64,000 bases of DNA from a virus, in the IMG/VR virus record IMGVR_UViG_3300037517_002278, positions 1 through 64,000 of that record; one strand, 5' to 3'. Below are positions 1-64,000 of this stretch, one piece after another. The stretch's first letter is position 1, and the number at the start of each line of letters is the position of its first letter. A program made the translations under genes and the position numbers. The notes under the pieces are model-generated. The model was not told the DNA's origin, did not search any database, and saw only the letters and a list, made by a program, of their open reading frames with translations.

Positions 1-1335
1 TTCAAAGTGATTATCAAATTGATAATCATATTGAATATGTTCTTGCATCTCTTCCCAATCTTCGGGAGCAATAATTCCCTTTAGAATCAGTTGAGTTTTT
101 AACATATCGTGGAATAATCCACTGAATTTTTTACGAAGTCTCGCAATCCACTTCGCAAATTTAAGCTCATCACGAAGAATTTCTGATGAACGACCTAGAG
201 AAAATCCTTGATTGGCGTCATCTAAACGTGATGGCGGGAGATTGAGGGAGTTGTATAATTTCTTTTTGAAGTATTCAACATCTTTAAGTTCGCCAAGATT
301 TTGACCACCAGGAAGAGTAGTGATCTCAGTTCCTCTACCACCTTCGCGGCGAGGTAGCCAGAAATCTTCAAGCATACTCATATGCTTTTTGTCATCGCGG
401 ATTTCTCCAGTGGCAGCATCGTATACAAGTTTGTTGCGGTAACGTGCCATTACCTCTCTGAGATATTGCTCTGCTTTTACTTTGGGTAGATTGCCAACAT
501 CAATGTAGAAAATTCTGCGTTCTGGTGCGCGTGAGAGTCTGTAGATAACCAGCGCATCTTCAATCATGCGTAACTGGTTGAGTGCCTTGATGGATTTGTG
601 AAGGAAACTCAAGGTCATCTTTTTGTTATAATCTTGAATGCCAGAGGTAATAAAAGTTATAGCATCATTTGCGATTCTAACACCAGTACCCACATTGTTG
701 GTATCAAAAGAAGAAGCAATAAAACCTCTAGGATTATACATGTAGAATTCTACATAGTCTCCAAAATCATATCTTGCTGCTCCATCCATCACCGTAGCGT
801 TAGCAGTGACAGTGCTTAATTTTGGATCTTTATTTTGAACTCGTACCTTTTTAATTTTTAACGGATCTATGTATCTGAGTTCAGTAATACCAGCCTTAGG
901 ATTTGCTAAATCAATTACTTTGTGATAAAACATTCTACCATCTACATACCAAGTTCTAAAAATTTCATGTGCTCTAGTATCAAAAGCAAGAAGTCTTTTG
1001 ATGTAATCAAATTCTTCACGAATTTTTTTCTTTATTGATTCGCTTACTTCGAGATTAGAAAGTTCTATTTGAACTGGAGAATCATCTAAACTTGAATTAA
1101 TTGCTTCATTCACAATTTCGTCAATCGCAGAGTCAACCTCTGGATGCATCGCCATATCACGATAGCGCCTAATGAGATCAAACTCATTACGCGCTATACC
1201 GTCTATATCTACATACGAACCAAAATAACCACCAGCTACGGTGGTTACCGAATCATCTGCGTTAGGAGGAACTGGAGATTGACCTCTCAGCTCCTCCTGT
1301 TTAGATTTAATTGAGAATCCAAATAACTGACTCAT
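1..1335 (-). CDS. 20: Portal vertex protein gp20, 3' end cut by window edge
   Basis: This is the N-terminal 445 residues of the T4-type portal protein, the dodecamer at the special head vertex through which DNA is packaged and to which the neck attaches. T4 gp20 has 524 residues, so a short C-terminal part lies left of position 1. The start at 1335 (MSQLFGFSIKSK) is preferred because a late-promoter-like GATAAATA lies 28 bases upstream. Family features visible are the FDLIRRYRDMA segment with EVDSAIDEIVNEAI near residues 48-75, and LNLPPSRLDDANQGFSLGR near the right end of the visible part. The gene lies directly downstream of gp19, as in T4. The family assignment is secure; only the C-terminus is unseen. 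Confidence 0.95.
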   Translation of the reverse strand, partial: MSQLFGFSIKSKQEELRGQSPVPPNADDSVTTVAGGYFGSYVDIDGIARNEFDLIRRYRDMAMHPEVDSAIDEIVNEAINSSLDDSPVQIELSNLEVSESIKKKIREEFDYIKRLLAFDTRAHEIFRTWYVDGRMFYHKVIDLANPKAGITELRYIDPLKIKKVRVQNKDPKLSTVTANATVMDGAARYDFGDYVEFYMYNPRGFIASSFDTNNVGTGVRIANDAITFITSGIQDYNKKMTLSFLHKSIKALNQLRMIEDALVIYRLSRAPERRIFYIDVGNLPKVKAEQYLREVMARYRNKLVYDAATGEIRDDKKHMSMLEDFWLPRREGGRGTEITTLPGGQNLGELKDVEYFKKKLYNSLNLPPSRLDDANQGFSLGRSSEILRDELKFAKWIARLRKKFSGLFHDMLKTQLILKGIIAPEDWEEMQEHIQYDYQFDNHFE

Positions 1336-1362
1336 GTTTAAAGTTATATCACTTACTCTAGT

Positions 1363-1370
1363 TATTTATC
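1363..1370 (-). promoter_or_regulatory. Late-promoter-like GATAAATA upstream of gp20
   Basis: The minus strand reads GATAAATA here, one base from the T4 late consensus TATAAATA and matching the NATAAATA form reported for cyanophages. It lies about 28 bases before the gp20 start and overlaps the gp19 stop codon. Confidence 0.5.
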
Positions 1371-1968
1371 AATCTTCAATTCCGCCTGGTGATCTACCCT
1401 TTCTTCCATTTTCAACTTCCCAGTACTGAAGTTGGAATTCAACTGTAAAGTCTTCAATCTGATCATTGCTATCGTAGGCAAGATCAATTTGAGAAATGTT
1501 AGTTGGGAAACAACCCCAAAGAGTATATTCTCTAATAACTGATCCAGTTTCGCTGCTATCTCTCTCAAGTTGTTTTACGTGAAGATCGGCAGTATATCCT
1601 GTTGAAAACTCAGGAACAATCAACTGTGCTCTATTTCCTTCGTGAGAATTAATCTTCGCCATCCAAGATTCCATGTAATGACGAATCTTGAAATCTTTAT
1701 CATTAATAAATGTTGCTGTCCAAGTATCAAATGTTCTGTCACCAGCAATTTTTACAGTTCTTCCACGGAAAGGAACTTCAATTACACCTAGGTTGGAAGC
1801 AGGAAGAGCAGCAGACTTACACAGAATGTTGACTAGTTTTCCATCTTCGCTAGAACCAGCTGGCAATCCAGCTGAATTAGGAAACACAATATCAACAAGG
1901 AATAAATTAGGTCTTACGCCTTGCTTAATAGTATTGAGAAAATCTTTAACGTTACTTTTGATGGTCAT
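1369..1968 (-). CDS. 19: Tail tube protein gp19
   Basis: This 199-residue protein is the T4-type tail tube subunit, which polymerises on the baseplate to form the inner channel for DNA. T4 gp19 is 163 residues. The N-terminus (MTIKSNVKDFLNTIKQGVRPNLFLVDI) and the segment GRTVKIAGDRTFDTWTATF near residues 70-88 are typical of tail tube proteins, as is the order sheath-tube-portal. A GAGG ribosome site lies about 9 bases before the ATG. It lies 32 bases downstream of gp18, so the two are probably co-transcribed. The assignment rests on motifs and synteny and is firm. Confidence 0.93.
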   Translation of the reverse strand: MTIKSNVKDFLNTIKQGVRPNLFLVDIVFPNSAGLPAGSSEDGKLVNILCKSAALPASNLGVIEVPFRGRTVKIAGDRTFDTWTATFINDKDFKIRHYMESWMAKINSHEGNRAQLIVPEFSTGYTADLHVKQLERDSSETGSVIREYTLWGCFPTNISQIDLAYDSNDQIEDFTVEFQLQYWEVENGRKGRSPGGIED

Positions 1969-2000
1969 TGTTTGTTTACCTCGTAATTAGTTTTTAAATA

Positions 2001-3620
2001 TCAAGCGACTGATCTAACTACTTCTGAAAACTCTACACCAGATCTGGTAGCAACAAAAGTAATCGTGATGAAGTTAATTGAACGTGTTGGTTTAATATAA
2101 AGTTCAGCAACAAATTCGTTTCTATCAATTACATCTGGGGTGTTGTTTGTAGAATCACATACTACAAGATAATCTGTGAGACCTCTTTTTGCCTGAACTT
2201 CAGAAAGATATGAAGCTGCTGCGGAATAGAAAGAAGTTCTGGTCGTTTCATCATTAAGTTCAAACATTACAGTTCTTGCTAGTTGACCAATTCTTTTCTC
2301 TATAGCAAGGAAAAGACGACGAACATTAATTCTGTCGAAAGCACTTGGAGTTGCTAAAGCAGTTTTATCACCAAACAGAACAGTTCCCTGACCTGGGAAT
2401 GTAGCAATTGGATTAATTCTCTTAAGATATAATTTATCCCTGTCTGCTTTTGATGGAGCAAAGGCAAGTTTTACAACATTTTTAATGTTACCTCTGCTAA
2501 CACCAGCGGGAGAGAACCAATCTTCTAAAGTGGCGGAAGTCTCTACGCAGAGACCAGCAACGTCTCCATTACATGGAATGTAACGATAAACGTCATTATA
2601 CTTATCATAGAGATACTTGTATCCACTATCAAACACAGCGTATGAACTGCTGCTACCCACACCGTCGAAGAAAGTGATGATATCATCCCTTTTCGCTGAA
2701 CTAGTGGAGAGTGAAAGCATTCCACTGTGGGGTGAAACAAAAGCAATACAATCTTTTCTGGAACCAGCAAGCGTAATAACTTTTTGTGCTTTTGTGATTT
2801 GGTCTGCTTCTACGGCAAGATTACCACCAGTGAGAATAAAATCAATTGAAATATTTTCTGTGTCATCGAAAAGATCATAAGCTGCTGTGATGTTGGCAAC
2901 TGTTGTAGTGTAAGCATCAATACCACCAGAAAGAACTACGTCGGATTCTCCAGCAGCTGCATTTTCTGGTCCAGCATAAATGTATTTTGAACGAGAATTG
3001 ATTACGTTCTTATAAAAAATTGAACCACCCTGCGAATCTTTTGCGGTTGATACGCGAGAAACATATAAAAATGTTTCTAAAATGTTGTTGTTAGCATCTA
3101 GAACCGCGATGTGAAGATCATCAGCTCCACCTGGATCAAGAGCAATTGTGCTCCAAAGAACCGTGCCGTAAATAGTTGCTGTTGCGTAGTTAGTAACGCC
3201 ACCATCTACAATAGCAATCTTGAGACCATTTGCCCAAGTTCCTGCTGTTCTAGCAGCAAATTTAAAATCATATGTACTAAAAGCTGCTTCAAATGCGTCT
3301 GTATCTTTGATAAGAACTGGTGTTGCAGTTGTATCGTCGCAAGCATTTTTTAAAGCACTGTCTTCAATTCTTACGACATTTAATTGACCACCGTATGAAA
3401 GGAAGGATTGAGATACAAACCAATCCTCGTAATTGTTTGCGTTAGGGGCACCGAATGTTTCTAATAATTCTCTTTCTGAAGCAATGCCGACAATTGATCC
3501 TACTGGACCCTGAGCAAAGCTACCAACCAGAGCAGCAACATTTCCTTGTTGATTCACAACTGTTTGATTGGTTAAATCACGTTCTCTTAGAACAATTCCA
3601 GGTGATACTTGACCTGCCAT
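2001..3620 (-). CDS. 18: Tail sheath protein gp18
   Basis: This is the contractile sheath subunit, 539 residues (T4 gp18 is 659), which surrounds the gp19 tube and contracts on infection. The N-terminus VSPGIVLRERDLTNQTV and the early AALVGSFAQGPVG segment are sheath hallmarks. The C-terminal core near residues 380-539 (MFELND, YLVVCDSTNNTP, VAELYIKPTRSINFITITF) matches the conserved sheath domain used for inter-subunit handshakes. It is somewhat shorter than T4, mainly in the variable middle. A strong GAGGAG ribosome site lies 6 bases before the ATG, and a late promoter lies further upstream, as expected for a very abundant late protein. Confidence 0.95.
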   Translation of the reverse strand: MAGQVSPGIVLRERDLTNQTVVNQQGNVAALVGSFAQGPVGSIVGIASERELLETFGAPNANNYEDWFVSQSFLSYGGQLNVVRIEDSALKNACDDTTATPVLIKDTDAFEAAFSTYDFKFAARTAGTWANGLKIAIVDGGVTNYATATIYGTVLWSTIALDPGGADDLHIAVLDANNNILETFLYVSRVSTAKDSQGGSIFYKNVINSRSKYIYAGPENAAAGESDVVLSGGIDAYTTTVANITAAYDLFDDTENISIDFILTGGNLAVEADQITKAQKVITLAGSRKDCIAFVSPHSGMLSLSTSSAKRDDIITFFDGVGSSSSYAVFDSGYKYLYDKYNDVYRYIPCNGDVAGLCVETSATLEDWFSPAGVSRGNIKNVVKLAFAPSKADRDKLYLKRINPIATFPGQGTVLFGDKTALATPSAFDRINVRRLFLAIEKRIGQLARTVMFELNDETTRTSFYSAAASYLSEVQAKRGLTDYLVVCDSTNNTPDVIDRNEFVAELYIKPTRSINFITITFVATRSGVEFSEVVRSVA

Positions 3621-3626
3621 GTTTGT

Positions 3627-3632
3627 CTCCTC
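3627..3632 (-). promoter_or_regulatory. Strong ribosome binding site of gp18
   Basis: The minus strand reads GAGGAG, six bases before the gp18 ATG. It is among the best Shine-Dalgarno matches in the window and fits the high output needed for sheath protein. Confidence 0.7.
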
Positions 3633-3660
3633 GTGAAGTAGTTCATTTTTTAACTACAAA

Positions 3661-3668
3661 TATTTATT
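3661..3668 (-). promoter_or_regulatory. Late promoter AATAAATA upstream of gp18
   Basis: The minus strand reads AATAAATA about 40 bases before the gp18 start, in the gap between the small zinc protein gene and gp18. It fits the cyanophage late motif and would drive gp18 and gp19. Confidence 0.65.
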
Positions 3669-3708
3669 AAAATGAGTATCTTCATTGGGGAAACAACGCA
3701 TGAACAAT

Positions 3709-3936
3709 TTACCAGTCAGGATATTCCCATAATTTAGGTGGTTTGACCACACGTTTTGCCATAATTCTTTTTATGGTACATTGTTTACATTCGTATGAAT
3801 ACGAAGAAGGTAAATATTTTTTTGATTTTCTAATAACATAGTAATCTGTCATGAGGTCTTTTGTCTCTCCACAGACCCTACACGTTCTTTCTCTAAACAA
3901 TAAATGTTCTAGTGAAAATTCGTCTTCTAAATCCAT
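3709..3936 (-). CDS. Small zinc-binding protein, endonuclease VII-like
   Basis: This 75-residue protein (MDLEDEFSLEHLLF...) carries two cysteine pairs, CRVC near residue 19 and CKQC near residue 51, with TKDLMTDYYVIRKSK between them. This layout resembles the zinc-binding half of recombination endonuclease VII/HNH proteins, and similar small proteins sit beside the terminase gene in other cyanophages. The start at 3936 is chosen because its ATG overlaps the gp17 stop as TAATG, implying translational coupling. Longer starts would lie inside gp17. No complete nuclease active site is evident, so it may be only a zinc-binding packaging accessory. Confidence 0.72.
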   Translation of the reverse strand: MDLEDEFSLEHLLFRERTCRVCGETKDLMTDYYVIRKSKKYLPSSYSYECKQCTIKRIMAKRVVKPPKLWEYPDW

Positions 3937-5600
3937 TAGAACCCTAGCATGTATTCTACGTCTGAAAAAGGATTGCCATACCCATCGGTGTACCAAACGT
4001 TTCCGTCTTCATCAATAAATTTTTCTTCGGCATCTGTAATACCATCAGATACAAATCCAAACGGTGCCATGTCTTGTTCGATTTGATTCTTCTGTTCTTC
4101 GTAGATGCGTTTACGAACATCGTTATCAGTCATCTCCCTAAAGTAAGGTTGAACCGCTAACCACGAGAATAGAACTAGACACATCACAAGGTCATCGTTG
4201 TATCCATCATCAGCTTCGAAAGATTGATTCTTCTGAATGAATGTGGTAAGCTCACTGATGATTTCGTAGTCTGAGATTAGGAGTTTATCATCTTCGATCA
4301 ATGTCTTTAAGTTAGAACATCCAACCTTCTTAGTAACTTTTGACATCTTTAGACCAAGTTGAGATTTGGTGCCAGAAAATCCCTGACCTACAATTTGACC
4401 TGCTCTACCACGCATGGCACACATCAAAATGTTTGGATACTCCAAATCATAATGGAGAATGTTTGTTACCTGTTCTCCAATATCATTGACTTCCGCTAAG
4501 ATGTATGCTTTATTGTAGTTCTTGGCAACCTGTTCGATAATGTTGGGAAACAGGATAGGTTTGATTTCGTTATTTCGATATTTAGCAACAACCTTCCAAG
4601 GTAGTGTGGTGATATCAAATACAACAAAAGCAGAGTAATCATTGTTGGTTCCCCGCGATACGTCAACCGTCATGATATAATCGTGATCTGGTTTTGCTTC
4701 CTCGTATACCTTTAATCCTTTACTATTATCTTGTATAGGATCTTCGAATACCATCGAGCGTAACTTAGACGCTGAGATCAAAGTATCAACCGATCCAAGG
4801 AACTCACATTCAAACTCTTGTGTGAACTGCCTCTCAGAGGTGTTCCTGATCGTCTCTTCTTTCCACTTCTCATCTCTACCAGGAACTGCGCTCCAGTGAA
4901 CTTCAAGTGGCACATATCCGTTCCTACCGCGCTCTGCGTCGTGCCACAGCTTGTAGAACATGTTCATACCCTGTGGGGTAGAAATGATAATAACTTTTGT
5001 TGTTTTACCAGACGAGATAGTAGGATATACAGACGAGAAGAACTGTTCCGCCATATGGTTAGGAACGAACGCAAACTCGTCAAGGAAGATGATGTTGAAA
5101 GAGTTTCCTCGAACAGCAGATGATGATGTGGAAGCAGCAATAATCTTGGAACCATTATCAAGTTCCATGGAACCTTTGTTCCATGCTACAATGCCTTGCT
5201 GCATCCACTTGGGCAGATTTTCATATGCTAACTGTAAACGAGACAGAAGTTCTCTTGACGTTTCTGCTTTGTTTGCTAGAATAGCAATCTTAATATTGTC
5301 GTTGAATACTGCGTAATGAAGTAGGTATGAAATAACAGTGGTAGATTTACCAGTCTGTCTTGGAAGTTTCGCAATATTAAATCTATGATTGTGAAAATTT
5401 TCAATAAGTTTCTCTTGAAAATCATACATCTCAAAGGGAACAAGACCTTCATCGAGTGAGATGATCTTTACATAGTTTTTTGCGAAGTAAACTGGATCAT
5501 CTTTACATTTGATGAACTCTTCTACTTGTTCTTTTGTAAAACTAATGGCGGTATTAGCTTTCTTTAAATTAGGATTACCAAGATATACTGCGTCACTCAT
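3936..5600 (-). CDS. 17: Terminase large subunit gp17
   Basis: This 554-residue protein is the packaging motor and headful nuclease (T4 gp17 is 610). The ATPase half has Walker A LPRQTGKSTT at residues 79-88, Walker B IIFLDEF around 170-176 with D174/E175, and the coupling motif VIIISTP around 203-209. The nuclease half has the acidic residues expected of the RNase H-like triad: D313 in TVDVSRG, E370 in AEVND, and an aspartate at 469 or 470 in GYNDD. It docks on the portal and is regulated by gp16. It overlaps the upstream zinc protein gene by 8 bases and the downstream one by TAATG, so all three are one operon. Confidence 0.97.
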   Translation of the reverse strand: MSDAVYLGNPNLKKANTAISFTKEQVEEFIKCKDDPVYFAKNYVKIISLDEGLVPFEMYDFQEKLIENFHNHRFNIAKLPRQTGKSTTVISYLLHYAVFNDNIKIAILANKAETSRELLSRLQLAYENLPKWMQQGIVAWNKGSMELDNGSKIIAASTSSSAVRGNSFNIIFLDEFAFVPNHMAEQFFSSVYPTISSGKTTKVIIISTPQGMNMFYKLWHDAERGRNGYVPLEVHWSAVPGRDEKWKEETIRNTSERQFTQEFECEFLGSVDTLISASKLRSMVFEDPIQDNSKGLKVYEEAKPDHDYIMTVDVSRGTNNDYSAFVVFDITTLPWKVVAKYRNNEIKPILFPNIIEQVAKNYNKAYILAEVNDIGEQVTNILHYDLEYPNILMCAMRGRAGQIVGQGFSGTKSQLGLKMSKVTKKVGCSNLKTLIEDDKLLISDYEIISELTTFIQKNQSFEADDGYNDDLVMCLVLFSWLAVQPYFREMTDNDVRKRIYEEQKNQIEQDMAPFGFVSDGITDAEEKFIDEDGNVWYTDGYGNPFSDVEYMLGF

Positions 5601-5826
5601 TTGCTCGTTTAATATCCTTTTCTATATCGTCCATACTATTTAATCTTTTTTCCCACCCATCGCCTTTGGTGGTTCCCTGTGCTGGGTTGATACAAGTATC
5701 ATCTCCAAATTTATCACAAACTAAAGAAGCGAGTTCAGTTTCGTTTCCCTTCTTATTTGTGCCAGCCCAGAAGTGTTGTCCTCCAATCCAGCACGCCCCA
5801 CACTTAGGGCAGGTTTTGGTATCCAT
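5593..5826 (-). CDS. Small cysteine-rich conserved phage protein
   Basis: This 77-residue protein begins MDTKTCPKCGACWIGGQHFW. It has a CPKCGAC cluster at residues 6-12, more cysteines near residues 36 and 45, and a conserved-looking DKFGDDTCIN segment. A zinc-ribbon fold is likely. Comparable genes lie just ahead of gp17 in other T4-like cyanophages. The start at 5826 is preferred to the longer MVRLM form because conservation begins at MDTKT. Its stop overlaps the gp17 start by 8 bases (ATGAGTGA). It is the first gene after a consensus sigma-70 promoter at 5853-5880. The function is unknown. Confidence 0.72.
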   Translation of the reverse strand: MDTKTCPKCGACWIGGQHFWAGTNKKGNETELASLVCDKFGDDTCINPAQGTTKGDGWEKRLNSMDDIEKDIKRANE

Positions 5827-5852
5827 AAGTCTTACCATGAGACGGTAATGCT

Positions 5853-5880
5853 ATTATATAGGTAAATGTATGTTTGTCAA
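5853..5880 (-). promoter_or_regulatory. Consensus sigma-70 promoter ahead of the terminase operon
   Basis: The minus strand has TTGACA (5875-5880) and TATAAT (5853-5858) separated by 16 bases, both perfect consensus hexamers. It lies in the gap between the DUF5661-like gene and the small cysteine-rich gene preceding gp17. No late motif is present in this gap. Host-type transcription of the terminase operon is implied. Confidence 0.75.
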
Positions 5881-5903
5881 GTTACAAATGACACATATTT
5901 GTG

Positions 5904-6632
5904 TCAGCAATTCCAAGCTCTTAATGACTTATTGATACGTGAATCTGGATCTCTTGCTGTTTTCTTTGAAGTTAGTTTCTTTTTCATGCCTTTCATTCTG
6001 GCACAGAATGACGCCCTGCGGGGATTTCCAACCTTTTTTGAAGGTGCCTTAAGGTCGCTTCCAGGATTCTCACGTTCGTAAGATTTTCTGCCTTTTTCAT
6101 TCAGACCACCCTCTGAATTTTTACCAGACTTTTTTGTCCAAGCAGCTCCCTCAGCAACATACTCTTCATTCTTGCTGCTCATATAATCAGCAGCGGTATC
6201 AATATAATCAGCAGCGAGCGTGACCTTAGATTGAACCCATCCAGGTAGTTGCATCTTTGGATCTTGAACAATCAAACGAAGACGGTTAACAGCATCTTCG
6301 ATCGTATCAAGTTGACTCATAATCATTCCACCTTCGTCATCAATCTCTTTGCCCATAGCAACAGCGATGTGATTCTCACAAATCTCACGCATTTCTTTGA
6401 CGGTTCTTTTCTTTTTGTGTTGTGCTTTTAGTTCTTTTTCCATCTTAAGTAAGTGAGTATAGTAATCTGGGAATTCATCTAAATGCTGGAGAGCAATACC
6501 ATATGCTTCTTCGTGTGTAGTGACATGCTCTCGCTCTACAGTAGAACCAACTTCTGCCTGTTTGATAATAGTTTCAACAGACACACCATGCTTCTTGGCG
6601 ATTTCTTTTTCTGTGGGAACTTTCTTTTTCAT
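5904..6632 (-). CDS. DUF5661/DUF6321-like protein
   Basis: This 242-residue protein begins MKKKVPTEKEIAKKHGVS. The N-terminal part (residues 1-65) includes YGIALQHLDEFPDYYTHLLKME, typical of DUF5661. The middle has a helical segment (DTIEDAVNRLRLIV; AADYIDTAADYM). The C-terminal 70 residues are rich in lysine and arginine, with GGLNEKGRKSYE, NPRRASFCARMKGMK and DPDSRINKSLRAW, resembling DUF6321. The start at 6632 forms TAATG with the upstream stop; a longer in-frame start would lie inside that gene. The basic C-terminus suggests nucleic-acid binding, but this is inference. Similar proteins occur in cyanophage late regions. Confidence 0.7.
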   Translation of the reverse strand: MKKKVPTEKEIAKKHGVSVETIIKQAEVGSTVEREHVTTHEEAYGIALQHLDEFPDYYTHLLKMEKELKAQHKKKRTVKEMREICENHIAVAMGKEIDDEGGMIMSQLDTIEDAVNRLRLIVQDPKMQLPGWVQSKVTLAADYIDTAADYMSSKNEEYVAEGAAWTKKSGKNSEGGLNEKGRKSYERENPGSDLKAPSKKVGNPRRASFCARMKGMKKKLTSKKTARDPDSRINKSLRAWNC

Positions 6633-8017
6633 TAGTAAATCTCCCTCCATTGAAGTGCTGCTCTAATTGTTCCAGAGTTATTACCAATATTTGTTGCTAA
6701 CACAACATATACTTCTGATGAAGTAGAGTCAAAATTTTGAACAATAATGTTTTTCTTGGCAGCAGAAATAGAACCTGTCGAAGCAGACGACAAAGAGTTC
6801 TGTGACGAACCAGCAGTTACAAAACCACCAAATAAAGCATCACCACTTCCTACTGTATAACCAGTAGCACCAACTGAATATTGAACGCCACTATTGGTAT
6901 CAACATCGGTCCAATTAAGTGTGCCAGTCAAGTTTGATTGACTTGGTAATTTAACAATTTGGAATGAAAATGTTTCTCCAGAAGGATACAAAGAAATATT
7001 ATTTAACCTAACCGAAATTCTGTTGGGGTAAGATTGAAATGTATTTTTCAAACGAATTGCCAATACTGGTAGAGTAGCACCACCAACAACTGACCTAGAT
7101 GTCGTCATCATATACATGAAGTCAATACCACTTTCAACATATCCACCTTCTGACATAACAGTGGAACAAATCTGATCAAATGAACCACCAGATGTTGTAC
7201 CTGTGTTTAGTATCTCACATCTTACTGGTAGATTAGGATTTGCGATATAAACTTCATCAAGTTCATTAGAACAATAATATTGGTGTGCTAAAATAAGTTG
7301 CCCATTATGAACAAAACCACAACGAACTCTACCAACTCCCAACCATTGGAAGTCAATATAAACTAGTTGTGTTTTTGAAGTATTGATGTTGAAACCAGAA
7401 ACACCAGTTCCATCACACTTATCAATGTTCCATTCTGATTGTGGAACTCTTCTTTTGTAAGTTCCTGATGTTGCTTCGCTAGCAGTGCCACTAACATAAG
7501 AACGAACAACAAAGTTTAGAGTGCCATTGGTTGTTCCGTTGGCAGTAGCATCACCAACTTGCTCAAAATAGATACCATCTCTATCATCGTAGTATCCAGT
7601 TCTTTTGGTTACATTCTGTTGAGCATAACCAAAACATACCGAACTGTAAATCATCTGTGACTTACCAGGCTGGTAATGATGATAAAACTTAGTTTGGTGA
7701 ACAACACGAGAAGTGGTGTTTGATGTGGTTGCTAAAGTAGCACAAGCCTTATTGATATTATATGTTGCTGTGCCGCCATTAGTTAAGTTATCAAGAAAGT
7801 TTGGGTCAATAGCATAAAGGTGTTTGTAATCACCCAGAGTAAATGATTCAGTAACTTTGAGACGACCAAAAGCATCTACTGCTGTTTCACTAAAAGATAC
7901 AGAAGCACCAGAACTACCAGGCCCCACATTGCCGTTTGCGTCGGCAATCATGACTACCTCAAAGTTTGTTTTTTCCTGTGGTAGGAAATCTTCGTAATGC
8001 TTACTATACTGTGCCAT
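6632..8017 (-). CDS. Virion structural protein, paralogue of giant tail protein C-terminus
   Basis: This 461-residue protein is probably a tail or fibre component. Residues about 190-330 (VPQSEWNIDKCDGTGVSGF, YIDFQWLGVGRVRCGF, NPNLPVRCEI) align by eye with the C-terminal part of the 2,532-residue protein at 11,576-19,174 (VPQSQWNIDKCDGNGVTGF, YMDYSWYGAGKVRFGF, SGNLPARYEV). The rest is rich in Ser, Thr, Gly and Asn, as in beta-structured fibre proteins. Its ATG overlaps the upstream stop as TGATG. The position between gp16 and gp17 is unusual for a fibre gene relative to T4. The structural role is inferred; no enzyme motif is seen. Confidence 0.68.
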   Translation of the reverse strand: MAQYSKHYEDFLPQEKTNFEVVMIADANGNVGPGSSGASVSFSETAVDAFGRLKVTESFTLGDYKHLYAIDPNFLDNLTNGGTATYNINKACATLATTSNTTSRVVHQTKFYHHYQPGKSQMIYSSVCFGYAQQNVTKRTGYYDDRDGIYFEQVGDATANGTTNGTLNFVVRSYVSGTASEATSGTYKRRVPQSEWNIDKCDGTGVSGFNINTSKTQLVYIDFQWLGVGRVRCGFVHNGQLILAHQYYCSNELDEVYIANPNLPVRCEILNTGTTSGGSFDQICSTVMSEGGYVESGIDFMYMMTTSRSVVGGATLPVLAIRLKNTFQSYPNRISVRLNNISLYPSGETFSFQIVKLPSQSNLTGTLNWTDVDTNSGVQYSVGATGYTVGSGDALFGGFVTAGSSQNSLSSASTGSISAAKKNIIVQNFDSTSSEVYVVLATNIGNNSGTIRAALQWREIY

Positions 8018-8262
8018 CAGATTGAATACGCGACTTTAGCTGCTTTAAATGCCGCGCCTCCTTCTAGTGTGTCTGTAGAATCTTTTTCAACATAAGCAAC
8101 TTCATTTGCCGCCATTGTGAAACTACCAATCGTAGCGCCAGCAGAATCCTTACGAGTTACTACCGCTGCTGTGCTGGTATTAATAACTCTAACAACAGTT
8201 GCTGAATCAACATTAGTAGCTGAGGTGAGCGTTGTTTCCGCCGCCAATACTTTAATGAGCAT
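8017..8262 (-). CDS. Small conserved phage structural-type protein
   Basis: This 81-residue protein (MLIKVLAAETTLTSATNVDSATVV...) is made almost wholly of short beta-prone segments ending VAYVEKDSTDTLEGGAAFKAAKVAYSI. Small proteins like this accompany the gp16-gp17 interval in cyanophages, and capsid- or tail-associated roles have been suggested from their position. It has a late promoter of its own overlapping the end of gp16 and is coupled to the following structural gene by TGATG. No catalytic motif is present. The function is unknown. Confidence 0.65.
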   Translation of the reverse strand: MLIKVLAAETTLTSATNVDSATVVRVINTSTAAVVTRKDSAGATIGSFTMAANEVAYVEKDSTDTLEGGAAFKAAKVAYSI

Positions 8263-8282
8263 TGTATTATTCCGTTTATTTT

Positions 8283-8690
8283 CTATTTATTCTTGGCGGC
8301 ATCTTTAATCATCTTTTGAAGATCTGCCGTTGTGCCAATAAACATTGTATTATTGACAGTAGTTGGTGTTGATTTTTTGTCTTCTTTGCCAAGATTTTTC
8401 ATCTTGTGCTGAAGGTCAATCAGTTTGTCTGTCATGTCTGAGACCTGCTTCATAGCGTTCACAGCAACCTCATACGCTCTAGGGTGCCCCGACTCCTGAG
8501 CAACCTCTAAGGCACCTTGTACCGCCTCCTGACCCTGTGATATGAGAGTGTATAACTGCCCTCTGGTATATTCATAATCTTTGTTGGCATCAATGCTAAT
8601 TTCGCTATTTGCTTGTGTGATCATTTCAGTTGTTTCTTCAATCGGTGTTATGTCAAAAATTTCTTCCATGTTGTCTTCAAATTTACTCAT
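8283..8690 (-). CDS. 16: Terminase small subunit gp16
   Basis: This 135-residue protein (T4 gp16 is 164) is the DNA-recognition and regulatory subunit that forms a ring and stimulates the gp17 ATPase. Key segments are DYEYTRGQLYTLISQGQEAVQGALEVAQESGHPRAYEV around residues 37-74, the coiled-coil stretch MKQVSDMTDKLIDLQHKM, and a C-terminal LQKMIKDAAKNK tail, all typical of cyanophage gp16. It overlaps gp15 by the four bases ATGA. In T4, gp16 and gp17 are adjacent; here four genes are inserted between them. Confidence 0.9.
   Translation of the reverse strand: MSKFEDNMEEIFDITPIEETTEMITQANSEISIDANKDYEYTRGQLYTLISQGQEAVQGALEVAQESGHPRAYEVAVNAMKQVSDMTDKLIDLQHKMKNLGKEDKKSTPTTVNNTMFIGTTADLQKMIKDAAKNK
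8284..8291 (-). promoter_or_regulatory. Late promoter AATAAATA at the end of gp16
   Basis: The minus strand reads AATAAATA about 22 bases before the ATG at 8262. It overlaps the last codons of gp16 and would drive the 81-residue protein and the structural protein after it. Confidence 0.6.
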
Positions 8691-9484
8691 AGTAGTGTAA
8701 TTCCCTCGTTAAATCCAAAGTCATCGTCTGGCATTAGAAGCGCATCATCTGCTACATCAACATCACCATCTGCGTCTTGATCCGAAAGAGCTTTTGGTGT
8801 TACATCGTAACGAACTGCTCTCCTATGTTCTTGGAAATCGCCAAGACTTTCAAATACTGTCGCCTTGCGAATGATTTGGGAATCTGTGACTGGACCATAT
8901 AAGTAAGTTTTTAATGTGAACGACAATGTATAAATGATAGCTCTTCTACGCATCATATCATCTTCATAATCATCCTCGTAACTAATATTGTTTAAAATAA
9001 TTGGTAAATCTTTTTTTTCATCCATCTCAGGAATTAGATTTACTGTGACGTTGAAAGATGGTTGAAAGTATGGTAGAATTTGCTCAAGAATTTGTAGAGC
9101 GTCATCTTGATTCTTTGATAAAATACCAAGTTCAAATTCAAGATTATATGGAACAGGCATATACTGAACACTTACTGAATCAGCATCTGCCTTTTTTAAA
9201 TACTTTTGAATTGGGGAAGTTTTCCTTGAAGGATCGTAGGTTATACTAGTCATCTCAAAAGAGATGCGAGGCATTGTAATACTTACTTTGCGCTCTGTGC
9301 TTGGATCTTGATCTAGACGAGCAAGGAATTTACTCTTGGGACCATAAGCAAGAGCAACTTTTTCTTGACGAATTACTGCGTTAGTATCTGGATCTCTCTT
9401 TTCAACTTGAATGTTGTTGAAAATAGTTCCAAATGCTTTTACATTTTTTTTAATAATTTCGTGATAAAAATGATTTCCTAACAT
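8687..9484 (-). CDS. 15: Proximal tail sheath stabilisation protein gp15
   Basis: This 265-residue protein (T4 gp15 is 272) caps the head-proximal end of the finished tail and joins it to the gp13/gp14 neck. The N-terminus MLGNHFYHEIIKKNVKAFGTIFNNI and the segments RISFEMTSITYDPSRKTSP and SILSKNQDDALQILEQILPYF-like (residues 118-140) are characteristic of the family. It sits between gp14 and gp16 as in T4, with TAATG coupling to gp14 and an ATGA overlap with gp16. Assignment is confident from family segments plus synteny. Confidence 0.92.
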   Translation of the reverse strand: MLGNHFYHEIIKKNVKAFGTIFNNIQVEKRDPDTNAVIRQEKVALAYGPKSKFLARLDQDPSTERKVSITMPRISFEMTSITYDPSRKTSPIQKYLKKADADSVSVQYMPVPYNLEFELGILSKNQDDALQILEQILPYFQPSFNVTVNLIPEMDEKKDLPIILNNISYEDDYEDDMMRRRAIIYTLSFTLKTYLYGPVTDSQIIRKATVFESLGDFQEHRRAVRYDVTPKALSDQDADGDVDVADDALLMPDDDFGFNEGITLL

Positions 9485-10383
9485 TAGAATACTCCCATAT
9501 CTCCATATTCACCAAAAGGATTGTCCTCGTTAAAATCAATAATTAAATTAGCTTTATCTTCATACCACTTATTCTCGGCATTGTCATAATTGTCAATTTC
9601 AAAATCAATAGTGGAGAAAGTATCTACAATCCATGATGCGTTACTTGTTTGCCCAATTAAAACAACATTTTGTTGTAAATCACCATTTATATATGTTAAT
9701 CTCAGTTTACGAGTAGCAGCAACCCATTCGGCAACTGTTGCTTTAGTAATTGTTGGTACTCCTCCAACAGTATAAGTCTGTCTAACTTCTTCTCCAACAA
9801 CATATGTTCCTGTGCCACCAACCTTTACTGTTACAGGGAATACATGGGATTCTTGTGTGAGATCATCAATCTCAGGATCACCTGTGTTGAAGTAATTGTC
9901 AGCATTCTCGATAAGTTCACAAGTCATAGAAAAAATATAATTTTTCCCCAACTGATAGAAAGGAACTTCTCTTTCTACGAATTTAATTTCATAAAGATTT
10001 TTTGTCATTGGCACATAAAGAAGATCGCCTTCGTTTGGTCTGTTTGGAACTCTAGTATCAATCTCTGTTTCTACATAATTAATCCATCTTCTTTTAGATA
10101 CAGCATATGTAATCTCATCGCTCAATCGTAGACCAAACTTGGACATTGCGACAGCACCAGATCCACCAAATCCTTCTACATTGATTAGCATCATTTCAAT
10201 TGTTACTTTATCTTCAAATTTAGAAAGGATCACATCATTTAAAGTTCTATCAATTAACATTGTTTTTGGCACATAGATAACATCCTGCCCGAACAATTTA
10301 ATCTGCTCGTCTACAAGATCTTGAATTAAATCTTGTTCGTTAGATGTTCCACCGAATTGGGTGAAGTATTGACTTTTTGCCAT
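9484..10383 (-). CDS. 14: Neck protein gp14
   Basis: This 299-residue protein (T4 gp14 is 256) forms the head-completion neck ring below the portal together with gp13. The N-terminal segment MAKSQYFTQFGGTSNEQDLIQDLVDEQ and the phrases DVIYVPKTM, INVEGFGGSGAVAMSKFGLRLSDEI and YVPMTKNLYEIKFVE are family hallmarks. The C-terminal third (about 175-299) holds a beta-rich insertion, possibly explaining the extra length. Its ATG overlaps the gp13 stop (TAATG), so gp13, gp14, gp15 and gp16 form a tightly coupled set. Confidence 0.93.
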   Translation of the reverse strand: MAKSQYFTQFGGTSNEQDLIQDLVDEQIKLFGQDVIYVPKTMLIDRTLNDVILSKFEDKVTIEMMLINVEGFGGSGAVAMSKFGLRLSDEITYAVSKRRWINYVETEIDTRVPNRPNEGDLLYVPMTKNLYEIKFVEREVPFYQLGKNYIFSMTCELIENADNYFNTGDPEIDDLTQESHVFPVTVKVGGTGTYVVGEEVRQTYTVGGVPTITKATVAEWVAATRKLRLTYINGDLQQNVVLIGQTSNASWIVDTFSTIDFEIDNYDNAENKWYEDKANLIIDFNEDNPFGEYGDMGVF

Positions 10384-11225
10384 TATCCGATCATATCTAA
10401 TGGTGGTAGTTCATAATCAGAAATCATCTTGCTTTCAATTTCATCAATCTCTCTGAGAGCATCTTCATAGATTTGACGACCGTTGTATGATACACCGCCA
10501 GGTAACTGAACGTTGTTAAACTTGATTAAGTTCTGACCCCACTGACGCTTGATGAGAGCAGTAACATATCTCTTCATCCAAAAGTCATCCCAGATTTGAG
10601 TGAACACATTTGGATCTAAAGCACGATAGCAGTCAATAAGAAGATAAGCATCTTCCTTGACACGATTTACATCAATGTCAATATAGAGTCTATCTTGTCT
10701 TTTATTGAAACGATACTCTACAAAAGCACCAGTATTAATAACCATGTCGAGGGTTTCGAAATACTGTTTAATCATATAGTAGTTTGTCATGTCAAAGTTA
10801 CCATAGGAAAATGTTCCACCTGATGAGATGGCAAACAAATCCATGAGGTAATACTGGTTTGATAGACCAAACAAATCGTTTCTGAGGAAGTTGGATGATA
10901 CTCCAAATACCCTTGAGATACCAAACACATGATCTGGTATCTCAATAAAGTTTTTTCTGTTCTCCCATGTAGCTTCGTCAGGTGCTGAGGTGTTTGAGAG
11001 TTCGTCAGATTCTTGGAAGCGCGTTACATCATCAGCAGTTAACTTATGCTTTAAATACATTCTTTCCGAACCGTCAAAATGACGCTCATGAAAATACTGT
11101 AGAGCATCATCAATACAATCTTCTATTTGTTGATCCGCAACATTGATTTCTAAAACAGGTGCTCCAAGTTTTCGTAGGCAATAATTTTTTAATTCAGTTC
11201 TTGTTGCTGGTTTTGACACCGACAT
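10383..11225 (-). CDS. 13: Neck protein gp13
   Basis: This 280-residue protein (T4 gp13 is 309) is the head-completion neck subunit. The N-terminus includes ELKNYCLRKLGAPVLEINV and the acidic helix QQIEDCIDDALQYFHERH. The C-terminal part includes FWMKRYVTALIKRQWGQNL and VSYNGRQIYEDALREIDEIE, both conserved in cyanophage gp13. It heads the gp13-gp16 operon and is preceded by an AGGA ribosome site and two late-promoter matches. It follows the terminator of the giant tail gene, as expected for a new transcription unit. Confidence 0.94.
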   Translation of the reverse strand: MSVSKPATRTELKNYCLRKLGAPVLEINVADQQIEDCIDDALQYFHERHFDGSERMYLKHKLTADDVTRFQESDELSNTSAPDEATWENRKNFIEIPDHVFGISRVFGVSSNFLRNDLFGLSNQYYLMDLFAISSGGTFSYGNFDMTNYYMIKQYFETLDMVINTGAFVEYRFNKRQDRLYIDIDVNRVKEDAYLLIDCYRALDPNVFTQIWDDFWMKRYVTALIKRQWGQNLIKFNNVQLPGGVSYNGRQIYEDALREIDEIESKMISDYELPPLDMIG

Positions 11226-11237
11226 TTACCAGTCCTA

Positions 11238-11245
11238 TATTTATT
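11238..11245 (-). promoter_or_regulatory. Second late-promoter match upstream of gp13
   Basis: The minus strand reads AATAAATA 13 bases before the gp13 ATG. This is close for a promoter, so it may be a chance or secondary match beside the better one at 11255-11262. Confidence 0.35.
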
Positions 11246-11254
11246 TCCTAAAGA

Positions 11255-11262
11255 TATTTATA
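11255..11262 (-). promoter_or_regulatory. Late promoter TATAAATA of the gp13-gp16 operon
   Basis: This is a perfect T4 late consensus on the minus strand, 30 bases before the gp13 start. It begins exactly where the T-tract of the preceding terminator ends. Confidence 0.8.
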
Positions 11263-11287
11263 AAAAAAGAGGGGGTTGCCCCCCCTC
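11262..11287 (-). terminator. Rho-independent terminator after the giant tail gene
   Basis: On the minus strand a 7-bp GC-rich stem (GAGGGGG with CCCCCTC, 5-base loop) is followed by seven T. It lies 22 bases after the stop at 11310 and separates the fibre genes from the gp13 operon. Confidence 0.88.
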
Positions 11288-11309
11288 CTTCAAGTATGTT
11301 GGAAATGAA

Positions 11310-11651
11310 TCAGGCTTGTGATTCAGTCCAGGAGATACGAGCAGTAACTGCGGTACGACCTCTTTCGTTAGCACCAGCACCAGGGAGCTGAGTATTCAAG
11401 AATGGAATTGTCGTAACAACAGCGAGTGTTAGAACATCAGGACCATTCGGGAATACATAATCGCCACCAAGGATGCTGTTACCCATTTCAACCAGTTCAC
11501 CCAGTTCTTGAACTGAAGGAGCACCAGCAGCAGCACGGAATTCGAAGATGGATACACCACCTGTGATTGTATCAGCTACTTGACCAGTGTGCTTAATAAT
11601 TTGACATAGTGAAGGAGCACCATAGTTAGTGAAGTAAGCAGCTTGAGACAA
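11310..11651 (-). CDS. C-terminal piece of the giant tail protein, in the -1 frame
   Basis: This 113-codon reading frame is almost certainly the true C-terminus of the tail protein at 11,576-19,174, now in the -1 frame. It encodes an ordered domain (SQAAYFTNYGAPSLCQIIKH, SIFEFRAAAGAPSVQELGELVEMGNSILGGDYVFPNGPDVLTL, ending ARISWTESQA) of the kind that ends large cyanophage tail proteins. The frame is open upstream to about 11,726. The only available starts are a TTG at 11651 with no ribosome site, so it is unlikely to be an independent gene. Either a natural indel, a sequencing or assembly error, or a programmed shift joins the two parts. Confidence 0.7.
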   Translation of the reverse strand: MSQAAYFTNYGAPSLCQIIKHTGQVADTITGGVSIFEFRAAAGAPSVQELGELVEMGNSILGGDYVFPNGPDVLTLAVVTTIPFLNTQLPGAGANERGRTAVTARISWTESQA

Positions 11652-14600
11652 GTTACCATTAGACGAACCGAAGAAGCATCTCTTCTGGTTGCTGTTACGG
11701 TTGTATTTAAAACACCCGTTGTTTGATCAGCAACTTCTGGAGTACAAACAATACCACAGGAATTCATCTTTAGAATCATTCGGTTAATAAGGTCTCTTTC
11801 TCCAAGAGGACCGACAAGAGAACTTGCGACAGATGGAGCAAGGCGGATTGAAAGGATAGGAACGGCAGTACCAGATAGGTTGCCAGAAATACTGACAGTA
11901 TCTGAACCAACTGAACCAGAAGCAACCGTGAAGAGGTATGCCTTATCATCCTCAAATTTACCATCCATGATTACCGAAGCACCCCAGTGATAGAGTGATG
12001 GAGCATAAGTTGGATTATTACCGTTCTCAACTTCATAACGAGCAGGTAGGTTACCAGAACGGAGGTAAGCTTCATTCTCGTGGTTGTTGTGAACAAACTC
12101 ATGAACATAAGTTACGATACCATCTTGATCTTTGAATCCAAAGCGAACCTTACCAGCACCATACCATGAGTAATCCATGTATGCCATTTGCTGACGGTGG
12201 ATATCAAGTTTGAATCCAGTTACGCCATTACCATCACACTTGTCAATATTCCACTGTGATTGAGGCACCTTGAGATCACGAACCTTAGACATAATAATTT
12301 TTGATCTCGTAGTTCCTCTGTATGAAGGAGAAATGTGAATCGAGGTGTCGGAATCAACAGCAGTGACTTTATAAGTCATACCACGAACAGCAACGTAGTC
12401 ACCAACAACTAATTGCTTAGTGAATTTGGTGCCAGTTCCGACAATAGCATTAGATTTGAACGCACACGAAACAGTTCCCGCCATTTGCGCGGTAGCATTT
12501 CTTCTTACACAATAGAGATCTTGACCATCATATTCAAAGAACATACCATTTTGGTCATCAAACATACCAGCACGAACCTTGGCATCTGCCCACTCATAAA
12601 GGAATAGAGCAGGGAATCCAGCAGGATTTACATCAGCAGGAACGCCATTTGTAGCATAACGGAATGTAAATTCATCAATAACATTATTGACTGTGAAGAA
12701 TTGACCATTTGAAGGAGTTGTGTATGGTGTAGCAACACCACTGGTTACAGTTACATCTTCGATGATAATTTTGTTGCCAGCAACTAACTTATGTGGTTTT
12801 CTTGTAACAACTGTGGCGAATTGAGTTCCGTCATGATTGATGCTTGAAACATCAATTGAAGGACTGAAGTTAATACCAGTTGAATACTGTAGACCTTTAC
12901 CTGACTGATAACGGAAGTATCTTCTGGTTTGTCTTACAATGTTTACTCCAGGAGCTTTTGCTGCGGAGATTTCAACACCACCATCAAATGATCTGTGTAG
13001 GTTCAAGCAGTCTGGTCTTACGAACATTTGAGTTTCGTAAATGAATGGAAGTGCCTGTAGAACACCATCACGAATGTTTGAGGTATTCTGGTTTAAGTAA
13101 TAATTAGCATTGGTAAGAACGTTATCAGCAGATAAGGCACCACCAGATTGGTAACGAATGTATGAACTACCACAATAAGTAGCAGCAACCAAATAATGGT
13201 TAAAACCAGCACCAGTTGAAGTAAGTGTAATACGCTGCATGGTTAGAGCGTTGCTCAAGTTGGCAGCAAGACGAATTACATCCTCATTGATCTTAATTAC
13301 ATAATAAGTTTGACCATCAGTTAAACCACCAATAGCATTACCGATACCAAATCCGTTCGAATAGTAAACTTTAACCCCAGTGTTTAGACCATGATTTGGA
13401 ATGTAAATTTCGCTTCTTTCTGTTGAGACAACAGGAATTGCTAAACCAGATACAGTGTTGGTAGTTGATTGTGGGTTGAAAATAATTTGACGGGTTGGGT
13501 ATGGATCAGTAACAACCATATCAGCGTCATTATTGATAGCAATTACTTGCATATCAAATACAAAACCCTCTACTTTTTCGAACCTATGTGTCGAACCAGT
13601 TCCACTTGCGGTTGGAATAACTTGGTCTACACCAGCACCAGTTGAACCCCCAATAAATGCTCCAGATGGAGAAGTGTGAATAGTAAAATCATTATCATTG
13701 ATTACGTTAACGTAGTAAATTGTATTAACAGTCATACCAGCGTATGGCTGTTGTGGTAACTGAGAGACATACTCCTGCCAGTTACCGTTAGTAGCTTGGT
13801 GCCATCCACCCTGAGCATCCAATTTATACATGATAGCATCACCAGTTGATAATCCATGACCACTAATATTGAATATACCAGTGGATGTACTGGTCAATGC
13901 GTTTGAACCAGCAACAGTACCAGAGAAAACAAGAGTCTTAACTGGCATTCTGTTAGATAGTTTGATACTATCTCCACCTCTGTATTGAGCAAGGAATCTT
14001 GTAGAATATGAAGGTAGTGGTGGAAGTAGCATCCAGTTAATGTTTGCTCTACCGTCACTATCTTGTACTGGTGGTTGGTTGCTGTTTGCTGTGAATGTCG
14101 TTGATCCAGGTGGGGTAGCACCTACAACCGACATGTAGTAACTATTTCTGTATAGAACTACATCACCATAGAGATAGTTATCAGAAGCATTCCAGTCTCC
14201 TTTGAAAGTTGTTCCTCTCAAAGTTGGGTTGGTTACTTTAAACTGGTGTAGAGTACTTGTACCAACACCAAGAATATCAACAAGGTCGGTATTTGTGTAA
14301 GCACCCAACCAAGTATTATGAAGTGAGAACTGGTTTGTGGATTGACCAGAGGCAGCACCACCTCTCTGTACAGCCGAGAGATTTTGAGTATTGTTTACAA
14401 AATATTGTCTACCAGAAACAAGACCATTAATTTGTCTACCGTTACCCCATACCTGATAAATTACACGGTCACCAGTTACAAATCCGTGACTGCTTAATAC
14501 GATTCTATCAGAAGCAGATAAAATAACGGAAGCGGAAGAACCATTAACAATAATATCTCTCGCAACAATAGTAGCAAGACCATTACCTAACGACTCACCA

Positions 14601-17600
14601 GTTACCTGAGAAGTTGTTAAAGTATGACCAGCGTTAATTGTTCCAGATGTGGAATAATTTCTGATAGCAATTCCTTTAATAGCATCGTCCTTTGTATATG
14701 CTAATTCAAATAGATCTAAATTTCTACGAATAGCATAATATGTTCCAGAAACAAAAGAAGTTCCAGCAGGAGATCCACCAGTTGTTGTGTTAGCTACAGT
14801 AACAGAAGAAACAGTAGAAGAAATAACTTTAAATGTTCCATTATATCCATTGTTTGTGGAACCACCAACAGTGACTCCAGAAATAGTTACAGTTTGATTT
14901 GGAACAATATCAAAAGGTGATGATGGAAGAGTGCCGAAATTATATGTTACTTGAGTTCCAGTTGAAGTAATATTAGTGATTTGTAAATCATACAAAGCAC
15001 TGTATCCTTGTCTTGGGTGAGTATTTCCAGAAGATCTACCAATTTCAAAACTGTTACCATTCTTCGAATAAACAACTCTCGTTCCAGTTGTAAATCCATG
15101 GTTTTGATAGAGGAATGTTCCATTCTTCAAATCAACATTCTTTGATGGATCAAAGATAATACTTCTTGATGAAATATTTCTTCCAGGAGCAAAAGTCATC
15201 TTGTAATCTGATACAGCAGAAGCATCATAACCACCATCAATTGTTCCAGTTGAAGAAACATTGACTAAAGTGTGAGTTCCACTGGCAGAAGAAGCAAGAG
15301 GAACGGAATCATAGTATTGTACAAATGACCAGCTACCACCAGTACCTGGAGCTGTAATATCAATTGGGAATCCAGCAAAAGCAGCAGCTCTTGAATGCGC
15401 TAACTGGAAAGTATTAGCATCAATAGGAATAGCAAAATAAAGTTGAGCGTTTGCTGCTTGAGAAGTGTTGATGATAGTGTTATTAATAGAACCGCCAGTT
15501 GAGAAAGCAGAAATAGCAACTGTTTCTCCAATTCTTAGACCATGGTTTGTTAATGTCCACCAGTTGTTTGGTTCACTTGTGCTACCAAAACCAACAGCAA
15601 ATGAACGAGGAGTTGCTGTATCTCTAACTTGTAGTTGGAAACTACCATTAATACGGTATAACGTAATTTCGTGAGGGATTTGTGTTGGAGTAGTTCCACC
15701 AAATCCTCTTACTACAGTAACAGTATTTCCACTTACGGCGGTTACAAGCATTCTTTCATTTAGATAAGAACCTGTCCAAAGTGTATTTCCTGGTTGAATA
15801 GCAGAACCAATACTTGTATTCAATGTCAATACGGTAGCATCAGCATCATGGAAAATTGTGGTAAAGAATCCAGTGGAAAGTGGGGTAAAATCACTAACGT
15901 TTCTTACAGTAAATAAGTTACCATTTACGAGACCAGGAGCGCCAACATATGCGCTACCAACTTCAGATGAACCTGTTGATTCGTAACGAACAACGTCACC
16001 TTCAACTAATGTTTGCTGCTCAATTGGTAGGAAAATTCTATTACCAAATTGGTTAGCAACTGTTGTGTTAGCAAATTTTACTTTGGTTGTTCCAAATGGT
16101 CCCGAAACAGAAGTAGTCGCTTGAGACGCAGTTCCTGTGATTGACATTTGGACAGTTGGTTGACCAGATGGTAGTACGCCAGCGGCAGTACTGTACAACT
16201 GAACTTTGAAAATATCATCAGTAACAGGGACCATGAAATAACGTGTATTGCTTAATCCTTGAATTTGAGCAGTATTTTGAGTCATTGTCATGGTAACTCT
16301 TGGCCAGTTAACACCAGTTACATCCTGAACATAATCAAACAGTGGACCAGGGAATCCAGCAGTTCCTGGGAATACCCCTTGTGTATCAGTGGTGCCATTA
16401 GTAAAGGAACCAGAAATACTATATGATGTTCTTTGGCCAGTTATACCACCATGATTTGGTAGATAGAAACTATTAGAGAATCTATTCTCAGCAATACGAG
16501 CACAGAAGAAACGACCAGCACCAACAGTTCTGTTTGTTGTAAAGTTAATTGGGGAACCAGTTTCTGCTAAAGTGATAGAGAATTCCGATCTTGATGATAG
16601 AGGACCAGTATTAATTAATGTTCTGGCATAGTACTTCTGATATGAAGCATATGTATTTGGAGTCTCTGTTACTCCGCCTGGCATTGTTGAACCAGTACCG
16701 AGCTTAAGAATAATCTCTGCTTTCTCTGTCATGTAGGCAGGTAAATTAGCATATGCGCCGATAACACGGTCACGACCACCCGCAGCACCACCAGCAGCAT
16801 CAGAGAAAGTATCAATAGTAAATCCAGGATGAAGTTGATAAACTCCACCTGCCCAAGTATTAGCCGTGGAAAAATCAATTCTTGTTGCGGAAGTGGAACC
16901 AGAATAGGGACCAGGACCAGCAACAGTTTCTGAAATTCTTAGTTCAAGTTCGTCTTTGTTAACTGGTTCAATAAAGTAGATTGCTGTCGCGCTGGCTGAT
17001 TCTACAGGTGGGTTTGAACCCCCAGTCCATGTATTACCACCACCAACATACATTACAGGAACACCAGAAACTAAACCATGATTTTTAATGAAAATTCTAT
17101 TAGATGAGACACATTCACGGGTAAACATTTTCGATGTGATAGACGCCCAATCATGAATTGAAACGCGATTGTGATTCAACCACGAAGAAGCAGCATCATG
17201 TACTTGAGTACGAATGCCAGAACCAAACACTTTAATAGCAGCTGCGCCAACAGTACCGCCAAATGTTACGGGAGTTGTTGACAGAGATGGGTTTGTTGAG
17301 GATAGAGTGATGGATGTTGAAGTTACAGCAGATACAAAATAATTTGTATTAGTAGTTACTCCAGTCAATGAACCAGCATTAGTGAATCTAACAACAGAAC
17401 CAACACGAGTTGGAAGATCACCATCTCCAAGATTTGATAGTGTATTTACTGTTAGAGTAGCACCAGAAGCAGCGGTAATCGTTGGACTAAAAGTATTTTC
17501 AAATATTTTAGTTCTCAATAGAGTGTTTGTGGAAGCTGCTGTGCCAGATAGAGAGAATGTCGTGGAGGCAATAGTCTGATTTGTGAAAGCAGCACCAGTG

Positions 17601-19174
17601 CTATTTGATGGTCCTTCCATGATGAAGAAACTATCAGTTTCTCTCCAGTTTTGATTTAAAAATCCAGCAGTAACAGGAGTTGCTTTTACTACATAAACAC
17701 CATCAAGACCAGTAACTCCAGTACCACTTAAAGTAATCTGACGCTCTGGGTATACGCCCATTTGCTTATTAGTTCTTCCGTTGAAAGTAACTTTAATTTC
17801 AGATTGATTATTTACAACTTGAATTGTCGAAATATTATCTTGAATGTCATATCCTCTGCTATTAAACAGAGAAAATGTTAGGTTGCCAGTACCAGCAGCG
17901 TTGAAATCAACAAGTACATCACCATTGTAAGCGTTTTGTGGGTTTGTTGCTAATCTAAAAGTATCTCCATCAATAACACTAACATAGAAGAATGCTGAAG
18001 CAGCTGCTCCAGTACCATTGTTGTAAATTGGTAATTGACCAGCGGCAACAGGAAAACGACCACCAGAGATGACGTTGATTGTTGGGTGGGAACCAGTAGA
18101 ACCAAGATAAGTGATAGGATCACCAGTCACTAATCCGTGATTTGGAATTGTGATGGTGTCATTAACTACAGAAATTGATGTAGCTGCGTCAATTACACGA
18201 AGATATGTTCCTGCGTGGAATGGCTCGTAGGGATTGAAGTCGCCAGTATCAAGACCATATGAAATTCTATCTTCGACATTACCGCCAGAAGTAATAGAAC
18301 CAGCTGAGAACGATATTTTGGTGTTGGATAGAGTATTTGTTAGGTAGAAAGGAGAACCTACTTTAAATCCATGCTTATATGGAGTTGTTACAGTTAATTC
18401 ACTTAAAGAAGCGCCATTTGTAACAACTGGTCCTTCATCAACAGAAATACTATTGTCAAAAGGAATTTGTGACTGAACGTAGAAACGACCAGTCGTGATG
18501 GTTACATAAGCAGTATTAATGCTTACAGGAACTGAAGGAGAACCAGGCTGAACAGTTCTTGTTTCGTATGTAAATGTAAGGTCGGTTGTCTTACGAACAA
18601 GGAAAGTACCTTCTGCCGTAATACTATCGAGACCACGAACATCAATAGGAATACCTGTTGTTAGACCATGTGGTGAAGTACAAGTAACAGTAACAACTCT
18701 ACTACCGTTGGTCGTAACGTCGGCAATATTTGTTAGAGGAGTATCGCCAGTAATTGAATAATATCCAGGGATATTATTTACTCTTTCTAAAGTTTCCCAT
18801 TTGGTTGCTTGTAGACCATACTCAAAGTCGGTATCAATCAGAGTGTTTGGCTCCGATACACGGAACTTGGATACGGGATCAAGAAGAGTATCTACTGGTT
18901 TAATTTCTACACCATCTTCTTCAGTGAAAATCTGAAGAACATCGGTATCACTCATACCAGTGGTATCATAATTTAAAGTAACAGTAGTTTGATCTGTTGC
19001 GGTGTTATAAGTAACCGAAGTTGCTTTTAGAGCAGGATCACCAACATTGTAAATTACAATGTTAGCAGTCGCGTTGTTGATTAAGAGTAATCTCTTAAAG
19101 TTGACATTACCATTTAATATAATCTGACGGGCAGCTTTATTAAATGAATAGTCAAATGCTAATTTTCTTGCCAT
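11576..19174 (-). CDS. Giant tail/fibre structural protein (frame broken near C-terminus)
   Basis: This 2,532-residue reading frame starts MARKLAFDYSFNKAARQIILNGN after an AAGGAG-type ribosome site. Much of it is a tandem series of beta modules marked by NHGL-type turns (for example IPNHGLVTGDPITYLG, FVSGHGLSTGD-like FNISGHGLSTGDAIMY, IYIPNHGLNTGVKVYY), each paired with a DxFxLA-type strand. Such FCCH-like modules are common in cyanophage tail proteins. Residues about 1,960-2,400 form a distinct C-terminal domain shared with the 461-residue protein at 6,632-8,017. The last 40 or so residues (VTCLKLLTSLTMVLLHYVKLL) look like out-of-frame translation; the real end continues in the -1 frame to 11,310. 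A role in adsorption is inferred from size, repeats and location. Confidence 0.8.
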   Translation of the reverse strand: MARKLAFDYSFNKAARQIILNGNVNFKRLLLINNATANIVIYNVGDPALKATSVTYNTATDQTTVTLNYDTTGMSDTDVLQIFTEEDGVEIKPVDTLLDPVSKFRVSEPNTLIDTDFEYGLQATKWETLERVNNIPGYYSITGDTPLTNIADVTTNGSRVVTVTCTSPHGLTTGIPIDVRGLDSITAEGTFLVRKTTDLTFTYETRTVQPGSPSVPVSINTAYVTITTGRFYVQSQIPFDNSISVDEGPVVTNGASLSELTVTTPYKHGFKVGSPFYLTNTLSNTKISFSAGSITSGGNVEDRISYGLDTGDFNPYEPFHAGTYLRVIDAATSISVVNDTITIPNHGLVTGDPITYLGSTGSHPTINVISGGRFPVAAGQLPIYNNGTGAAASAFFYVSVIDGDTFRLATNPQNAYNGDVLVDFNAAGTGNLTFSLFNSRGYDIQDNISTIQVVNNQSEIKVTFNGRTNKQMGVYPERQITLSGTGVTGLDGVYVVKATPVTAGFLNQNWRETDSFFIMEGPSNSTGAAFTNQTIASTTFSLSGTAASTNTLLRTKIFENTFSPTITAASGATLTVNTLSNLGDGDLPTRVGSVVRFTNAGSLTGVTTNTNYFVSAVTSTSITLSSTNPSLSTTPVTFGGTVGAAAIKVFGSGIRTQVHDAASSWLNHNRVSIHDWASITSKMFTRECVSSNRIFIKNHGLVSGVPVMYVGGGNTWTGGSNPPVESASATAIYFIEPVNKDELELRISETVAGPGPYSGSTSATRIDFSTANTWAGGVYQLHPGFTIDTFSDAAGGAAGGRDRVIGAYANLPAYMTEKAEIILKLGTGSTMPGGVTETPNTYASYQKYYARTLINTGPLSSRSEFSITLAETGSPINFTTNRTVGAGRFFCARIAENRFSNSFYLPNHGGITGQRTSYSISGSFTNGTTDTQGVFPGTAGFPGPLFDYVQDVTGVNWPRVTMTMTQNTAQIQGLSNTRYFMVPVTDDIFKVQLYSTAAGVLPSGQPTVQMSITGTASQATTSVSGPFGTTKVKFANTTVANQFGNRIFLPIEQQTLVEGDVVRYESTGSSEVGSAYVGAPGLVNGNLFTVRNVSDFTPLSTGFFTTIFHDADATVLTLNTSIGSAIQPGNTLWTGSYLNERMLVTAVSGNTVTVVRGFGGTTPTQIPHEITLYRINGSFQLQVRDTATPRSFAVGFGSTSEPNNWWTLTNHGLRIGETVAISAFSTGGSINNTIINTSQAANAQLYFAIPIDANTFQLAHSRAAAFAGFPIDITAPGTGGSWSFVQYYDSVPLASSASGTHTLVNVSSTGTIDGGYDASAVSDYKMTFAPGRNISSRSIIFDPSKNVDLKNGTFLYQNHGFTTGTRVVYSKNGNSFEIGRSSGNTHPRQGYSALYDLQITNITSTGTQVTYNFGTLPSSPFDIVPNQTVTISGVTVGGSTNNGYNGTFKVISSTVSSVTVANTTTGGSPAGTSFVSGTYYAIRRNLDLFELAYTKDDAIKGIAIRNYSTSGTINAGHTLTTSQVTGESLGNGLATIVARDIIVNGSSASVILSASDRIVLSSHGFVTGDRVIYQVWGNGRQINGLVSGRQYFVNNTQNLSAVQRGGAASGQSTNQFSLHNTWLGAYTNTDLVDILGVGTSTLHQFKVTNPTLRGTTFKGDWNASDNYLYGDVVLYRNSYYMSVVGATPPGSTTFTANSNQPPVQDSDGRANINWMLLPPLPSYSTRFLAQYRGGDSIKLSNRMPVKTLVFSGTVAGSNALTSTSTGIFNISGHGLSTGDAIMYKLDAQGGWHQATNGNWQEYVSQLPQQPYAGMTVNTIYYVNVINDNDFTIHTSPSGAFIGGSTGAGVDQVIPTASGTGSTHRFEKVEGFVFDMQVIAINNDADMVVTDPYPTRQIIFNPQSTTNTVSGLAIPVVSTERSEIYIPNHGLNTGVKVYYSNGFGIGNAIGGLTDGQTYYVIKINEDVIRLAANLSNALTMQRITLTSTGAGFNHYLVAATYCGSSYIRYQSGGALSADNVLTNANYYLNQNTSNIRDGVLQALPFIYETQMFVRPDCLNLHRSFDGGVEISAAKAPGVNIVRQTRRYFRYQSGKGLQYSTGINFSPSIDVSSINHDGTQFATVVTRKPHKLVAGNKIIIEDVTVTSGVATPYTTPSNGQFFTVNNVIDEFTFRYATNGVPADVNPAGFPALFLYEWADAKVRAGMFDDQNGMFFEYDGQDLYCVRRNATAQMAGTVSCAFKSNAIVGTGTKFTKQLVVGDYVAVRGMTYKVTAVDSDTSIHISPSYRGTTRSKIIMSKVRDLKVPQSQWNIDKCDGNGVTGFKLDIHRQQMAYMDYSWYGAGKVRFGFKDQDGIVTYVHEFVHNNHENEAYLRSGNLPARYEVENGNNPTYAPSLYHWGASVIMDGKFEDDKAYLFTVASGSVGSDTVSISGNLSGTAVPILSIRLAPSVASSLVGPLGERDLINRMILKMNSCGIVCTPEVADQTTGVLNTTVTATRRDASSVRLMVTCLKLLTSLTMVLLHYVKLLSTLVK

Positions 19175-19197
19175 TTTAGTTTTTTCTCCTTTTTAAA

Positions 19198-20097
19198 TTA
19201 GAATCCGAAGGTTAGCGAATAAGTTAGAGCTGCCGCTTTAACCGCAGCGATTTGTTGGGTCACGTTACTGGTATTATCACCCTGAGCAAATAATTCCCAG
19301 AAAGCAGGTGCTTGTTCTGGATCTCTTGCTCCACCATTGGCAATGGTGTATTCTTGGATATTTATCCAAGCACTAGCACCTTTAAATACAATTTCACCGA
19401 TATTATAATCTGTAACAGCACTCCAGGTTCCTCTCCACTTGAGTCCTGTTTGCATGAAAGACCACTTTGTTACATCTGACGAAGGTTTTACATTTGTGCT
19501 TGCTGTGATAGCAACATATAAAGAACCACCATATTGAACTACGTCACCAGGCTTATATGCTGTTGCCGAACTCCATGCTCCCTGAGGAAACAATCCTTTG
19601 ATAAGAAGTCCCCAATCGGTGGGACTTGATCCAGGAGCAATATTGGTATTTGTGGTGAGTGAGGTGAAAGTATATCCACCATATGCCACAATATCTCCTT
19701 TTTGATATTCTGTTGTACTTGACCACGTATCCTCAAACTTTAGTCCTTCTAAGTACGTTGAGAATTTAGTAGCATCAAACGTGCTTGCTGAAGTGTGTTG
19801 AGTTGTACAAACATAAATCGTGTTACCATAAGTAACAAGGTCATTTAGTTTGTAGAAAGTGGTTGCTGCCCATGTTCCCTTTACTTCGTATCCTGGAACG
19901 TGGACATTCCATCTGGTTGGAGATGCTCCAATATCATTGGTGTAAAATGCCGCTTCAGATGCGGCAGATGTATGGTTAGCAGTACAAACATATGTATTGC
20001 CACCAAACTTCACGATATCATCAATTTCGTAGGCTGTTGTAGCAGTCCAAGCGCCTCTCCAATTAAATTTTAATCTACCTAATCTGAAGTCTGCCAT
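19198..20097 (-). CDS. Tail protein with five carbohydrate-binding-like repeats
   Basis: This 299-residue protein contains five tandem repeats of about 50 residues. They start near residues 13, 72, 121, 170 and 219, each with the pattern GxW-x5-Y-x3-D-x-V-x-Y/F-G-x3-Y (for example RGAWTATTAYEIDDIVKFGG and QGAWSSATAYKPGDVVQYGG). This is the consensus of chitinase-type carbohydrate-binding modules (CBM5/12-like). The repeats are followed by a short Ala-rich C-terminus. It sits between the giant tail protein and fibre-like proteins and has an AGGA ribosome site. Binding of host surface polysaccharide during adsorption is a reasonable inference; the sugar cannot be read from sequence. Confidence 0.75.
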   Translation of the reverse strand: MADFRLGRLKFNWRGAWTATTAYEIDDIVKFGGNTYVCTANHTSAASEAAFYTNDIGASPTRWNVHVPGYEVKGTWAATTFYKLNDLVTYGNTIYVCTTQHTSASTFDATKFSTYLEGLKFEDTWSSTTEYQKGDIVAYGGYTFTSLTTNTNIAPGSSPTDWGLLIKGLFPQGAWSSATAYKPGDVVQYGGSLYVAITASTNVKPSSDVTKWSFMQTGLKWRGTWSAVTDYNIGEIVFKGASAWINIQEYTIANGGARDPEQAPAFWELFAQGDNTSNVTQQIAAVKAAALTYSLTFGF

Positions 20098-20109
20098 GTT
20101 AATTTCCTA

Positions 20110-20484
20110 TTATTTTGGTCCTGAGTATGTGTAATTAGCATTAAGTCTTGCGACCATGTAACCATCATCATCAATAAAATACCTCACTTTTTTGTTTTCA
20201 AATCTATACTGCTGGTATTTATCATTCGCATTATTTAAATCACCAAATCCATTAATATTATTTCTGTCTCTTCCATTTGGAAGTGCTTCTACATAATCTT
20301 CATTTAATGAAGCAAATAAATTATCAACTGGTTCATTGCGTACATCAATAACACCAGCGGATAATGTATCTTCTAATGTATAAACTAACATGCCATCAGC
20401 AGTTCTTGTGAGAGCATGAAAATCGTAAATATTTGATCCTGAACTACCTCCAGAATTAATTAAACTACTTAAGTTAATAGACAT
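20110..20484 (-). CDS. Small virion-associated protein of unknown function
   Basis: This 124-residue protein begins MSINLSSLINSGGSSGSNIYDFHALTRT and ends GYMVARLNANYTYSGPK. The middle (VEALPNGRDRNNINGFGDLNNANDKYQQYRFENKKVRYFIDDDGY) is polar and aromatic without catalytic motifs. The start at 20484 is chosen because it lies just after the stop of the preceding gene at 20486; the upstream in-frame ATG would lie inside that gene. Its place in the fibre block suggests a tail accessory or chaperone role, but this is inference. Confidence 0.6.
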   Translation of the reverse strand: MSINLSSLINSGGSSGSNIYDFHALTRTADGMLVYTLEDTLSAGVIDVRNEPVDNLFASLNEDYVEALPNGRDRNNINGFGDLNNANDKYQQYRFENKKVRYFIDDDGYMVARLNANYTYSGPK

Positions 20485-20485
20485 T

Positions 20486-22723
20486 TTAGTATACCCTCCA
20501 GTATGAACCTGTCCATACAACATCAATGCTTGCGCCAGAATAATCAAGTACTAAAGCATTATCAATTACTCCAGTGCTAACTAAGAATGATTTGTTGTTA
20601 GCATTAATAACAGCATTAGCAGTGCTCCAAGTATTAGCACCATCAGCAAATCTAATAATATCCCCAATATTTGGGTTTGCTGGTAATGAAGCACTAACTA
20701 ATCCATATGATGTGTCTACTATGTAATTTTTATTTGATTGTAATTGATTACTTGTAGTATTGAATGTTGCTGTCACAAAATATGGCGATAAAGTTCCAGA
20801 AACATTTTTTGTTCCCATCATAACAAAATACTCACTTCCACCTATGCTGACATAATTAAAATTCAATGTGCTAATACTTGTTCCAAATTCAAATACTGGT
20901 TGATTGAAAAACGCCCAGTCTTTTCCATTAACAGATCTTAAAGTATTTCCAGCCGAATCCATGACCAAATATGCTTGTGTAGCTGGAAAATATCTAAACG
21001 AAGATATGGTTGTTAAATTTTGAGGATTGATGATTAGATCTGTCCAAGTAGTTCCATTTGTGGATGTTTTAATCGTAACGTCGTTGCTTGTCAAATCATC
21101 TATAACAGCGATAAATCCAGTGCCAAATGCTTGTAAATGTACCTTTCTTGATCCACCAACATTTAATCTTTGGGTCCATGTTGTGCCATTAATCGAAGAT
21201 GAAATTTCACCTGAACTACCACCAACAACAAACACACCGTTGTTATAAGCAAATGACGTAATTGAAGATGCGATATTACTTACTCTGGATGTAAAAGTAG
21301 TTGATCCAGTTGAAGATCCGATTTCACCAAAACTTCCTCCTATCAGTTGAACGCCATTTGCTGAAAAAGTTGCTACGATATCAGCTCCAGAACCACCAAA
21401 TGGTCCAGATGAAGTTACCCATGTATCTCCATTAGATGAAGTAACCACAGTATTAGCATTTCCGCCAACAAAGAAAAAGGATCCTCCCCATGATACAGAA
21501 TTTAAATTATTTGGTGTTCCTGAAGTTCTCGCACTCCAATTTACTAAATCTGATGAAGAAGAAATTTTTCCGCCATCTGAAATTATTACATGTTTTGGAA
21601 TAAATGTATTTTCGTTAAAAGCATATCCTTTTACATTAGTTTGTGGCGATACTTGTGTGTTTCTTTCTGTTAAAGCTGAGATGGAAGTTGGAATAGCAGC
21701 TAAAAATGTCCATCCAACCAGTGTTCCAGCTGTAGATTGAGTTAGAATTTCTTCCCATCTGGTTTGAGATTGGTTGTAAATTTTTGGTGCGTTTGTGAAC
21801 GTATTAAAAATTAACTGACCATCAGTTGGACTTGCTGGGTCTGTGAGAACTGTGAGATTTAATTTTTCGGGAGTAATAGAACCATTTGAAATTTCTGAAT
21901 TGCCAATTGCTCCTTGGGCAATTTTATCTGATGTGATGGCATCAGTAGCAATTTTATCTCCAGTGACATTTAAATCACGGATGTGATTTGTAGTAACTGC
22001 TCTGTCAGAATCAACTAAAGGACTACTCTTTAGTTTGGAAGAATCTACTGCTCCACCTGCTAACTTTCCAGTAGTGATGTTTAAATCACGAATATGATTT
22101 GTGGTGACAGCTCTATCAGCATCTATTGAAGCACTTGACTTCAATTTTAAGTTGTCTACCGCACCGTCAGCAATCTTGCCATTTGTTACAGCGGTATCAG
22201 CAAGTTTAGCAGTTGTGACATTTAAATCACGAATCTTAGCAGTAGTTACTGCTTCTGCTCCAGCTGTACCATCTAACTTAATTGTGGTGATAGCACCGTC
22301 ACCTACATCAGCTGCGATTACTGTGCCAGGAGCAATCTTATCAGAAGTGATCGCATTATCAGCAATCTTGGCAGTAGTAACAGCAGAATCTTTTATAGTT
22401 TCTGTAGTTACGGTATCTGTTCCAGGTTTGTTGAGAGAAATTCTATCTCCAATAATAGCAAAGAAAATTGCTCCAGAAGATGGCGCAATCGCAAAAGTAA
22501 TGATGTTACTTTGAATAAAGAAATCTACTTTTGGATTTAACTGACCGCCATTAAGTACTGCTTGTACTAATAGTTCTGTATCTGGATAAACTGGTTCCCC
22601 TTCAATCGTTAGATAGAATTGAGTTGCGGAACCATTAAATCCAACGCCACCGCCAACTCTTTGGAGGGGAGTATCAATTTTTCTATTATCTGTCCTTGTG
22701 GGACTTATACCTAAGTATGGCAT
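20486..22723 (-). CDS. Tail fibre-like protein with repeat stalk and BNR-like head
   Basis: This 745-residue protein has three parts. The N-terminus (MPYLGISPTRTDNRKIDTPLQRV, TQFYLTIEGEPVYPD) resembles the attachment end of cyanophage fibres. Residues about 105-290 are short tandem repeats of the form AVTTAKIADNAITSDKIA and HIRDLNVT, typical of fibre stalks. Residues about 350-640 repeat the motif SxNGxTWT (SSNGDTWV, SINGTTWT, STNGTTWT, SVNGKDWA), which recalls BNR/Asp-box blades of sialidase-type beta-propellers. An AGGAGG-type ribosome site precedes the ATG closely. It is likely a receptor-binding fibre; whether the propeller-like part is enzymatic is unknown. Confidence 0.75.
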   Translation of the reverse strand: MPYLGISPTRTDNRKIDTPLQRVGGGVGFNGSATQFYLTIEGEPVYPDTELLVQAVLNGGQLNPKVDFFIQSNIITFAIAPSSGAIFFAIIGDRISLNKPGTDTVTTETIKDSAVTTAKIADNAITSDKIAPGTVIAADVGDGAITTIKLDGTAGAEAVTTAKIRDLNVTTAKLADTAVTNGKIADGAVDNLKLKSSASIDADRAVTTNHIRDLNITTGKLAGGAVDSSKLKSSPLVDSDRAVTTNHIRDLNVTGDKIATDAITSDKIAQGAIGNSEISNGSITPEKLNLTVLTDPASPTDGQLIFNTFTNAPKIYNQSQTRWEEILTQSTAGTLVGWTFLAAIPTSISALTERNTQVSPQTNVKGYAFNENTFIPKHVIISDGGKISSSSDLVNWSARTSGTPNNLNSVSWGGSFFFVGGNANTVVTSSNGDTWVTSSGPFGGSGADIVATFSANGVQLIGGSFGEIGSSTGSTTFTSRVSNIASSITSFAYNNGVFVVGGSSGEISSSINGTTWTQRLNVGGSRKVHLQAFGTGFIAVIDDLTSNDVTIKTSTNGTTWTDLIINPQNLTTISSFRYFPATQAYLVMDSAGNTLRSVNGKDWAFFNQPVFEFGTSISTLNFNYVSIGGSEYFVMMGTKNVSGTLSPYFVTATFNTTSNQLQSNKNYIVDTSYGLVSASLPANPNIGDIIRFADGANTWSTANAVINANNKSFLVSTGVIDNALVLDYSGASIDVVWTGSYWRVY

Positions 22724-22734
22724 TACTCCTCCTA

Positions 22735-23067
22735 TTAATTAGTAATTTCTAAGAAACTTAATAAGACATCCATACCGCCAGCAGTGTCACATCGTACTCT
22801 TACTTGATCCCCAACTTCCAATACAATCTTTTGCCCTGATAGAACTTCGAAAGAAGCACCAGTAGGAATGGGAATATTTTTAATTAAATTAGCATCAGCA
22901 CCAGACGCCTTATCAATTTGAACATCGGCAACTACAGAAGAGGTTGCTACACAAGCAAGGTTTAGTCCAATGATGATTGCTACACTATTGGCAGGGCAAG
23001 TATATACTGAGGTATATGTTGTACCAACAGCTGCGCTTACTCTGGATCTAAAGGTATTAGTTGCCAT
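22735..23067 (-). CDS. Small fibre-associated beta protein
   Basis: This 110-residue protein (MATNTFRSRVSAAVGTTYTSVYTCPANSVAIIIGLNLACVATSS...) is made of beta strands and ends VRVRCDTAGGMDVLLSFLEITN. Such small proteins, with a CPANSVAIIIGLNLA-like core, recur in phage fibre operons and may decorate or cap fibres. The ATG lies one base after the stop of the preceding gene, so the two are coupled. No enzymatic motif is seen and the exact role is unknown. Confidence 0.6.
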   Translation of the reverse strand: MATNTFRSRVSAAVGTTYTSVYTCPANSVAIIIGLNLACVATSSVVADVQIDKASGADANLIKNIPIPTGASFEVLSGQKIVLEVGDQVRVRCDTAGGMDVLLSFLEITN

Positions 23068-23068
23068 T

Positions 23069-23338
23069 TTATCCTAACGCGATTGATAATGCCAAAACAT
23101 CTTCAACAAAAACAGGTGTTACCCACGATAGATCTCCCGACCCATTCGTTTGTAACACCTGTCTGTCTACGCCAGCAGTTGTGGGTAGAGTCAATGTGTA
23201 ATTAGCGGAAAGAGATGATGGCGCTCGAAGCGAAACAGAATTGTCTCCATTCGAAGATAATTCTTGTAACTCTAATCTATTCTGATTTTGTACGACGACG
23301 CCGTTTTTTACGACGAACGCCTTAGCATTCGTTGCCAT
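23069..23338 (-). CDS. Short fibre-type protein with APSSLSANYTLTLP motif
   Basis: This 89-residue protein contains SLRAPSSLSANYTLTLPTTAGVDRQVLQTNGSGDLSWV, a motif found near the base of many cyanophage fibre and tail proteins. It is the first gene of the minus-strand fibre operon, preceded by a perfect late promoter at 23377-23384. In other phages the motif occurs inside longer fibres, so this could be a detached module or a small trimerisation/attachment piece. It is coupled to the next gene by a single-base gap. Confidence 0.65.
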   Translation of the reverse strand: MATNAKAFVVKNGVVVQNQNRLELQELSSNGDNSVSLRAPSSLSANYTLTLPTTAGVDRQVLQTNGSGDLSWVTPVFVEDVLALSIALG

Positions 23339-23376
23339 GAAGGTTCACTCTCCCCTTCCGCTAAATTTTCTATCTT

Positions 23377-23384
23377 TATTTATA
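23377..23384 (-). promoter_or_regulatory. Late promoter TATAAATA, leftward fibre operon
   Basis: This is a perfect T4 late consensus on the minus strand, 39 bases before the ATG at 23338. It is one half of a divergent pair with 23402-23409. Confidence 0.82.
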
Positions 23385-23401
23385 CAATTAAAATACTGAA
23401 T

Positions 23402-23409
23402 TATAAATA
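23402..23409 (+). promoter_or_regulatory. Late promoter TATAAATA, rightward fibre operon
   Basis: This is a perfect T4 late consensus on the plus strand, 28 bases before the ATG at 23438. It drives the only plus-strand genes in the structural region. Confidence 0.85.
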
Positions 23410-23437
23410 CTATTACGGAAAAATGTAGGAAATCATA

Positions 23438-26119
23438 ATGCCATCACAAAACCAATTTCCTTGGTCAACCGTTGAAAAAATTGCCGCAAATCTATTCACC
23501 AATGGTTTTCATAGTGGAATTAGTTTTGCTTATGATTCACAGAATGGAAGAATAAACGCAACTTCTACGGGCGGCGGTGGCGGCGGTTCAACACCACCAA
23601 GTTTAAGCATAACTACTCAGGGAGCGTCTGGGTCTGGAGCATTAACATATAATAGTACATCTGGCGTTCTAACTTTTACTCCACCACTACTAACTGGATA
23701 CGCACAAAAGAATGCTGCTGAAACATTCTCTTCATTAGTGGTTGGAACAAGTACAACATCGCCAACTGTTTTAGCAAACACTATTACGAATACAACTGGT
23801 GGTCCAGTTTCATTTAGCGCAGGACTGGATACACCTTCACTAAGAATTAATGGATCAAATGGTATATCTGGTCAATATCTAACAAGCACTGGTGCGGGTG
23901 CTACGTGGACAACTACCAGTTTTATCTCGGAAAATTCCTCACCAACATTATCAAATTTAAGTATAACTGGTAATCTTAATGTAGTTGGAACGATTACAAC
24001 AAATAATCTAACAACATTAAATGTTACTAACAATCAAATTATATTAAATGATAGTGTTGTTGGACAACCAACAGCTAATGCCAGTATCATCGTTGAAAGA
24101 GGATCTTCAAATGATACTGTTATTCGTTGGAATGAATTGAGTGACAGGTGGGAGTTTACTAATGATGGAATTACATACCAGAACATTCCAGTTCCAACTG
24201 ATTATAATAATTACAATAATTTACTGAATAGACCAACTATTCCAGCAGCACAAGTGAATGCTGATTGGACAGCAACAACTGGGGTTAGTGCTATTCTAAA
24301 CAAACCAACATTGTTTAGTGGAGCATATGCTGATCTAACTGGCAAACCAACAATTCCTACATTACTACAAAATCTTGGTAATGTTTCATCTGCCACTCCA
24401 ATAACAGGAAACATTTTGCGTTGGGATGGCACTCAATGGGCGCCTGCTTCCGCTGGTGGATCTGGAAGTGGTGGTGGAACCATGATTGGTCCAGTCACAT
24501 CAACTGATAAAGCAATCGCAAGATGGAATGGAACAACAGGAAATGAAGTTCAAGACTCATTAGTTACTATATCTAATGATGGAGCAATTACTGCTCCAAG
24601 AACTAATAACCTTATTCCATTTTATTATGCCAGTATTGCTGAATTTCCTTCTGCTTCTGGAAACGAAGGTGCTTTGGTTTACTCGCAGTCTGGCGGTGCT
24701 CTATATTATTCTCATTCTGGTAGTTGGACAAATCAAAGAGTTGTAACAACTTCAAGCTCTACATCTTCAGATCTTCAAACACTCATTGGAAACTTTCAAC
24801 AAACATACTCTACATCGGTACAAGATTATACTGTTGGCAATACACAGCAAAATGCCGAAAGAAAAATTTTAAGACTCTCTGCTTCTGGTGGTGCCACGAG
24901 TGATGTTATTGTCAGAGCAACAAGCGGACTCAACATTTCCAGAGTCAACAATGAACTCACAATTACAGGAAGAACATATAATTTTAGTAGTGAAGCATCT
25001 GCTGGCAATACTGTTAAATTAAGATTACAAGAAATCGGTATTGCTACTACAAATACCGATATCACTTTTGCTGGTGCTGATGGATTATTGGTTGAAAGAA
25101 CCAACGCAACCACAATCACATTCAGAGCTCCAGCAAATACAGTAACTCAATATACAGATGCGGCGGCAAAAGATGCTGCTGCGTTGATGTTGATTAATGG
25201 TAGTAAAGTTGGAGTTACATATACTTATGATAGTGTCAATAAAGTATTAAACACTATTGTTAGCGGCGGCGGTGGTGGTGGCACTGTTATTACATATGAT
25301 TTACAAGGCAGAAATACTACCAGTAACAACGCATTCGTTGATCTTGTTCCAAGTAGTGGATTAACGGATAGCATTGAATTTGTTGGTAGTGCTGGCACGA
25401 CTGTAAACTGGGATTCTGGAAACAGAAGAATCACGATTGGTAGCGTTGCTCCAGTTCAAGCAGACTGGAATCAAACTAATAATTCTTCTCTTGATTTTAT
25501 TAAGAACAAACCAACCATTCCTGCTGCGTACACACTTCCAACTGCTTCTGGTTCTGTCCTTGGTGGAATTAAAGTTGGTGCTAACTTAAGTATTGATGTC
25601 AATGGTGTTCTTAGCGCAAACACAGGTAGTTATACATTACCAACAGCAACCGCAACAGTTCTTGGCGGTATCAAGATTGGATCTGGATTAACCATTGATG
25701 GAAATGGAGTTGTCAGTGCTTCTGTAGCAGCAAGTGTTCCAACAATTCAAGAATTAAGTGGAACTACTGCGTCATTAGCTCCTGACACAACAGCAGAACT
25801 AAATATTACTGGATACAAAGCATATTCACTATTTAAAATTACAACAACTGCTGAGGCATGGGTTCGTGTATATACAGATGACGTATCAAGAGATGCTGAT
25901 TCAACAAGAAGTGAAGGAACAGATCCAACAGCAGGTTCTGGTGTTATCGCTGAAATAAGAACTGATGGTGTTACAAATACAGTATTAATCAGTCCAGGTA
26001 TCTTGGGATTCAATAATGATAGTCCAAGAACCACAACAATCTATCTCTCTGTTACAAACAGAAGTACCTCATCCACCCCAATTACAGTAACTCTAACAGC
26101 ATTAAAGATCGGAGAATAA
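23438..26119 (+). CDS. Tail fibre protein
   Basis: This 893-residue protein begins MPSQNQFPWSTVEKIAANLFTNGFHSG after an AGGA ribosome site. Glycine runs (GGGGGG near residue 46, GSGSGGG near 345) act as flexible joints between beta-rich stretches. The recurrent ADWxxTxxxxxxILNKPTI/DLTGKPTIP motifs (around residues 255-310 and 680-695) are well known in cyanophage fibres. The C-terminal 120 residues (TASLAPDTTAELNITGYKAYSLFKI...SPGILGFNN) form a compact domain probably at the tip. It is the first gene of the inverted fibre block and is predicted to bind the host surface. Confidence 0.8.
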   Translation: MPSQNQFPWSTVEKIAANLFTNGFHSGISFAYDSQNGRINATSTGGGGGGSTPPSLSITTQGASGSGALTYNSTSGVLTFTPPLLTGYAQKNAAETFSSLVVGTSTTSPTVLANTITNTTGGPVSFSAGLDTPSLRINGSNGISGQYLTSTGAGATWTTTSFISENSSPTLSNLSITGNLNVVGTITTNNLTTLNVTNNQIILNDSVVGQPTANASIIVERGSSNDTVIRWNELSDRWEFTNDGITYQNIPVPTDYNNYNNLLNRPTIPAAQVNADWTATTGVSAILNKPTLFSGAYADLTGKPTIPTLLQNLGNVSSATPITGNILRWDGTQWAPASAGGSGSGGGTMIGPVTSTDKAIARWNGTTGNEVQDSLVTISNDGAITAPRTNNLIPFYYASIAEFPSASGNEGALVYSQSGGALYYSHSGSWTNQRVVTTSSSTSSDLQTLIGNFQQTYSTSVQDYTVGNTQQNAERKILRLSASGGATSDVIVRATSGLNISRVNNELTITGRTYNFSSEASAGNTVKLRLQEIGIATTNTDITFAGADGLLVERTNATTITFRAPANTVTQYTDAAAKDAAALMLINGSKVGVTYTYDSVNKVLNTIVSGGGGGGTVITYDLQGRNTTSNNAFVDLVPSSGLTDSIEFVGSAGTTVNWDSGNRRITIGSVAPVQADWNQTNNSSLDFIKNKPTIPAAYTLPTASGSVLGGIKVGANLSIDVNGVLSANTGSYTLPTATATVLGGIKIGSGLTIDGNGVVSASVAASVPTIQELSGTTASLAPDTTAELNITGYKAYSLFKITTTAEAWVRVYTDDVSRDADSTRSEGTDPTAGSGVIAEIRTDGVTNTVLISPGILGFNNDSPRTTTIYLSVTNRSTSSTPITVTLTALKIGE

Positions 26120-26122
26120 AAA

Positions 26123-28435
26123 ATGGCAATTTTTAAATCAGTTATTAATGTTAATAATGGAAATACTGGATGGACAAGTCAGCATGTTTTAGATGCGTTA
26201 GAAACTGCTTTTAGTCAGTTGGGGTTTAATGGTGGTAGTGCGGTTGCTGGTTCTCCTGTAGCGTTTGAAGCGCCAGGAAATAATTCAACTACCCTTGGAG
26301 ATTCTAACTGGAGATTTTGTGGTGGTCCTGCGGTAACACAAACGTCAAATATTAACAGATATTTTTATGTTACTAACAATGGAACATCATCATATAGTGT
26401 ACTGGAACAGTGGTTTACGAGTTCGGTAAACGCAGCAAATGATACACTATCATACACAAGACATGGATTACAAACTGGAAATCCTGTAAGATGGAATCCT
26501 GGTGGAGCAGTTACTGGGGGATCTATTACTGGATTAACAAACGATACAACCTATTATATTATTAGAGTTGATGGTAATACCATTAGATTAGCAGCAACAC
26601 TTGATGATGCCACAAATGGTATTCCTGTAAACATTACAGGGACTTCTGGTAATTTTGGTTTTATTCCATTGAGAAGAGAATTTAATGTTTTATACAACAA
26701 TTTTCAGATTGATGCTGAAATGGGGGATACTCTAAATTTTACAGTTGATGACACAACAAGTGGTGGTAATTTCTTTTTGGTAAATGACCCAACAAGTGGA
26801 TATAATACAAATAAAATTTTAAATACATCAAACTACCAATCAGTATCTTATCGAGTTTTCCCAACAGGGCAAGGAACTTCAAGCGTGACATGGCAAGTGA
26901 GAGGATGGCCGCAGACAGAAGATGAAGTATCAAATCCACAAGAAATTTCTGGGACTGGTTTTTCGGGAGTTTATTCGTATGGATATATTAACTCAGCAAA
27001 TCCATCTATGCGTGGAGTTATTAGAATTCTGCCATCGGTAAACAGTAATAACGCTACCACATTTTATCCATATTGGAAATATACTATACCAGCATCTGGT
27101 GGTAGATCATCTTTAAAAGTTCGTGTTTATCGTTTTCCTTCATCTCCATTCTCATACACTGGTAGTGTAGCTGGCATAACTATCCACAATATAGGTTCTG
27201 GGTGGAACGCAAATGAAGTTCTGACAATTCCTGGTTCCGCTGTTGGTGGTGTTGATATAACGAATGACATTTTAGTTGGCGTAAATAGCGCAACAACCGC
27301 ACAGCAAAATGCTGGAAATGGAGTTTGTGATGTTGTTGTCACGAACTATGGCGCTGGAAGCACCATGTATCAAAAGAGTTCATTTGGACATTTTGCGGTT
27401 TTGAGAAATGTAAATGACAATACAAAAACATTTGGAACAACATTCTATGGGTTTGGCATGGATCAAAACAACTATAGAATGTATTTAAATTCTGGGGCAA
27501 TGTGGTGTTCCTTGAATAGAAAAGGAACAAACACAACTTCCACAAATGGTGGGTATGAATATGGATTCTACGGGGGCGATAGGGGACTGGATTATCAAGA
27601 ATACAACAATCAAATATCAACGAGCGATACATCGTTTACATACATTGATTACGCAACATCATCAACTCCAACTGCGTATCCTCTTTCTATAAGAATTTAT
27701 AAAGCACAATCACCTCAAGATACTAACTTTGCTGTTATACAGTTTACACAAACAATTAACAACGCCATCATTCCATTTGGATCTTTCACAATCCACAAAG
27801 GAAGTAATTTTGGAGCAAATATTTGGGATTTAAATAATGTTTGGAATGGTGGAATGACTTTTTATAGTTCAAGTGGAAGGACTGTGAGTTTAATTCATCA
27901 AGTTCCTGGATATCATTATTCTAGCTCAAATACTCAAGCAGAACCAACAACTAATTATTCTCTATCAAGAGAAGCAAATTACGGTTATTTACGAGAGACA
28001 AGTGGATCATGGAACTTTACCTTCCCAGTAAGCACTTATTCAGCAAATATTGATACTGATAATGATAGTACAAGTATTTTGACTTATTATAGAAACTCTA
28101 CTTACGACAGATATCAAAGTAGTGATACATCAGTCAGTTATGCCAATAGAGATAAATCAGTATCATCTTTAGCTAATTATTACAAACCAATGAAAGGAAT
28201 TCCTATTTCGAATAATTTAATGCCTTGCCCATATTATATTCCAGATGATTTTATTATGCTACAAGTAGCAACATCTCCTGGATTAACTCAATTCAGACCT
28301 GGAGATACTATTACTGTTAGTCCTTCGGAAATATATGAAATCATTCTATCTGGATATCAAACATCTCAAAATGGTCTTGATAATGTAAGTGGCAATAATT
28401 CAATAGGAATGTTATTCTGTGCGAGGACAACCTAA
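26123..28435 (+). CDS. Fibre/tail adhesion protein
   Basis: This 770-residue protein starts three bases after the preceding stop. Residues about 105-180 form one FCCH-like module (LSYTRHGLQTGNPVRWNPG, YYIIRVDGNTIRLAATLDDATNG), related to modules in the giant tail protein. Residues about 345-385 contain IHNIGSGWNANEVLTIPGSA, a relative of the NGGSGY repeats of the baseplate proteins. The remainder is aromatic-rich and Asn/Ser-rich, as expected of receptor-binding tips. It is the middle gene of the plus-strand fibre operon and ends in TAATG coupling with the next gene. The specific receptor is unknown. Confidence 0.72.
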   Translation: MAIFKSVINVNNGNTGWTSQHVLDALETAFSQLGFNGGSAVAGSPVAFEAPGNNSTTLGDSNWRFCGGPAVTQTSNINRYFYVTNNGTSSYSVLEQWFTSSVNAANDTLSYTRHGLQTGNPVRWNPGGAVTGGSITGLTNDTTYYIIRVDGNTIRLAATLDDATNGIPVNITGTSGNFGFIPLRREFNVLYNNFQIDAEMGDTLNFTVDDTTSGGNFFLVNDPTSGYNTNKILNTSNYQSVSYRVFPTGQGTSSVTWQVRGWPQTEDEVSNPQEISGTGFSGVYSYGYINSANPSMRGVIRILPSVNSNNATTFYPYWKYTIPASGGRSSLKVRVYRFPSSPFSYTGSVAGITIHNIGSGWNANEVLTIPGSAVGGVDITNDILVGVNSATTAQQNAGNGVCDVVVTNYGAGSTMYQKSSFGHFAVLRNVNDNTKTFGTTFYGFGMDQNNYRMYLNSGAMWCSLNRKGTNTTSTNGGYEYGFYGGDRGLDYQEYNNQISTSDTSFTYIDYATSSTPTAYPLSIRIYKAQSPQDTNFAVIQFTQTINNAIIPFGSFTIHKGSNFGANIWDLNNVWNGGMTFYSSSGRTVSLIHQVPGYHYSSSNTQAEPTTNYSLSREANYGYLRETSGSWNFTFPVSTYSANIDTDNDSTSILTYYRNSTYDRYQSSDTSVSYANRDKSVSSLANYYKPMKGIPISNNLMPCPYYIPDDFIMLQVATSPGLTQFRPGDTITVSPSEIYEIILSGYQTSQNGLDNVSGNNSIGMLFCARTT

Positions 28436-28710
28436 TGCCAGACATCGTATTGTCAGATTTACAACCAACAACAGCAGCAACAGCAGTAGATAACTCTATT
28501 GCTTTTTTACAGACAACAGCAACACCATTTATTACTCCCACACTTTCTTCTGTGACAAGAGCTTCGAGCAATACCGCATTTTCTTCAAATTACAACATAA
28601 ACAATTTAGATTCTCCTGTTACTGGAAATCGTTCTTCTGTTCCTGGTATTCTTAGTGGTAGACGACCAAGATTTGGTCAATTATTCCCAAGGGGATATTT
28701 CAACCGATAA
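28435..28710 (+). CDS. Small C-terminal fibre operon protein
   Basis: This 91-residue protein (MPDIVLSDLQPTTAATAVDNSIAFLQ...) ends with a basic, Gly-rich tail (GILSGRRPRFGQLFPRGYFNR). Its ATG overlaps the upstream stop as TAATG, and a bidirectional terminator follows directly. It may be a fibre-tip adaptor or chaperone, as small genes after fibres often are, but nothing in the sequence shows the role directly. Confidence 0.62.
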   Translation: MPDIVLSDLQPTTAATAVDNSIAFLQTTATPFITPTLSSVTRASSNTAFSSNYNINNLDSPVTGNRSSVPGILSGRRPRFGQLFPRGYFNR

Positions 28711-28740
28711 AAAAAGACCCCCTTTTGGGGTCTATTTTTT
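28711..28740. terminator. Bidirectional terminator between convergent operons
   Basis: A 7-bp stem (AGACCCC with GGGGTCT, 5-base loop) at 28715-28733 is flanked by an A-run on the left and a T-run on the right. It can therefore end transcription from both strands. It sits between the plus-strand fibre operon and the minus-strand gene ending at 28739. Confidence 0.9.
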
Positions 28741-28924
28741 ATTCTGCTGCTGGGGCTTCTTCTTCGGACTCTTGTGAAGATAGCAGCTCTAACGTTTCCA
28801 AACCACCTTGTAGTTTGAGTTTATATTCTTCTAACTTTTCTAATTCGCCTTTCAGTTTAGCAATTTGACCTTCAGTTTCTTTCAACTGATTATTAAAATT
28901 AGTTCTCAGGGTATCAGCATTCAT
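28739..28924 (-). CDS. Small coiled-coil phage protein
   Basis: This 61-residue protein (MNADTLRTNFNNQLKETEGQIAKLKGELEKLEEYKLKLQGGLETL...) is one long amphipathic helix with heptad leucines, followed by an acidic tail (SQESEEEAPAAE). Equivalent short coiled-coil proteins accompany structural genes in cyanophages. It has its own late-promoter match upstream. It may bridge or chaperone baseplate or fibre parts; the function is not established. Confidence 0.7.
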   Translation of the reverse strand: MNADTLRTNFNNQLKETEGQIAKLKGELEKLEEYKLKLQGGLETLELLSSQESEEEAPAAE

Positions 28925-28951
28925 GTTTACAAAAAATTAACAACGCTGTTT

Positions 28952-28959
28952 TATTTATG
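28952..28959 (-). promoter_or_regulatory. Late promoter CATAAATA
   Basis: The minus strand reads CATAAATA about 28 bases before the ATG at 28924, overlapping the stop of the 2,102-residue gene. It fits NATAAATA. Confidence 0.55.
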
Positions 28960-31900
28960 TGAGGAAGTCTCTGCTTAATCTAATCGTGTTAGAAATTACA
29001 TTTTCTACACCACTCCAGAATCCACCAGGATTTCCTGCTGGCATTCCATTTACAGCAGTGGGTGTGTATGTTACCGAAATGATATTATTGTTTAATGTAG
29101 CTGTAAATTCACCTAAATTTTTAGTCCATAGAGTACCATATTCACTGATTAAAACATCAACACCATCATGTACGATCATCAATTCAGTGGAGTGTAAATA
29201 TTTTGTTTCTTGATTTTGTACGTTAGTTGGTCCAATTGGTTTGTTGTGAATTTGAAGTAAGTACTTAGCAGTGTAAATATCTTTTGCTGAGAAAGTATCA
29301 ATCACAACTGGAGCAATCGTTGAGAAAGTCTGTGATACATTGACAGTGCTTCCTCTGAAGTTGGTAATGTTAATAACACCATAATTATCTGGGTCAGAAC
29401 CGTCTTGATAATATAATACAGATGGTGTATCTTGAGTTACTGTTACAATAATCTCCCCAACTTCAACACCAGAACCATTACTCTGAACACTACTTACAAA
29501 TTTTGTAATACCTATATTATAAATTGATGCGGGTGGATTTGCTATTGTGCCTGTTTGACCAGGAACAGTAGTGATAAACATTGGGTGACCAACATTAGAT
29601 TGTTTCAATATGAATTTAATTGATTGCCCAACCACCATCTGTAGTTGTGGTCTTTCTCCTATGCTTCTGTTAGTAACTAATTCATTAATTTCCCATTTGC
29701 CACTTACATTAGGAACAGTTTCGTATTCAAAAATTTCAGCAGCAAATCCCCTCAGTGGAACTTCTGCTACGTTTTGTTCCGAATAAAAAGTATTTCCAAG
29801 TAATGAACGAGGACCAATATTCTCAATCTTGGATAGTGAAACACCTTTATCTCTAAGAGTTACTGAGAAACCAGTTGATGATAACATCTCGAAGGTGTTG
29901 TAATCAAAGCTGGCAACACCATATTCACTGCTTCCTGTAGATTGCCCAGAAGCAAACTTAGCAATGTTTACATCAAGATCAAGGAATCCAGTTCTATATG
30001 GATCACCCTTAGTTACAGTTCCACCAGTTACATATACACCTGGGTTTACAGCAGCGGGAACAGTAAACGTATCTCCATCAATTACGGTTACTTGATAATA
30101 ACCATTATAAGAACCTGGGGATATACCATCAACTTCAACATAATCTCCGTTTACTAATCCGTGAAGTGTTGATGTGTTAAATGTAAATATTGGAGAACCA
30201 CCACTGGTGTAAAATGCCGATGAGATATTAGCAGGTGTAGATGTTCCTTTAACGGAAATGGGACCATCGCTACCTAATGTAATAATTGTTGTTCCTGAAA
30301 TTTGATTGGGAACAGCTCTTACGCCTTTTGGTAGAGGAACATATTTGCTTAGACCAGAAAGGAATGTATTTTGGTTAGCAATTCTTGTTCCTAAACGAGC
30401 TGGAGATACAATGCCAGAAACGATCTGACTGGCATCAACTTGTTCAGATGAAATAACCTGCCAGTTGTTGTTTATTGTTGCTGGTAGAGATGCTAAGATG
30501 TAAGATCTTGATGGTGGGGTTGTTGTATTTGTTTGAACAACGAAGTCACCCACTTTTAGGGGAGTGGCATTTTTAATTGTAATTGTTCCAGAAATTTGTG
30601 ATGTAAAGTTTGCTCCAGGAACATCAAGAGTAATTTGATTTGTACCCGTATCAATCGCAACAATTTTGGCATCTGTTAGACCATTTGGTGGCACATTAGT
30701 ACCAGTTACCGCATATCCAATTTCAACCTGAACAAGATTGTTTAGTGTCAATACATTACTGCCGATTGTATGAGCAGTAACAGTTTTAGATAATGTAGGA
30801 ATAGCGGCAACTAAACGCTCAGCATCTGTATCAACAACATAAACGTTGAATGGTTCTTGTGGTGGAATTTGGTCTCGGTTGATTTTACCAGTACCATCCA
30901 ACTGAACAACAAGTCCAGGTTGTGGTGAAGTACCTACATCCAGATCAAAGAAAGGACCAACTTTATCTACAACGAAATCACGTACAGCTTTTTGTGTTGG
31001 TAAAACTTGATCTGATCTACCAGAAGATCCACCCAAATCTGTATTGGTTGAGAACGCAAAAATTGGTGTACCAGGCGATCCTTTTAATTGAAGCGAATCA
31101 AGAATACCAATAGCAACCGCACCAGTAAAAGTAGCCTTACCTGTTCTTAGGTCAACGTTGAAGTTTGGTCCAACTGTAAAGTTACCATCTTGGTCGGTAG
31201 CAGAAACATAGCACTTACCTGCGTTGATTTCTATACTTTGTTTTGCTGGTATCGCTCTACCACCATTTGTAGGTAGAGCCATGTAGTTTGTACCAGAACC
31301 AACATATTCAAATGTATGACCAGAACTGTTAACACTTGATGGGGTGCGAAGTTCAATAGCAGCATTATTTGGAACTAATGGAAGATCAGCATTTGGAACT
31401 TTTTGAACCAAACTAAATTCGCAAGTGTTTGCTTCATCTGGGGGAGAAAAAATGAAAATTTCGTCAACAATATATTCTCCATCAGGAAGTCCTGGCAATT
31501 GATCAATTTTTACAATCTGGTTTGCTAAGGGAGCTTTCTGGAAGTTGATAGCGGTTACTTTAGTGTAAGTAGAACCGCTGGTAATTGTCACCAATCCAGT
31601 AGATCCACCAGCATAAGGAGGAGCATAAGATTGTAAGAATGGGGTATTTAAAATAAATGTGAATAAGTTGTCACTGAATCTTACTGTTTCAATTTCTATA
31701 CCAGTTCCATTGATGTTTGGTGTTGCTGTATGGTTAGCAATCGTAATAATTTGCCCCCTTTCAAATTTACTAATATCGTTAGCGGAGACTCTAACAGTTA
31801 CTCTTGTCTTTGCTCCACTTAGTACTGAACTGAAAGAAGTTCCTACGATAGCAGACGCTGTTGTAGCGAATGATGTTTTTGTGATGTTGGTAATGCCAGC

Positions 31901-34900
31901 AACTCTACCGTTAGCGTAGAATGGAAGCGCCACAGGACTGAATCCAATCGCTTTAAGACCTTCGTTACCGAAGTTCGTCGCAGAGTTCGTTACAGAGGCA
32001 TATCCACCAGTCTCACAAAGCACACCAACGTCTTCGAAGATTTCAAAGACAGATACCAACTGAGCATATGCGTCATTCTTTAAGTGGAAACCAACAGAGT
32101 TGAAAACAACCTGTGTAAACGCATCAGCAACCATTGATTTCAATGGTGTATCTGAAAGCAAGTTTCCTCCATCAATTAATAATCCACCCGCTCTTGTCTT
32201 GGAGGCATCATATGCTTTTGTCGTGGAGTTATATGAAGTCTGACCAAGAACAGAAATTACTGAGCAGTTCTGTACATATGGAGATAGGAAAATTCTTTCT
32301 TTTGGTGGAATGAATCTGTAAATAGTAGCAGAAACAGATGAAGTTGGTACAGTCGCTAATGTTAATTGAGTATCTGACTGTACAGATAAAATAGTATATG
32401 AACTATTTCCTACTTTTATCAAACCACCAGCAAAAGTTTGGGATCTAAATTTAGTGTTTGTTCCAGTTACAATTGAATTGGAAGAACTTACATTGATTCT
32501 TCCAGCACCTTTGATTCCATTTTGATCTGGATAGGAAACAGCATATCTGAAAATTCTACCGCCTTGAGTTACAACAGCACCATTTGGATGTTCTGCTGCT
32601 ACTGTTGCTGCTCCAGTGATTGGATTAGGAACTCCTCTACCATTTGTAGATACTGTTACTGTATTGCCAGTGATATCATCTACTCTCATCCACTCCTGAT
32701 CAACAACTAAGTATCCAGGACCAGGATTGTAAACTGGACTATCAGCGCCGTCTAAGATAGAAACTACGATACCAAACAAAGTATCAATATTTGTCTGTAC
32801 ATTTGTACAATCACCAACTGTTACTGCTGGATACTGTGCTAAGAATCCAGACTCAGTGATGATGGATGTATCAGTAACAACTTGTCTTGCCCTTAGTCTT
32901 AGTTGATCAATAGCATATTTTGTCTCAACAAATTCTGTTGTGATATATTGTAGATTGCCGTTAGCGTCTCTATAAGACTCTCCAGCTAAAATAGATTTGA
33001 CGTTGCCGCCAACCTTTAAGTCGTGAATAACAGCATCTAAGATCAAACCAAGATCTCTCTTACACTTTCCATCTCCAGGAACACTCAATGCTGCTCCATT
33101 CTCGTTTGCTAATGCTGGGGCAGATAAAGTTATTTGTGTGGCACTATCAATGCTTGAGATTGTTGTTCCTACAGTGATATTTGTGCCTGTTACTACGTCA
33201 CCAATTTCCAGTCCCTCTGTGCTACTTACGCCAGTGACTACAGCATTTCCATTAGTAAGATTTCCAGTAAAGTTAGTTGGTGGAATAACAAGAGAAGGAT
33301 ATCCGCCGACTAACTGACCATAAGCATAATTAATTGTATCTGTTCTCTTATACTGGAGCATATTAGCTCCATCTTTATAAATTCCACTGATATCTTTTAG
33401 GTTGTGACCAGGGAATAGATTAAATGTTGTAGTTGAGTTGCTAATAAATGAGTTAATGCCAGAATTTAATTGACCAACACCACGAAGAGCATCTGCTGAA
33501 TTGCTTGGATCGCCATAGTTATCTCTCATAACAAATTGAGCAACATAGCATCCACTTGTTACCCAGAACATATCAACACCATCATTCAGTGGTCTTACAA
33601 TTGTTTCACGAAGGTTGTCTCCGATAATAGTAGTACCCTTTGGCAAGTAAATTGGGTTATCTTCATAGTAATCGCCAGAAGCAACTTTAATCGTAGTGTT
33701 TCCTGTAGTTGCTCTTGCTGCTTCTGCTGCTCTCTTAATAGTTTTAAATGCCTTTGCTGGAGTAGAACCATCATAAGTAGTATCACTACCACCTTTGCTG
33801 ACGTAAATTACGTTCTCTACTTTATCCTCTTTAATACAAATAGGAGTGGGCCAACTTCCACCCTCTTTTGGTCCATAGAAATCTTGTTTTACTTTATCGA
33901 AATAGAAGTCTCCATTATTTCCTAAAGTGTTTGATGGAGCAGTAATACCATATCTAAATTGATCTGTCAAAGAAACATATTCATTGTCAATAAATGATTC
34001 TAATTCATTAGTTGTTGTATTGAATCTTACCAAACCGTTTGTAGCGATTGGTGTGGTAGGTCTCTGTGCTGTTGTTCCTTTTGGAACTACAAAACCAGAA
34101 CGAGTATCAAGAATGACTACTCTATCCGTTCCTGGGGTGATTGTAATATCAGAAGCGGTTGTATTGTCATTGACGATCGCATTTTGAGAAATTTTTAGAC
34201 CATCTTGAATCTTTACAGGAGTATTAAATTCCCACGCTCCAGATGACTGTAACCACTTGATGGTTTTATCTGAGGTAGCTTTTAGTGTAATACCGCCACC
34301 ATCAGCTGTAGCGTCTGAAGGGGTTGCTACAGAACCAAGTTCTATATTTTTATCGTCTACAGATACGGTTGTCGAATTAATTGTCGTGGTCGTTCCAGCA
34401 ACGAACAAATCTCCAAGAATATCTACGTTCTTGTGAAGTGTTACTTTTTCTGCGCCATTTACAGTATCAATAGAAACATATTTGTTTGTTCCTTCTTTAA
34501 TTTGGAAAGCATCTGTAGTATTGTCTTGCATGGCAATACCACTTGGAATGGTGATGCCTCCAGTCAGATATACGTCTCCATTAGAACTGTCAATTCTAAA
34601 TTTCTCTACAGTTCCATCATTAATAACGAAATTTTGACCCGTGCCACCCTTGAATACAAAATCCCCAGTACCATTTGGATCAATTGTGACATCAGCATTT
34701 GAACTACTGGTGATAGTAGATACAAATAATGAGGACCATATTTGACCAGATGATCCTAAATTATAAGTATTATTTGTATTTGGTATGATGCTAGAATTTA
34801 CATCTGCTCCAAAAACAATATTATCAGTATTACCATCTCCAAGAGTTATTGATCCAGCCGCACCATCTCCAGCTCTAAATGTTATATCACCGTTTACTGT

Positions 34901-35263
34901 TAGATTTCCACCAATTAGTGTATTCTTATGAATAGTTACTAATTCTGAACTATTCGTAGTATCTATACTAATATATGGATTTGCTCCTTCGGTAATCAAA
35001 AGAGCGTTTAATACATTGTCTCTTATGAAAATGTCGGTAGCAGCATTTTGTAAATAAATGTCTCCGCCGTTTATCGTTAGATCTCCCGATAAATTGGCAT
35101 CAACTAGAGATTGAGCGCCACTAACAATATCATTGATAGCTTGTGTTACTATCTTTGATGTAGTAGAAAGAGAACTGGCATCACCAACATCGCTCGATAG
35201 GCGATTGATTTCTTGACGCTGCTGTTCAAACGTAAATGTTTTTAAAACTTCTCTAACCGCCAT
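28955..35263 (-). CDS. Giant baseplate/fibre protein with pectin-lyase-like region
   Basis: This 2,102-residue protein starts MAVREVLKTFTFEQQRQEINRLSSDVGD, a helical attachment segment. It continues with fibre-type repeats (SLDANLSGDLTINGGDIYLQ-like, IDSSNGDVYLTGGITIPSG). Residues about 485-570 (IYVSKGGSDTTYDG...AFKTIKRAAEAA...YLPKGTTIIGDNLRETIVRP) have the ladder pattern of a right-handed beta-helix/pectin-lyase fold. An FCCH-like module occurs near residue 1,690. In gene order it occupies the T4 gp10-gp12 interval, so a short-fibre or baseplate-wedge role is likely, but homology to T4 proteins is not evident by eye. It overlaps the upstream small gene by 11 bases. Confidence 0.75.
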   Translation of the reverse strand: MAVREVLKTFTFEQQRQEINRLSSDVGDASSLSTTSKIVTQAINDIVSGAQSLVDANLSGDLTINGGDIYLQNAATDIFIRDNVLNALLITEGANPYISIDTTNSSELVTIHKNTLIGGNLTVNGDITFRAGDGAAGSITLGDGNTDNIVFGADVNSSIIPNTNNTYNLGSSGQIWSSLFVSTITSSSNADVTIDPNGTGDFVFKGGTGQNFVINDGTVEKFRIDSSNGDVYLTGGITIPSGIAMQDNTTDAFQIKEGTNKYVSIDTVNGAEKVTLHKNVDILGDLFVAGTTTTINSTTVSVDDKNIELGSVATPSDATADGGGITLKATSDKTIKWLQSSGAWEFNTPVKIQDGLKISQNAIVNDNTTASDITITPGTDRVVILDTRSGFVVPKGTTAQRPTTPIATNGLVRFNTTTNELESFIDNEYVSLTDQFRYGITAPSNTLGNNGDFYFDKVKQDFYGPKEGGSWPTPICIKEDKVENVIYVSKGGSDTTYDGSTPAKAFKTIKRAAEAARATTGNTTIKVASGDYYEDNPIYLPKGTTIIGDNLRETIVRPLNDGVDMFWVTSGCYVAQFVMRDNYGDPSNSADALRGVGQLNSGINSFISNSTTTFNLFPGHNLKDISGIYKDGANMLQYKRTDTINYAYGQLVGGYPSLVIPPTNFTGNLTNGNAVVTGVSSTEGLEIGDVVTGTNITVGTTISSIDSATQITLSAPALANENGAALSVPGDGKCKRDLGLILDAVIHDLKVGGNVKSILAGESYRDANGNLQYITTEFVETKYAIDQLRLRARQVVTDTSIITESGFLAQYPAVTVGDCTNVQTNIDTLFGIVVSILDGADSPVYNPGPGYLVVDQEWMRVDDITGNTVTVSTNGRGVPNPITGAATVAAEHPNGAVVTQGGRIFRYAVSYPDQNGIKGAGRINVSSSNSIVTGTNTKFRSQTFAGGLIKVGNSSYTILSVQSDTQLTLATVPTSSVSATIYRFIPPKERIFLSPYVQNCSVISVLGQTSYNSTTKAYDASKTRAGGLLIDGGNLLSDTPLKSMVADAFTQVVFNSVGFHLKNDAYAQLVSVFEIFEDVGVLCETGGYASVTNSATNFGNEGLKAIGFSPVALPFYANGRVAGITNITKTSFATTASAIVGTSFSSVLSGAKTRVTVRVSANDISKFERGQIITIANHTATPNINGTGIEIETVRFSDNLFTFILNTPFLQSYAPPYAGGSTGLVTITSGSTYTKVTAINFQKAPLANQIVKIDQLPGLPDGEYIVDEIFIFSPPDEANTCEFSLVQKVPNADLPLVPNNAAIELRTPSSVNSSGHTFEYVGSGTNYMALPTNGGRAIPAKQSIEINAGKCYVSATDQDGNFTVGPNFNVDLRTGKATFTGAVAIGILDSLQLKGSPGTPIFAFSTNTDLGGSSGRSDQVLPTQKAVRDFVVDKVGPFFDLDVGTSPQPGLVVQLDGTGKINRDQIPPQEPFNVYVVDTDAERLVAAIPTLSKTVTAHTIGSNVLTLNNLVQVEIGYAVTGTNVPPNGLTDAKIVAIDTGTNQITLDVPGANFTSQISGTITIKNATPLKVGDFVVQTNTTTPPSRSYILASLPATINNNWQVISSEQVDASQIVSGIVSPARLGTRIANQNTFLSGLSKYVPLPKGVRAVPNQISGTTIITLGSDGPISVKGTSTPANISSAFYTSGGSPIFTFNTSTLHGLVNGDYVEVDGISPGSYNGYYQVTVIDGDTFTVPAAVNPGVYVTGGTVTKGDPYRTGFLDLDVNIAKFASGQSTGSSEYGVASFDYNTFEMLSSTGFSVTLRDKGVSLSKIENIGPRSLLGNTFYSEQNVAEVPLRGFAAEIFEYETVPNVSGKWEINELVTNRSIGERPQLQMVVGQSIKFILKQSNVGHPMFITTVPGQTGTIANPPASIYNIGITKFVSSVQSNGSGVEVGEIIVTVTQDTPSVLYYQDGSDPDNYGVINITNFRGSTVNVSQTFSTIAPVVIDTFSAKDIYTAKYLLQIHNKPIGPTNVQNQETKYLHSTELMIVHDGVDVLISEYGTLWTKNLGEFTATLNNNIISVTYTPTAVNGMPAGNPGGFWSGVENVISNTIRLSRDFLT

Positions 35264-35468
35264 GTTTGATTAATTCTCTTAGAAGATTTTTAATATCCGT
35301 TATTTCATGCTTTAAATCCTCAAGATCGTTCTGTAACTGTTTAATAGAACTGTTACTGCTGCGAGCTTTTTTTATATCTTCAAATAAACCCTTATCAGTA
35401 TTTATAACTGCTCCAGTGGAGTTATCTTTAATTAGATAATCATGATCTTGTATTCTACTGTAGTTCAT
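35253..35468 (-). CDS. Small coiled-coil structural accessory
   Basis: This 71-residue protein begins MNYSRIQDHDYLIKDNSTGAVINTDKGLFEDIKKAR. It ends in a coiled coil (IKQLQNDLEDLKHEITDIKNLLRELIKHGG). It is wedged between two giant structural genes, starting two bases after one stop and overlapping the next start by 11 bases, which implies strict translational coupling. Small proteins with this N-terminus are familiar from cyanophage baseplate operons. The function is unknown. Confidence 0.7.
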   Translation of the reverse strand: MNYSRIQDHDYLIKDNSTGAVINTDKGLFEDIKKARSSNSSIKQLQNDLEDLKHEITDIKNLLRELIKHGG

Positions 35469-35470
35469 TA

Positions 35471-38400
35471 TTAGAAGGAAGCAACAACTCTTAAGTCTTG
35501 AATTTTTGGTACATAAACGGGGTTAGCACTCCTCATAACAATTTTTACAGCAAAAGAAGTAAATTCCTGTAAATTGTTAACAGAATACTTATATTCCTTG
35601 TAAGCACTTTGATTTTCAATATAACCAGCAATTAAATTATCTGTTGATGGAATTACTTGAATATCTGGATTGCCAGATTGATTGAAATATTCCCATCTAA
35701 CATCATCAAAATTGTATTGGGATGTAGCATAATTTACTTTATAAAGAACTTGAACATCATCTATTTCAAACATATTAGCAGTTAATCTAACATCAATAGA
35801 AGTTGCTGGGGTTTCTAAAGTTATTTCTTTGGTTACATATTTTGCCAAAGAAGAACTATTGTTATTATTCTCTGGAACATATAGTACGCCAGGAGCATAA
35901 GAAACACTCTTAACTTCTAAGAATGATTTTGTATCCGCTGGTTGATTTTCGTACCCAACTAAATCATTAACTCTAAAAATATCTTTAGATTGATTTGATG
36001 CGCTTGAAATGGAAATTCTAGCATAAGCAGAACCAATGGTAGACGCAGCAGTATAATTATCATTGATGGGTTGCTTGTTACAAGATACTCTCAACCTCTT
36101 TTTGTTGTTATCCCAGGAAACAACTTTTCCATTAATTAAGTTGTCATATGATTTTGTAGTGTCTGTTTTATCAATCGCAGTAACAGTAGAATTTGCATTA
36201 AATGAAAATACTACTTCTGTTACTCCGCCAGAAGAAACTGTCAAACCAGTTAACGACGGTTGAGAAGCAAATGATAAAGACTCACTTGGAGAGAATAAAG
36301 TATCTGTTAACATTTTTACGAATAATTCGGCAGTTGTTGTGTCAAATTTAACAATTACTGCTTGAGCTCTTGATGTATTTCCAGAAACCAACTTAGTATT
36401 CGCAGCATCACCAGCAATTATAGAATTAACATTTGTTCCGTTTACTGTAAATTTATAAATCGGGTAAAATTCTATAATTTGATCTCTCCTTCCATATCTG
36501 TCTTCAACACCAGAAGATTTTTCAACATTATTATTTGATAAAATAACATTCGAAGATCTTAAATCAATCAGTGGTGACAAATATGATTTTGTTGAAGATA
36601 AAGATAACTTATATTGTAATGAATATTTTTTATCGCCCGTAATATTTTTTAACTCATTGACCCTTGAACACACTACTTTTTGATTATTGAAGAAATGTTC
36701 TTCATTTAAAAATGTTTTTTCATATTCTGATTGGGAATACGATTGATAGTTTACGACTTTTACATCTGCTGGCAAAATATTGGTAGTTTTTATTTCAGCA
36801 TTTACTTTTGTTTCGGGAAAATTCAAATAAGCAAGTTGAGCAAATGATTTTTCATATTTTCTGTTGTATGATGCTAATACTTTAGAACCACCGCCAAAAG
36901 CATTTGATGATGCCAATGTATTTGCAGTTATATTATAGAAATTTAATCCACTATTTGATACTTCATATAGTGTATTATTGATTTGTGAACTATCAAATCC
37001 ACCAAAACTATTTGAATTTTTAAAACTCACATAAGATTTTCCACTATCTTCAAATCCATTTAATCTATGATTTACTTTAATAACTTGATTATTGTTTCTA
37101 TACAGAGTAGAAGTTGCTGTAGTATCTGATAAGGAATCTGCTTCAAATGGATTTTCATCCAATACTTCATAATCTAAGAATTCATTAGTTAATTCGACTA
37201 TACCATTTCTAGAAATATCAAACTCAGCTCTATACAAAGTAAATTTGATATCTTCTAATAAGTCTTCTGTCCATGTATCTACGTTTTGGGATTTAAATAC
37301 AGATCCTAATAATGGTTGAGAAGTTACTACAGAATTAGAAGCAATTTCTACTTCACCCAACTTTGAAGACCACATGTTGTAATCCGTAGAGTCAGATTCA
37401 ATAACCAAAGCATATTCTGTTTCATTTTGTAAATATACTGGATTTTCAAAAGTAAATCTTGTTGGTGTAGTCGAACGAGTAGTTGTATCAATATCTGTTG
37501 CTACTCCCATTCTTACTGCTGGGGTGTCAATTTCGATAAATGACTGAATAGAAGCCGCAGAGGCAGAAGAACCAGTTCCAGTAATAATAATAGATGGTGG
37601 ATCAGTATAACCACTTCCAGCAACTAAAATATCAGCATCAAATATATTACCAGAAGAAACAGAACAAACCGCTCTAGCCTGTACGCCACCTGGAAGTTGG
37701 GGACTTTCTACCTGAATAGAAGCACTGTCATAACCTGAACCCAAATTATCAACTCTAAGATCAACTAATCTTCCAGAATCTCTTGCTACGGTAACTCTTA
37801 AATTTGTGTTCTGAGCAGCATTATAAGTAGTTAATGAAGCAAATCTTAATTCTTCGTTTTCAATAAATGATTTTCCATTGTGGTTACTTAAAACTACTGT
37901 ATAAACTTGATCATTTGTTAGAGTATAACTTCCTGTTGTAGATGGAGTTAATACAATATTGTTTCTATCATAAACATCTTTTACAGGTCCAACTGATCCA
38001 GATGTTACACCACTACAATTTTCTCCTTTATTAATTGTTAGAGTTCCATTTGTATAGACTCTTAAATATGTGTCTGGATTTAAAACACTTTCGCTGCCAG
38101 GTAAAATATACTTTCCTGGTTTGCCACTTTCTATGTTTGTTAGATAAACTTTAATTGGTATAGAAGAACTCTTTGTGCTAAAGAATAAATCAATACCAGT
38201 TAAGAATAATCCACCAGGGAATTTTTCAACTTTAAATGATTGTGATAGTGGATTTGGTTTTACTTGTGCTCTTGTATTCTCAATATATTGAATTCCTTCT
38301 TTTGCCTTGAAAATTGCTGGAGTAGTTGAAATAATTGATGCTGGTTGTTCTGGTAAGTTACCAGACACATAATAATTGATTTCTGCGTAAGAATCAACAG

Positions 38401-41400
38401 TGCTATCAATTAATCCTGTTGAATCAGAAGTAAATTTAATATTTTTTATCCCAGTAGTGAAGAATAATTCTACTGTCGTATCATATTGAACATCATTAAT
38501 TGATCCAGTCCAAGCAGAACCAGACTGAGGAGCATTTCCAGAAGGAATTAAAATCATTCCACTTAAATTGCCATTTGCGTCAGATGTAAGACCACTATTA
38601 AAGGTACTTAAAGAGTTTCCAGATACACCAGTATATCTGTAATCTTGATTGACCCATCTATCTATTGGTTGATTGTCCATGAAGACATAAAACTTGGTAA
38701 ATGGCTTCATTCTGGTCAGTGTAAAGAATACAGGAACCGAGCGACAGAATTGCTGTAGTGAATTTGCTACAGTATTTTTTCCACTCTTTCTGGATGGAAC
38801 ATTTTGAGCTAATTGATTATTTTGAGGACTAATATTAGAATTGCTAGAGATATTTGCGTTCGTTGAACTAGAAGTAGCAAGATTGCTCGAAATATTACTT
38901 AAAGAAGTAGTATTGAAAAATACTCTATCTGTTCCCACCCAATTTACAATAAAGTTGTTATGTAAACTAGCATATGCATCTCTAGAATCACTCTTGGCAT
39001 AGAACGTCGAGAAAACTTGACTGTCATTGTCTAAAATTAATGGGAATTGTTTTTGCTCATACCATCTGTCTATATTTGGATTTAAATGAGCATCACCAAC
39101 ATATTGAAGTACTACAAATGGATTTACGGGTACAGTTTTAGTGGCGAATGGGTTTTTTACGAAAACAATATTATCATAAGGTAATGTTAATACTTCACCC
39201 GTTTTTCTGTAGTGATTTAAATCTCTTTGGTCCTTATTTACATTAACTTCAGTTAACTTTAAGGATGTTTCATATGAGGGTGTTCTTAATACGGACTGCT
39301 GTGTATCAATCGCACACTTATAATCTAAAGATTTTAAGTTGCCAATGCCATGATTTTCAAAATTATCTACAAGGAATCCACTCTTAAATCTATCGAGACC
39401 AACATCATCTTTAATCTGCATGTTCAATGCTTGTTGTTCTAATACACTCAGTAGTGTGTATTTTTCTAGTCTTTCTACTCTTTTTTCTAGTTTGGCAATA
39501 TCGCGCATTGTGTAACGCTTGTTGTCAACTGGAATAATACGAACATCATCTGATGTCGCAGTATAGGCAGGAACATACAGATAATAAAGTGGGATAGCAT
39601 CATCTACATCAGCTGGTTTTGTTGGATTTAATGAAGAATTTCCTTCTTTTACTATAAATTCTCCTTTTTTGTCTAAGAAAATCCCATCAATTCTATCTAA
39701 AAATTGAGACGAAGAATATGAGATAGTGTATGATAAATTGCTATCAGACGCTGGAGTATTGGAGGTTACCCCAGCAGATCCAGTAAAACTATTATAATCA
39801 ACTAAAGAAAGAATAGATATGTCTTGATATCCACTGATAATTGAAGACGAATCAACTTTTGGACGGAAATCAAATACATCTCTGAGAGAAATTTTTCCGT
39901 ATACCGATGAATTGAAATCAGGAATTTCAGACAAACCAACTCCAGATTCGTGTACATAAGAATCTACGGTACAAAAATCTCCTTGCGAATGTTCAAAATA
40001 GTCAAATGATATAATTAGTTGTCCTGTTGGTGTTTCGTATCCTGGTTTTAAAACAAGGCGAGAAATATCATAGAATGTATCTCTCTGTCCATCGTCAAAA
40101 GTAAATCTTTCTGTTACATCAGTTCCTGTGACCAAATCTCCAGTTGACGAAACTACAGGAGGTGTTTGAGAAGTCCCTTCATACACATAGTTAATTTTCA
40201 CTACATCAGAATATGAAATAACCTCATCGCTACTTGAGTCTACGTCAATTCCTCTAAGTGGTATAACTTTATCGCCAGGGGTTACCACCAATACTCTTTT
40301 GTTTGAGTTAAATGTTTTTAATCTTGGTCTAGCTTTTAAAACTTCAATCGTTGCGGTTAATTTTAATATTGGGAAATTTGTTGTAGTGCCGAAGAAACTA
40401 GATGGCAGAGAAATCGTTACACTACCAGCAGTTACTCCACCTATAGTGGAGGTAGTTGAATTTTGAACAGAAACTTGATCATCTTTTAAGAAAATAATAT
40501 CACCGTTATTAACGGTAGTTGAAGATTTTTTATCTAGAACAGTCAGTAAGAAATTTTCTTTTGAGAATGGAGCGAATCTCTGTGTGCCATAAGGAAGTTG
40601 AGCAGCAAATGTAATGTTTCCTCCACTTGTAGACGCAGTTGTTACGAAGTCTCTTCTAAAGAAATATGATATTTCGGAATTTTCTGGATCTTGAACAATT
40701 TTACTTAAATATTTTGTTCCAGATGGAATTACCAAAGAAGCCTTAGAAGCATTTCCAATTATAGAACGTACTTTAATAACACTAGTGTTTGTTACATTAT
40801 TTTGTAAAACATTGTCAAAATAAATTCTTGCTTTTATTAGTCCTTCTGGGAAATCTACCCTTTGTACAATAACACGAACAACATTATTTGCTGTGTCTGT
40901 GAATTGTATCAAATCACCAGGAACTACTTCTGTTGCTGGATTGCCAGAGAATCCATTGCACTCAATAAATTTGGAACCCTTAGTTCCAGAAAATGTAAAG
41001 TCAGTTAATACTTTATTTGTTAAATAAGCAGAATCAAATGACTCTACATCGCAAGTAAATGTGTAAACATTTCCTGCTCCAAAAGACGAATGTAGAGATT
41101 TGACATTTTCTGGACCATAATTTTGTACAGAGTTTCTATATAAAACGGGTGTTACTACGGCGGATGATATTGGATTAGTTGTTCCAGTATCGAAAGAAAC
41201 TACTGGAGTTGAAGCATAAGTTTGTGATACTAAATTACGATCTTTGATTATAATTTTAAAGATAATGTTTCCAAGTATTCCTAGTTCTACAGCCGAATTA
41301 TCGTAAGTTATTCCATTAATTTTTAATTTTGTTGATGATGGATATCCTTCTCCTCTACTATTTACAGTAAAGTGTGAGATTGTGCCATCTCTAGCAATTC

Positions 41401-43621
41401 TTTGTGTATTTCCTGCTTCATCAACTATGGTTTCGCCAGAAATAAATTGCCCAGATAAAACTCTAACATAAAGTATACTACCTGATGTGTATTTTGACCC
41501 CTGAGAACCTTCTATCACACCATAAGCATCACTGGTTAATCCAGTGACATATTTTCCTGGAACAAATGTTTGAGTAGCAATTACTTGATCTAGCGTTAAT
41601 TGTGTGAAAAAAGTGGGATTAAAATAAGAAAACTTAAATACTGAATTGTAAGTATTTGTTCCTGTACTAAGTCTTCCCTTAGAGATTACAATATCAGTAT
41701 CAACATTAAACCCAGATCCTATTTTTTCTAGATTAAAATCTTTTGGTTTACAAACACCGACGATTGGAGTTATTACATTATTGTAATCTACAATATGCGA
41801 GTATGGAGAAATGGATGCGTTTTGTCCTTGACCCTGGAAATAAAACTCTCTGGCATCATCTTGAGTTAAGAACAACTTTCTTCTTTTTACAGTATCGAAA
41901 TCGTCGTATTCTTTTAAAAATACTTGTAAATCTTCTTTATTTCCAAGAACAGTTAATTCCAAATAATTTGGTTCTGTTGTACCAGTGTAAGGAATATCTG
42001 GTCTTTTAACCACTGAGAAAGATAAAACATCAATACTTCTAGCAATAGTGGCGGCAGCCGAACTGCCCAAGTTTACCACAAACCACAATTTAGTAAATGT
42101 GGTGCCAAATTCCGCATCGGTTGGAAAAGTTCTGGCAGCAAAATTCGCAGGATCCGAAAGATACAACGTCATGATACCATCATCTAATGTATATTTCAGA
42201 CCGCGCCTTTGAATAGTTTGTTTTGGACTAGATGCAGTTTCGATATTATTCAATCCAACAGAACCATCATTAAAAATTGAATTCATATAAACGGTGGGAT
42301 ATGCCGTCAATTCTTGACTATCGGCATTTAATGGTATACTACCATAAACATTAGTTACATTAAAATACGAAAGCGGAGAAAACTTTAGTCTATTATTGCT
42401 TTGTACTAAAGTATCCCTAGCTTTATTAATTTCTAAATATTTCTTTTCTTTATTTACAACTTCAAATCCTTTGATGTAAGCTTTGCCAGACTCTAATCCA
42501 GCAACCATCAAATTAGATGCCGCCGATACAGTTTTTGTATTTACTAATTTCGTTTCTTCATTAAATGGATATAATCCTTTATTGCCTTCTTTTTGATAAT
42601 ATTCTCTCAAATCCAACGAAAAATTATCAACAACATAATCTCCAGATTCGTCAAAAGTTCTTCTTGCTAATGTTTCCTCTAAAACATTATAATCAGTTGA
42701 CTTGACAAGTTGTTGAATTTCTCCATTTTTGATTGTAACTAATTGGACGTATTGATTATCTGTAAGAGAATCGTAGTCTAATACAATTAATTGTAAATCA
42801 ATATTAAATCTATGTGCTCCAGGAGCAGAAAAATTGGAAGATCCTTGAGAATTATCGTATAAGGACGAATCTTTTTCTGGAGTAACTATATTTTCGCTGA
42901 TAGCAAATCCAACTTTTGCCGATGGTTTATTGTAATATTTGTCAACAATAATAAGTTGTTCTGGATTATTAACAAAATAACCATTTACAAAATATACTCC
43001 CGACTCTACCTTTACGGCAGAGGCATAACCCATTGCTGGACTGTCAATAATTCTACTAAGTCCTGTGTCATAATCTTTGACTGTAATGGTTGTTGGGAGA
43101 ACACTGCCGTCAGTACCAACAACCAACGTTGGCGTGTCAAGCAAATCTAAAACTTCTAAATTCTCTCCCTGTCGGAAAGTAGTTTCGTTGTTGGCATTGC
43201 CACTATTAATATATTTTACAAATAAAATATCAGATTCAACTTCAGAAGAAAAGGCATACCAAACAACGGAAGCTTGAACACCAGAAGATAATCCTTGTAA
43301 AGTCTTTCCTACTAACTGTGAAATATCATATTTTTCAAATACAATATTTCCATTTTGATTGACGGCAACATCATCAACAGATGCTAATTTGACATAATCT
43401 AATTTATTATTAAATGATACCTCTCCAGGAACAACCATTTGTCCCTGTTTAAATCTACTTCTGCCAAAATTTTCAATTTGATTTTGTAAAACAGATTGTA
43501 AAGTAGTTAACTCTCTGGTTTGTATGCTGTATCCAGGGCGAAACAATACTTTGTAAAACCCTTTGTCTACATTAAAATCATCGTTATATGGTGGGACGCT
43601 AAGATTTGTCTTTTGAGGCAT
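35471..43621 (-). CDS. Giant DUF4815-type baseplate protein
   Basis: This 2,716-residue protein starts MPQKTNLSVPPYNDDFNVDK, continuing FYKVLFRPGYSIQTRELTTLQSVLQNQIE. This is the characteristic N-terminus of DUF4815 structural proteins, which fills roughly the first 600 residues. Residues near 1,410-1,450 hold a helical segment (MRDIAKLEKRVERLEKYTLLSVLEQQ). Around residues 1,940-2,030 are two NxGSGY modules (NLGSGYDSASIQV, VAGSGYTDPPSIIITG). By order after gp8 it occupies the T4 gp9/gp10 position, and is probably a peripheral baseplate component to which fibres attach. The size is far beyond T4 gp10 (602). Confidence 0.82.
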   Translation of the reverse strand: MPQKTNLSVPPYNDDFNVDKGFYKVLFRPGYSIQTRELTTLQSVLQNQIENFGRSRFKQGQMVVPGEVSFNNKLDYVKLASVDDVAVNQNGNIVFEKYDISQLVGKTLQGLSSGVQASVVWYAFSSEVESDILFVKYINSGNANNETTFRQGENLEVLDLLDTPTLVVGTDGSVLPTTITVKDYDTGLSRIIDSPAMGYASAVKVESGVYFVNGYFVNNPEQLIIVDKYYNKPSAKVGFAISENIVTPEKDSSLYDNSQGSSNFSAPGAHRFNIDLQLIVLDYDSLTDNQYVQLVTIKNGEIQQLVKSTDYNVLEETLARRTFDESGDYVVDNFSLDLREYYQKEGNKGLYPFNEETKLVNTKTVSAASNLMVAGLESGKAYIKGFEVVNKEKKYLEINKARDTLVQSNNRLKFSPLSYFNVTNVYGSIPLNADSQELTAYPTVYMNSIFNDGSVGLNNIETASSPKQTIQRRGLKYTLDDGIMTLYLSDPANFAARTFPTDAEFGTTFTKLWFVVNLGSSAAATIARSIDVLSFSVVKRPDIPYTGTTEPNYLELTVLGNKEDLQVFLKEYDDFDTVKRRKLFLTQDDAREFYFQGQGQNASISPYSHIVDYNNVITPIVGVCKPKDFNLEKIGSGFNVDTDIVISKGRLSTGTNTYNSVFKFSYFNPTFFTQLTLDQVIATQTFVPGKYVTGLTSDAYGVIEGSQGSKYTSGSILYVRVLSGQFISGETIVDEAGNTQRIARDGTISHFTVNSRGEGYPSSTKLKINGITYDNSAVELGILGNIIFKIIIKDRNLVSQTYASTPVVSFDTGTTNPISSAVVTPVLYRNSVQNYGPENVKSLHSSFGAGNVYTFTCDVESFDSAYLTNKVLTDFTFSGTKGSKFIECNGFSGNPATEVVPGDLIQFTDTANNVVRVIVQRVDFPEGLIKARIYFDNVLQNNVTNTSVIKVRSIIGNASKASLVIPSGTKYLSKIVQDPENSEISYFFRRDFVTTASTSGGNITFAAQLPYGTQRFAPFSKENFLLTVLDKKSSTTVNNGDIIFLKDDQVSVQNSTTSTIGGVTAGSVTISLPSSFFGTTTNFPILKLTATIEVLKARPRLKTFNSNKRVLVVTPGDKVIPLRGIDVDSSSDEVISYSDVVKINYVYEGTSQTPPVVSSTGDLVTGTDVTERFTFDDGQRDTFYDISRLVLKPGYETPTGQLIISFDYFEHSQGDFCTVDSYVHESGVGLSEIPDFNSSVYGKISLRDVFDFRPKVDSSSIISGYQDISILSLVDYNSFTGSAGVTSNTPASDSNLSYTISYSSSQFLDRIDGIFLDKKGEFIVKEGNSSLNPTKPADVDDAIPLYYLYVPAYTATSDDVRIIPVDNKRYTMRDIAKLEKRVERLEKYTLLSVLEQQALNMQIKDDVGLDRFKSGFLVDNFENHGIGNLKSLDYKCAIDTQQSVLRTPSYETSLKLTEVNVNKDQRDLNHYRKTGEVLTLPYDNIVFVKNPFATKTVPVNPFVVLQYVGDAHLNPNIDRWYEQKQFPLILDNDSQVFSTFYAKSDSRDAYASLHNNFIVNWVGTDRVFFNTTSLSNISSNLATSSSTNANISSNSNISPQNNQLAQNVPSRKSGKNTVANSLQQFCRSVPVFFTLTRMKPFTKFYVFMDNQPIDRWVNQDYRYTGVSGNSLSTFNSGLTSDANGNLSGMILIPSGNAPQSGSAWTGSINDVQYDTTVELFFTTGIKNIKFTSDSTGLIDSTVDSYAEINYYVSGNLPEQPASIISTTPAIFKAKEGIQYIENTRAQVKPNPLSQSFKVEKFPGGLFLTGIDLFFSTKSSSIPIKVYLTNIESGKPGKYILPGSESVLNPDTYLRVYTNGTLTINKGENCSGVTSGSVGPVKDVYDRNNIVLTPSTTGSYTLTNDQVYTVVLSNHNGKSFIENEELRFASLTTYNAAQNTNLRVTVARDSGRLVDLRVDNLGSGYDSASIQVESPQLPGGVQARAVCSVSSGNIFDADILVAGSGYTDPPSIIITGTGSSASAASIQSFIEIDTPAVRMGVATDIDTTTRSTTPTRFTFENPVYLQNETEYALVIESDSTDYNMWSSKLGEVEIASNSVVTSQPLLGSVFKSQNVDTWTEDLLEDIKFTLYRAEFDISRNGIVELTNEFLDYEVLDENPFEADSLSDTTATSTLYRNNNQVIKVNHRLNGFEDSGKSYVSFKNSNSFGGFDSSQINNTLYEVSNSGLNFYNITANTLASSNAFGGGSKVLASYNRKYEKSFAQLAYLNFPETKVNAEIKTTNILPADVKVVNYQSYSQSEYEKTFLNEEHFFNNQKVVCSRVNELKNITGDKKYSLQYKLSLSSTKSYLSPLIDLRSSNVILSNNNVEKSSGVEDRYGRRDQIIEFYPIYKFTVNGTNVNSIIAGDAANTKLVSGNTSRAQAVIVKFDTTTAELFVKMLTDTLFSPSESLSFASQPSLTGLTVSSGGVTEVVFSFNANSTVTAIDKTDTTKSYDNLINGKVVSWDNNKKRLRVSCNKQPINDNYTAASTIGSAYARISISSASNQSKDIFRVNDLVGYENQPADTKSFLEVKSVSYAPGVLYVPENNNNSSSLAKYVTKEITLETPATSIDVRLTANMFEIDDVQVLYKVNYATSQYNFDDVRWEYFNQSGNPDIQVIPSTDNLIAGYIENQSAYKEYKYSVNNLQEFTSFAVKIVMRSANPVYVPKIQDLRVVASF

Positions 43622-43662
43622 TTTATTCTCAATCTCTTACGTGTAATTTACTTTAAAAAAAA

Positions 43663-45492
43663 TCAGAATTCAATAACAAGTTTGATATCTTCTACTTGGT
43701 CTGGAGCTCTGGTTATTAGTCTTCTGTTTTCAATATAAATGATTTCTCCAGAATTTGGTTGTAGTTCTGGAAGTGCTAATCCATTCGTGAACGTAGAACC
43801 CAACGCCGAAGCATTGAAAGTGGTATCAACAGTTCCTGTGATATTGGATGTTTGTCCAGTTACTGCGAAAGTAGCATTTGAAATAAATGCTCTTACTACA
43901 CCATTGTTTAGGTGATTTTCTGGCGATTGGAAATATTTCAAAACACCTGAAGTTGTAGAACCAGAATCTAGAGTCCAAGCAACTACAGTTCCCTTAGCAA
44001 CTCCACCACCAGGAAGAGATTGAGTAATTTCTTCGTCTTGCTGGAAAATGCCAGTAACATTGGTTAATTTAATCGCTCTAAGATTAGAAAGTGTGTCAAC
44101 TGTGGCAAAGTTTGATGTGCCATAGAGATATGGGTCTTGTAGAATTCCAATTCTTCTAAAATCATTCTCTACTGGAAAGTCTCCACCGCCCTCAGCATAT
44201 GTCAAGCGAATATTTGTCATAATTCGCTTAGCATTTAATTCTACAATAGGATCGGCACCGTGTCCTCCCTGTGGTGATAACACACATTCAATCGCACCAA
44301 TAGCAGTTGAAGAAACTGTTACGGGAGTTGTTAGTGCTGCGTCAGAATATACATTTCCATTTGTCAGCAAAACATTTGCGTAAGTATACCCAGTGCCAGC
44401 AGCGTGGAGAATAGCATAAGTAATGTTTCCAGATGAATTTGTTCCGAATTTGACGATTCCTCCACTTCCATCGCCAAAGATAGGAGTATATAGAGATGTT
44501 TGACTAGTTGGTAAATCAGATCCAATTGCTTTTAGTACAACTGTACTGATAGATCCATTAACTGCCGCTGCTTGAACTGCACCGTCAGCAACAATGGGAA
44601 TAAAATCTGTTGATAGGAATCTAAGAACATCATTTGTTGTAATGGTGTACATATACTTCCAAATATAATTACAAAAACCATTAGCGTCTACAGGTTCTTT
44701 GTAAATTCCATTAGAATATGTACCACTCGAAGGAGTTGTGGATGGTTCATATGCTACTGTAGGAAGAACACCACCAGGAAGAAGAGAAGCAGGTCTCTCA
44801 CCGTTATATAAACACTTAAAAACTTCGTACTTGTTATTTACAACATAAAATTTGGCGGTTGAAATATTTTGGGAACCAGTGGAGCCACCAGATAAAACTA
44901 CCGAAGAAGTTTTTTGTTCTGAATAGTCGGGTCTCCACATATCAAAACGACTGTTGGTTGAAATGTCCCAATTATATCTTCTTACAACTGGTCTAGCAAA
45001 TTCACCAGTAATGCGTTTAGCAGCAAGAATGTCGGCATATGCTAGATATTTTTCTGTCTGGTTGTCGTAAGGAATTGTAGGAATATCATCAGTAGCAAAA
45101 CGATATACACCCGTTAGAGCAGTAGCAGCAGTATTGCTACTTGTAATTGGATTGTATCCAGTTAATGTTGAACCCTGTGGTGGGACGGCAGAAGCAGTTG
45201 GACCAATAGCAGAAAGAAGAAGTGAGTTTGGATATGAAGCTACAACATCTGCTTTGAACGTAGCAGAAGCGAAATTAGCACCAACAAAAACTTTGTCACG
45301 ACCAGCAACGAAATCAGTAGCTGACTTGTTATACACTTCTAGGTAAGCATACCATCTTTGTGGTCTACCAACAAAGAAGTACATTCTTGTTCTTTCTGAA
45401 GATGAATCTGAACCAGATAGCGGTTCTGTCAAAGACTCATAAAATTGTTTGGCATTAAAGATTCTAAACTTTTCAGAGATTATTGCGGCCAT
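43663..45492 (-). CDS. 8: Baseplate wedge protein gp8
   Basis: This 609-residue protein starts MAAIISEKFRIFNAKQFYESLTEP and continues RTRMYFFVGRPQRWYAYLEVYN, the signature N-terminus of cyanophage gp8. Other family segments are RYNWDISTNSRFDMWRPDYS (about 165-185), FYVVNNKYEVFKCLYNG, and GFCNYIWKYMYTITTNDVLRFLS. T4 gp8 is 334 residues, so this is an enlarged version. It forms part of the baseplate wedge beside gp6 and gp7. Two overlapping late promoters precede it. Confidence 0.9.
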   Translation of the reverse strand: MAAIISEKFRIFNAKQFYESLTEPLSGSDSSSERTRMYFFVGRPQRWYAYLEVYNKSATDFVAGRDKVFVGANFASATFKADVVASYPNSLLLSAIGPTASAVPPQGSTLTGYNPITSSNTAATALTGVYRFATDDIPTIPYDNQTEKYLAYADILAAKRITGEFARPVVRRYNWDISTNSRFDMWRPDYSEQKTSSVVLSGGSTGSQNISTAKFYVVNNKYEVFKCLYNGERPASLLPGGVLPTVAYEPSTTPSSGTYSNGIYKEPVDANGFCNYIWKYMYTITTNDVLRFLSTDFIPIVADGAVQAAAVNGSISTVVLKAIGSDLPTSQTSLYTPIFGDGSGGIVKFGTNSSGNITYAILHAAGTGYTYANVLLTNGNVYSDAALTTPVTVSSTAIGAIECVLSPQGGHGADPIVELNAKRIMTNIRLTYAEGGGDFPVENDFRRIGILQDPYLYGTSNFATVDTLSNLRAIKLTNVTGIFQQDEEITQSLPGGGVAKGTVVAWTLDSGSTTSGVLKYFQSPENHLNNGVVRAFISNATFAVTGQTSNITGTVDTTFNASALGSTFTNGLALPELQPNSGEIIYIENRRLITRAPDQVEDIKLVIEF

Positions 45493-45528
45493 TGAAAATT
45501 TCTCTCTTGCTAATAGGTTCGTAATTCT

Positions 45529-45542
45529 TATTTATATTTATA
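45529..45542 (-). promoter_or_regulatory. Doubled late promoter upstream of gp8
   Basis: Two perfect TATAAATA octamers on the minus strand overlap by two bases (45529-45536 and 45535-45542). They lie 37-50 bases before the gp8 ATG, just before the end of the preceding gene. Confidence 0.75.
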
Positions 45543-45545
45543 GTA

Positions 45546-48500
45546 CTAATTTGTAGTTCTTAAGTAATCACCAGCATCGTGTGTCTTTGCTGTTGTATTA
45601 TTTTGTCCTCGTAAAACTCCAATAAAACGATCAACTAATTTTGAAGTATAAGTTACTATTTCGTCACCAACCAGTAACTTGCCAGATGAAGGAAAACCAT
45701 TGGTATTAGCAACATAGATGATAGTGCTGCTTGTCGTTAGTGGCATTTGTAGATATGCTCCTAGTTCATTCGTTGAACCATACCCAAGATTCATCAAGGT
45801 TTCTTCCGTAACTCCTTTGGATGACATTGAACGAACTTCGAAATCTTCTATGGTAATATCTCCATAAAGTCTATCGAATTGATCTAAAGAAATTCCGCCA
45901 AGTTGTAAGTAACCCATGTCATTGAACGCACCATTTTCAAATTTCTTTAATGTTGACCCCAAAGTTAATGGAGCAAATGATACGATAGATATTCCTGGTT
46001 CAGCATAAGTATCGGAAAATCCTGTAGGAATAGATTTAACTATTTCTTGTTTTACAGAATTGACAGAAGTAGATTTGACATTTTCCCAAAGAGTGTGTAC
46101 ATTAACAACAATTTGATTTTTTAAGGATACTACTGAATTTGGTGATATTAATATATTAAATTGTGTTTCGGATCTTGAAGAATCATATTTAACATCTGCT
46201 ACTGGTATGGTTTCAAAAAGTGGATGAATGCCAGTGGTTATTACTCTAGATGGTTCTAGAAGTTCTGTTGGACTAATAATAGATTCTGCTTCATGTACGG
46301 CAAATCCATATTCTAGATTTATGAGTGCCGAAACTAATAGTGTTGTCTTAATTTCTGGGAAGAAAGTTAATTCAACTTTTGTTGTTACTTTTTTCTCTGG
46401 ATTTTTAATAATATCAAATCCTTTAGCAACATATACCCTTGGCGGTGTCAAATAACCGCTTCCACCATTAGTTAAAATAATATCAATAATTTCTCCCTTA
46501 CTTTCTACAGCAAAACCGCTCGCACCTCCCCCCTGAGCAGGCGAAATAATAGTTCCGCCTTCATCTCTTAATGGTTGAGGAACAAAAATTAACTTAGGAG
46601 CATTTTCATACCCATAAGCTCCTGGTTGGATTCTAGATAATCCATATTGAGAATAATTTCTATCATTCCATTCTAACTGAGTAACAGATCCATTTTGTAT
46701 ACTGGCAGTTACTGATAGTCCTTCCCCTCTTCCAACTTCCTCATTTGGAGTTACACTTAGTCTACCAAAGAAGTTGTTGGCTATTGAAGAATTTGAATTA
46801 TATTGAGTTTTGAAAACTTTCTGTGGGAGAGATAAAATTTTTCTATATGATTTTTCCCCATCAACTCGGATTCTATCTCCAATGTCAATAAAATTTGGAG
46901 AAGTTCTTGATATTGAGGATCCTATCAACCACCCACTATTTGTTTTTTGTAAAATACCTAGTGTTTCATCGTCTCGTTCGAAATCGGAAACAGATATAAT
47001 TGATGAAGAAGGAATTGTCAGATCACCCAAACCAGATGCTAAACCATTTATGATAGTAATATTTTTTGATGGATCAAAAGGAGCATTTTGAGATTCAATG
47101 TATAAAATAGAACCCGTATTAGTTACAGATACTCCTTTTGCTTTACCAATAGCAGTGTAATTAGTCGTTGACGTTCCTTGGTAACAAATTCTATCAGCGT
47201 ATTGTGCTAATGGAGGAACATAATTCAAGTCTATTTTAATTAAATTAAAATAAGTGTCTTCTTCATAATTGAAAGCGGTTATTGATGTAGAAACGGATCT
47301 TCCATAATAATATAATATAACTATTTTTTGCCCTGGTAATGGTGGGTTGGTGAATCTAATAGAAGAACCTTGGATAGAATAATCTTTTGTTTTCTTTTGT
47401 AATACTCTATCAACAAAAACTAATATATTGTTATCAATAAAAACTTCTAGAGGTTTTTTATTGATAACTCTTCGCATAATAAATGGACCGTATGTAATTC
47501 CATCAACAAGTGATGTATCAATTTCAGCTATTTCATAACTAGAAATTGAATATGCGCCAAAAACTTGACCAGACTTAGGTGGTTCTATAAAAACAATTTC
47601 ATTTGGAGTTACTGTTCTTCTGATGTAATAGGATCTATCTATTGGGAAAGTTGGAGTAATTCCTGCAGTCTGTAAAACTCCATCAATTGTAACTAATAAA
47701 TTGTTACCTGACTCTAGAACAATATTGTTATTTGAATCATCAATCAATTGGAAGGTGGTTTTTACTCCATCAAATTGATTTGATATATTTTTAATTTTCT
47801 TGAAAAATTGTGAATTGACGGTAGTATCTTTGTATCTTAAAATTTTACCAACAAATTTCTGTGATGGTGTATCAACTCCCTCTACATATTGAGATGGTGT
47901 AATACTTTGCCCTTGATTATTTCTATATCCAAGTGGCGCTTCTTTGAAGGTAATTTGTGTATTTGATACAGTAAACGCTAGTCCTGGTTGCTGAAGAATA
48001 CCATCTAACGAAATAACAAGATTCTCTTGTTGTGGAACAGCAACAGGATTGTTGCTTCCTAATATTTTCATAGTAAATATTTTATTTCCAGCTCTATTTC
48101 CATTCGAATCAAAATAACCATTAAATGGTGGATCTAAAACTATTTCAAAACTTGATGTCTCGGCGTCATCGAATGAATTTACAAATAATGCTCCCTTTCC
48201 TCTTTGGACATCCATGAAAGAAGAATTTAATATAGACTGAGTAACAGTTCTATATGTGTTTTGAACAGTAACTTTATTTTTTTGTGGATCCCACAATTGA
48301 ATAGTCGAAACCGAATCCAAACTAGGTGGATTTGGCTTCATTCTTGCTATAGCATCAGATTCAATAAAAACTTCACCAAATAATTTAAATCCAGCTGGGT
48401 GGGTTGACGCCTTTATAAGAGCTCGCCATATGTCAATAGGAGTTCTAGACCTAATAACATAAGAGTAGTCTTGATAAAAATTGGAATCTGTTAATTTTTG

Positions 48501-51500
48501 CGAAGACGTACTTAATTTCGATTTATCGGAAGCATAATATCCTAAATTGTCATAATATGACTTAATATCGTAATTAAATTCTCCAACGAACGAAGATGTG
48601 ACCTTGGCAGTTTTTAGTTGAGTTTTCCCTGTAATTTGAAAATTGTTTCTAAATTCTCCTTCAACTCTATTCAATTTAAGGATATTACTTCCTTCCTTCC
48701 ATCCATCTTTTGATACATATCCTTTTGCTATCAATACACTTCCATCATATTGTTCTACTATTTCTCCTTCAAAAAATGCTTTTTCTGGAAAATCTTTTAA
48801 TATTAAAATTCTATGTGAAGTTATCTTTCTCTTTGTGGTATAATCAGCATTAAATGCCTTTCCATTTTGAATAATAGAAACTTTTTTTGGAATACCAATA
48901 TTTGTACTTTCAAAATATAATTTTACGTCAGTTTCGATAATTCTAACTTCTGGTTTGTAAGTAAATCCAGTTCCACCATTCACCAAAATTACTGCTGCTA
49001 TTGAATTATCCGTAGATTTTCTTATATCAAAAACAGCATTTCTTCCATCTCCATTCACCACAATTGCTTTTGGTTTAGAATAGTTTCTGCCAGGATTAAT
49101 AATAGAGACGCCAATAATACTTTGTGTTTGTGGATTCCATTCGATATTCACGGTACATTCTGAAGACGCAGCTGGACGAACACCAGCAACAACAGGAACG
49201 GAAGACATACTGTTGCCAGAATTAACTAATTTTATAGTGTTTATTTGACCAACAGCGTTTGTTGATGTAGTTGTGTATGAAATTATTCCATACCCAGAAT
49301 ATTGTGGGTAATTAGATACTTCATACACCATCTCAGATGGCGTTGTATAGATAATTCTGTGTTCACCTTGTAAAGGATCATCAATCAATCTCAAATATGC
49401 TTTTTCCGAATCAATGATGTTATTCTTATCATAAAAATAATAGTTGGTAAATTCGCTAATTTTTTTATCACTGAAATTATTTGAAGAAATATTTGCGCCA
49501 AATCCTATCTTCAGAGAAATAAAAGAATTGGCAAATCCAGGTTTTTCTATACTTTTTTCTACTTCATTGGTTAATATGTTCAAATTGCCACTTGGAGAAA
49601 ATTCTAAGAAACTACCAGCTAAAGAAGGATGTGAAGTATCAAATTTATACTTATAGAATTTTTGAATAGGTATAACTGGATTTTTTCTCCAATTGACATT
49701 ATCATATGAAAATTCAAATTTAAATTTTGGTGATTCTATAACATCTACAACTCCAACCAATTTTCTTGGAGTATTTTGATCATAAAAGAAACTAGATGAA
49801 GTTATAGGATTGATAGTAGTTATTGTGTTTCCAGACTCAAATGTTAGTACCAATTCACCAGTTTCGGGGTCATATGAGTCTACAAAAGGATCGGCAACCG
49901 TTGTACCTAATTGATAATTAAATCCTAATTTATATTGAGGAGATTCCGAAGAAACAATTCTGTTGAAAATGTGGTCAGCAGCAATTGTATTTTTTTGACC
50001 GCGCAATACAACCACAGAATTTTCGTTGGCATTAATACTAACTACTTCCATTATTTCACTATCTATTTTTAAGTAATCTCCATTTGATATAGAAGTAATC
50101 TCATTTAAAAATAATTTAGTATTTGAAGACGCAAAACCAGCGTGATCTACCTCAACAAGCAAACTTCTGGCAGAAGATGATAGAGGATTTTGGTATCCAG
50201 AAGATGGTGAAATAGTTAATATGTCTCCTTTCTTGTAAAATTTTCCTTTGGATGTAATGATAATTGAGGTAATCAATCCATTAGTTACAGTTAAAGTAGC
50301 TCTGGCATTATTTTGATTGCCAGGATTGCCAATAACAGACTCTGAGATATTAGAAACTATTTGCCCAGTCTCACCTCTACATTTGGTTTGATCTACAAAT
50401 ATTAATTCTACATTGGTTAATGTGGAATTACCACTAGTGTCGTAAGCATAATCCGAACCACTATTTAATAATATTATTCTACCCACACCACTATCTACAA
50501 GTGTTTTGTTGTAAAATGGAGTGCTTAATTTTACTTTTTGGTATATTCTTTTTCTGGTGTATACTGTTGTAGTAGTATTAAAATCGTCTGGAATGATATC
50601 AACTATAATGTTTTCATTCACTGATACACCATGATTTTCTGTGGTTTTTAAAACAGCAATCTTATCAGTTGATGTTAATACTTTTATGCCAGAACTTAAT
50701 GGTATTTTTTGGACAATTCTACTGCCGACAGTATCTCTTAAATTATTAGTCCTCAGAAAATATGTGGCATCAACATCAAAATTTCCTCTTTGTACTCTAA
50801 CCTTACAAATGTTTTTTTGATCCGTTGATTCTAATACTACTCCATACCCTCTTTGACTTAAAACAACAGATCCAGGGGAAGAGATATCAGGCAACAATAA
50901 TGCAGGACCATTTGGTGTTGTTGCTACTTGAAAATTTGTGGGGGAAGAATTTACAACATAATAAATTTTGTTTGTCAATAAACCAGCAAAAGCACTTGAA
51001 AAAATAATTGGTTCTCCATTGACAAACGTATTTGATGCTAGATTTATTTTATTTGAAGATGTAGACAAAATAATTGCTTGTTTTCCATTTGTTAGGAAAA
51101 TTTCGGAATCAGCTGTATATGATGAGATTTTATCAACTACTAAATTTACAACTTCTATGCTCGATGTAGCAAAATTAGTATTTGATGGTTCGAAATTTTT
51201 TGTTACTTCTTTTAGAATAATAGTTTTTCCATTGAATACATTTCCAATGATTTTTCCAGAAGCAAAAGTTCCCGATTGTGTCAATGTATCGCCATCATAC
51301 AAATAACAGGGGGATTCTGTAGTAATTTTTACGCACTTATCCAAAGATGGTGGTAAAAGTACCAAAATACTACCATCTCTTAATAAAACATCAGTTGTGT
51401 TTAAATTGTAATCTGGGATATCTTTAGCATCAATAGTAATAGAAAATCCCAAACCACCAACATTTACTGGATAGTTAGTAATTCCTGTCGAAGTTAACTG

Positions 51501-54494
51501 CGAAGTGATACTGGCGGAGAAATAATCAAAAAATGTGTATATACCAAAAGAAGATAAAAGAGAAGATACTGGTTTTCCTTTTACACTAGAAACTTCCGCT
51601 AAAATATCCTTACCACCAGAATTAGTGTAGTCAATATCTACAATACTTCCGATAGAAAAATTTGACGGGGAAGAAAAAACAGAAACATCGGAGACAGAAC
51701 CTGTTGTGATATCTTCAACGAAAGCTACTACCCCATCTCCATTATTTTCAGTTCTACTTGTTCTTAATCGAGTAATGTTGTTGGGTAAATCATCTTGTGA
51801 GATAGTTTTATTGTAATTAGAATCTACAGGAATAGAATAGTAATTTTTCCCCAAGAAATAAGGATATGCTGGTACATTATTAGACTCTATAGTTAGAAAA
51901 TAGGCATACACTCCATCTGGATAATCTGGAGTAACACAAAATCTTCCGTTATTTTCATCCAAATCTCCGAAACGATGAGAATATTCATAATCTTCAATAA
52001 ACGATCCCAAAGCATACGCATTTGTTGATGGTCCCCCTGGTCTGTTTATTTTTAATCTATAACTAGAACGCATTCTAGTAATGGGTGACTGTGGATTTCC
52101 TGGTGTCTGATATCCATATGGACCATATATTGGATTACCATCATAAGCATAACCAATAATTGGAGAATGTGTTAATGTTGATGCGACATTACCGACATTA
52201 TCTAAATTGTCGTTTAAAGCAACCCTTAAATCTTTTGGATTTGCGACATGAGAATATCCATATCCAAACGCTAAATTGTTGTTGATAAAATAATGCCCAT
52301 AATTATTATCTAAGTTTGTCTTTAGTTTCTCAAATCTATTTTTTGTCCAAGTTCTAACAACAGAAATTGCCTGTGCTCCAGAACCAATAGATTGAATTTC
52401 GATAGTTGTTGTTCGTGGATCATAAAACTTTCCTTCATTATTTTTGACAAATCCCGTGAGCTGACCTTCATCAGAAATTACAGCAGTGAAATCAGCGAAT
52501 CTTCCTTTTCCTGAAGAATCTTTAACTACAACTCGTGGAGCGGTTGTATAGTACTCACCAGCGTTTGTTATTTTTATACTTGTAATTCTACCATTCGTGA
52601 TGATTGGTTCTACAGTAGCATTTCTTCCTGAAGTTATAACTATTGTAGGAACGGGTGGGAAAAATCCACTTCCAGCACCAATAACATCAATTCTATCAAT
52701 TGTGTCTCCAGATAATACCGCTTGAACGTTTGCTACTCCGCTAACTCCAGCACTATCAATCACCAAAACCTTTGGTGGGTTTAAATATCCACTACCTTTG
52801 TTAGTTACTTGAATATTTGTGATCTCGCCAAAAGTTATTGTTTCTTCGTCTTTTACACCTCTTATGGGAACACCATTGATCAATACACCGACATCTTTAT
52901 TACTGGTTTCGTAAATCTCTGTAGTTCTTGTGGGAGTTTTTCTGATTAATTTTAAGTGTTTTTGGTCAGCAAGAGTAATATTCCATGTATTCTTACCAAT
53001 ATTGTAATTAGGATACCCAGAAGAAGCAATATAATAATACTGTTCGTCTTCATAAACAGCGGAAACATTTACTGGTACTTCCGCTAATGAAGTTATAGAA
53101 GAAAATGTGTTGTTTTCATTTAATAACCAACGAATACTATTTGTTTGCTTTCTGAAAATGATTGGATTTTTTGTTTCAAATCCAGATGGAGCAATCTGAA
53201 TAGAATCTCCAACAGAAGAATATGGAGTTGGAGTTTTTTGGTCTAAATTATATAAAATACCTAAAATCAATAAACCCTTTGTTTGAGTAGCTCCTGTACT
53301 ATCAATATAAGAAACAGAAACATTAGATTTCTCATATACAGGAGTATTTGCTGAATATGTTATTGGGTTTGAACCCCTTGATTCAATAATAAATTGATTT
53401 ACTGTTTTTGATCTAAATTTTACGATTTCTGTACCGACAACAAACTGCCCGCTTGTATTTTTCCACCCAGCAGTTGAATATACATTTACTCTATTATTTG
53501 TAGAAGCGGTGGATAACAGTGGTGAGGTTAGGTATGTTTGCGAAATTACAGAAAATTGACCTATTACACTGGATTCTGCGAGGATAACCTCGTAAAATCC
53601 CTCACCAATAGAAATAATATTATCAATAACAGCAGAAGCATAAAGAATAGAAGAATTACTGGGATCTTCTACTTGATTAATCCTGGAACCAATTAATTGA
53701 CGAATATCTGATACACTTCCTAAGATTTTAACTTTTAGCGAATAATTATTAATCCATTCGCCGCTCGAAGCTTTGTATGTTGAGTCTTTTGGATACCAAA
53801 CCGTAGGGTCATTTGGTAAATCTGATGGAACTAAAGAATTGAATAAAAACTTGATTGATGACTCTGTTCCCTTAGCAGCATAAAACTTTTTGATATTCTT
53901 GATCAATAAAGATTTGTCTGCTGTTGTTTTAAGATTTGCTTCTGGGAAAGATGACAAATATTCTTTTTCAAAATTTTTAACTAAAGAATATAGAAAAAGA
54001 TTACTGATATTAAGGACAACATCTCCAGACAAAAATCCTACCGTTGTTGGTGTTCCTACACCAACTTGATTGTTTGGAACTGACTTAAAATCAATCGAAG
54101 AATAAAGATCACCTAGTTTAGTTGCTGCGCTTACATTTCTGTAACAGTTTACGAATGAAGTAGCAGTTTTGGTTTTGTAAAAAATAACTTCGCTGCCAAT
54201 CAGAACATATCCATTTGTACTTGGGAATGAAGAAGTATTTTCTACTAAAATCGTAGTATCTGTTGGTAATACGTTTTGCGTTAGAACAGTTTCTTGACGT
54301 AATAAATCGTGAGCATAAGTATCAATATCACGATACTTAACTACGTTATTAACTAAATCAAGAGGTTGTCCTGGCAACTCAAGTTGTTCATAATATTTCT
54401 GTATGAACGCAGAAAATTTAGGGTACTCAGATGCTATAAAATCTGGTAACTGATGATCAACGAGAGCAGAAAGACTTTTTACTTTGGATGCCAT
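45546..54494 (-). CDS. Giant YHYH-domain baseplate wedge protein at the gp7 position
   Basis: This 2,982-residue protein lies between gp6 and gp8, exactly where T4 has gp7 (1,032 residues). Residues about 770-920 contain a YHYH domain (GYAYDGNPIYGPYGY near 780-795, followed by YEYSHRFGDLDENNGRF and FLTIESNNVPAYPYFLG). A module of the type FPSxGxxxIGxEIIxYxxK...FxxxxRG appears four times, near residues 75-125, 330-380, 1,460-1,510 and 2,920-2,975. An NGGSGYxxPPxVxI-type module recurs at least seven times. It presumably builds the wedge core; the YHYH part is of unknown function. Equating it with gp7 rests on position only. Confidence 0.85.
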   Translation of the reverse strand: MASKVKSLSALVDHQLPDFIASEYPKFSAFIQKYYEQLELPGQPLDLVNNVVKYRDIDTYAHDLLRQETVLTQNVLPTDTTILVENTSSFPSTNGYVLIGSEVIFYKTKTATSFVNCYRNVSAATKLGDLYSSIDFKSVPNNQVGVGTPTTVGFLSGDVVLNISNLFLYSLVKNFEKEYLSSFPEANLKTTADKSLLIKNIKKFYAAKGTESSIKFLFNSLVPSDLPNDPTVWYPKDSTYKASSGEWINNYSLKVKILGSVSDIRQLIGSRINQVEDPSNSSILYASAVIDNIISIGEGFYEVILAESSVIGQFSVISQTYLTSPLLSTASTNNRVNVYSTAGWKNTSGQFVVGTEIVKFRSKTVNQFIIESRGSNPITYSANTPVYEKSNVSVSYIDSTGATQTKGLLILGILYNLDQKTPTPYSSVGDSIQIAPSGFETKNPIIFRKQTNSIRWLLNENNTFSSITSLAEVPVNVSAVYEDEQYYYIASSGYPNYNIGKNTWNITLADQKHLKLIRKTPTRTTEIYETSNKDVGVLINGVPIRGVKDEETITFGEITNIQVTNKGSGYLNPPKVLVIDSAGVSGVANVQAVLSGDTIDRIDVIGAGSGFFPPVPTIVITSGRNATVEPIITNGRITSIKITNAGEYYTTAPRVVVKDSSGKGRFADFTAVISDEGQLTGFVKNNEGKFYDPRTTTIEIQSIGSGAQAISVVRTWTKNRFEKLKTNLDNNYGHYFINNNLAFGYGYSHVANPKDLRVALNDNLDNVGNVASTLTHSPIIGYAYDGNPIYGPYGYQTPGNPQSPITRMRSSYRLKINRPGGPSTNAYALGSFIEDYEYSHRFGDLDENNGRFCVTPDYPDGVYAYFLTIESNNVPAYPYFLGKNYYSIPVDSNYNKTISQDDLPNNITRLRTSRTENNGDGVVAFVEDITTGSVSDVSVFSSPSNFSIGSIVDIDYTNSGGKDILAEVSSVKGKPVSSLLSSFGIYTFFDYFSASITSQLTSTGITNYPVNVGGLGFSITIDAKDIPDYNLNTTDVLLRDGSILVLLPPSLDKCVKITTESPCYLYDGDTLTQSGTFASGKIIGNVFNGKTIILKEVTKNFEPSNTNFATSSIEVVNLVVDKISSYTADSEIFLTNGKQAIILSTSSNKINLASNTFVNGEPIIFSSAFAGLLTNKIYYVVNSSPTNFQVATTPNGPALLLPDISSPGSVVLSQRGYGVVLESTDQKNICKVRVQRGNFDVDATYFLRTNNLRDTVGSRIVQKIPLSSGIKVLTSTDKIAVLKTTENHGVSVNENIIVDIIPDDFNTTTTVYTRKRIYQKVKLSTPFYNKTLVDSGVGRIILLNSGSDYAYDTSGNSTLTNVELIFVDQTKCRGETGQIVSNISESVIGNPGNQNNARATLTVTNGLITSIIITSKGKFYKKGDILTISPSSGYQNPLSSSARSLLVEVDHAGFASSNTKLFLNEITSISNGDYLKIDSEIMEVVSINANENSVVVLRGQKNTIAADHIFNRIVSSESPQYKLGFNYQLGTTVADPFVDSYDPETGELVLTFESGNTITTINPITSSSFFYDQNTPRKLVGVVDVIESPKFKFEFSYDNVNWRKNPVIPIQKFYKYKFDTSHPSLAGSFLEFSPSGNLNILTNEVEKSIEKPGFANSFISLKIGFGANISSNNFSDKKISEFTNYYFYDKNNIIDSEKAYLRLIDDPLQGEHRIIYTTPSEMVYEVSNYPQYSGYGIISYTTTSTNAVGQINTIKLVNSGNSMSSVPVVAGVRPAASSECTVNIEWNPQTQSIIGVSIINPGRNYSKPKAIVVNGDGRNAVFDIRKSTDNSIAAVILVNGGTGFTYKPEVRIIETDVKLYFESTNIGIPKKVSIIQNGKAFNADYTTKRKITSHRILILKDFPEKAFFEGEIVEQYDGSVLIAKGYVSKDGWKEGSNILKLNRVEGEFRNNFQITGKTQLKTAKVTSSFVGEFNYDIKSYYDNLGYYASDKSKLSTSSQKLTDSNFYQDYSYVIRSRTPIDIWRALIKASTHPAGFKLFGEVFIESDAIARMKPNPPSLDSVSTIQLWDPQKNKVTVQNTYRTVTQSILNSSFMDVQRGKGALFVNSFDDAETSSFEIVLDPPFNGYFDSNGNRAGNKIFTMKILGSNNPVAVPQQENLVISLDGILQQPGLAFTVSNTQITFKEAPLGYRNNQGQSITPSQYVEGVDTPSQKFVGKILRYKDTTVNSQFFKKIKNISNQFDGVKTTFQLIDDSNNNIVLESGNNLLVTIDGVLQTAGITPTFPIDRSYYIRRTVTPNEIVFIEPPKSGQVFGAYSISSYEIAEIDTSLVDGITYGPFIMRRVINKKPLEVFIDNNILVFVDRVLQKKTKDYSIQGSSIRFTNPPLPGQKIVILYYYGRSVSTSITAFNYEEDTYFNLIKIDLNYVPPLAQYADRICYQGTSTTNYTAIGKAKGVSVTNTGSILYIESQNAPFDPSKNITIINGLASGLGDLTIPSSSIISVSDFERDDETLGILQKTNSGWLIGSSISRTSPNFIDIGDRIRVDGEKSYRKILSLPQKVFKTQYNSNSSIANNFFGRLSVTPNEEVGRGEGLSVTASIQNGSVTQLEWNDRNYSQYGLSRIQPGAYGYENAPKLIFVPQPLRDEGGTIISPAQGGGASGFAVESKGEIIDIILTNGGSGYLTPPRVYVAKGFDIIKNPEKKVTTKVELTFFPEIKTTLLVSALINLEYGFAVHEAESIISPTELLEPSRVITTGIHPLFETIPVADVKYDSSRSETQFNILISPNSVVSLKNQIVVNVHTLWENVKSTSVNSVKQEIVKSIPTGFSDTYAEPGISIVSFAPLTLGSTLKKFENGAFNDMGYLQLGGISLDQFDRLYGDITIEDFEVRSMSSKGVTEETLMNLGYGSTNELGAYLQMPLTTSSTIIYVANTNGFPSSGKLLVGDEIVTYTSKLVDRFIGVLRGQNNTTAKTHDAGDYLRTTN

Positions 54495-54500
54495 TTACTT

Positions 54501-56306
54501 CTATTCTTGAATTAGTGTAAAAGAACTCTTTTCAATGTCTACATCAAGATAAATTTGACGCTTTGCGATAATATCATTATATTGTGGTTTTAATCTTATT
54601 TCTATTTTGTTGTCGGAGAATGATCCCTTGATGATATTTAAATTATATAATCTGACATCACCTTTCGCATAATCAATTTCGCCTTGTTCAGAATTTAGGA
54701 CTATCTTATCACCAGTTTGCGAATCTAAGCGATATAAAACTACTTTGGAACCTCTATCCTCAAGGTAAACAATATTATTTGGATATTGCTGAACAACAAA
54801 TCCAGTAGACACTAAAGTTTGTGTATCAATGTCATCATCAAATGGATTACTCAAGCAAAATTCATAATAAGCACTACTATTTAATGCTGGATAAAAATCT
54901 TTTCTCATGATAACATCAGTCAAATTAGATTTGATTGCCTTTTCAGAAGCATCAATTGTGCTAATTGCTTTACTGTATCTAAATTTGCCACCAAATTTTT
55001 CAGTATCTGATAACTGAATATACTTAGTTAAATTAGAGATAACTTTTTCCTTAAGTTGATTTGAATTTAAGTTTGTTGAGGACTGGTCATAATAGACTCT
55101 CGAATTCAATTCTACAAAAATAATTGAAGGGTCAACAATTTCAGGAGTGACAGCAGCCACCGCATATTTTTTAATTTCTTGTAGAATTAAATTTTTGGTG
55201 TACGATGAAAGAAAACTTAACTCTCTTGGTTTGATTGATACCTTTACTTTTCCATATTCAGGTGGATTATCTTCTTCGCCACCATATGAAATAATATCAG
55301 CGATTGCTGGGTATATTCTTCTTACAATCGCTTCATAGTCTAGTGTCGTAACAGCACGATTCTGCGCTCCAAAACTCGCTGGAGCGTTCTGTTTGATGCT
55401 TTCTATACTTTCTATGCCAGCGCCACCAAACGCCTTCGTGAGCGTTGTAACGTTATTAACAGCAACGGTGAAATTGGTATTTCCAGCAACGTCTGCGATT
55501 AGACCGTTGTATGTAAAAACAGAAGCTCCATTCGTCGCATCGGCGTTTGTTGTTAAGTAACTTATTTCAATAACTTGACCAGCAATGAGTTTCTTACCAA
55601 AAATTCCGTCGCCAAATGTAATCTTATAATTTTCATCTTCAACTTCAGTGACAAAATATGTCGGAGAAGTGGCGCCAACATTTAAAATATTATCTGACTG
55701 TACAAATTTTTGAAAAGAAGAGGAATTAGAACTCTCATAAACATTGATTCTAATTGATGAGGTATCAATGTTTTGGTTTTGTAAAAGTACGCTATATGAA
55801 CCAGTATAAGCAGGAACAGTATATGTGTTTGAAATGTATAGTCCCTCGTAAATTTTAACGTCTGTGAAATTTACAGTATTGTCGGGCAAAACATTTGCCT
55901 GTACATCATCAAGTAAAACATATTGATATACAGTTTCATCTATATTTGTTAAAAATGAATTTCCTCTTTTTAAAAATACAGATTGTGGCAAGTTAACTCC
56001 ACTTAGAATAATATTCAGATTTACAGCAGCTGATGCTGCCACCGCTGAACGTGGAGTGTAACCCAATTCTTTTGCTCTCGCAACAACATTATCTCTTAAA
56101 GTTGCTGAGTCAAGAAAAGTCTCATTAACGCTCATGTTAGCGTTAAATGATGTGTAATACGTGTTATATGCCAACACGTCAAGCAATGTTCCAAGGGTTG
56201 ATCCCTCGAAGTCATAATCAGTAAATTCAGAATTCGCTCTCAGATAATCTCTAAGAGCATTTTTTATTTCAAAATAATCTAAACTTGTTAACTGATTATA
56301 TGCCAT
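54501..56306 (-). CDS. 6: Baseplate wedge protein gp6
   Basis: This 601-residue protein (T4 gp6 is 660) is the gpJ-like wedge subunit that forms the inner baseplate iris with gp25. The N-terminal ALRDYLRANSEFTDYDFEGSTLGTLLDVLAYNTYYTSFNANMSVNETFLDSATLRDNV region is diagnostic. So are EISYLTTNADATNG-like strands near 245 and the ITTLDYEAIVRRIYPAIADIISYGGEEDNPPEYGKVKVSI segment near residues 315-355. Its ATG overlaps the gp25 stop as TAATG. The assignment is firm. Confidence 0.95.
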   Translation of the reverse strand: MAYNQLTSLDYFEIKNALRDYLRANSEFTDYDFEGSTLGTLLDVLAYNTYYTSFNANMSVNETFLDSATLRDNVVARAKELGYTPRSAVAASAAVNLNIILSGVNLPQSVFLKRGNSFLTNIDETVYQYVLLDDVQANVLPDNTVNFTDVKIYEGLYISNTYTVPAYTGSYSVLLQNQNIDTSSIRINVYESSNSSSFQKFVQSDNILNVGATSPTYFVTEVEDENYKITFGDGIFGKKLIAGQVIEISYLTTNADATNGASVFTYNGLIADVAGNTNFTVAVNNVTTLTKAFGGAGIESIESIKQNAPASFGAQNRAVTTLDYEAIVRRIYPAIADIISYGGEEDNPPEYGKVKVSIKPRELSFLSSYTKNLILQEIKKYAVAAVTPEIVDPSIIFVELNSRVYYDQSSTNLNSNQLKEKVISNLTKYIQLSDTEKFGGKFRYSKAISTIDASEKAIKSNLTDVIMRKDFYPALNSSAYYEFCLSNPFDDDIDTQTLVSTGFVVQQYPNNIVYLEDRGSKVVLYRLDSQTGDKIVLNSEQGEIDYAKGDVRLYNLNIIKGSFSDNKIEIRLKPQYNDIIAKRQIYLDVDIEKSSFTLIQE

Positions 56307-56701
56307 TAGACTCTAGTTCTTTCTAGGAAGAGGGTAATACTGTCGGTTTTTTCTGGTAATCCAACAATAGAGTAATCAATCTCTACGTCATACCCATCAT
56401 CACTATCATTTATATCAACACTTACTGAGTTTAATAGCACTCTTGGTTCAAACGCATTGATGGTATATTCGATTTCTTCTCTAATAGAAGTGGCATTAAT
56501 GAAATCTAATGGTTCAAATAGTAGTTGGGTGATGCGACTGCCAATATTTGGATTGAAAAATCTTTCACCAGGGTAAGTGGTCAAGAGATTTTCGACGGAT
56601 TTTTTAATCGCAACGAAATCCTTGACCACCATAAGATCATTTGTAATAGGATTTTTAGCAAATGTAATGCTAAGATCTTTAAATGACCTACTTTCAGGCA
56701 T
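56306..56701 (-). CDS. 25: Baseplate wedge protein gp25
   Basis: This 131-residue protein matches T4 gp25 (132 residues), a lysozyme-like-fold sheath initiator that nucleates tube and sheath on the wedge. The invariant EPR motif is at residues 85-87 (INAFEPRVLL). The N-terminal SITFAKNPITNDL and RFFNPNIGSRITQLLFEP segments are typical of the family. It starts the gp25-gp6-gp7-position operon and is preceded by a perfect late promoter. Confidence 0.95.
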   Translation of the reverse strand: MPESRSFKDLSITFAKNPITNDLMVVKDFVAIKKSVENLLTTYPGERFFNPNIGSRITQLLFEPLDFINATSIREEIEYTINAFEPRVLLNSVSVDINDSDDGYDVEIDYSIVGLPEKTDSITLFLERTRV

Positions 56702-56722
56702 GAGAATACTCTATTTTATTAT

Positions 56723-56730
56723 TATTTATA
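56723..56730 (-). promoter_or_regulatory. Late promoter TATAAATA of the gp25 operon
   Basis: This is a perfect T4 late consensus on the minus strand, 22 bases before the gp25 ATG, in the short gap after the preceding gene. Confidence 0.82.
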
Positions 56731-56738
56731 CCCCATTC

Positions 56739-56930
56739 TCAATGCCAACGCTCCACATAATCATCAAATCCACCCTTGCCCCCACAAGGTCTAGACATTC
56801 TATCTTCTGGTGGGTTGTTTTTTCTTGAGTTATTTGTCGGAGTCATCGCTCCATAGTCTGTAATTAGCTTTGTAGTACCCCAATTTTCTTTCATAAACGA
56901 AATATCGCGGTCTACTTGATATTTTGCCAT
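56739..56930 (-). CDS. Small conserved phage protein
   Basis: This 63-residue protein (MAKYQVDRDISFMKENWGTTKLITDYGAMTPTNNSRKNNPPEDRM...) is polar, with a GGKGGFDDYVERWH end. It has a GGAG ribosome site. Short proteins of this type stand just upstream of gp25 in related cyanophages. No motif indicates a function. Confidence 0.65.
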   Translation of the reverse strand: MAKYQVDRDISFMKENWGTTKLITDYGAMTPTNNSRKNNPPEDRMSRPCGGKGGFDDYVERWH

Positions 56931-56975
56931 CTGTTTTTCTCCAAAAAGGTTAAAACAGAACTTTTTACGGGGTTC

Positions 56976-57635
56976 CTATCCCGTTATATCTTTTTCTTCG
57001 GTAGTTTTCCAAAAATATTCATCGGTATCCCCCAATCTTCCCCACTTCAGACCAATCTCAGTGCGATAAAACCGAGTAGATATCTTAAAATCGGGAGTTT
57101 TGGGTACTTCTGGCGTCCTAGACGGACTATAAACGCGCATACGATTGTTAGGATACAAGACAAATTGCCCATTTTCTAACAAAATACAGTTGTGAGACTT
57201 GTGCTCTTCGGGCAATTCACTTGTTCCACAGTCAATTTTGTCGTTGTATGGGTGATAATTGTCTAAGCTAAACAAATATTGCCCGCGCAACTGACCAAAA
57301 TCGCGGGTGAAGACCTCAAAATCCAGTTCTCCAATGTGTTTTTTCTGTACACAGACGACTCCATAGCTCATACAATCCCAAAATTGTAGATTTTGAAGGT
57401 TCATATCTGGGTTTGGAGTCTGCGGAGAACCACAAAATGCGCTAATTGGTAGTTTATCGTAGAGTGCTCCGTATTCTGGGAGGTACGTTTCAAAATAAAA
57501 AGCACGCCCAGGTATGCTTTTCGCACATACCCAGACGCCCTCTACAAATTCACCATGACCATCTTGTAGGTCTCGCAAATATTCTTTACGAACCCAGACC
57601 TTTTGAGGTGGCAGATTGGTGATTAATTGACTCAT
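56976..57635 (-). CDS. Conserved phage protein of unknown function
   Basis: This 219-residue protein begins MSQLITNLPPQKVWVRKEYLRD. It contains aromatic-rich conserved-looking stretches (FYFETYLPEYGALYDKLPISAF, NLQFWDCMSYGVVCVQKKHIG, FSLDNYHPYNDKIDCGTSELPEEHKSHN, FVLYPNNRMR). It resembles a protein widespread in cyanophages between the PAAR gene and gp25, without an assigned function. It starts four bases after the small basic gene and belongs to the same operon. No membrane segment or signal is seen. Confidence 0.75.
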   Translation of the reverse strand: MSQLITNLPPQKVWVRKEYLRDLQDGHGEFVEGVWVCAKSIPGRAFYFETYLPEYGALYDKLPISAFCGSPQTPNPDMNLQNLQFWDCMSYGVVCVQKKHIGELDFEVFTRDFGQLRGQYLFSLDNYHPYNDKIDCGTSELPEEHKSHNCILLENGQFVLYPNNRMRVYSPSRTPEVPKTPDFKISTRFYRTEIGLKWGRLGDTDEYFWKTTEEKDITG

Positions 57636-57638
57636 TTT

Positions 57639-57782
57639 TTATGAACCCTGCCCACGATAGCGTTTTTTGCGTCCATTACGTGAGGATGCAGCAAGATTTG
57701 TATTTTTACTGCGACCTTGACGAGTACACTTAGGTTTTCCAGGGACATAACTTGACTTGTTGAAACTTGTTGTTTTTGCCAT
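57639..57782 (-). CDS. 47-residue basic conserved phage protein
   Basis: Read from 57782 on the minus strand, this frame gives MAKTTSFNKSSYVPGKPKCT and then RQGRSKNTNLAASSRNGRKKRYRGQGS before TAA. The protein is strongly basic and matches the pattern of a tiny protein repeatedly seen in T4-like cyanophages. It fits neatly between the PAAR gene (6 bases) and the 219-residue gene (3 bases). A longer overlapping frame in this stretch looks like a shadow. Nucleic-acid binding or a structural glue role is possible but unproven. Confidence 0.75.
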   Translation of the reverse strand: MAKTTSFNKSSYVPGKPKCTRQGRSKNTNLAASSRNGRKKRYRGQGS

Positions 57783-57788
57783 AATACA

Positions 57789-58133
57789 TTAATTCGAAAA
57801 TACGTTACTTGTGACGGAGACAATTTTAATATTGTTCGCAATATTTAGTTGATCTCCGATATGTGCGATAGGTTGCTTCATGTGAAACACTGTGCCATCG
57901 GCTTTTACTACTCTTTCGACGGAGCATGTAGATGAAGGATTCGTACATGTGTTGCCTTGAGAAGGACTCAAAGATTCTCCATTTACCATTACAGGAATTT
58001 TGTTGACATAAACTTTGTTACTACTTCCAGTTCCAGATAGTTCTCTCGGTGGAACTTGACAAGGGGTTGGGCATGTGCTTCCACTGTCAGATCCCCTATA
58101 CGTTGCTACTGGTCTTCCTTTTCCTGCTGCCAT
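57789..58133 (-). CDS. PAAR-domain tail tip protein (gp5.4-like)
   Basis: This 114-residue protein starts MAAGKGRPVATYRGSDSGSTCP and contains VYVNKIPVMVNGESLSP. Later segments are TCSVERVVKADGTVFHMKQPIAHIGDQL. These are features of PAAR proteins, which form the sharpened metal-binding cone at the end of the central spike. Histidines and cysteines (C21, C25, H84, H91 approximately) could supply the metal site. T4 places its PAAR protein gp5.4 just before gp6, consistent with the position here. It would pierce the host outer membrane. Confidence 0.85.
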   Translation of the reverse strand: MAAGKGRPVATYRGSDSGSTCPTPCQVPPRELSGTGSSNKVYVNKIPVMVNGESLSPSQGNTCTNPSSTCSVERVVKADGTVFHMKQPIAHIGDQLNIANNIKIVSVTSNVFSN

Positions 58134-58389
58134 TTGAACATTTTGTTCCTTTCAATTTATTTAGTTTGTCATACAAATCATCCAAAGCCTCATTGAGTTT
58201 TACATAATCCTCCCCTTCGGGTGGTTTGTACATGATAATGAATGGATCTGGTAGTTTTGTAAGGCGTTCTTCAATTTTTCTTATTCTTTTTTCTAGGCTT
58301 TGAAGTTGATTCTCCAAAACCCTGACCTGCTGATTCGTTTCGGATGTCAACAATTTGCTTAAGCTCGTCCTCCAAACTTGATTGTTCAT
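58096..58389 (-). CDS. Small coiled-coil protein overlapping two neighbours
   Basis: This 97-residue frame from MNNQVWRTSLSKLL contains a coiled coil (VRVLENQLQSLEKRIRKIEERLTKL). It is followed by FIIMYKPPEGEDYVKLNEALDDLYDKLNKL and a basic tail. A GGAGAG ribosome site precedes the chosen start. It overlaps the upstream gene by 119 bases and the PAAR gene by 38, which is much for a phage of this type. The stretch 58134-58270 has no other gene, which supports it, but the true start could be further inside. The function is unknown. Confidence 0.6.
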   Translation of the reverse strand: MNNQVWRTSLSKLLTSETNQQVRVLENQLQSLEKRIRKIEERLTKLPDPFIIMYKPPEGEDYVKLNEALDDLYDKLNKLKGTKCSNGSRKRKTSSNV

Positions 58390-58615
58390 CCATCGTCTCT
58401 CCAAATGTTGCTGTGTCGGTGTAAATAAGTTCGCCAGTCTTATCAAATGTTGAAATCTCTAAAGAATCATCAGCATCATACAAACCATTATACCACTTAT
58501 CCGCTAAAGTTAACATGTGATCTGCTAATTTGTCATAATCATTAAATGATTGATCATCAATCACTTCACCGTTCTTGCCGATGATTTTGTACTGTATGGT
58601 TTTATCTTCAGTCAT
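58271..58615 (-). CDS. Small conserved phage protein
   Basis: This 114-residue protein begins MTEDKTIQYKIIGKNGEVIDDQSFNDYDKLADHML. It runs through a short alpha/beta-type segment to a basic C-terminus (GESTSKPRKKNKKN). The start at 58615 overlaps the upstream stop by eight bases (ATGACTGA); a longer start would lie inside that gene. No catalytic motif is visible. It is likely a virion or regulatory accessory; the function is unknown. Confidence 0.65.
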   Translation of the reverse strand: MTEDKTIQYKIIGKNGEVIDDQSFNDYDKLADHMLTLADKWYNGLYDADDSLEISTFDKTGELIYTDTATFGETMDEQSSLEDELKQIVDIRNESAGQGFGESTSKPRKKNKKN

Positions 58616-58805
58616 TTTCTTCGCTTTCGTCAAAAAATTCGTCAACTTTTTCCAATGAAACTGAACCGTCTTTGTTCACTCTCCATTCTATTACATTACC
58701 TTCTTCCCAACCAACGGATTGAACAAGTTCGTCAGGTAACGTAAGAAAATATTCATCAAAATCTTCGTTGTATTCTACAGTTGTTTCGTATACTTTTGGT
58801 GTCAT
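58608..58805 (-). CDS. AbrB-like small protein
   Basis: This 65-residue protein (MTPKVYETTVEYNEDFDEYFLTLPDELVQSVGW, then EEGNVIEWRVNKDGSVSLEKV) has the pattern of AbrB/MazE swapped-hairpin proteins: xLPxEL, a GWxxGDxIxW-type turn and a closing strand, followed by an acidic tail. Such proteins bind DNA as dimers. It begins the operon leading to the PAAR gene, with no obvious Shine-Dalgarno site. A transcription-regulator role is a guess from fold pattern only. Confidence 0.62.
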   Translation of the reverse strand: MTPKVYETTVEYNEDFDEYFLTLPDELVQSVGWEEGNVIEWRVNKDGSVSLEKVDEFFDESEEND

Positions 58806-58894
58806 AATTGTAACATAACTGACTTTATATAGTTAGTAAAAATATAAAATATGTTGCCTAAGCATACGTTGCTGTAAATATTCCAAAGCATTGT

Positions 58895-58942
58895 AAAAAG
58901 CAACCGAGTGAAATTTCAAATGTCTCTGAGATCCTCGGTTGC
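58895..58942 (-). terminator. Terminator after the secreted-protein gene
   Basis: On the minus strand a 9-bp stem (GCAACCGAG with CTCGGTTGC, 25-base loop that may itself fold) is followed by five T. It lies about 58 bases after the stop at 59000. The rest of 58806-58999 shows no gene. Confidence 0.65.
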
Positions 58943-58999
58943 CAAATACAACGATTGTAAATTCTCGTTCGCTTACTAATACGTGAGTAACTTGCTCCA

Positions 59000-59413
59000 T
59001 CAGCAGTCGGAAGATTCTACATCAAAGAACAAAAACAAATTGATGCGTTTCTGACGACAGCGATTCGGTTGAGTATTAATTACAGTTGGAGGGACAACTA
59101 CAGGACCACCAGATCCTTGAAAGAAACTCGGCGGGTGGTATTGAATCTGAGATTGAGGTGCGTACTGAGCAACGTTAACGTAGTTTTGGCGTAGTTTGCC
59201 ATACCTACGAATAAGATCTGCTTCTACCTGTTTCATATTCTGAGTGATGCCAGGTCCAGGGCTGATGCGAATCTTACCGCCGTCTGGGGTGTTATATACA
59301 GCACCTTGGGGTTTATCAGACCATTCGGTAGCATACTGTTGGGCAATAGCATGAGAGCTCAAAGGAAATGCGATGGTCGAAGCCATGGCACTCGCAATTA
59401 CGAAGTGTTTCAT
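59000..59413 (-). CDS. Small secreted or periplasmic protein
   Basis: This 137-residue protein starts MKHFVIASAMASTIAFPLSSHAIAQQ, a clear Sec-type signal peptide with likely cleavage after SHA or AIA. The mature part includes GGKIRISPGPGITQNMKQVEADLIRRYG and a Pro/Gln/Gly-rich segment, then CRQKRINLFLFF and a final cysteine. The family is unknown to me. It is a single-gene unit with its own TTGACA/TAGGAT promoter and a terminator. Export suggests a role at the host envelope, such as exclusion, but this is inference. Confidence 0.65.
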   Translation of the reverse strand: MKHFVIASAMASTIAFPLSSHAIAQQYATEWSDKPQGAVYNTPDGGKIRISPGPGITQNMKQVEADLIRRYGKLRQNYVNVAQYAPQSQIQYHPPSFFQGSGGPVVVPPTVINTQPNRCRQKRINLFLFFDVESSDC

Positions 59414-59436
59414 AGTCTTATTGATTTCTTGCTTTT

Positions 59437-59465
59437 ATCCTAACAGGTTTTCTGGGACTTGTCAA
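59437..59465 (-). promoter_or_regulatory. Sigma-70-type promoter of the secreted-protein gene
   Basis: The minus strand has TTGACA (59460-59465), a 17-base spacer and TAGGAT (59437-59442), 24 bases before the ATG at 59413. This looks like an early, host-read promoter. Confidence 0.72.
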
Positions 59466-59670
59466 GCTTTCTGTGAGCATCTTCAAAAGTTCTTTGAGGA
59501 CTATGAAGATATACGAAAACTCTTCGCTTGGCGTGGTTCGAGTACTTAGAGGTTTTTGAGTCATTTTTTTGTGGGAAAAATTTTTTTTATGAAAGCGAAA
59601 ACAGTCGAGCGTTTTCAAAGTTTTGTAGGTTAATAGTATCTATCAATTTTGGTATCGCTCGGCCGCGCCG

Positions 59671-59690
59671 TTATAACGATAACGTTATAA
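59671..59690. repeat. Inverted repeat at the island edge
   Basis: TTATAACG and CGTTATAA face each other across the four bases ATAA, forming an 8-bp stem or an operator-like dyad. No T-run follows directly on either strand, so termination is not the obvious role. Confidence 0.5.
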
Positions 59691-59705
59691 AATAACTGTC
59701 CGAGT

Positions 59706-59724
59706 GCCCCCCTGCTCGGGGGGC
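59706..59724. terminator. GC-rich hairpin ending the GC-rich island
   Basis: GCCCCCC and GGGGGGC form a 7-bp stem with a five-base loop. It lies just after the HicA-like gene's stop on the minus strand and could end island transcription, although the T-rich stretch only begins about 12 bases later. Confidence 0.5.
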
Positions 59725-59740
59725 GTGGTAGGATGGCGGG

Positions 59741-59950
59741 TCAGGTGGCAGCGGCGAGCGCCTTGCGAACGACTGCCGACATGCCAGGTGAGATGGTGCT
59801 GCGTCCCTTGCTGCCATGGGTCGGGACGATCAGATCAGACTGCCAGGCGGGATGCCTCCAGACTTGATGCGACGCTGTGGTTCGCTTGAGCACAGCGCCA
59901 ACCTGTCTCAGCTGGCGCTCGGCGTCTCGGCACTTGAGAGGGGATGCCAT
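59741..59950 (-). CDS. hicA: HicA-like mRNA interferase
   Basis: This 69-residue protein (MASPLKCRDAERQLRQVGAV) has the HicA/YcfA pattern: a helix, then GAVLKRTTASHQVWRHP with candidate catalytic H28, then a strand DLIVPTHGSKGRSTISPGMS and a final helix VVRKALA. HicA toxins are double-stranded-RNA-binding-fold RNases that cleave mRNA and are normally checked by a HicB partner. No HicB is evident next to it; the gene four bases upstream is unrelated by eye. A GAGG ribosome site precedes the ATG. It is the last gene of the GC-rich island. A phage role in degrading host mRNA is possible. Confidence 0.75.
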   Translation of the reverse strand: MASPLKCRDAERQLRQVGAVLKRTTASHQVWRHPAWQSDLIVPTHGSKGRSTISPGMSAVVRKALAAAT

Positions 59951-59953
59951 GGG

Positions 59954-60136
59954 TCAGTCCTCGTGGGTGAACAGGGGCAGGCGGGCGAGCGCCTCATCAC
60001 GGTAGCGGTCGGCGTGGGCACCTGCCAACCACGATGCCTCTACGGTGATGGGGACCAGGCGCCCCATGGTCTGCTGTGCGTCATCAGTCGGGCGACCTGC
60101 CCACACGATCTGGCGGGTCTGGAGGTCGGATGCCAT
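59954..60136 (-). CDS. Small protein co-transcribed with HicA-like gene
   Basis: This 60-residue frame from MASDLQTRQIVWAGRPTDDAQQT continues to ADRYRDEALARLPLFTHED. A start four codons earlier at 60148 is equally possible. It ends three bases before the HicA-like start, so the two are coupled. It lacks the HicB signature (an RNase H-like partial fold with YxAxxPDLPG), so calling it an antitoxin would be speculation. A TGTAGACT promoter-like box lies about 30 bases upstream. Confidence 0.55.
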   Translation of the reverse strand: MASDLQTRQIVWAGRPTDDAQQTMGRLVPITVEASWLAGAHADRYRDEALARLPLFTHED

Positions 60137-60174
60137 GGAGAGGATCATCGGTGTCTGTCGGTTGAACTGAGAGA

Positions 60175-60184
60175 AGTCTACAGG
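60175..60184 (-). promoter_or_regulatory. Degenerate island promoter box
   Basis: The minus strand reads CCTGTAGACT, the core of the island's 22-bp element, about 27 bases before the first possible start of the next gene. The downstream half of the element has diverged. Confidence 0.45.
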
Positions 60185-60193
60185 CGGCGCCGC

Positions 60194-60379
60194 TCAGTGG
60201 CGGTCGCTGATGTTCCAGATGCCCCACTGTCCACCGTTGGCGTGGGCGTCCCGAACTTCGATCGCTTCCATACGCTGGGCGCTGGTGTAGGTCGCCCAAC
60301 CCTCAGCGGTCTCGCTGGCGAGGGTGCTGCCGTAGCAGGCGTTCCAGATCAGGTTGGCGGTTTCGAGGGTCATGGTCAT
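60194..60379 (-). CDS. Small island protein
   Basis: This 61-residue protein (MTMTLETANLIWNACYGSTLASETAEGWATYTSAQRM...) begins with the same ATGACCATGACCCTC as the gene at 60459-60728, suggesting cassette duplication at its 5' end. It is polar and Trp/Ala-rich with no known domain. The leader carries a full copy of the island element. The function is unknown. Confidence 0.6.
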   Translation of the reverse strand: MTMTLETANLIWNACYGSTLASETAEGWATYTSAQRMEAIEVRDAHANGGQWGIWNISDRH

Positions 60380-60394
60380 GGGTCGTTTCGTTTC

Positions 60395-60416
60395 GATGCT
60401 GTTAGTCTACAGGGTC
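60395..60416 (-). repeat. Island 22-bp element, copy 1
   Basis: On the minus strand this copy reads GACCCTGTAGACTAACAGC plus ATC. It lies 16 bases before the ATG at 60379. TAGACT can act as a -10 box; no clear -35 is present. Confidence 0.75.
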
Positions 60417-60458
60417 GGGCGGCAGGATCGGGGGCATCAGTGGACACCCCCTCAACCG

Positions 60459-60728
60459 TCACAGCTCTGCCATCATGGCGTTCATCTCGTCGGCATCAAT
60501 GGCGACGCTATCCCATGCCACCCCGTCACGGGTCTGCCCGAGGTGGCGACCGATCATGCCATCCATCATGCAGCGAACGAACTTCTCCCAGGGGGTCTCA
60601 TCATCGCCACAGTACTCTACACATGCCTTGGCGGTGTTGTAGAGGAATTCATCGTTGCCGATCCACAGGGCGGCATTCCAGGTCTCGTAGGTTGCCCAAC
60701 CGTTGTAGGTGCTGAGGGTCATGGTCAT
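60459..60728 (-). CDS. YETWNxALW-motif phage protein (DUF7249-like)
   Basis: This 89-residue protein starts MTMTLSTYNGWATYETWNAA followed by LWIGNDEFLYNTAKACVEYCG. The YETWNxALWIxNDExLYN motif marks a small family seen in cyanophages and picocyanobacteria. The remainder (TPWEKFVRCMMDGMIGRHLGQTRDGVAWDSVAIDADEMNAMM) fits the family's length. The family function is unknown to me. It has its own copy of the island element, and either of two nearby ATGs may be used. Confidence 0.75.
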   Translation of the reverse strand: MTMTLSTYNGWATYETWNAALWIGNDEFLYNTAKACVEYCGDDETPWEKFVRCMMDGMIGRHLGQTRDGVAWDSVAIDADEMNAMMAEL

Positions 60729-60747
60729 GGTCTCGTTTCGTTTGGTT

Positions 60748-60769
60748 GATGCTGTTAGTCTACAGGGTC
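60748..60769 (-). repeat. Island 22-bp element, copy 2
   Basis: This copy is identical to copy 1 over the 22 bases. It ends 20 bases before the ATG at 60728 and follows directly on the stop of the gene at 60773. Confidence 0.75.
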
Positions 60770-60772
60770 GGG

Positions 60773-60913
60773 TCAGCGGATCTCTGCCAGGATGGACACC
60801 TTCTCAGCTGTCACACGGTCAAGGGTCTGGGCGAGGGCGAACACGCTGCCGAGGGTCTGAGCGAACATCAGGCAGATGCCAGCGATCAGGGAGAGGCGGA
60901 TCAGGTTTGCCAT
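60773..60913 (-). CDS. 46-residue membrane or secreted peptide
   Basis: Read from 60913, the protein is MANLIRLSLIAGICLMFAQT and then LGSVFALAQTLDRVTAEKVSILAEIR. Residues 4-28 form one hydrophobic segment that could be a signal peptide or single membrane helix, with a short charged tail. It lies between two copies of the island element and has the same ACC-rich leader without Shine-Dalgarno site. Tiny membrane peptides of this kind are common among phage early genes; the role is unknown. Confidence 0.6.
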   Translation of the reverse strand: MANLIRLSLIAGICLMFAQTLGSVFALAQTLDRVTAEKVSILAEIR

Positions 60914-60927
60914 GGTTGTCTGTGGTT

Positions 60928-60949
60928 GATGCTGTTAGTCTACAGGGTC
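60928..60949 (-). repeat. Island 22-bp element, copy 3
   Basis: This copy is identical to copies 1 and 2. It lies 15 bases before the ATG at 60913 and precedes the leader AACCACAGACAACC. Confidence 0.75.
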
Positions 60950-60960
60950 AGCGCCGCCGA

Positions 60961-61161
60961 TCAGGCGAGGCAGTGACGGTTCACCCACTGTCCCAGGGAG
61001 AGGGGGCGGATCACCAAGGCGCTCACCATGGCACGACGGGAGACACCTTCGAAGCGGTAAACCTTCCTGCTGCTGGTGAACTGTACCCGAGCGGTGCCCG
61101 TGATAGGATTGACGGTCAGGCGATGGATGGCGCTGCTGTTCTGGCGGATTCGGAAGATCAT
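60961..61161 (-). CDS. KTSC-domain-like protein
   Basis: This 66-residue protein (MIFRIRQNSSAIHRLTVNPI...) has the KTSC pattern: a beta-strand pair TARVQFTSSRKVYRFEGVSRRAM followed by a helix and SLGQWVNRHCL in place of the typical SxGxYxNxxI end. KTSC domains occur near lysyl-tRNA synthetase and in phages and are thought to bind RNA. The leader AACCACAGACAAACG follows a complete island element. The function in the phage is unknown. Confidence 0.65.
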   Translation of the reverse strand: MIFRIRQNSSAIHRLTVNPITGTARVQFTSSRKVYRFEGVSRRAMVSALVIRPLSLGQWVNRHCLA

Positions 61162-61176
61162 CGTTTGTCTGTGGTT

Positions 61177-61198
61177 GATGCTGTTAGTCTACAGGGTC
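61177..61198 (-). repeat. Island 22-bp element, copy 4
   Basis: This copy is identical to copies 1-3. It also encodes the last residues (DPVD) and the TAA stop of the upstream membrane-protein gene, so promoter and coding functions share the bases. Confidence 0.75.
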
Positions 61199-61348
61199 AG
61201 GGGGCGGCGTCTCGCTGCCTTGTGCCAGTTGATCAGGCGTCCCAGCCGTGAGTTTAATCAGGGCGACAATCGCCGCCACTCCTGCGGGTCCAAACCACAT
61301 GCAGAGGATGATACCCAGCAGGAGATAACGCTTGCGAATGTTAATCAA
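61184..61348 (-). CDS. 54-residue membrane protein starting at TTG
   Basis: Starting from a TTG that overlaps the ArdA-like stop (TATTGA), the frame gives MINIRKRYLLLGIILCMWFG and then PAGVAAIVALIKLTAGTPDQ. It ends LAQGSETPPPDPVD. Residues 9-32 are a clear membrane helix after a basic N-terminus, implying an inward N-terminus. There is no ATG in frame before residue 17, so TTG initiation by coupling is the simplest reading. The C-terminus and stop lie inside an island element. The function is unknown. Confidence 0.5.
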   Translation of the reverse strand: MINIRKRYLLLGIILCMWFGPAGVAAIVALIKLTAGTPDQLAQGSETPPPDPVD

Positions 61349-61776
61349 TAGTCGCTGAAGATGTGGCAGGAACGATAGGACGTGCCATCATCACAAGAGG
61401 TGAAATCGTAGCGCAGGTTGCGATCGTAAGTTGCCTCCCAATCAATCACCAAACCATCGGGAACATTCATGGTTTCGTTATAGTAATCCTCAGCGAAGTC
61501 TGCCTCAGAATCGTAACACCCACGGTAGCGATCATCGCAACCTTCGATGTTATCAATTCCATCCTCACTGGCGAGTGCATCTACTGCCTCGTATCCGATC
61601 GCTTCACCACAGCGAACATACTCCTCGTAGATGTTAACGAAGGCACGCTCATTGTACTCATCAATGAACTCCAGAATGTCATCCAGAGCGTAGTTATCTT
61701 CGAGCAATTCTTCGATCTTCTCGACAGTTTCAGTGCTGAGAACTTCTTTGTAGTTAGCGGTCAAAGTGATGGACAT
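61345..61776 (-). CDS. ArdA-like antirestriction protein
   Basis: This 143-residue acidic protein (MSITLTANYKEVLSTETVEK...) resembles ArdA DNA mimics, which occupy type I restriction enzymes and stop them cutting phage DNA. The segments EEYVRCGEAIGYEAVDALASEDG and DDRYRGCYDSEADFAEDYYNETM match the ArdA fold, as does VIDWEATYDRNLRYDFTSCDDGTSYRSCHIF near the end (usual form xxDYExxARDLxxxDYxxxDGxHVF). The charge is strongly negative throughout. The start at 61776 is preferred; an upstream ATG would add a poorly coded, basic extension. It has the best sigma-70 promoter in the island (61894-61922). Confidence 0.78.
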   Translation of the reverse strand: MSITLTANYKEVLSTETVEKIEELLEDNYALDDILEFIDEYNERAFVNIYEEYVRCGEAIGYEAVDALASEDGIDNIEGCDDRYRGCYDSEADFAEDYYNETMNVPDGLVIDWEATYDRNLRYDFTSCDDGTSYRSCHIFSDY

Positions 61777-61893
61777 TTGTGAAGTGAAATGGTTTGGGGT
61801 GGGGCACCGATCTCCCCTACGGTGGTGAAGGATCTTACCCATGACCTGTCCCGATGTCGGGTGGTTTCGCTGGGAGGGTTCGCTTCTGAAGGT

Positions 61894-61922
61894 AGTATGG
61901 AGCAGATCGGGGGGAAAGTCAA
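61894..61922 (-). promoter_or_regulatory. Sigma-70-type promoter of the ArdA-like gene
   Basis: The minus strand has TTGACT (61917-61922), a 17-base spacer and CATACT (61894-61899). The transcript would carry a leader of about 110 bases, unlike the very short leaders of the other island genes. The leader contains GC-rich hairpin-forming stretches. Confidence 0.65.
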
Positions 61923-61947
61923 GCGGTCTGTGCCACTTGTTGAACTG

Positions 61948-62109
61948 TCACATCCCGTTCAGGAAATCGGCAAGCGCCTCCCTATACTCTGCCTCAGTCT
62001 CAAAGGTGCGACCGTGGATAGTACGGGGGTACTCTGCCTTAGGAGCAGGTGCCTTGCTGGGCTCCTTGCCCTGGGCGATGATCTGAGCGATGTAGGGGTT
62101 GTTTGTCAT
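61948..62109 (-). CDS. 53-residue island protein with near-leaderless start
   Basis: Read from 62109 this gives MTNNPYIAQIIAQGKEPSKA then PAPKAEYPRTIHGRTFETEAEYREALADFLNGM. The C-terminal helix with EAEYREALADFL resembles short adaptor-like phage proteins, but no family is recognised. The ATG lies only 6 bases after the TAGACT box of its island element, so its mRNA may have almost no leader. The function is unknown. Confidence 0.6.
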   Translation of the reverse strand: MTNNPYIAQIIAQGKEPSKAPAPKAEYPRTIHGRTFETEAEYREALADFLNGM

Positions 62110-62128
62110 GCTGTTAGTCTACAGGGTC
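62107..62128 (-). repeat. Island 22-bp element, copy 5
   Basis: This copy matches copies 1-4 in 21 of 22 bases; the single change converts the final ATC into ATG, which is the start codon of the gene at 62109. Confidence 0.75.
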
Positions 62129-62162
62129 AGGTGGGGGATCCGATCCCCCTTGTGCCAGTGTG

Positions 62163-62354
62163 TCAGGCGTCCATCCCCATCGCTGCCTTCAGGTCGTTGT
62201 ATGCCTTCAGGTAGTAGTCTGCATCGCTGCCCTTACCTGCCACGCGGCAGTCACAGGCAAGGCACAGGAGAGCGGTACGGATCGTGCTCCACTGTGCCTC
62301 GGTGAGGGTCACCGTGGCGAGGTCAAGGGGAAGGACGTTGGTTCGGACGGTCAT
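62163..62354 (-). CDS. 63-residue island protein
   Basis: This protein (MTVRTNVLPLDLATVTLTEAQWSTIRTALLCLACDCRVAGKGSD...) has the shape of a short helical bundle with YYLKAYNDLKAAM at the end. The start at 62354 is preferred because it follows the same AAACGACCCG leader found before other island genes; an upstream ATG would place the promoter inside the gene. A TATACT box lies about 26 bases upstream. The function is unknown. Confidence 0.62.
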   Translation of the reverse strand: MTVRTNVLPLDLATVTLTEAQWSTIRTALLCLACDCRVAGKGSDADYYLKAYNDLKAAMGMDA

Positions 62355-62379
62355 CGGGTCGTTTGATTGAACTGGAATC

Positions 62380-62385
62380 AGTATA
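62380..62385 (-). promoter_or_regulatory. -10 box TATACT of the 63-residue gene
   Basis: TATACT on the minus strand lies 25 bases before the ATG at 62354. The downstream leader (CAATCAAACGACCCG) matches other island leaders, although the 22-bp element itself is absent. Confidence 0.5.
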
Positions 62386-62434
62386 GAGGTTGACGGGGTG
62401 GGGTGGGAGTGGTAGTGTACCACTCCCTGAACTG

Positions 62435-62569
62435 TCACTCCTCGGGTCCGAAGCAGCACTCAAGGCAGAACGCCTCCAGCTCTGCATCATCATCCATGGG
62501 CCAGGGTTGATCGAAGATCTCACCCTCGCAGTCCTGAATCTCATCCCAAAGGCAGGTGTCGAAGTCCAT
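62435..62569 (-). CDS. 44-residue acidic island protein
   Basis: Read from 62569 this is MDFDTCLWDEIQDCEGEIFD then QPWPMDDDAELEAFCLECCFGPEE. It is extremely acidic with five cysteines (C6, C14, C35, C38, C39), suggesting a metal site or a small DNA-mimic-like protein; both are guesses. The start is chosen because the AAACGACCCG leader and a TATACT box precede it. A longer frame would include the promoter. Confidence 0.58.
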   Translation of the reverse strand: MDFDTCLWDEIQDCEGEIFDQPWPMDDDAELEAFCLECCFGPEE

Positions 62570-62594
62570 CGGGTCGTTTGCTGTTGACTCCCTT

Positions 62595-62600
62595 AGTATA
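62595..62600 (-). promoter_or_regulatory. -10 box TATACT of the acidic 44-residue gene
   Basis: The minus strand reads GACCCTATACT ending at 62595, closely resembling the first half of the 22-bp element (GACCCTGTAGACT). It lies 26 bases before the ATG at 62569. Confidence 0.5.
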
Positions 62601-62669
62601 GGGTCAGCAGCGCCCCCTACAACCCCCCCGTGTGCCACCTCTCAAACTGGCCGCGGCGACCTAGACAGA

Positions 62670-62696
62670 TGCCCTCTAGGCGACTAACCTAGAGGG
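62670..62696. terminator. Perfect 10-bp hairpin at the right island edge
   Basis: GCCCTCTAGG and CCTAGAGGGC pair perfectly across a seven-base loop. It lies between the phage gene ending at 62744 and the first island promoter and could insulate the island. There is no T-run on either side, so classic termination is uncertain. The rest of 62601-62743 holds no gene that I can support. Confidence 0.5.
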
Positions 62697-62743
62697 CGGG
62701 AGGGGAGGGAAGCAAGGGGGCAGCGAAGCGGCCGCTCAGTTTG

Positions 62744-62938
62744 TTATACTAATACGTGGCGATAATCAATGGATTTAATACACCAACCCATCGCACATGT
62801 AACCTCTTCAACTAGATCATCTTCATCATCTGCCTCCCAGATGTGTCCTACTGTGTCACCGATAATGTCATCACGCTCTGCATCTGTGAGGTCTTCATCA
62901 TCAAAATCAAACTCAATTTCAGTGATTTGGTACAACAT
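62744..62938 (-). CDS. Small acidic conserved phage protein
   Basis: This 64-residue protein (MLYQITEIEFDFDDEDLTDA then ERDDIIGDTVGHIWEADDEDDLVEEVTCAMGWCIKSIDYRHVLV) is strongly acidic. Near-identical patterns are frequent in T4-like cyanophages, where they have no assigned function. It returns to AT-rich phage composition, in contrast to the island. It starts three bases after the stop of the preceding gene and belongs to the same small operon. Confidence 0.75.
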   Translation of the reverse strand: MLYQITEIEFDFDDEDLTDAERDDIIGDTVGHIWEADDEDDLVEEVTCAMGWCIKSIDYRHVLV

Positions 62939-62940
62939 GA

Positions 62941-63123
62941 TCAGTCAAGAAGATCGGGATAGTAAGACTCAACCTCAGAAATTAACTCCTCATCAGTATA
63001 GCTGGTGAGATTTTCTTCCATCTGGTCACCAACAATACGGAGCAAATCTTTGGTGCTCATGTTATCAAGCAAACGATCAATGTATGCTTCAACCAATGCT
63101 TCACGATCAAAAGTGTTTGTCAT
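62941..63123 (-). CDS. Small conserved phage protein, helical
   Basis: This 60-residue protein (MTNTFDREALVEAYIDRLLD then NMSTKDLLRIVGDQMEENLTSYTDEELISEVESYYPDLLD) is a helical acidic protein. Its C-terminal SYTDEELxxEVxxYYPxLL segment is widespread in cyanophages. Its ATG overlaps the upstream stop by ATGA. The function is unknown; its place suggests early expression. Confidence 0.78.
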   Translation of the reverse strand: MTNTFDREALVEAYIDRLLDNMSTKDLLRIVGDQMEENLTSYTDEELISEVESYYPDLLD

Positions 63124-63245
63124 TTCCGAAGGGGAGAATTGTAGTAGCGAGTGAAGGCAGTTACGATGATAATCGCAGTGGAGATGACACCAACTAACCC
63201 GAGGAAAGTAACAGCGTCGCCAGTGAAAGTGTAAGTGTCAGGCAT
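63120..63245 (-). CDS. 41-residue membrane protein
   Basis: Read from 63245 this gives MPDTYTFTGDAVTFLGLVGV then ISTAIIIVTAFTRYYNSPLRK. Residues 11-31 are a single membrane helix, followed by a basic end, so the N-terminus is probably outside. It is the first gene of a three-gene operon and has a good sigma-70-type promoter just upstream. Small membrane proteins of this length are usual in cyanophage early regions. The role is unknown. Confidence 0.68.
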   Translation of the reverse strand: MPDTYTFTGDAVTFLGLVGVISTAIIIVTAFTRYYNSPLRK

Positions 63246-63265
63246 GAAATCTCGTGAACAAATGT

Positions 63266-63294
63266 AGAATAGATCATCAGGGGGTGAAAGTCAA
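63266..63294 (-). promoter_or_regulatory. Sigma-70-type promoter with nested hairpin
   Basis: The minus strand has TTGACT (63289-63294), a 17-base spacer and TATTCT (63266-63271), about 21 bases before the ATG at 63245. A perfect 8-bp hairpin (63278-63301, CAGGGGGT with ACCCCCTG) covers the -35 box and spacer. It may terminate the upstream unit. Confidence 0.68.
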
Positions 63295-63352
63295 CCCCCT
63301 GAGCGATAAGCATTGCTTATGTTACATATTAGAGATAGTTATTTGACAATGA

Positions 63353-63393
63353 TATCAGAATTCGATAGTCTCAAGGGTAGGAGAATTCTGATA
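63353..63393. repeat. 11-bp inverted repeat across a stop codon
   Basis: TATCAGAATTC (63353-63363) and GAATTCTGATA (63383-63393) pair perfectly over a 19-base loop. The distal arm contains the TGA stop of the gene ending at 63355. Confidence 0.6.
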
Positions 63394-63492
63394 CTCATCC
63401 ACCGAATCTTCGGTCAGAGTGTCAAGAACTGCCATCAGTTCGTTACCATCAGCGGCACGATTGAGCAGGGAAAGCATCACTTCTTTGGTCAT
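63355..63492 (-). CDS. 45-residue small phage protein
   Basis: Read from 63492 this gives MTKEVMLSLLNRAADGNELM then AVLDTLTEDSVDEYQNSPTLETIEF. The pattern of a short helical protein starting MTK-x-x-x-L-x-LLNRA is seen in cyanophage early genes. It has no SD site of note. Its 3' end is folded into an 11-bp inverted repeat. The function is unknown. Confidence 0.62.
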   Translation of the reverse strand: MTKEVMLSLLNRAADGNELMAVLDTLTEDSVDEYQNSPTLETIEF

Positions 63493-63523
63493 AATGTTGT
63501 TGGGGGTAAGGTATACTAAAGGG

Positions 63524-63552
63524 ATTGAATATGATTAGATATCATATTCAAT
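63524..63552. repeat. 12-bp inverted repeat at a gene end
   Basis: ATTGAATATGAT (63524-63535) and ATCATATTCAAT (63541-63552) pair perfectly over a five-base loop that contains part of the TAA stop of the gene ending at 63535. Only a short CCCTTT follows on the minus strand. Confidence 0.65.
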
Positions 63553-63663
63553 TTCCATTACATTATCAATGGAATAATCATCAACAATGTAACCATCTTC
63601 ATCAAGGAAGATATCAGCCATTTCTTGTTCTACAATTTCAGTGTACATTTCAGAAGTGGTCAT
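63535..63663 (-). CDS. 42-residue acidic small phage protein
   Basis: Read from 63663 this gives MTTSEMYTEIVEQEMADIFL then DEDGYIVDDYSIDNVMEIEYDI. It is very acidic (pI clearly low), with a helix followed by a DEDGY loop. A good AAAGGAG ribosome site lies about 9 bases before the ATG, the best in this early cluster. It follows the 28-bp palindrome. The function is unknown; DNA mimicry is a mere possibility. Confidence 0.62.
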   Translation of the reverse strand: MTTSEMYTEIVEQEMADIFLDEDGYIVDDYSIDNVMEIEYDI

Positions 63664-63688
63664 TCATTAACTCCTTTGATTGTTAATT

Positions 63689-63716
63689 AAATTTATAACT
63701 TTAAAGTTATAAATTT
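63689..63716. repeat. Perfect 28-bp palindrome
   Basis: AAATTTATAACTTT is followed directly by its reverse complement AAAGTTATAAATTT. It lies 26 bases upstream of the ATG at 63663, in an AT-rich gap, and could be an operator or a loop-free hairpin. Confidence 0.75.
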
Positions 63717-63740
63717 TAAGTTTTGTTAGAATTTAAAAAC

Positions 63741-63833
63741 TTAAAGATTCTGAGGTTTCTGAGAATTTTAAGTTTTCAAGGTTTCTGAGAATTCAAGATT
63801 TCGTAAAATTCTCAGAAACCTCAGAATCTTTAA
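63741..63833 (-). terminator. 30-bp perfect inverted repeat covering a stop codon
   Basis: Positions 63741-63770 and 63804-63833 are exact reverse complements over 30 bases, with a 33-base spacer. The first arm on the minus strand contains the stop codon of the gene ending at 63830, and a T-rich GTTTTTAAA follows the second arm. Termination or mRNA 3'-end protection is likely. The spacer carries another partial copy of the arm (AGGTTTCTGAGAATT). Confidence 0.75.
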
Positions 63834-64000
63834 TTCAGACGCATTCCAGAAAAGAAAGGAATCGCGCCGCCCGCTTGACTCACAAACCACTGACCTTTCT
63901 TCTGAAAGACACGCTCACCAGGAACACCATGCTCGGTGAGAATAGCATTCAGGCGAGACTTGGTGGTGACAGTCTGCCAACCACCATCAAACAGGCGAAT
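63830..64000 (-). CDS. Small phage protein, 5' end beyond window
   Basis: The last 56 residues are visible, from IRLFDGGWQTVTTKSRLNAI through LTEHGVPGERVFQKKGQWFV to SQAGGAIPFFSGMRLN before TAA. The TTKSRLNAIL and VFQKKGxWFV pattern is familiar from a small cyanophage protein of unknown function. Its stop codon and last codons are part of the 30-bp inverted repeat. The start lies to the right of the window. Confidence 0.65.
   Translation of the reverse strand: MRLFDGGWQTVTTKSRLNAILTEHGVPGERVFQKKGQWFVSQAGGAIPFFSGMRLN

Follow-up and report, generated by a model that had tools for sequence, protein, structure and literature searches.

A fixed, GC-rich array of small single-gene cassettes in cyanophages, probably shuffled by recombination at repeated promoters

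We analysed a 64,000-nucleotide stretch of viral DNA (the window; the record containing it is a 69-kb fragment), in which GC content steps abruptly to 0.585 at positions 59,700-62,740, compared with 0.376 for the window as a whole, and steps back abruptly at the far end. Eleven open reading frames (ORFs), all on the minus strand, 44-143 aa long and with intact stop codons, fill positions 59,741-62,569 of this island (Table 1). The initial annotation, which had described ten or eleven tiny minus-strand genes of 44-143 residues at about 60 percent GC within DNA of about 40 percent, is borne out by these counts and by the measured values of 58.5% and 37.6%. The compositional shift is seen in coding and non-coding DNA: GC at third codon positions (GC3) is 0.54-0.84 in island ORFs, against 0.26-0.52 in small genes nearby and 0.23 in the window's long ORFs, while the non-coding DNA between stop codon and promoter is 69% GC, against 34% in non-coding DNA elsewhere in the window, and C exceeds G there just as at third codon positions. 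The island also contains long ORFs on the plus strand (e.g. 59,816-60,715, 299 aa); these found no support as genes and are antisense frames, open because the DNA is GC-rich. Misassembly at about 59,700 or 62,740, which by the annotation's own terms would have refuted it, is ruled out: the junctions are 100% identical in two other contigs and recur in many divergent contigs and in the isolate genome of S-PM2. The only Rfam matches were microRNA-like and attributable to chance, in an inverted repeat beyond the limits of the island.

Table 1. Features of the array in descending order of position; promoter-leader blocks are predictions.
Feature	Position	Strand	Remarks
5' border, conserved non-coding block (GGCGGCCGC ... 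CTTCCCTCCCCTCCCGCCCTCTAGG)	62655..62745	-	11-bp hairpin
Promoter-leader of g11, GACCCTATACTAAGG...	62570..62608	-	
g11, 44 aa	62435..62569	-	acidic; in 7 loci
Promoter-leader of g10, CCTCTATACTGATTCCAGTTCAA...	62355..62392	-	swap junction vs L006
g10, 63 aa	62163..62354	-	unrelated gene instead in L006; in 15 loci
g9 promoter	62110..62128	-	start codon 6 nt past -10; predicted leaderless mRNA
g9, 53 aa	61948..62109	-	PHROG 649
Promoter-like site TTGACT-17-CATACT ahead of ArdA-like gene	61894..61922	-	long leader
ArdA-like acidic protein, 143 aa	61345..61776	-	lowest GC in array
g7, 54 aa	61184..61348	-	hydrophobic; TTG start overlaps ArdA-like stop
Promoter-leader of KTSC-like gene	61162..61198	-	
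KTSC-like protein, 66 aa	60961..61161	-	
Promoter-leader of g5	60914..60949	-	
g5, 46 aa	60773..60913	-	N-terminal half hydrophobic
Promoter-leader of DUF7249	60729..60769	-	exact swap seam vs L006 and L036
DUF7249 (PF23907), 89 aa	60459..60728	-	most widespread cassette; 218 phage records
Promoter-leader of g3	60380..60416	-	
g3, 61 aa	60194..60379	-	in 20 loci
Promoter-leader of g2-HicA cassette, CCTGTAGACTTCTCTCAGTTCAA...	60149..60183	-	
g2, 64 aa	59954..60148	-	leads two-gene cassette; in 32 loci
HicA-like protein, 69 aa	59741..59950	-	without own promoter
3' border, palindromic block GGACAGTTATTTTATAACGTTATCGTTATAACGGCGCGGCCGAGCG	59641..59706	-	

Among the products, DUF7249 exceeds its Pfam cut-off (PF23907, 125.8 bits vs a cut-off of 27, E 1.4e-36), with a predicted structure of low confidence (pLDDT 61.3). 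The HicA-like protein marginally passes the Pfam threshold (HicA_toxin, PF07927, 27.9 bits vs 27); no HicB antitoxin partner lies beside it, the adjacent g2 having no Pfam, NCBIfam or PHROG match. The ArdA-like protein falls below the Pfam cut-off (PF07275, 23.8 bits vs 27) and matches the anti-restriction family PHROG 36653 at E 2.7e-47; its composition, in which acidic residues number 38 and basic ones 9 out of 143, is like that of a DNA mimic, a trend repeated in 36 relatives, and its predicted model (pLDDT 86.9) matched no solved PDB structure at E <1. The KTSC-like protein is likewise below threshold in Pfam (PF13619, 15.4 bits vs 25), with a match to PHROG 7365 (E 2.8e-17), and PADLOC and NCBIfam gave no matches. 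Together these results point weakly to counter-defence roles: of the annotation's reading of the recognisable members as pointing to counter-defence and host interference, the HicA assignment barely stands and the anti-restriction assignment has its PHROG match, while the ArdA and KTSC domain assignments are sub-threshold.

The first element of most cassettes is an extended -10 promoter with its leader (GACCCTGTAGACTAACAGCATC...), near-identical from one cassette to the next. The 13-mer CCTGTAGACTAAC occurs exactly five times in the window, always inside the island and on the coding strand, and none of 100 shuffles reached five matches to it at up to 2 mismatches; the promoters of g2, g10 and g11 are variants (TAGACT or TATACT). 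The early observation of a promoter-like leader for most genes holds. The site ahead of the ArdA-like gene is of another type than the remaining promoters and matches the consensus, at an overall frequency not above shuffle numbers. In a set of 60 dereplicated islands, the coding strand carries the -10 motif 93 times and the opposite strand 6 times, and an ORF starts downstream of 87 of the 93 coding-strand sites, at exactly 6 nt in 16 cases and at 20-30 nt in 71; the former class is predicted to yield leaderless mRNA. Leaders are rich in A and C, only 4 of 73 containing a purine-rich word resembling a ribosome-binding site, and no conserved -35 was found upstream of the -10 motif. The idea of a universal stem-loop ahead of each promoter was borne out only in part: a perfect stem of at least 6 bp precedes 26% of sites, about a quarter, vs 6% of random island positions, and folding z-scores upstream of promoters are weak (mean -0.56 vs -0.08). 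In the island of the S-PM2 isolate, only a few sites resembling the promoter stand ahead of ORFs. The early genes of cyanomyoviruses are thought to be transcribed by unmodified host RNA polymerase with sigma-70, and alt, modA and modB are described as missing from these phages (PMC2984593), which fits the early expression proposed for the cassettes.

The limits of the array are two conserved non-coding borders that coincide with the GC steps. The 5' border is kept in 15 fetched loci, and an exact 25-mer from it occurs in 22 viral contig stretches; its hairpin has a z-score of -2.6, and GC rises from 0.41 before it to 0.52 after it in 16/16 dereplicated loci. The 3' border gave 22 BLAST matches and was found in 13 viral contig stretches by pattern search, with a core common to about ten divergent loci including S-PM2 and a fall in GC from 0.61 before to 0.41 after in 13/13. 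The location is constant as well. Downstream of the island in the window come homologs of the baseplate genes gp25 (56,312-56,689) and gp6 (54,504-56,306), and gp25 follows in the same orientation in 89/89 loci, a set defined by the joint presence of gp25 and the DUF7249 marker gene. The island is not a feature of every cyanomyovirus: in a few distant phages it is weak (S-RSM4 and S-CAM8) or absent (P-HM1, P-SSM4, Syn9 and ACG-2014d). Sharp, conserved borders with palindromic motifs are what the ends of a mobile element or satellite inserting at this site might look like, but we regard such an element as highly improbable given that place and orientation do not vary across the 89 loci, that no empty site was found (the distance between borders is never <2.56 kb), and that single genes, not the whole array, come and go.

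Comparison of related loci shows single genes gained, lost, duplicated and reordered, as expected of the cassette region that the initial annotation had proposed. One related locus (L006) is 93% identical in the flank, yet behind unchanged promoters at g10 and DUF7249/g3 it carries other genes, and g7 (which has a homolog with 65% identity in S-PM2) is missing from its place; the junctions are abrupt at the boundary between leader and ATG. An all-against-all comparison, in which pair counts are non-independent (both directions are counted and the loci are related), gave 107 ordered pairs that share an upstream gene and promoter and diverge between -26 and +30 nt of the ATG, 31 that share both and run on into the same gene, and 118 further pairs that share promoter and gene and differ upstream, with similarity in most of the latter starting in the 20 nt that lead up to the end of the -10. 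Similarity seldom stops within ORFs. Relatives thus exchange whole cassettes, with breakpoints at the promoter-leader block. Fast-diverging spacers could account for some of the breaks, but not for unrelated genes behind identical leaders. Nor do we think it likely that this is an ordinary variable region, shaped by illegitimate recombination or mispackaging, in which promoters are alike merely since every gene needs one. That explanation is argued for a deletion in the neighbouring S-PM2 ORFanage in PMC4503421; here, however, breakpoints gather at the promoter-leader block and almost never within ORFs, and the leaders of unrelated genes are near-identical well past the -10, as far as the start codon.

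We therefore favour, with reasonable confidence, a position-locked, bordered array of probably early single-gene cassettes that is shuffled by homologous recombination at its repeated promoters. The array belongs to Synechococcus-type T4-like cyanophages, and each cassette comprises a promoter-leader block and one small ORF, now and then two. Being near-identical between unrelated cassettes, the block of ~35 bp would double as a homology patch: an encounter between related phages, or between two copies, would allow homologous recombination, presumably via the phage's own recombination-dependent replication, to join one cassette's promoter to another's gene. Such exchange could add, drop, duplicate or replace genes while ORFs stay unbroken and every gene keeps a promoter. 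The products would probably serve host takeover or counter-defence, with the unmodified host RNA polymerase expressing them at once.

Several known systems invite comparison. Integron gene-cassette arrays also hold single-gene cassettes at a fixed place, but the seam in the island lies upstream of the gene, in the promoter-leader, and every cassette brings a promoter with it. A repeated post-stop element, CAGTTCAACAAGTGGCACA, was present in 20 contig stretches in a scan, and its resemblance to integron core sites is probably due to chance. On our best reading, the array would work like the PeSL (promoter-early stem-loop) cassettes of other T4-like phages, mobile regulatory cassettes described by Arbiol 2010 and Comeau 2014 (cited in PMC4503421). 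In both, small genes occupy a hyperplastic region of T4-like phages, and a promoter element forms the junction between otherwise unrelated sequences, found here among related phages; the repeat before each gene of the island is predicted to be a promoter of host type, as in PeSL cassettes. The island differs in an extended -10 without a conserved -35, a predicted leaderless variant, and a fixed, GC-rich location with conserved borders, and perhaps in its stem-loops, seen at only about a quarter of promoters. In the S-PM2 ORFanage (ORF 002-078; PMC2984593, PMC4503421), which likewise comprises variable small orphan genes near gp25 and at whose end the S-PM2 island lies (~21-25 kb of NC_006820), PeSL density is reported to be low and the mechanism thought unlikely (PMC4503421); the deletion arising there in the laboratory (ORF 017-050, 5.8-15.3 kb) excludes the island, and the portions of the two papers drawn on here contain no mention of a GC island, promoter repeat or borders. 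The g15-g18 hyperplastic region of the same phages (Millard 2009, cited in PMC2984593) also carries variable cassettes, but is described as lying elsewhere in the genome and containing host-derived metabolic genes, whereas we found no host source for the island.

The annotation had also supposed that the cassettes are gained from GC-rich host or phage sources. Recent import from GC-rich hosts is not supported: homologs in relatives have equally high GC, and searches of host-family genomes gave at most distant matches. Island codon usage does correlate with a Cyanobium locus (0.92) and other loci of the same family (0.80-0.83), and hardly at all with the rest of the phage (-0.09), as would be expected if DNA from a host or another GC-rich phage had been imported too recently to have reached the AT-rich composition of the phage; such similarity may, however, be common to any GC-rich genome. 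The same genes are GC-rich in island-carrying relatives, and DUF7249 retains high GC3 though its 4-fold sites are near saturation (identity 0.51-0.57 at 65-75% protein identity, with 0.44 expected by chance), making recent import very unlikely. A scan of ~85,000 species genomes, bacterial and archaeal, turned up no relative of DUF7249, and neither the ArdA-like protein (a query without a positive control) nor the promoter 16-mer occurred in 151 host-family genomes; HicA gave distant matches only (43-45% over ~45 residues) in 5 of these 151, showing that the search can detect matches.

Alternatively, early genes may take host-like codons, being translated before the phage alters the host tRNA pool. 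The codon correlation with host-family loci fits this adaptation, as does the lack of an island in P-HM1 and P-SSM4, phages of the AT-rich Prochlorococcus. Syn9 and ACG-2014d nevertheless infect Synechococcus and have no island, and codon choice alone is inadequate because the non-coding spacers are GC-rich too, with their shared C-over-G excess; we consider adaptation to translation possible but doubtful. An extension of the favoured cassette array, offered tentatively and sooner to be doubted than relied upon, is that in these lytic phages the borders enclose a closed pool, exchanging mainly with other such arrays, in which the promoter-leader acts as both signal and seam. Repeated recombination at the seams would then keep the DNA GC-rich through GC-biased gene conversion, which would account for spacers as GC-rich as third codon positions.

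Tiny unidentified early genes abound in phage genomes, and most of their gain and loss escapes view. In this island the sequence shows what is exchanged, at which seam and between which borders, and since some of these phages are in culture, exchange is directly testable. The island also lists probable host-takeover genes of phages that infect marine Synechococcus, and it poses sharply the question of how part of a genome comes to retain a base composition unlike the rest.

Baseplate-gene homologs of gp25 and gp6 mark the window as part of a T4-like cyanophage, whose virus record runs to 69,448 bases. The initial annotation of small, minus-strand, GC-rich genes in an AT-rich phage holds: eleven such ORFs fill positions 59,700-62,740, where GC is 0.585 against 0.376 for the whole window, and their third-position GC ranges from 0.54 to 0.84, compared with 0.23 in the window's long ORFs. 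Assembly error at the junctions was rejected, as two further IMG/VR contigs are 100% identical across the upstream junction (L010) or both (L016), and other loci and the isolate S-PM2 (at about 21-25 kb) carry the island.

Coordinates of island features and related elements
Feature	Sequence	Position	Remark
gp6 homolog	Window	54,504-56,306	
gp25 homolog	Window	56,312-56,689	
137-aa protein	Window	59000-59413	Directly downstream of array; N-terminus resembles a secretion signal
g2 and HicA-like gene	Window	59741-60148	Two-gene cassette, promoter-free between genes
Second repeat, TGACAGTTCAACAAGTGGCACA and variants (minus strand)	Window	61221-61243, 61929-61951, 62416-62438, 62631-62653	Close to stop codons
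Inverted repeat	Window	63741-63833	Just beyond island; perfect, 30 nt, 33-nt loop; overlaps another, partial repeat
Annotated ORF	S-PM2 (NC_006820)	23768-23974	Antisense to DUF7249 ORF
Conserved DUF7249 ORF	S-PM2 (NC_006820)	23789-24055	Locus L226, 23768-24055
g3 and g2 as one 132-aa ORF	L012 (compared phage locus)	12395-12793	Apparent fusion of two cassettes

Across 88 loci, most of them retrieved by a search for the DUF7249 cassette, island GC averages 0.53 against 0.38 in the surroundings, a contrast that is partly definitional because a GC threshold set the island edges. DUF7249 and gp25 have identical orientation in 89/89 loci holding both, with gp25 1.5-5.7 kb downstream except in S-CAM8 and ACG-2014d. 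The island is absent from P-HM1, P-SSM4, Syn9 and ACG-2014d and weak in S-RSM4 and S-CAM8, and is thus restricted to part of the cyanomyoviruses. The annotated S-PM2 ORF antisense to DUF7249 is apparently a GC-driven misannotation. A 2-3-fold read-density peak near the S-PM2 ORFanage is interpreted as terminal redundancy in PMC4503421; it might be a GC effect if its position coincides with the island.

The proposed gain and loss of single-gene cassettes is borne out by comparison with the related locus L006, which is 93% identical to the window through the flank and then differs by whole genes. Identity spans g5 and the DUF7249 promoter and leader and ends there, DUF7249 and g3 being replaced by other sequence; the same break recurs at g10, and g7 is missing. 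Across islands, in 107 ordered pairs the upstream gene and the promoter are shared but similarity is lost around the start codon (in 31 it continues), and 118 show the reciprocal pattern, with similarity starting at the promoter; these counts cover both directions and related loci, and so describe a pattern rather than independent events. Similarity blocks seldom terminate within ORFs, cassette content and order vary, and one locus (L044) has duplicated ArdA-like and KTSC-like genes.

Most cassettes have the promoter-like leader initially described: the exact 13-mer CCTGTAGACTAAC precedes five window genes and TAGACT/TATACT variants three more, and an exact 22-base promoter repeat occurs in fourteen stretches. 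In 60 dereplicated islands the motif appears 93 times on the coding strand, 87 of them before an ORF, against 6 on the opposite strand; no conserved -35 was found there. The start codon follows at exactly 6 nt in 16 cases and at 20-30 nt in 71. As transcription typically starts ~7 nt past the -10 element, mRNAs of the 6-nt class should be leaderless; a conserved A at the predicted start is the A of their ATG, and in the longer class opens an A/C-rich leader. Only 4/73 leaders contain a ribosome-binding-like word. Upstream stem-loops, at about a quarter of promoters, exceed the random rate but are far from universal. An exact 19-mer of the stop-codon-adjacent repeat occurs in 20 viral contig stretches.

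The array has a conserved non-coding block at each end. The 5' block contains a hairpin (z -2.6), and its exact 25-mer occurs in 22 viral contig stretches; a pattern search found the palindromic 3' block in 13. GC rises from 0.41 to 0.52 across the 5' block (16/16 dereplicated loci) and falls from 0.61 to 0.41 across the 3' block (13/13). Loci with both blocks have them 2.56-3.23 kb apart, none being an empty site. The inverted repeat beyond the island gave only sub-threshold microRNA matches in Rfam.

Recent import from a GC-rich source, also suggested initially, is unsupported. Among the relatives recovered, homologs of each cassette, the ArdA-like and DUF7249 families excepted, average 0.56-0.63 GC; DUF7249 4-fold-site identity is 0.51-0.57 at 65-75% protein identity, near the chance value of 0.44, and its GC3 remains high within the GC-rich group. 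Cellular relatives were found neither for DUF7249 in ~85,000 bacterial and archaeal genomes nor for the ArdA-like gene or promoter 16-mer in 151 host-family genomes. Island codon usage correlates at 0.80-0.92 with host-family loci against -0.09 with the phage outside the island. Codon choice cannot fully account for the high GC, since spacers reach 69% GC (34% outside) with the same C-over-G excess as third positions; recombination-linked bias is a possible cause.

In anatomy and breakpoints the island matches the description that PMC4503421 gives of PeSL (promoter-early stem-loop) cassettes in T4-like phages. The authors of that paper report that PeSL elements are sparse in the S-PM2 ORFanage and judge the mechanism unlikely there. 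The island described here, from the same group of phages, is a GC-rich version with borders and a higher density. By analogy (PMC2984593), it would be transcribed early by the host polymerase.

The counter-defence assignments are weakly supported: HicA narrowly passes its Pfam threshold, and the ArdA-like protein, which like all its relatives is strongly acidic, hits a PHROG annotated as anti-restriction, whereas the ArdA-like and KTSC-like assignments fall below Pfam thresholds and a confident ArdA-like model matched no solved structure. The g2/HicA-like adjacency recurs in four loci (L006, L008, L009, L190), and the two may be a toxin and its as yet unrecognised partner. Judged from sequence, a role for island genes in host takeover or counter-defence is plausible.
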